DNA of 11,664 bases. Source: an uncultured Burkholderiales bacterium (GTDB taxonomy: Bacteria > Pseudomonadota > Gammaproteobacteria > Burkholderiales > Burkholderiaceae_C). Numbering within the stretch: position 1 is the first letter of the stretch; each line of letters starts with the position of its first letter. This document shows, in pieces, positions 1-11,664 of the stretch. Where the stretch lies: positions 1-11,664 of the forward strand of contig CAIYKK010000408.1 of assembly GCA_903926695.1 (NCBI GenBank), in the 5' to 3' direction. The notes beneath the pieces were generated by a model, which ran no database searches, was not told the DNA's origin, and saw only the letters and a list, made by a program, of their open reading frames with translations. Made by a program: the position numbers and the translations under genes.

Positions 1-1241
1 AGTCGGTCTTTGCCTTTTCCATCAAGTTCGCCAGCGGCAACCGCATCACGGCGCTCAGCTCCAAGCCGCGCAACCTGCGCGGCAAACAGGGCCGCGTGAT
101 TCTGGACGAGGCGGCATTCCACGAGGCTCAGGGCGAGATTCTGAAAGCGGCGATGGCCCTGTTGATCTGGGGCGGCGACCTGCGCATCATCAGCACGCAC
201 GACGGCGACGACAACCCGTTCAACCAGCTCATCAAGGACACGCGGGCCGGGCGCTTTCCGTACAGCGTCCACCGCTTTACCTTTGGCGAGGCGCTGGACG
301 AGGGCTTGTACGAGCGCATCTGCCTGCGCACGGGCGAAGCCTGGAGCGCCGAGGGACAAGCCGCCTGGGAGGCAAAAATCCGGGCCAACTACGGCGACGA
401 CGCCGAGGAGGAGCTGGACTGCGTGCCCAAGCACGGCAGCGGCGCTTTCCTGACCCGTGAGCTGGTCGAGGGCCAGATGCGGCGCGGCTGGCCGGTGCTG
501 CGCGACCAGCGCCCGCCCGCCTTCACGTTTGAGCCTGATGCGCGCCGAATCTCGACGATCCTGGGCTGGTGCGAGGACAACCTCAAGCCGCTGCTGGACG
601 CCTTGCCCAAGAATGAAATCAGCTTCCTGGGCGGCGACTTTGCGCGCACGGGCGACCTGAGCGCCTTTTTCCCCCTGCTGCAGCGCCAGAATCTGAGCCG
701 GTACTGCCCGTTCATCGTCGAGTTGCGCGGCATGCCGTTTCGTCAGCAACTGCAGGTGCTCTGGTACATCCTCGACCGGCTGCCGCGCTTTGTGGGTGCC
801 GGGCTGGACGGGCGCGGCCTGGGCTCGCAAATGGCCGAAGAAACGGCGCAGAAATACGGCCCCACGCGCATCCTGTGCGTGATGGCCACGCAGCCCTGGT
901 ATCTGGAGCACCTGCCGCCCTACAAGGCCGCGTTTGAAGACCGGCTCATCGAGCTGCCGATGGACGCCGACGTGCTGGCCGACCACCGGGTGCCTAGAGT
1001 CATCAAGGGCATCCCGCAGATTCCAGAGCTGCGCACCCAGGACGCGCAAAAGAAAAAGCGCCACGGCGACACCTTCATTGCCGGTTCGCTGGCCTGGTTT
1101 GCCAGCCGCACGCTGGCGGGCACCAACGACTATGGCTACGAGGCCGGGCCATCGAATCTCAGCCGCTGGGATGCGCCCGCCAATGACCGCGACAGCGACC
1201 ACGACCGCGATCTGGGCAGCTCCCAGCGCGGTGCCTGGTAA
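1..1241 (+). CDS. gp28: Mu-like terminase large subunit (gp28 type), 5' partial
   Basis: This is the ATPase/nuclease motor that docks on the portal, packages DNA and cuts it at headful. The frame is open to the left edge (first full codon at position 3), so the gene starts upstream; the GTG at 96 lies inside a conserved motif and is not the start. About 412 residues are visible, and Mu gp28 has roughly 550. Numbering visible residues from position 3, the Walker B element RVILDEAAF is near residues 31-39. The STHDGDDNPF coupling motif follows about 25 residues later. The RNase H-like nuclease shows GGDFARTGD (nt about 633-659), GAGLDGRGLG (about 798-827) and a late HGDTFIAG acidic motif (about 1062-1085). 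The Walker A lysine must lie off-window. The C-terminus is a charged D/R-rich tail. The portal gene follows after 27 nt, the standard Mu order. Confidence 0.93.
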   Translation, partial: SVFAFSIKFASGNRITALSSKPRNLRGKQGRVILDEAAFHEAQGEILKAAMALLIWGGDLRIISTHDGDDNPFNQLIKDTRAGRFPYSVHRFTFGEALDEGLYERICLRTGEAWSAEGQAAWEAKIRANYGDDAEEELDCVPKHGSGAFLTRELVEGQMRRGWPVLRDQRPPAFTFEPDARRISTILGWCEDNLKPLLDALPKNEISFLGGDFARTGDLSAFFPLLQRQNLSRYCPFIVELRGMPFRQQLQVLWYILDRLPRFVGAGLDGRGLGSQMAEETAQKYGPTRILCVMATQPWYLEHLPPYKAAFEDRLIELPMDADVLADHRVPRVIKGIPQIPELRTQDAQKKKRHGDTFIAGSLAWFASRTLAGTNDYGYEAGPSNLSRWDAPANDRDSDHDRDLGSSQRGAW

Positions 1242-1268
1242 GCCGCCCATCTAATAAGAAAGACCTGC

Positions 1269-2888
1269 ATGGCCATCCTTGACCAATTCGGCAACCCGAT
1301 TGAAAGCGCCCGCCTCGAAGAACCCCAGACGGCGCGCCTGGCGCAGCTGCGCCACGAGTTCGACAACCACCCCAGCCGTGGCCTGACGCCGCCGCGCCTG
1401 GCCAACATCCTGCAGAGTGCCGAACAGGGCGACCTGACGGCGCAGCACGAGCTGTTTATGGACATGGAGGAAAAAGACGGCCACCTGTTCAGCGAGCTGC
1501 AAAAGCGCCGCATGGCCGTGCAGCAGCTCGACTGGACTATCGTTCCGCCGAAGAACGCGACGGCGGCGGAAAAGGCCGATGCCGAGTTTGTCTGCGAGAC
1601 GCTGGAGGCGATGGAGGACTTTGGCGACGTGCTGTTTGATATGACGGACGCCATCGGCCACGGCTTTGCGCCGCTGGAAATGAGCTGGGGCCGGGTGGAC
1701 GGCTGGGATGTGCCCGTCAAGATTGAGCACCGGCCTCAAAGCTGGTTCAAGCTGGCCATGAACCCGGACATCAGCCGCAACGAGCTGCGCCTGCGCGACA
1801 ACACCGCCGACGGCGAGCGGCTGTGGGCCTTCGGCTGGCTCATGCACCAGCATCGGGCGCGCAGCGGCTATATCTCGCGCTCGGGCCTGTTTCGGGTGCT
1901 GACCTGGCCGTTTTTGTTTAAAAACTATGCGGTGCGCGACCTGGCTGAGTTTCTGGAAATCTACGGCCTGCCGCTGCGCCTGGGCACCTACAACGCCAGC
2001 GCCACCAAAGAAGACAAGGCCACGTTGCTGCGCGCCGTGGTGGGCATTGGACACGACGCGGCGGCCATCATCCCGCAGGGCATGGCCATCGAGTTCATGG
2101 ACGCGGCCAAGGGCGACAACAAATCGTTCGACGCGATGATTGCCCTGATGGAGCGGACGATGTCCAAAGCCATCCTGGGCGGCACGCTGACCAGCGGCGA
2201 GGGCACGCACGGCAGCCAGGCGCTGGGCAATGTCCACAACGAGGTGCGCAAGGACTTGCGCAATTCGGACGCCAAGCAGCTGGCCGCCACGCTGACCCGC
2301 CAGTTGATTTACCCGATTTTGGCGCTGAACAAAGGGCTGACCGATCCGCGCCGCTGCCCGCGCTTTGTGTTTGATACCCAGGAGCCGGAAGACATCAAGC
2401 TCTACAGCGAGGCCGTGCCCAAGCTCGTGGGCATGGGTATGCGCATCAAGCGCGACTGGGCGCATGACAAGCTCAAGATTCCGCTGGCCGGGCCAGATGA
2501 CGAGGTGCTGCAGCTGGCGCGCCCCGAGCTGACCGTGCCGCCCGAAGACCGCCCGGCCAATCCGCGCGCGTCCACCGGCGCGCCGCCCAGCGCCAAGCTC
2601 AAGGCCCAGCTGCCAGCCACAGCCGGTACTGATGCCGGTGAAGGCGACGAGCTGGACGACCTGAGCGCCGAGATGCTCAGCGATTGGGAGGAGGTGCTGG
2701 GCCAGACCCTGCAACCCATCCAGGCCGCGCTGGACAGCGCCAGCAGCCTGCCCGAATTCCGCGATGCGCTCGAAGGCGCATTAAGCCAGGTTGACCCGGC
2801 CCAGCTGGTCGAAATGCTGGCGCGTGGCCAGTTTGCGGCGCGCGCGTGGGGTCAGCTCAGTCAAGTCAAAAAAAGGATTGAGATATGA
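1269..2888 (+). CDS. gp29: Mu-like portal protein (gp29 type, DUF935)
   Basis: This is the portal, the ring at the unique capsid vertex through which DNA enters and leaves. The 539-aa product is close to Mu gp29 (about 510 aa). It has the DUF935 character: an N-terminal stretch with ILDQFGNPI, a helical segment with LFSELQKRRMAVQQLDW, then YGLPLRLGTY, and ILGGTLTSGEGTHGSQALG, which is typical of this family. The C-terminal 130 residues are Pro/Ala/Asp-rich, including APPSAKLKAQLPATAG, and then helical. The ATG at 1269 is preceded by only a weak purine run (AAGAAAGA, 1256-1263). The stop overlaps the next gene in an ATGA (2885-2888). In Mu the next gene is F; here four fibre-cassette genes intervene. 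The family call is firm; the ring role is family knowledge. Confidence 0.93.
   Translation: MAILDQFGNPIESARLEEPQTARLAQLRHEFDNHPSRGLTPPRLANILQSAEQGDLTAQHELFMDMEEKDGHLFSELQKRRMAVQQLDWTIVPPKNATAAEKADAEFVCETLEAMEDFGDVLFDMTDAIGHGFAPLEMSWGRVDGWDVPVKIEHRPQSWFKLAMNPDISRNELRLRDNTADGERLWAFGWLMHQHRARSGYISRSGLFRVLTWPFLFKNYAVRDLAEFLEIYGLPLRLGTYNASATKEDKATLLRAVVGIGHDAAAIIPQGMAIEFMDAAKGDNKSFDAMIALMERTMSKAILGGTLTSGEGTHGSQALGNVHNEVRKDLRNSDAKQLAATLTRQLIYPILALNKGLTDPRRCPRFVFDTQEPEDIKLYSEAVPKLVGMGMRIKRDWAHDKLKIPLAGPDDEVLQLARPELTVPPEDRPANPRASTGAPPSAKLKAQLPATAGTDAGEGDELDDLSAEMLSDWEEVLGQTLQPIQAALDSASSLPEFRDALEGALSQVDPAQLVEMLARGQFAARAWGQLSQVKKRIEI
2874..2877 (+). promoter_or_regulatory. Ribosome binding site for first cassette gene
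   Basis: AGGA lies 7 nt before the ATG at 2885, after a run of seven A residues, inside the last codons of the portal gene. It supports ATG 2885 as a real start and coupling through the ATGA overlap. Confidence 0.6.
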
Positions 2889-3259
2889 GTATTTGGTCTA
2901 TTTTTCGCTCGGGCGTCAAAAGCCCTGTTGATGGCGTTTTGTTAATCAATCCAGCCACCGGCGAGCCTGTGATGCCCGTGGCTATTGCAGCATCTGCACA
3001 AGATAACGCCGCCGTGGCTGTAGGCGACACAGCGACCGCACTGCTGGAGGCTAATCCCAGCAATATCGGCCTGCGCTTACTTAATATTGGCACCGACCCT
3101 GCGGCCATCGGCCAGGCAGGCATCACATGGACAAAGCGGGTGATCGTGCTAGACCCCGGCAGCTTGTGGATTGAAACTGAAGCGCCAAATCTCGCGTGGT
3201 TTGCCGTTTGCGATGCAGGACAAAGCGCATCTATTACGTCTCAAGAGCTGCGTAAATGA
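2885..3259 (+). CDS. Small phage structural protein of unknown function (124 aa)
   Basis: I do not recognise a named family. The product has no predicted membrane segment or signal peptide. The central part (residues about 48-80) reads like the small beta-rich structural domains found near phage tail and fibre genes: ATALLEANPSNIGLRLLNIG, then DPAAIGQAGITW, and a later LDPGSLWIETEAPN segment. That pattern (array of short strands, then Asn-Ile-Gly, then a proline/glycine turn and an acidic EAP) is what I base the structural call on. The gene overlaps the portal stop by four bases, has AGGA upstream, and overlaps the next ORF by ATGA. It heads the fibre block, so a fibre-attachment, baseplate or virion-decoration role is plausible, but this is inference from position. 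Confidence 0.75.
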   Translation: MSIWSIFRSGVKSPVDGVLLINPATGEPVMPVAIAASAQDNAAVAVGDTATALLEANPSNIGLRLLNIGTDPAAIGQAGITWTKRVIVLDPGSLWIETEAPNLAWFAVCDAGQSASITSQELRK

Positions 3260-3486
3260 GCAGCATGATCAAAAAATCCATGTATGCGCCTGTCAGCATC
3301 GACCAGGCTACCGTACTGGCCGCTGCTGCCCTTGATGCAACACAGAAAATAACCGCTTCTCAAAAAACACTTGCCAGCTATGCCATTGATGTGCATGGCT
3401 TGGCAGTTGATGACCTACTGCTGTTTAATGGTTCGGCATGGGTTAATTCTGGTAAATCAACCATTTCAGACGGAGGTAATTTCTAA
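3256..3486 (+). CDS. Small fibre-associated protein of unknown function (76 aa)
   Basis: This is a short ORF between two genes to which it is directly coupled (ATGA at the start, TAATG at the end), which argues that it is translated. ATG 3265 is an alternative start (MIKKSMYAPV). The N-terminal half contains an Ala/Thr-rich helical segment (DQATVLAAAALDATQKI, about residues 16-32). The C-terminal half contains DDLLLFNGSAWVNSG. The NGSAWVN core recurs in phage tail-fibre and tail-tip proteins, usually in repeats of the form 'xLxYNGSAWVN'. It ends in ISDGGNF, resembling the DGGTF end of the following fibre protein. It may be a fibre adaptor or a remnant of a longer fibre gene. No enzyme motif is seen. 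Confidence 0.65.
   Translation: MSSMIKKSMYAPVSIDQATVLAAAALDATQKITASQKTLASYAIDVHGLAVDDLLLFNGSAWVNSGKSTISDGGNF
3472..3477 (+). promoter_or_regulatory. Strong Shine-Dalgarno for first fibre gene
   Basis: GGAGGT lies 8 nt before ATG 3486, within the last codons of the 76-aa ORF. It is the best ribosome site in the cassette and fixes the start of the 362-aa protein. Confidence 0.8.
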
Positions 3487-4574
3487 TGACCAATACAATT
3501 CGCATCAAACGTCGCGCCAGCGGCGCGGCAGGCGCACCATCGACTCTCGCAAATGCAGAGTTGGCGTACAACGAAGTTGACGACACGCTGTATTACGGCA
3601 AAGGCACGGGTGGCGCAGGCGGTTCCGCCACCACCGCTGTGCCAATTGCCGGTAGCGGCGCGTACGTCGGCCTCACTGGCAACCAAACTATCGCTGGAAC
3701 GAAGACATTCAGCTCACCGATCACGGCGAGCGTGGCGGGTAACGCCAGCACTGCGACCGCGCTGGCCACCGCGCGCACTCTCAGTTACACGGGTGACGCC
3801 ACTGGTTCCGCCACCTTTGATGGAACTGCTAACACAGCTACCACACTGACCCTGGGTACCACTGGGGTTACCGCTGGCACATACGCCAGCGTGACCGTTA
3901 ACGCCAAGGGGCAGGTCACTGCCGGCACCAACCCGACAACTCTGGCTGGGCACGGTATCACCGATGCCGTCAATGTGTCGACATTGGGCGCAGTAAACGG
4001 TGTGGCTACGCTGGGTTCGGACGGGAAAGTCCCTGCTGGTCAGCTGCCAAGCTTCGTTGATGACGTGTTGGAATTTGCCGCGCTGGCAAACTTCCCCGCC
4101 ACTGGCGAATCCAGCAAAATCTACACTGCGCTGGACACGAACAAAATCTACCGTTGGAGCGGTTCGGTTTACATCGAGATCAGTTCTACTGCCGGTAACG
4201 CTGATAGCGCCACTAAACTCGCTACTCCTCGCACGATTACCGCGACAGGCGATGCAACTTGGTCTGTGTCGTTTGATGGTTCGGCCAATGCTTCGGCTGC
4301 GCTGACGTTGGCGGCGAGCGGCGTTACGGCTGGAACGTATGGCTCGGCCACTACGGTGCCTGTGCCAGTCGTCAACAGCAAGGGATTGATCACAGCCATC
4401 ACTACCCAAGCCATCGCATTCCCTGTCACCTCGGTGGCAAATCGCACAGGCGCAATTACGCTGGCCGCTGGGGATATTTCTGGCCTGGGCACGATGGCTG
4501 TGCAAAATGCCGCCGTAGTCGCAATCACGGGCGGCACGATTGACGGTGTTGTGTTTGACGGCGGGACTTTCTAA
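3486..4574 (+). CDS. Tail-fibre-like protein 1 (362 aa)
   Basis: This is a likely virion fibre or fibre-base protein. Residues 5-40 (IRIKRRASGAAGAPSTLANAELAYNEVDDTLYYGKG) form the short N-terminal attachment-type module seen on many phage fibres, here split by quotation: IRIKRRASGAAGAPST, then ELAYNEVDDTLYYGKG. Residues 65-79 hold GNQTIAGTKTFSSPI, a common fibre motif. Two related repeats follow, at about 82-148 and 233-306, each with GNA..AT.LAT.RT, then TGDAT, FDG.AN and SGVTAGTY-like segments. Between them, residues 188-233 carry PSFVDDVLEFAALANFPATG and NKIYRWSGSVYIEIS, another widespread fibre module. The end, AITGGTIDGVVFDGGTF, looks like a fibre terminus. The composition is Gly/Ala/Thr/Ser-rich throughout, as expected for trimeric beta-structured fibres. 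A strong SD (3472-3477) and TAATG coupling fix the start. The receptor is unknown. Confidence 0.88.
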   Translation: MTNTIRIKRRASGAAGAPSTLANAELAYNEVDDTLYYGKGTGGAGGSATTAVPIAGSGAYVGLTGNQTIAGTKTFSSPITASVAGNASTATALATARTLSYTGDATGSATFDGTANTATTLTLGTTGVTAGTYASVTVNAKGQVTAGTNPTTLAGHGITDAVNVSTLGAVNGVATLGSDGKVPAGQLPSFVDDVLEFAALANFPATGESSKIYTALDTNKIYRWSGSVYIEISSTAGNADSATKLATPRTITATGDATWSVSFDGSANASAALTLAASGVTAGTYGSATTVPVPVVNSKGLITAITTQAIAFPVTSVANRTGAITLAAGDISGLGTMAVQNAAVVAITGGTIDGVVFDGGTF

Positions 4575-4576
4575 TC

Positions 4577-6568
4577 ATGAGCGCCACAGTAAAAATGAAA
4601 CGGTCTGCTGTGGCGCTCTCAGCGCCAACAGTGGGACAACTGGCCCTGGGCGAACTTGCTATTAACACTACTGACGGCAAGCTTTTTCTCAAAAAAAGCG
4701 TCAATGGCGTTGAAAGCATCGTTGATGTAACTAAATCTCCCGATGCGCCATACACTATAAATTCTCTGAGTGTGACGGCGACGCGTCCGCCATTTACGAT
4801 AGCAAATCAATTTAACCTATTAGATGTCGCTGATGGTACCGACGGTCTGACTGGTTTTCAGGGCTGGCACAAAGTGATGGAGCTTGGCACAAGTGGCATG
4901 CGTCATCAGATTGCTTTTACCGATGACCGAATCCTTCGGTATCGTGCCAGCGGCGGAACACAGAATTGGACAAGCTGGAGTCAGATATGGGACTCCAGTA
5001 GCTTAACAAATCTGAGTCAGCTCACGAATGGTCCCGGCTATACCACTAATCTAGGTACCGTAACTGCCGTTGCTGGAACTGGCGCTATCAATTCTACTGG
5101 CGGAACTACGCCAGTAATCTCCATCGCTGCCGCTACGACGGCGCTTCCTGGAACTATGTCCAGTTCAGACAAAACCAAGCTGGATGCAATCACCGGCAGT
5201 AATACTGGCGACCAGGCCAATATCACTGGTAACGCAGGTACCGCTACCAAACTCGCTACCGCTAGAAATATCAACGGCGTACCTTTTGACGGTAGTGCTA
5301 ATATCAGCCTACCGGCAATTACATTCGTATCTAATGCATATTCGATAATGCCATTCGATTATAGCGCAACCGTAGCGTCCCCGTTTGGTGTACCGTATGC
5401 AGGTTACTACGGAACAACTTACACATACACTACTAGCAACACATCCTCTGGATTATCTGATGGTGGTACGGGTATTAGCGTGCTGCATGTTAATACGTCT
5501 TATGTTCAATCAAGTCATCATTCGCACGAACTCGGGTTTACCGACAACGATAACCTATGGATTCGTGGCAGCGCTAGTGATACTACGTGGGGCGCGTGGA
5601 CGCAAATATGGGACACGAGTAGCTTAACCAATTTGAACCAGCTCACCAATGGTCCTGGTTACACGACTAACTTGGGTACCGTAACTTCTGTTACTGGTAC
5701 TGGGGCCATAAGCGCCACCGCGGGCGCCGCTCCAGTAATTTCTATTGCTGCTGCGTCCGTAACCGTTCCAGGAACGATGTCTGCGGCTGATAAGGTGAAG
5801 ATCAACGCCGTCAGCGGGACCAATACCGGTGATGAAACCGCGGCCACCATCAAAACGAAGCTGGGCATTACCACGCTATCTGGTTCGAATACCGGGGATC
5901 AAACCAGTGTTAGTGGTAATGCCGGATCGGCTACCTCGCTAGAAACCGCGAGAGCCATTAACGGAGTGTCGTTTGACGGTACTGCTGACATCACGATTAG
6001 CGCAGTAGACTCGACTGCGCGCCAAGCCACCTCAGGAAAAGATACCAGTGGCGGATACACTGGTTTAACACTATTGAAGATAAACTTCAAGAATGTGTTA
6101 AACACATTTACGTCGTTTTGCACCAACTCCAACACCGCCGCCAGAACTTATACATTTCCCGACAAAAGCGGCACAATAGCCACGACCTCCGGGGACTCGA
6201 TCAGCGTAGTAGATCACGCCGTCACAGGCATGCTGCTTGTCAGTACGGTGGTGGCAGCGCAGAACGCTACGGTGGCGTTGCCAGTTACCTCTATCTCTGG
6301 CGGTATCATCACCACTGCGCCCGCTGCAGCCATCATCCTGACCGTGCCTACCGGCACGGCAATGTGCGCGGAAATGGGAGCGCTGTCTATCGTCGGTCAA
6401 GGGATTAGCTGGTCGATCATCAACACGTCAGCCAGCTTTGGAGCTACGCTGGCTGTGGGCACGTCGCACACCCTGGTGGGCGATAAAGTGATCGCCCCAG
6501 GTGTGTCTGCGCGGTTCACGACCGTGGAGTCGGGCGTCAATACCTGCGTCACCTATCGTATCGCTTGA
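4577..6568 (+). CDS. Tail-fibre-like protein 2 with duplicated knob unit (663 aa)
   Basis: This is the larger fibre of the pair and the likelier receptor-binding subunit. The N-terminus (VKMKRSAVALSAPTVGQLAL, then GELAINTTDGKLFLKK, residues 5-40) is the same kind of attachment module as in the preceding fibre. Residues about 57-140 and 248-347 form two knob-like units, each ending in a W..W.QIWD[ST]SSL motif (W131/W134/W138 and W338/W341/W345), reminiscent of the knob domains of R-pyocin and phage fibres. Each is followed by LTN[LN].QLTNGPGYTTNLGTVT, PGTMS..DK and TNTGD segments, then a GNAG.AT.L.TAR.INGV.FDG unit (215-247 and 444-476). Residues 518-536 hold SNTAARTYTFPDKSGTIA, common in fibre shafts. 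The last 110 residues are a beta-rich terminus (SWSIINTSASFGATLAVG, ending CVTYRIA). GGGA (4563-4566) is a modest ribosome site. The start lies 2 nt after the previous stop. Confidence 0.88.
   Translation: MSATVKMKRSAVALSAPTVGQLALGELAINTTDGKLFLKKSVNGVESIVDVTKSPDAPYTINSLSVTATRPPFTIANQFNLLDVADGTDGLTGFQGWHKVMELGTSGMRHQIAFTDDRILRYRASGGTQNWTSWSQIWDSSSLTNLSQLTNGPGYTTNLGTVTAVAGTGAINSTGGTTPVISIAAATTALPGTMSSSDKTKLDAITGSNTGDQANITGNAGTATKLATARNINGVPFDGSANISLPAITFVSNAYSIMPFDYSATVASPFGVPYAGYYGTTYTYTTSNTSSGLSDGGTGISVLHVNTSYVQSSHHSHELGFTDNDNLWIRGSASDTTWGAWTQIWDTSSLTNLNQLTNGPGYTTNLGTVTSVTGTGAISATAGAAPVISIAAASVTVPGTMSAADKVKINAVSGTNTGDETAATIKTKLGITTLSGSNTGDQTSVSGNAGSATSLETARAINGVSFDGTADITISAVDSTARQATSGKDTSGGYTGLTLLKINFKNVLNTFTSFCTNSNTAARTYTFPDKSGTIATTSGDSISVVDHAVTGMLLVSTVVAAQNATVALPVTSISGGIITTAPAAAIILTVPTGTAMCAEMGALSIVGQGISWSIINTSASFGATLAVGTSHTLVGDKVIAPGVSARFTTVESGVNTCVTYRIA
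4967..5209 (+). repeat. Intragenic fibre repeat, copy 1
   Basis: This codes residues 131-211 of the 663-aa fibre. It aligns without gaps with 5588-5830 at a constant offset of 621 nt (207 codons). For example, ATATGGG is at 4985 and 5606, and GGTACCGTAACT is at 5054 and 5675. Many third positions differ, so the duplication is old or the copies were recruited separately. Confidence 0.85.
5588..5830 (+). repeat. Intragenic fibre repeat, copy 2
   Basis: This codes residues 338-418, the partner of 4967-5209. After residue 420 this copy gains about 22 residues (TAATIKTKLGITTLSGSNTG) that copy 1 lacks, before the shared GNAG...INGV.FDG unit resumes at an offset of 229 residues. Confidence 0.85.
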
Positions 6569-6570
6569 CC

Positions 6571-6606
6571 ATGCTCAAAATTTCAGGCGTTTTGGGGCAT
6601 TTTTTT
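6571..6606 (+). terminator. Candidate intrinsic terminator after fibre 2
   Basis: ATGCTCAAAA (6571-6580) can pair with TTTTGGGGCAT (6590-6600), with one G bulge and one G-T pair, around a 9-nt loop. Seven T residues follow directly (6600-6606). It begins 2 nt past the fibre stop. The stem is A/T-rich on the loop side, so its strength is uncertain. It would lower expression of everything from F onward unless there is read-through or antitermination. Confidence 0.5.
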
Positions 6607-6720
6607 GACCTGCGGCCACAGACCCCCCGGATTTTTCTGAGCGGGGCCGCTAAACGGGTCTTAAACGCCTTGGTTTGCGAGTCTGCAAGCCATGCTCAAC
6701 TGCATTTACGCAATGGCTAA
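6571..6720 (+). CDS. Possible 49-aa ORF linking fibre 2 to F
   Basis: An ATG starts 2 nt after the fibre stop (TGACCATG). The frame stays open for 49 codons (MLKISGVLGHFFDLRPQTPR...), ending with TAA at 6718-6720. It overlaps the internal F start ATG 6713 in ATGGCTAA. This geometry would couple fibre 2 to F by translation. Against it, there is no Shine-Dalgarno, no recognised family, and the ORF runs through the terminator-like hairpin. It may be a chance frame or the relic left by cassette insertion. Confidence 0.25.
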   Translation: MLKISGVLGHFFDLRPQTPRIFLSGAAKRVLNALVCESASHAQLHLRNG

Positions 6721-7495
6721 AAAGTTTGACCTAAAGCCGCTGCTCAAGGCCGTCAACCCGGAGGAGGCCATTGCCTTTTTTCGCCAGAAAGGCTTTCGCA
6801 TCGGATTCGACTACCGCGACGTGTGGCAGCAGGAGCATCAAGCCGGTTTCACGGTCGCAAAAGCCATGCAGCTCGACCTGCTGGCTGAGATTCGCGGCTT
6901 TGTCGATGCGGCCATCGCTACGGGCACCACGCTGGCGACGTTCCAGAAAGAGCTGATGCCGCGCCTGGTCAAGCGCGGCTGGTGGGGCAAGAAGGAAATG
7001 GCCGACCCGCTTACCGGTGAAACCAAGCTGGTGCAGCTGGGCAGCCCCAGGCGGCTCGAAACCATTTATGACACGAACCTGGCCACGGCGTACAGCGAAG
7101 GCCAGTGGGAGCGCATCCAGCGCAACAAGGCGCTGTTTCCATTTTTGGAATATGTGCGCAGCGCGTCGGTCAATCCGCGCCACACGCACCTGGCCTATGC
7201 CGGTCTGGTGCTGCCCGCCGATGCCCCATTCTGGCAAATCCACATGCCGATTAAACAGTGGAAGTGCAAATGCTCGGTGATTCAGCACACGGGTCGCATG
7301 CTGGAGCGCGAAGGCCTCAAGGTGGGCACCGCGCCGCCCGAGGTGATGCGCGAGATGCTCAATAAACGCACCGGCGAGATCATGCAGGTGCCCACGGGCG
7401 TCGATCCGGCCTTTCACTACCCGCCGGGCGGGCGCAGACAGAACCTCGAAAAAATGCTCCAGGACAAGGCCGACGCCTTCAAGTCGGGCAAATAA
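6692..7495 (+). CDS. F: Mu protein F-like minor head protein (gp30 type)
   Basis: This is a minor capsid/head morphogenesis protein acting at the portal vertex during procapsid assembly (Phage_Mu_F family). From ATG 6692 it is 267 aa; ATG 6713 (MAKKFDLKPLL, 260 aa) is the alternative and reads more like a natural start. Neither has a clear ribosome site. The N-terminal half is helical (NPEEAIAFFRQKGF, then AMQLDLLAEIRGFVDAAI). The core is ETIYDTNLATAYSEGQWERI (about residues 121-140), then a RHTHLAYAGLVLPADAPFW segment and the Cys motif KQWKCKCSV, characteristic of the family. It is clearly shorter than Mu F (about 425 aa), lacking the C-terminal region. It follows a non-coding gap rather than overlapping the portal gene as expected in Mu-like gene order. 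Confidence 0.9.
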   Translation: MLNCIYAMAKKFDLKPLLKAVNPEEAIAFFRQKGFRIGFDYRDVWQQEHQAGFTVAKAMQLDLLAEIRGFVDAAIATGTTLATFQKELMPRLVKRGWWGKKEMADPLTGETKLVQLGSPRRLETIYDTNLATAYSEGQWERIQRNKALFPFLEYVRSASVNPRHTHLAYAGLVLPADAPFWQIHMPIKQWKCKCSVIQHTGRMLEREGLKVGTAPPEVMREMLNKRTGEIMQVPTGVDPAFHYPPGGRRQNLEKMLQDKADAFKSGK

Positions 7496-7503
7496 AACAG
7501 GGG

Positions 7504-7534
7504 ATTGACAAATTGCGCAATTCGTCAATTTGAC
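7504..7534 (+). promoter_or_regulatory. Near-perfect 26-bp palindrome with three TTGAC half-sites
   Basis: Bases 7504-7529 read ATTGAC-a-AATTGCGCAATT-c-GTCAAT, symmetrical about 7516/7517 with a single mismatched pair (7510/7523). A further TTGAC at 7530-7534 follows the left-facing GTCAA (7524-7528) after one base. TTGAC half-sites therefore stand at 7505 (+), 7524 (-) and 7530 (+). The site fills the gap between F and I. It could be an operator for a dimeric regulator or an RNA hairpin (10 pairs, GCGC loop). No T-run follows, so a terminator is unlikely. The rest of the gap to 7599 shows nothing I can name. Confidence 0.55.
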
Positions 7535-7599
7535 CTTCCCCCAATGACCTAACCAGCTTTAATAGCCTCAGAGGCGCCATTGCAAGAGCATTGGGCCTC

Positions 7600-8676
7600 A
7601 TGACGATCAAAGCAAACCCCCGCAAATTTGGCAATATCGCCGCGCTGACATTCCAGGTCAGCGCTGGCGCGGGCGTAGAAGCCCAGCTGCTGCCCGCTGG
7701 CGAGTTCCGCCCCATCGACGGGCGGCCTACACCGTGGGGCGCGTGGAAGCTCGACGAGTCCAATGCGCCCGCTGTGGTGGCGCGGGCAAACCAGCGCATC
7801 AACGAATTCGTCATCGACTACGAACACCAGACCCAGCTCGCCGACATCAACGGCCAGCCCGCGCCCGCTGCAGGCTGGTTCAAAACGGTCGAGTTCCGAC
7901 CCGGAAAAGGGCTGTGGGCCATCGACGTGCGCTGGACGGCGCGCGCCAAACAGTTCATTGAGGCAGAGGAATACAAATACCTCAGCGCCGTGTTTGCGTT
8001 TGACGAGCACACGGGTGAAGTCCTCAAGCTGCTGTGCGCAGCACTGACCAATAACCCCGGACTGCACGGCATGGATGCCGTCCAGCTCGCCGCCCTCACC
8101 ACACGCTTTTCTATGGCCGACATCGACCCGGCCCCCGTTCAGGTCGATAACCCGGAGAAATCAATGAATCCAGTTTTGAAGGCGCTGCTGGCAGCGCTCG
8201 GACTGCCCGAAACCGACGCGACGACTGCCGAGCAAGCCGTCGCCGCCGTGGAGGCGCTCAAAGCCAATGCCACAGCGATGTGCAAAGAAAACGCCACGCT
8301 CAAAAGCGCGGGCAACCCTGACCCGAGCAAATGGGTCTCCCTGGACAAGTTCACCGAACTGAGCACCCAGGTCGCCCAGCTCACGGCCAGCCACGGCGAG
8401 GGCGAAATCGACAAGCTGCTCACCGATGCCCGCGCCCAGGGCAAATGCTCTGCGGTGGTTGAAAGCGTCTGGCGCGACGTGGGCCGCAAAGACATTGCCC
8501 AGCTCAAGGCGCTGATCGACAAAACGCCCGGTAACCCGGCGCTGGCGGGCAAAACCCAGACCGATGGCCGCCAGCCGCCCGCGACTGACCCCAACGCCGC
8601 GCCCGGCGACCAGGAGCTGGCGATGTGCAAAGTGATGGGCATGACCATCGAGCAGTTCTGCGCTGGCGCGGCCTGA
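7600..8676 (+). CDS. I: Mu protein I-like head maturation protease with C-terminal scaffold
   Basis: This is the prohead protease that processes scaffold and capsid proteins during head maturation (Mu-like prophage I protein family). At 358 aa it is close to Mu I (about 361). ATG 7600 is preferred over the in-frame TTG at 7591; neither has a good ribosome site. The protease part (residues 1 to about 175) carries RINEFVIDYEHQTQLADING (68-85 region, with H76), AAGWFKTVEFRPGKGLWA and YKYLSAVFAFDEHTGEVLKL. It then has the LTNNPGL segment (149-155) typical of the family. The last 170 residues are the scaffold, also made separately from an internal start. The ending MCKVMGMTIEQFCAG is a short helix of the type that binds capsid in such scaffolds. 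Catalytic residues are not assigned here. Confidence 0.92.
   Translation: MTIKANPRKFGNIAALTFQVSAGAGVEAQLLPAGEFRPIDGRPTPWGAWKLDESNAPAVVARANQRINEFVIDYEHQTQLADINGQPAPAAGWFKTVEFRPGKGLWAIDVRWTARAKQFIEAEEYKYLSAVFAFDEHTGEVLKLLCAALTNNPGLHGMDAVQLAALTTRFSMADIDPAPVQVDNPEKSMNPVLKALLAALGLPETDATTAEQAVAAVEALKANATAMCKENATLKSAGNPDPSKWVSLDKFTELSTQVAQLTASHGEGEIDKLLTDARAQGKCSAVVESVWRDVGRKDIAQLKALIDKTPGNPALAGKTQTDGRQPPATDPNAAPGDQELAMCKVMGMTIEQFCAGAA
8154..8157 (+). promoter_or_regulatory. Internal ribosome site for scaffold Z
   Basis: GGAG followed by AAA stands 6 nt before an in-frame ATG at 8164, inside gene I. It is better than any site in front of gene I itself and supports independent translation of the scaffold. 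Confidence 0.75.
8164..8676 (+). CDS. Z: Nested scaffold protein Z (in frame within I)
   Basis: In Mu the scaffold Z is made from an internal start of gene I and shares its C-terminus. The same layout is seen here: ATG 8164 (codon 189 of I) preceded by GGAGAAA, giving a 170-aa protein starting MNPVLKALLAALGLPETDAT. The sequence is helical and Ala/Lys/Glu-rich (TAEQAVAAVEALKANATAMC), as expected of a scaffold coiled coil, with a disordered Pro/Asp/Gln stretch (DGRQPPATDPNAAPGD) before the C-terminal helix. It would fill the procapsid interior and be degraded by the protease. Expression from this start is inferred from the ribosome site and the Mu precedent. Confidence 0.8.
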   Translation: MNPVLKALLAALGLPETDATTAEQAVAAVEALKANATAMCKENATLKSAGNPDPSKWVSLDKFTELSTQVAQLTASHGEGEIDKLLTDARAQGKCSAVVESVWRDVGRKDIAQLKALIDKTPGNPALAGKTQTDGRQPPATDPNAAPGDQELAMCKVMGMTIEQFCAGAA

Positions 8677-8707
8677 AGCGACTTACCCCAAAAAAGGAAT
8701 CACTCAA

Positions 8708-9121
8708 ATGACAGCGATTGCAATGGAGCGCGACACCCAGCGCCGCGAAGGCAAACAGGCCGCTTACCCCGTGCTGGCGGCCACCAAGGTGCTGGCCGGT
8801 ACGCTGGTCGTGCTGACGGCTGCAGGCTACGCCCAGGGCGGCGCGGTGGCCACAACTCTGAAAGCCGTGGGCATGGCCGAAGAAACTGCCGACAACACGG
8901 GCGGTGCCAGCGGTGACATCAAAGTCAAGGTGCGCCGCGACGGCTGGTTTCGTTTTGCCAACAGCGCGGCGGGCGACCTGATCACCATCGCCGACATCGG
9001 CAACAACTGCTACATCCTGGACAACCAGACCGTCGCCAAGATCGATGGCTCCACCACCCGCAGCGTGGCGGGCAAGGTGCGCGATGTGGATGCCACTGGC
9101 ATCTGGATTGAATTCATCTAA
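8708..9121 (+). CDS. Capsid decoration/cement-type protein
   Basis: This 137-aa protein lies between protease/scaffold and major capsid, the place of Mu gp33 and of decoration proteins generally. The sequence is beta-rich and small: KQAAYPVLAATKVLAGTLVVL near residues 16-38, GMAEETADNTGGASGDIKVK (about 58-77) and RDGWFRFANSAAGDLITIAD (about 79-98), ending IWIEFI. The pattern 'ample start-up loop, then a fixed GMA/AEE turn, then a DG-W-F strand' matches capsid cement proteins of Mu-like prophages as I know them. AGGA (8695-8698) sits 9 nt before the ATG. It probably binds the outside of the shell made by T. The family is assigned mostly from context and fold-like pattern. Confidence 0.75.
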   Translation: MTAIAMERDTQRREGKQAAYPVLAATKVLAGTLVVLTAAGYAQGGAVATTLKAVGMAEETADNTGGASGDIKVKVRRDGWFRFANSAAGDLITIADIGNNCYILDNQTVAKIDGSTTRSVAGKVRDVDATGIWIEFI

Positions 9122-9142
9122 CCCTCAACTCATCAAAAAATC

Positions 9143-10036
9143 ATGATCATCAATCCAAGCAGCCTGGCGCTGCTTAAACAAGCCTTCAACGCCGCATTCA
9201 AGGGCGCATTCGGCTCGGTCAACCCACTGTGGGACAAGATCGCCATGCGGGTGCCGTCGAGCACCGGCGAAGAGGTCTATGGCTGGCTGGGCGCGAACAC
9301 AAAGTTCCGCGAATGGGTAGGCGAACGCGTTTACCAAAACCTGAAGACGCACGGCTACACGATCAAAAACAAGACTTTTGAATCGACCGTGGCGGTGCCG
9401 CGTGAATCCATCGAAGACGACCAGTACGGCATGTACGCGACGCTGATGGCGCAGATGGGCCAGGATGCCAAGCTGCACCCCGACGAGCTGCTGTTCGGCC
9501 TGATCGCCCTGGGCGTCTCGACCACTTGCTACGACGGCCAGTATTTCTTTGACACCGACCACCCGGTCGGCGCGCAGGGCGCGGAAGTCAGCGTGAGCAA
9601 CTACACCAGCGCGGGCGGCAACAACCCCTGGTATCTGCTCGACACCAGCAAGATTCTCAAGCCGTTCATCCTGCAAATGCGCCGCGACTATGCGTTTATC
9701 GCAAAGACCAATCTCGCTGACGAGAACGTGTTTCAGAAAAACGAATTCGTTTTTGGCTCCGATGGCCGCCTGAATGTGGGTTTTGGACTGTGGCAGCAGG
9801 CTTACTGCAGCAAGGCATCCCTGGACTCGGCAGGCTACGGTGCCGCCCGCGTGGCCATGATGGCTTTCAAAAGCGACGCGGGTAAACCGCTGGGCATCAT
9901 GCCCAACCTGCTGTTGGTCGGCCCGAGCAATGAGGCGGCAGCGCTCAATGTCGTGACCGCCGAACGGCTGGCCAATGGTGCCACCAATATCTACCGCAAC
10001 AGCGCCACGGTGGTGACGTGCCCCTGGCTGCCTTAA
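9143..10036 (+). CDS. T: Mu-like major capsid protein T (gp34 type)
   Basis: This is the shell-forming head subunit. Its 297 aa are very near Mu gpT (about 305). Family hallmarks are visible: MIINPSSLALLKQAFNAAFKGA at the N-terminus (split: MIINPSSLALLKQ, FNAAFKGAFG), PLWDKIAMRVPSSTGEEVYGWLG (ending near residue 50), FREWVGERVYQNL, the TVAVPRESIEDDQYGMY segment near 88-104, and the DGQYFFDTDHPVG motif (about 132-144). No ribosome site stands out before ATG 9143, only an A-rich stretch. The stop at 10034-10036 precedes the gp35-type start by 38 nt. The call is firm from several motifs plus position. Confidence 0.95.
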   Translation: MIINPSSLALLKQAFNAAFKGAFGSVNPLWDKIAMRVPSSTGEEVYGWLGANTKFREWVGERVYQNLKTHGYTIKNKTFESTVAVPRESIEDDQYGMYATLMAQMGQDAKLHPDELLFGLIALGVSTTCYDGQYFFDTDHPVGAQGAEVSVSNYTSAGGNNPWYLLDTSKILKPFILQMRRDYAFIAKTNLADENVFQKNEFVFGSDGRLNVGFGLWQQAYCSKASLDSAGYGAARVAMMAFKSDAGKPLGIMPNLLLVGPSNEAAALNVVTAERLANGATNIYRNSATVVTCPWLP

Positions 10037-10061
10037 GCGCCGCCCCGACTGATCAACTCCT

Positions 10062-10065
10062 GGAG
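10062..10065 (+). promoter_or_regulatory. Ribosome site fixing the gp35-like start
   Basis: GGAG (then AA) lies 9 nt before ATG 10075. An in-frame GTG at 10018 would overlap the capsid gene and lacks such a site, so 10075 is taken as the start. Confidence 0.7.
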
Positions 10066-10074
10066 AACTCCCAA

Positions 10075-10347
10075 ATGGCAACGAGCGACAAAAAAGCAAC
10101 CGATGCAAAACCCGATGCGCAGCCGCAGGCCCAAAGCGCCGCTGAACTGGGCCTGAAAGTCACGGCGCGCCCGCCCAGCTTTCGCCGGGGCGGCTACACC
10201 TTCACCGGCGAGGCCAAGACGATCCCGCTGCGCGACCTCTCGCCCGAGCAGGTTTCGGCGATTGAAAACGATCCCAACCTGGTGTGCCACCGGGTCGCCA
10301 TCACCCCGCCCGAAAAAGCACCTGAAGCCGCACCCGAGGCGGCATAA
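10075..10347 (+). CDS. Mu gp35/FluMu N-terminal-domain-like small protein
   Basis: This is a 90-aa protein in the position of Mu gp35. The first 25 residues are Lys/Ala/Pro/Gln-rich and probably disordered. The core SFRRGGYTFTGEAKTIPLRD (about 35-54), continuing to LSPEQVSAIENDPNLV, matches the FluMu N-terminal domain type: an R-R-G-aromatic strand, then a short helix and a D-P-N-L end. The C-terminus is a Pro/Glu/Ala tail. The role is unknown; the family lies between the major capsid gene and the head-completion genes in Mu-like phages, so a minor virion or head-completion part is likely. The GGAG at 10062 fixes the start. Confidence 0.82.
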   Translation: MATSDKKATDAKPDAQPQAQSAAELGLKVTARPPSFRRGGYTFTGEAKTIPLRDLSPEQVSAIENDPNLVCHRVAITPPEKAPEAAPEAA

Positions 10348-10366
10348 CCCGCCCTGACAGAAGCAA

Positions 10367-10395
10367 GCCGGAGGCCATCGCCACCGGCCTGTTTT
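10367..10395 (+). terminator. Candidate terminator between capsid and connector genes
   Basis: GCCGGAGGC (10367-10375) pairs with GCCACCGGC (10380-10388) around a CATC loop. That gives eight G-C pairs and one A-A mismatch, followed by C-T-G-TTTT. It is a strong stem with a weak T-tract. A second inverted repeat, CTGCAGC (10408-10414) with GCTGCAG (10425-10431), follows at once without a T-run. The 103-nt gap 10348-10450 holds nothing else I can name. Confidence 0.5.
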
Positions 10396-10450
10396 GAGGT
10401 TTCAGGCCTGCAGCTCCAGACGGCGCTGCAGCCCTTAAAGCTTAAAACCT

Positions 10451-10957
10451 ATGACCTACGCCACTCCCACCGACCTCCTGATCCGTTTTGACGCCTCGGA
10501 AATCGCCCAGCGCGTTGACCGGGGCGTGCCGCGCCTGATCACGTCCCAGCTCATGCAGGATGCCACCGCTGGTGCCAGCCTGGCCGCTTACCCGCTTGAG
10601 GCCGCCGGGCGCGCCCAGGCCGCAATGGTGGTGCTGCAGCGTGCTTTGCAGGATGCCGACGACACGATCAACGGCTACCTGAGCGCCCGCTACACCATGC
10701 CGCTGTCGCCGGTGCCCGCCGTACTGGGCCGTGTGGCTTGCGAGTTGGCGCGCTACTATTTATATGACGATCAGGTGACCGACCCGATCAAGGACAGGTA
10801 CGCTGCCAACATCAAATGGCTGGGCGAGGTGTCCAGAGGCACCGTCAGCCTGGGCACTGACGCGGCCAGCGGCGCGGAGCCGGTCAGCAGCGCCGGGGCC
10901 GAGCTGGTGACCAGCGCCCCGGTCTGGAAGCGCGAAAACAGCCGGGGCTTTATATGA
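10451..10957 (+). CDS. gp36: DUF1320 protein (Mu gp36 type)
   Basis: This 168-aa protein is of the DUF1320 family, thought to act at the head-tail connector. It starts MTYATPTDLLIRFDASEIAQ, the usual helical opening. Residues 58-107 carry the family core: ALQDADDTINGYLSARYTMP, then LSPVPAVLGRVACELARYYL ending YDD. The last 40 residues are Ala/Ser/Gly/Val-rich low-complexity sequence that ends KRENSRGFI, a common end for this family. No clear ribosome site precedes ATG 10451; AAAG at 10437-10440 is weak. The stop is shared with the next start (ATGA, 10954-10957). Connector function is inferred from position. Confidence 0.92.
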   Translation: MTYATPTDLLIRFDASEIAQRVDRGVPRLITSQLMQDATAGASLAAYPLEAAGRAQAAMVVLQRALQDADDTINGYLSARYTMPLSPVPAVLGRVACELARYYLYDDQVTDPIKDRYAANIKWLGEVSRGTVSLGTDAASGAEPVSSAGAELVTSAPVWKRENSRGFI

Positions 10958-11553
10958 CCGGCGTGATGATCGAGGCGCATGCCGATGGCCTGGAGGCGCT
11001 GGCCGGTGCGCTGATCCGCATGCACGCGCTGGGGCAAAACCCCAGCTCGATCTGGCACGCCATCGGCCAATACGGCGAGAGCAGCACACGGCTGCGCTTT
11101 GCCCGCCAAGTCGGCCCGGACGGCCAGCGGTGGAAAGCCAGCAAGCGCGCCCTGAAGACGGGCGGGCAGACGCTGCGGCTCAAAGGCCACCTGCTGGGCA
11201 GCATCAGTTACCGCGCCAACCAGAGCGGCGCTGAGTGGGGCACCAACAAGGTCTATGGCGCTATTCACCAGTTCGGCGGCACGATCAACAAGCTGGCTTT
11301 TTCGTCCACGCTGCGCCTGCGCACCGGCAAGGGCGGCGCGCTGCTGCGGCAAAAAGACCATCCCAATCTGGCAGTGTTTGCCAAAAAGTCGCACAAGCAG
11401 GCCGTGCAGCGCCGCTACACCGTGGGGGCGCACGCCATCACCATGCCAGCGCGGCCCTTCCTGGGCGTGAATGCCGAGGATGGCCGCGAAATGCTCAGGC
11501 TGGCCGAAGCCGCCGTTGACCTCGCCGCCCACAACCGTGGAGGAAATCCGTAA
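10954..11553 (+). CDS. G: Phage virion morphogenesis protein (Mu G / P2 S-like)
   Basis: This 199-aa protein belongs to the phage virion morphogenesis family (Mu gpG, P2 tail-completion S). Visible marks are IWHAIGQYGESSTRLRF (33-49), DGQRWKASKRALKTGGQTLR (56-75), LKGHLLGSISYRANQSGAEW (77-95, a 'LxxSIxY' signature), TNKVYGAIHQFGGTI (97-111, with the H-Q-F-G-G core), and AITMPARPFLGVN at about 161-173. All are typical in order and spacing. It should help complete the tail or neck joint. ATG 10954 overlaps the gp36 stop; ATG 10966 (MIEAHADGL) is an alternative. In Mu G lies between F and I; here it follows gp36. The stop is shared with the gp37 start (TAATG). Confidence 0.9.
   Translation: MTGVMIEAHADGLEALAGALIRMHALGQNPSSIWHAIGQYGESSTRLRFARQVGPDGQRWKASKRALKTGGQTLRLKGHLLGSISYRANQSGAEWGTNKVYGAIHQFGGTINKLAFSSTLRLRTGKGGALLRQKDHPNLAVFAKKSHKQAVQRRYTVGAHAITMPARPFLGVNAEDGREMLRLAEAAVDLAAHNRGGNP
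11539..11543 (+). promoter_or_regulatory. Strong Shine-Dalgarno for gp37
   Basis: GGAGG (then AAA) lies 9 nt before ATG 11553, inside the end of the G-like gene. Confidence 0.8.
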
Positions 11554-11664
11554 TGCTGGCCCATGCTGAAAACGTGCTGATTGCCCAGCTCAAAGACCAC
11601 CGCGACATCAAGCGCCTGGTGCGCACCATCGGCACCCTGCCCAAGGTGCCCACCGAAAAGCTGC
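11553..11664 (+). CDS. gp37: DUF1834/Mu gp37-like protein, 3' partial
   Basis: This frame is open to the right edge. The 37 visible residues begin MLAHAENVLIAQLKDHRDIK and go on to RLVRTIGTLPKV. The helix with two short basic steps and the V-R-T-I-x-x-L-P element fits the opening of DUF1834 proteins (Mu gp37), which follow gp36/G in Mu-like phages and are assigned to the tail terminator or neck. The TAATG overlap and the strong GGAGG site make this start secure. Only the N-terminus is visible, so the family call depends largely on position. Confidence 0.78.
   Translation, partial: MLAHAENVLIAQLKDHRDIKRLVRTIGTLPKVPTEKL

Follow-up and report, generated by a model that had tools for sequence, protein, structure and literature searches.

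The window analyzed here is a contig of 11,664 nucleotides (C408) from the fragmented metagenome bin of an uncultured Burkholderiales bacterium. Open reading frame and family searches identified four co-oriented genes at positions 2885–6568, coding for proteins of 124, 76, 362 and 663 amino acids, with the portal gene on one side and the F gene on the other (Table 1). An earlier note on this DNA had described four genes separating portal from F, two of them fibre genes, in an otherwise Mu-like head module, and all three points are borne out. Terminase, portal, F, protease, gpT and gp36-type genes occur in the order of a Mu-like head module, G is located after gp36, and the four-gene cassette is the sole interruption. 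The spacing of the cassette genes is operon-like, with overlaps of 4, 4 and 1 bases from the portal/o124 boundary onwards followed by a gap of 2 bases; in phage JBD30 the portal and F genes themselves overlap by one base. A promoter search within the cassette gave 1 consensus match, versus 2.7 in shuffled sequences, and Rfam yielded zero matches anywhere in the window.

Table 1 Positions of genes and other features in the window
Feature	Position	Strand	Remarks
Terminase	3-1241		5' end missing (contig start)
Mu-type portal gene, bordering the cassette on the left	1269-2888	+	PF06074 5e-106; phrog_113 4.9e-184; ATGA overlap with o124
o124, cassette gene 1	2885-3259	+	35-residue N-terminus common to L007 gene 1 and P0003
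o76, cassette gene 2	3256-3486	+	C-terminus SDGGNF
fib362, cassette gene 3	3486-4574	+	IRIKRR N-terminus, Dec-spike-like repeats, C-terminus FDGGTF
fib663, cassette gene 4, larger fibre	4577-6568	+	N-terminus KMKRS...GELAIN
Cassette interval without homology to empty L003 and L006	2870-6561		Left edge 2869/2872, right edge 6562 (blastn breakpoints)
Spacer, cassette to F	6565-6711	+	Present in empty relatives too (alignment)
F (minor head protein), right neighbour of the cassette	6692-7495	+	PF04233 1e-13; phrog_220
Protease/I	7591-8676		ORF and family searches
Virion protein	8708-9121		ORF and family searches
Major head gpT	9143-10036		ORF and family searches
o109	10018-10347		ORF list
Adaptor gp36	10451-10957		ORF and family searches
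G-type neck protein	10954-11553		ORF and family searches

The F protein has 267 aa in the window, 260 aa in relative L003 and 276 aa in relative L007, and in alignment with relatives the ATG at 6713 is the probable conserved start. A short ORF lies in the spacer preceding F; neither its length nor its 3' frame is conserved among relatives.

Matches to PHROGs mark fib362 and fib663 as clearly fibre-like. The best match of fib362 is phrog_3018 (1e-49), and it also matches the tail fibre family phrog_7389 (1e-36), while fib663 matches phrog_6722 (3e-20) and phrog_1833 (3e-18), both tail fibre. The last ~100 residues of fib663 share 47% identity with the end of a protein of 1225 aa encoded on contig C362. 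No significant family match was obtained for o76, and Pfam and PHROGs gave no fibre-assembly match for any of the four genes. Because phrog_3018 is labeled 'head decoration protein', and the homologues in PaV-LD and S-CBS2 are annotated likewise, the cassette could be read as a Dec-like decoration set serving capsid stability and not adhesion. However, sequence searches against solved structures matched fib362 only to the spike at the C-terminus of phage L Dec (6e3c_C, chain residues 88–134). The N-terminal OB-fold by which Dec binds the capsid, placed at about residues 10–77 in the portion of the literature consulted, gave no match in fib362, which sets the protein apart from Dec-type decoration proteins. 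Since the match is to the spike and not to the capsid-binding domain, the label is no evidence for a position on the head. A 663-aa fibre partner would also be unexpected for a cement protein, and we consider a stabilizing function highly improbable.

The earlier note proposed a search for 'empty' portal-F junctions among related prophages, and such junctions were found in two lineages. The portals of L002, L003 and L004 are identical, and these three are thus treated as one lineage; L005 has 1 mismatch in 1596 relative to L003, and its record stops short of F. In L003 and in L006, DNA homology to the window ends at ~2870 and restarts at 6562 (blastn), and 6–9 bp stand where the window has ~3.7 kb. 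A third near relative, L007, carries a different, two-gene cassette at the junction, and its o328 weakly resembles tail and host-range/adsorption families (best match 1.3e-5). The layout is therefore not general among close relatives, as the note had considered it might be. Because these relatives have either nothing or a different set between portal and F, the spot looks like an exchangeable slot.

A wider survey covered 67 distinct Mu-like portal-F junctions, the window not counted. Only one (L007) exceeds 1 kb; 11 measure 300–950 bp and the other 55 measure 300 bp or less. The ORFs of the intermediate class were inspected in all but L073 and none was fibre-like. Two apparent hits were set aside. 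A fibre seemingly placed after a head gene in L049/L011 (26% identity) is read as a deletion or misassembly, because the head gene runs straight into the fibre and a methylase-like gene, and a match in L063 is out of frame with the F gene that it overlaps.

To the right of the slot, the F, dec, cap, gp36 and gpG genes of the window are closer to L007 than to L003, while the protease is not; on the left, the terminase and portal are not closer to L007 either. By these comparisons, common descent, instead of repeated insertion, may account for the slot in both the window and L007. The small o109 product is 88% identical between the window and L007 and 51% between the window and L003. We did not retain o109 as a docking partner of the cassette, as three phages cannot separate that idea from common descent.

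The base composition of the cassette is also distinct. GC3 is 0.84 in the portal gene and 0.79 in F, versus 0.43–0.62 across the cassette; the remaining genes of the window lie at 0.72–0.86 and the spacer at 0.57. Because homology breaks at both ends, GC3 differs and just one of the 67 other junctions exceeds 1 kb, the cassette is taken to be more than a chance arrangement. Insertion by a mobile element was rejected: the longest exact direct repeat shared by the cassette edges is 6 bp, no target duplication was seen at those edges, and none of the cassette ORFs is transposase-like. The fragmented nature of the bin raises the question of a metagenome assembly chimera, but the ORFs overlap at the left edge with reading frames intact, and o124 and fib362 belong to protein clusters that are reported from 12 contigs apiece, the longest (19,902 bases) being the same for both. 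A chimera is accordingly hardly credible.

Genes 2–4 correspond to a widespread array consisting of a 'DGGNF' protein, an 'IRIKRR...DGGTF' fibre and a 'KxKRS...GELAIN' fibre, here o76, fib362 and fib663 in the same order. This array was analyzed in 80 IMG/VR loci with fib362 relatives. An upstream ORF ending in GGN[FY] was found in 49 of 57 homologous loci (versus 1 of 2959 background ORFs), and a downstream fibre with a K[RK][ST]...GELAIN N-terminus in 35 of the 52 with enough downstream sequence. Among known proteins, fib362 reaches 83% identity to database protein P0024, and 299 genomes of the family gave 3 matches, two of them partial. A search for fib663 in the records of L002–L007 returned nothing, but had no positive control and is uninformative. 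The array usually has a further protein of 107–219 aa before the DGGNF gene; in the window its place is taken by o124, which by eye is unlike sixteen examples of that protein. As three of the four genes match, we regard the window set as a variant of the array.

No Pfam or PHROGs family was matched by o124 at E<=0.01. Its first 35 residues occur in three proteins only, namely o124, gene 1 of the L007 cassette and P0003, and beyond this segment o124 is unlike the other two. In the alignment of o124 with L007 gene 1, 32 of 74 residues are identical (E 3e-14). No further relatives were detectable: the N-terminus alone as query found L007 only, 399 genomes of the order gave a match in G000 only, and of 128 pattern stretches across viral contigs none was confirmed. 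A structure model built from the three-sequence alignment was discarded as unusable (mean pLDDT 42). Judging from its sequence pattern, o124 is a candidate docking or adaptor protein, with the N-terminus as the putative docking piece.

Elsewhere, the usual neighbor seen is a large tail protein of ~1000 aa or longer, upstream of the array in 27 of the 80 loci, versus a portal in 5; 48 were not classified. In the window the neighbor is the Mu portal. The L146 copy of the large protein matches phrog_5616 (tail, 8e-14), and we read it as a tail-tip protein. The cassette might then be a second tail-fibre set, mounted on tail or baseplate like the products of the array in other phages, its position between portal and F being incidental. 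The tail-fibre family matches of fib663 fit this explanation, as does a fib362-like stretch inside the tail fibre gene of Pseudomonas phage Sirocco. Against it, the usual 107–219 aa gene is replaced by o124, whose N-terminus is common to cassettes at the slot, and the same kind of array directly follows the portal in L185 and L187, which belong to an unrelated lineage. In these and in L179, L181 and L188, the array lies between the portal (phrog_12, 9e-58) and a head maturation protease with virion structural genes, although the head genes are unrelated to those of the window, the fourth gene is short (73–74 aa) and the large fibre is absent. For tail attachment, the position of the genes argues little in either direction. 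We lean slightly towards attachment at head, portal or neck, and hold the tail-mounted set to be a serious alternative with a less than even chance.

Whether the phage has other fibres was addressed within the bin. On contig C718, baseplate genes of the gp47 and gp48 types precede a fibre gene resembling S and an assembly gene resembling U, so the downstream S/U-type genes that the earlier note had asked about do exist. Because this pair follows the baseplate genes in the same bin, the cassette is probably a second adhesion set. The alternative that it is the only fibre locus, moved forward, with the S/U genes coming from another prophage, draws on the quality of the bin (751 contigs, completeness 86%, contamination 4.5%). 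The end of the window also has a variant in C450, where an overlap of 474 bp is no more than 93% identical, and hence the bin mixes variants. However, gp36 (C408), sheath (C450) and gp47 (C718) were each matched once in the bin, C718 shares 92% identity with the downstream part of the cassette-bearing L007, and L003 has a gene of >600 aa at the usual fibre position. We infer that C718 is part of the window's own prophage, and a relocated single locus appears improbable. The suggestion of a second, exchangeable fibre system is thereby supported, exchangeability by the empty and swapped junctions and the second set by S/U genes on a contig unlinked to the window. In the wider proposal of the note, the fibres may decorate head or neck and their dosage may follow that of the packaging genes.

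The explanation we favor, with a probability of roughly 0.6, is that the cassette arrived by horizontal transfer as an exchangeable adhesion module at a preferred portal-F slot, additional to ordinary S/U fibres. A foreign module would have entered this slot in a contractile-tailed Mu-like prophage, genes 2–4 being a ready-made fibre array found in many unrelated phages. The short N-terminus of gene 1, common to different cassettes at the slot, would probably serve to dock the foreign array on virions. As its ORFs overlap the portal gene and one another, the cassette would probably be translated from the late head transcript. Its genes would presumably be co-expressed and its proteins present in virions, with fib663 as the putative receptor binder.

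An extension, which we put forward tentatively and consider rather unlikely, is that the junction serves as a docking slot for cassettes that are interchangeable and borne on head or neck. The constant 35-residue N-terminus would plug into portal, neck or capsid and the variable remainder would carry the captured array, giving a second host recognition away from the baseplate. If so, the L185/L187-type lineage with its array after the portal would be an independent case, and should gene 1 act as a constant plug for exchangeable arrays, it would offer a simple, testable rule for mounting foreign fibres on a virion, with a defined empty site available for comparison. Fibre genes are normally sought where the tail module ends, and host-range predictors would miss or misread a second set in the head operon.

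We saw no Mu-like phage with a fibre cassette at the portal-F junction described in the literature consulted, which is not proof of absence. Compared with Mu S/U tail fibres (C718, with Casadabanvirus JBD30 for gene order), the cassette likewise comprises low-GC3 fibre genes from the same bin, the S and U genes of C718 (GC3 0.62 and 0.56) being near the cassette values. However, it follows the portal and not gp47/gp48, and no gene in common was found. Regions of genomic plasticity in Mu-like phages of P. aeruginosa also place accessory genes, absent in near relatives, between core genes, the head module included (PMC4378225). The accessory ORFs there are mainly of 34–100 codons, and no fibre set is among those described in the relevant parts of that paper. 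The capsid fibres of flagellotropic phage 7-7-1, whose capsid-fibre protein is unknown according to the sections consulted (PMC12796354), and the head fibres of phi29, as covered in PMC7602432, are models for extra non-tail adhesion fibres alongside tail fibres or other tail attachment parts, to which the present cassette may be compared.

The window, which is contig C408 in its entirety (11,664 bases), carries a Mu-type head module comprising terminase, portal, F, protease, a virion protein, gpT, a small gene, a gp36-type adaptor and a G-type neck protein, and ORF and family searches placed four genes (o124, o76, fib362 and fib663) between portal and F. The cassette ORFs overlap by 4, 4 and 1 bases, followed by a 2-base gap, and the first begins within the end of the portal gene. 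A promoter scan of the cassette gave one consensus match, compared with 2.7 in shuffled sequences, and none was convincing.

Six viral contigs encode a portal protein 89–91% identical to that of the window. The portals of L002, L003 and L004 are identical and that of L005 differs by 1 base in 1596, so these four were counted as one lineage, with L006 and L007 as two further ones. The portal-F junction is empty in L003 and L006: blastn homology to the window stops at 2869 or 2872 and restarts at 6562, with 9 bases in L003 and 6 in L006 in place of about 3.7 kb. The fibre cassette that the earlier note had described between portal and F is confirmed as four genes at a site that is empty in these two relatives. 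The L005 contig stops before F, and the L007 junction holds 1,662 bp with two different genes, o160 and o328. Among all portal relatives fetched, portal and F share a strand at 74 loci, and 67 of these have distinct portals; the gap is at most 300 bp in 55 of these, 300–950 bp in 11, and above 1 kb only in L007. Reading the gap ORFs of 15 loci, which include the whole 300–950 bp class except L073, revealed no fibre: the ORFs were short and unrelated, or the portal frame was broken. When the four cassette proteins were searched against the other junctions with tblastn, the sole match was o124 in L007. A match in L063 was set aside, being inside F and in another frame.

The window and L007 cassettes have only the start of gene 1 in common (32 of 74 residues identical, mainly in the first 35). 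P0003, a database protein from a 1.6-kb contig, is the one further protein containing both this N-terminus and the remainder of the L007 gene 1; by eye, the other 19 matches with printed sequence contain only the later domain of the L007 gene. Searched alone against viral contigs, the N-terminus found nothing beyond L007, and across 399 genomes of the order a model built from the three gene 1-type proteins matched the window alone. GC3 is 0.43–0.62 in the cassette genes versus 0.72–0.86 in the window's other genes. Left of the slot, the window, L007 and L003 are about equidistant (terminase 93–94%, portal 89–91%). On its right side the window's F, dec, cap, gp36 and gpG, though not its protease, are nearer L007 than L003. 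Judged from these distances, recombination near the slot is likely. Use of the slot in the window and L007 may nonetheless reflect common descent.

The metagenome bin holding C408 (751 contigs, completeness 86%, contamination 4.5%) also contains C718, on which baseplate genes are followed by an S-like fibre (phrog_2617, 1.6e-18) and a U-like assembly protein (phrog_188, 1.5e-31), with GC3 of 0.62 and 0.56. A DNA-adenine-methylase-like gene, recognized by eye, follows them. Each marker has a single match in the bin. The sheath gene lies on C450, so the phage type is contractile. C450 (L089) overlaps the end of the window with 93% identity over 474 bp; on this overlap the bin evidently holds more than one variant (at least two) of a Mu-like prophage, and linkage of C408 to C718 is likely but unproven. 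At the usual tail-fibre position the L003 phage carries a gene whose product exceeds 600 aa and for which no PHROG match was found. With the empty junctions, the other cassette in L007 and the S/U-type genes on C718, the earlier proposal that the cassette is an additional and exchangeable adhesion set has good support.

Coordinates of the cassette and of other features discussed
Feature	Sequence	Positions	Strand
Four-gene cassette	window	2885-6568	
Segment between cassette and F	window	6565-6711	
o109	window	10018-10347	
Gene at usual tail-fibre position, L003 phage	L090	2-1855	-
DNA-adenine-methylase-like gene	L094 (C718)	2-772	-
Head-protein-like and fibre-like ORFs with methylase-like gene	L049	10546-12912	

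Relatives of fib362 are numerous, at least 5,241 with E ≤ 0.001 among 7,981 candidates scored. In viral contigs the best 80 of 516 confirmed loci were examined; the N-terminus was matched in 71, of which 57 are distinct. Within this set an ORF ending in GGN[FY] lies just upstream in 49 of the 57 distinct loci versus 1 of 2,959 other ORFs, and an ORF with a K[RK][ST]...GELAIN start lies downstream in 35 of the 52 loci with enough sequence. The window's o76, fib362 and fib663 show all three features of this array. Over its last ~100 residues fib663 shows 47% identity to the C-terminal end of a 1,225-aa protein encoded on C362, a contig that bears an integrase-like ORF as well. The shared end is a sign that prophages of this genome exchange modules.

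Where the fibres sit on the virion can be argued in two directions. Of the best 80 of 516 loci, 27 have the array downstream of a large tail protein and five (L179, L181, L185, L187 and L188) have it within a head module, the other 48 being left unclassified. Tail attachment is suggested by the large tail protein being the commoner neighbour, whereas attachment to the head or neck is suggested by the position after the portal in two unrelated lineages and by the slot-specific first gene. The five head-module loci belong to an unrelated phage lineage in which portal and head maturation protease genes flank a fibre-type array; L185 and L187 display the full order of portal, array, protease and structural protein. 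Among solved structures fib362 has a single significant match, to the C-terminal spike of phage L Dec (4.5e-7, chain residues 88–134), and the repeat of this spike aligns at two places along fib362. In the portion of the literature consulted, the capsid-binding part of Dec is its N-terminal OB-fold (PMC6449081), so the label 'head decoration' that fib362 takes from phrog_3018 is unusable as evidence. If the cassette is an extra adhesion system, attachment to head, portal or neck has slightly less than an even chance, and decoration of the head is a possible role.

A stretch of about 130 bp separating the cassette from F is kept in the empty relatives and in L007. This segment contains a short ORF of varying length and end frame, has no Rfam match, and is possibly a regulatory or translational element. 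Directly after gpT, o109 is the block's most divergent gene (88% identical to L007, 51% to L003), placed where JBD30 has the minor capsid protein gp39, by position only. In the Nitrosomonas contig L049 a fibre-like ORF and a methylase-like gene come straight after a head-protein-like ORF, an arrangement that suggests deletion or misassembly.

A literature search for fibres between portal and F found no report. Phage 7-7-1 has flagella-binding capsid fibres, formed by a protein given as unknown in the sections of the source consulted (PMC12796354). In Mu-like phages of P. aeruginosa, accessory genes occupy plasticity regions, the head module included, and are mainly of 34–100 codons, according to the consulted part of PMC4378225. 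The virion structure of JBD30, a Mu-like siphophage, has been solved (PMC11445458). Its portal and F genes overlap.
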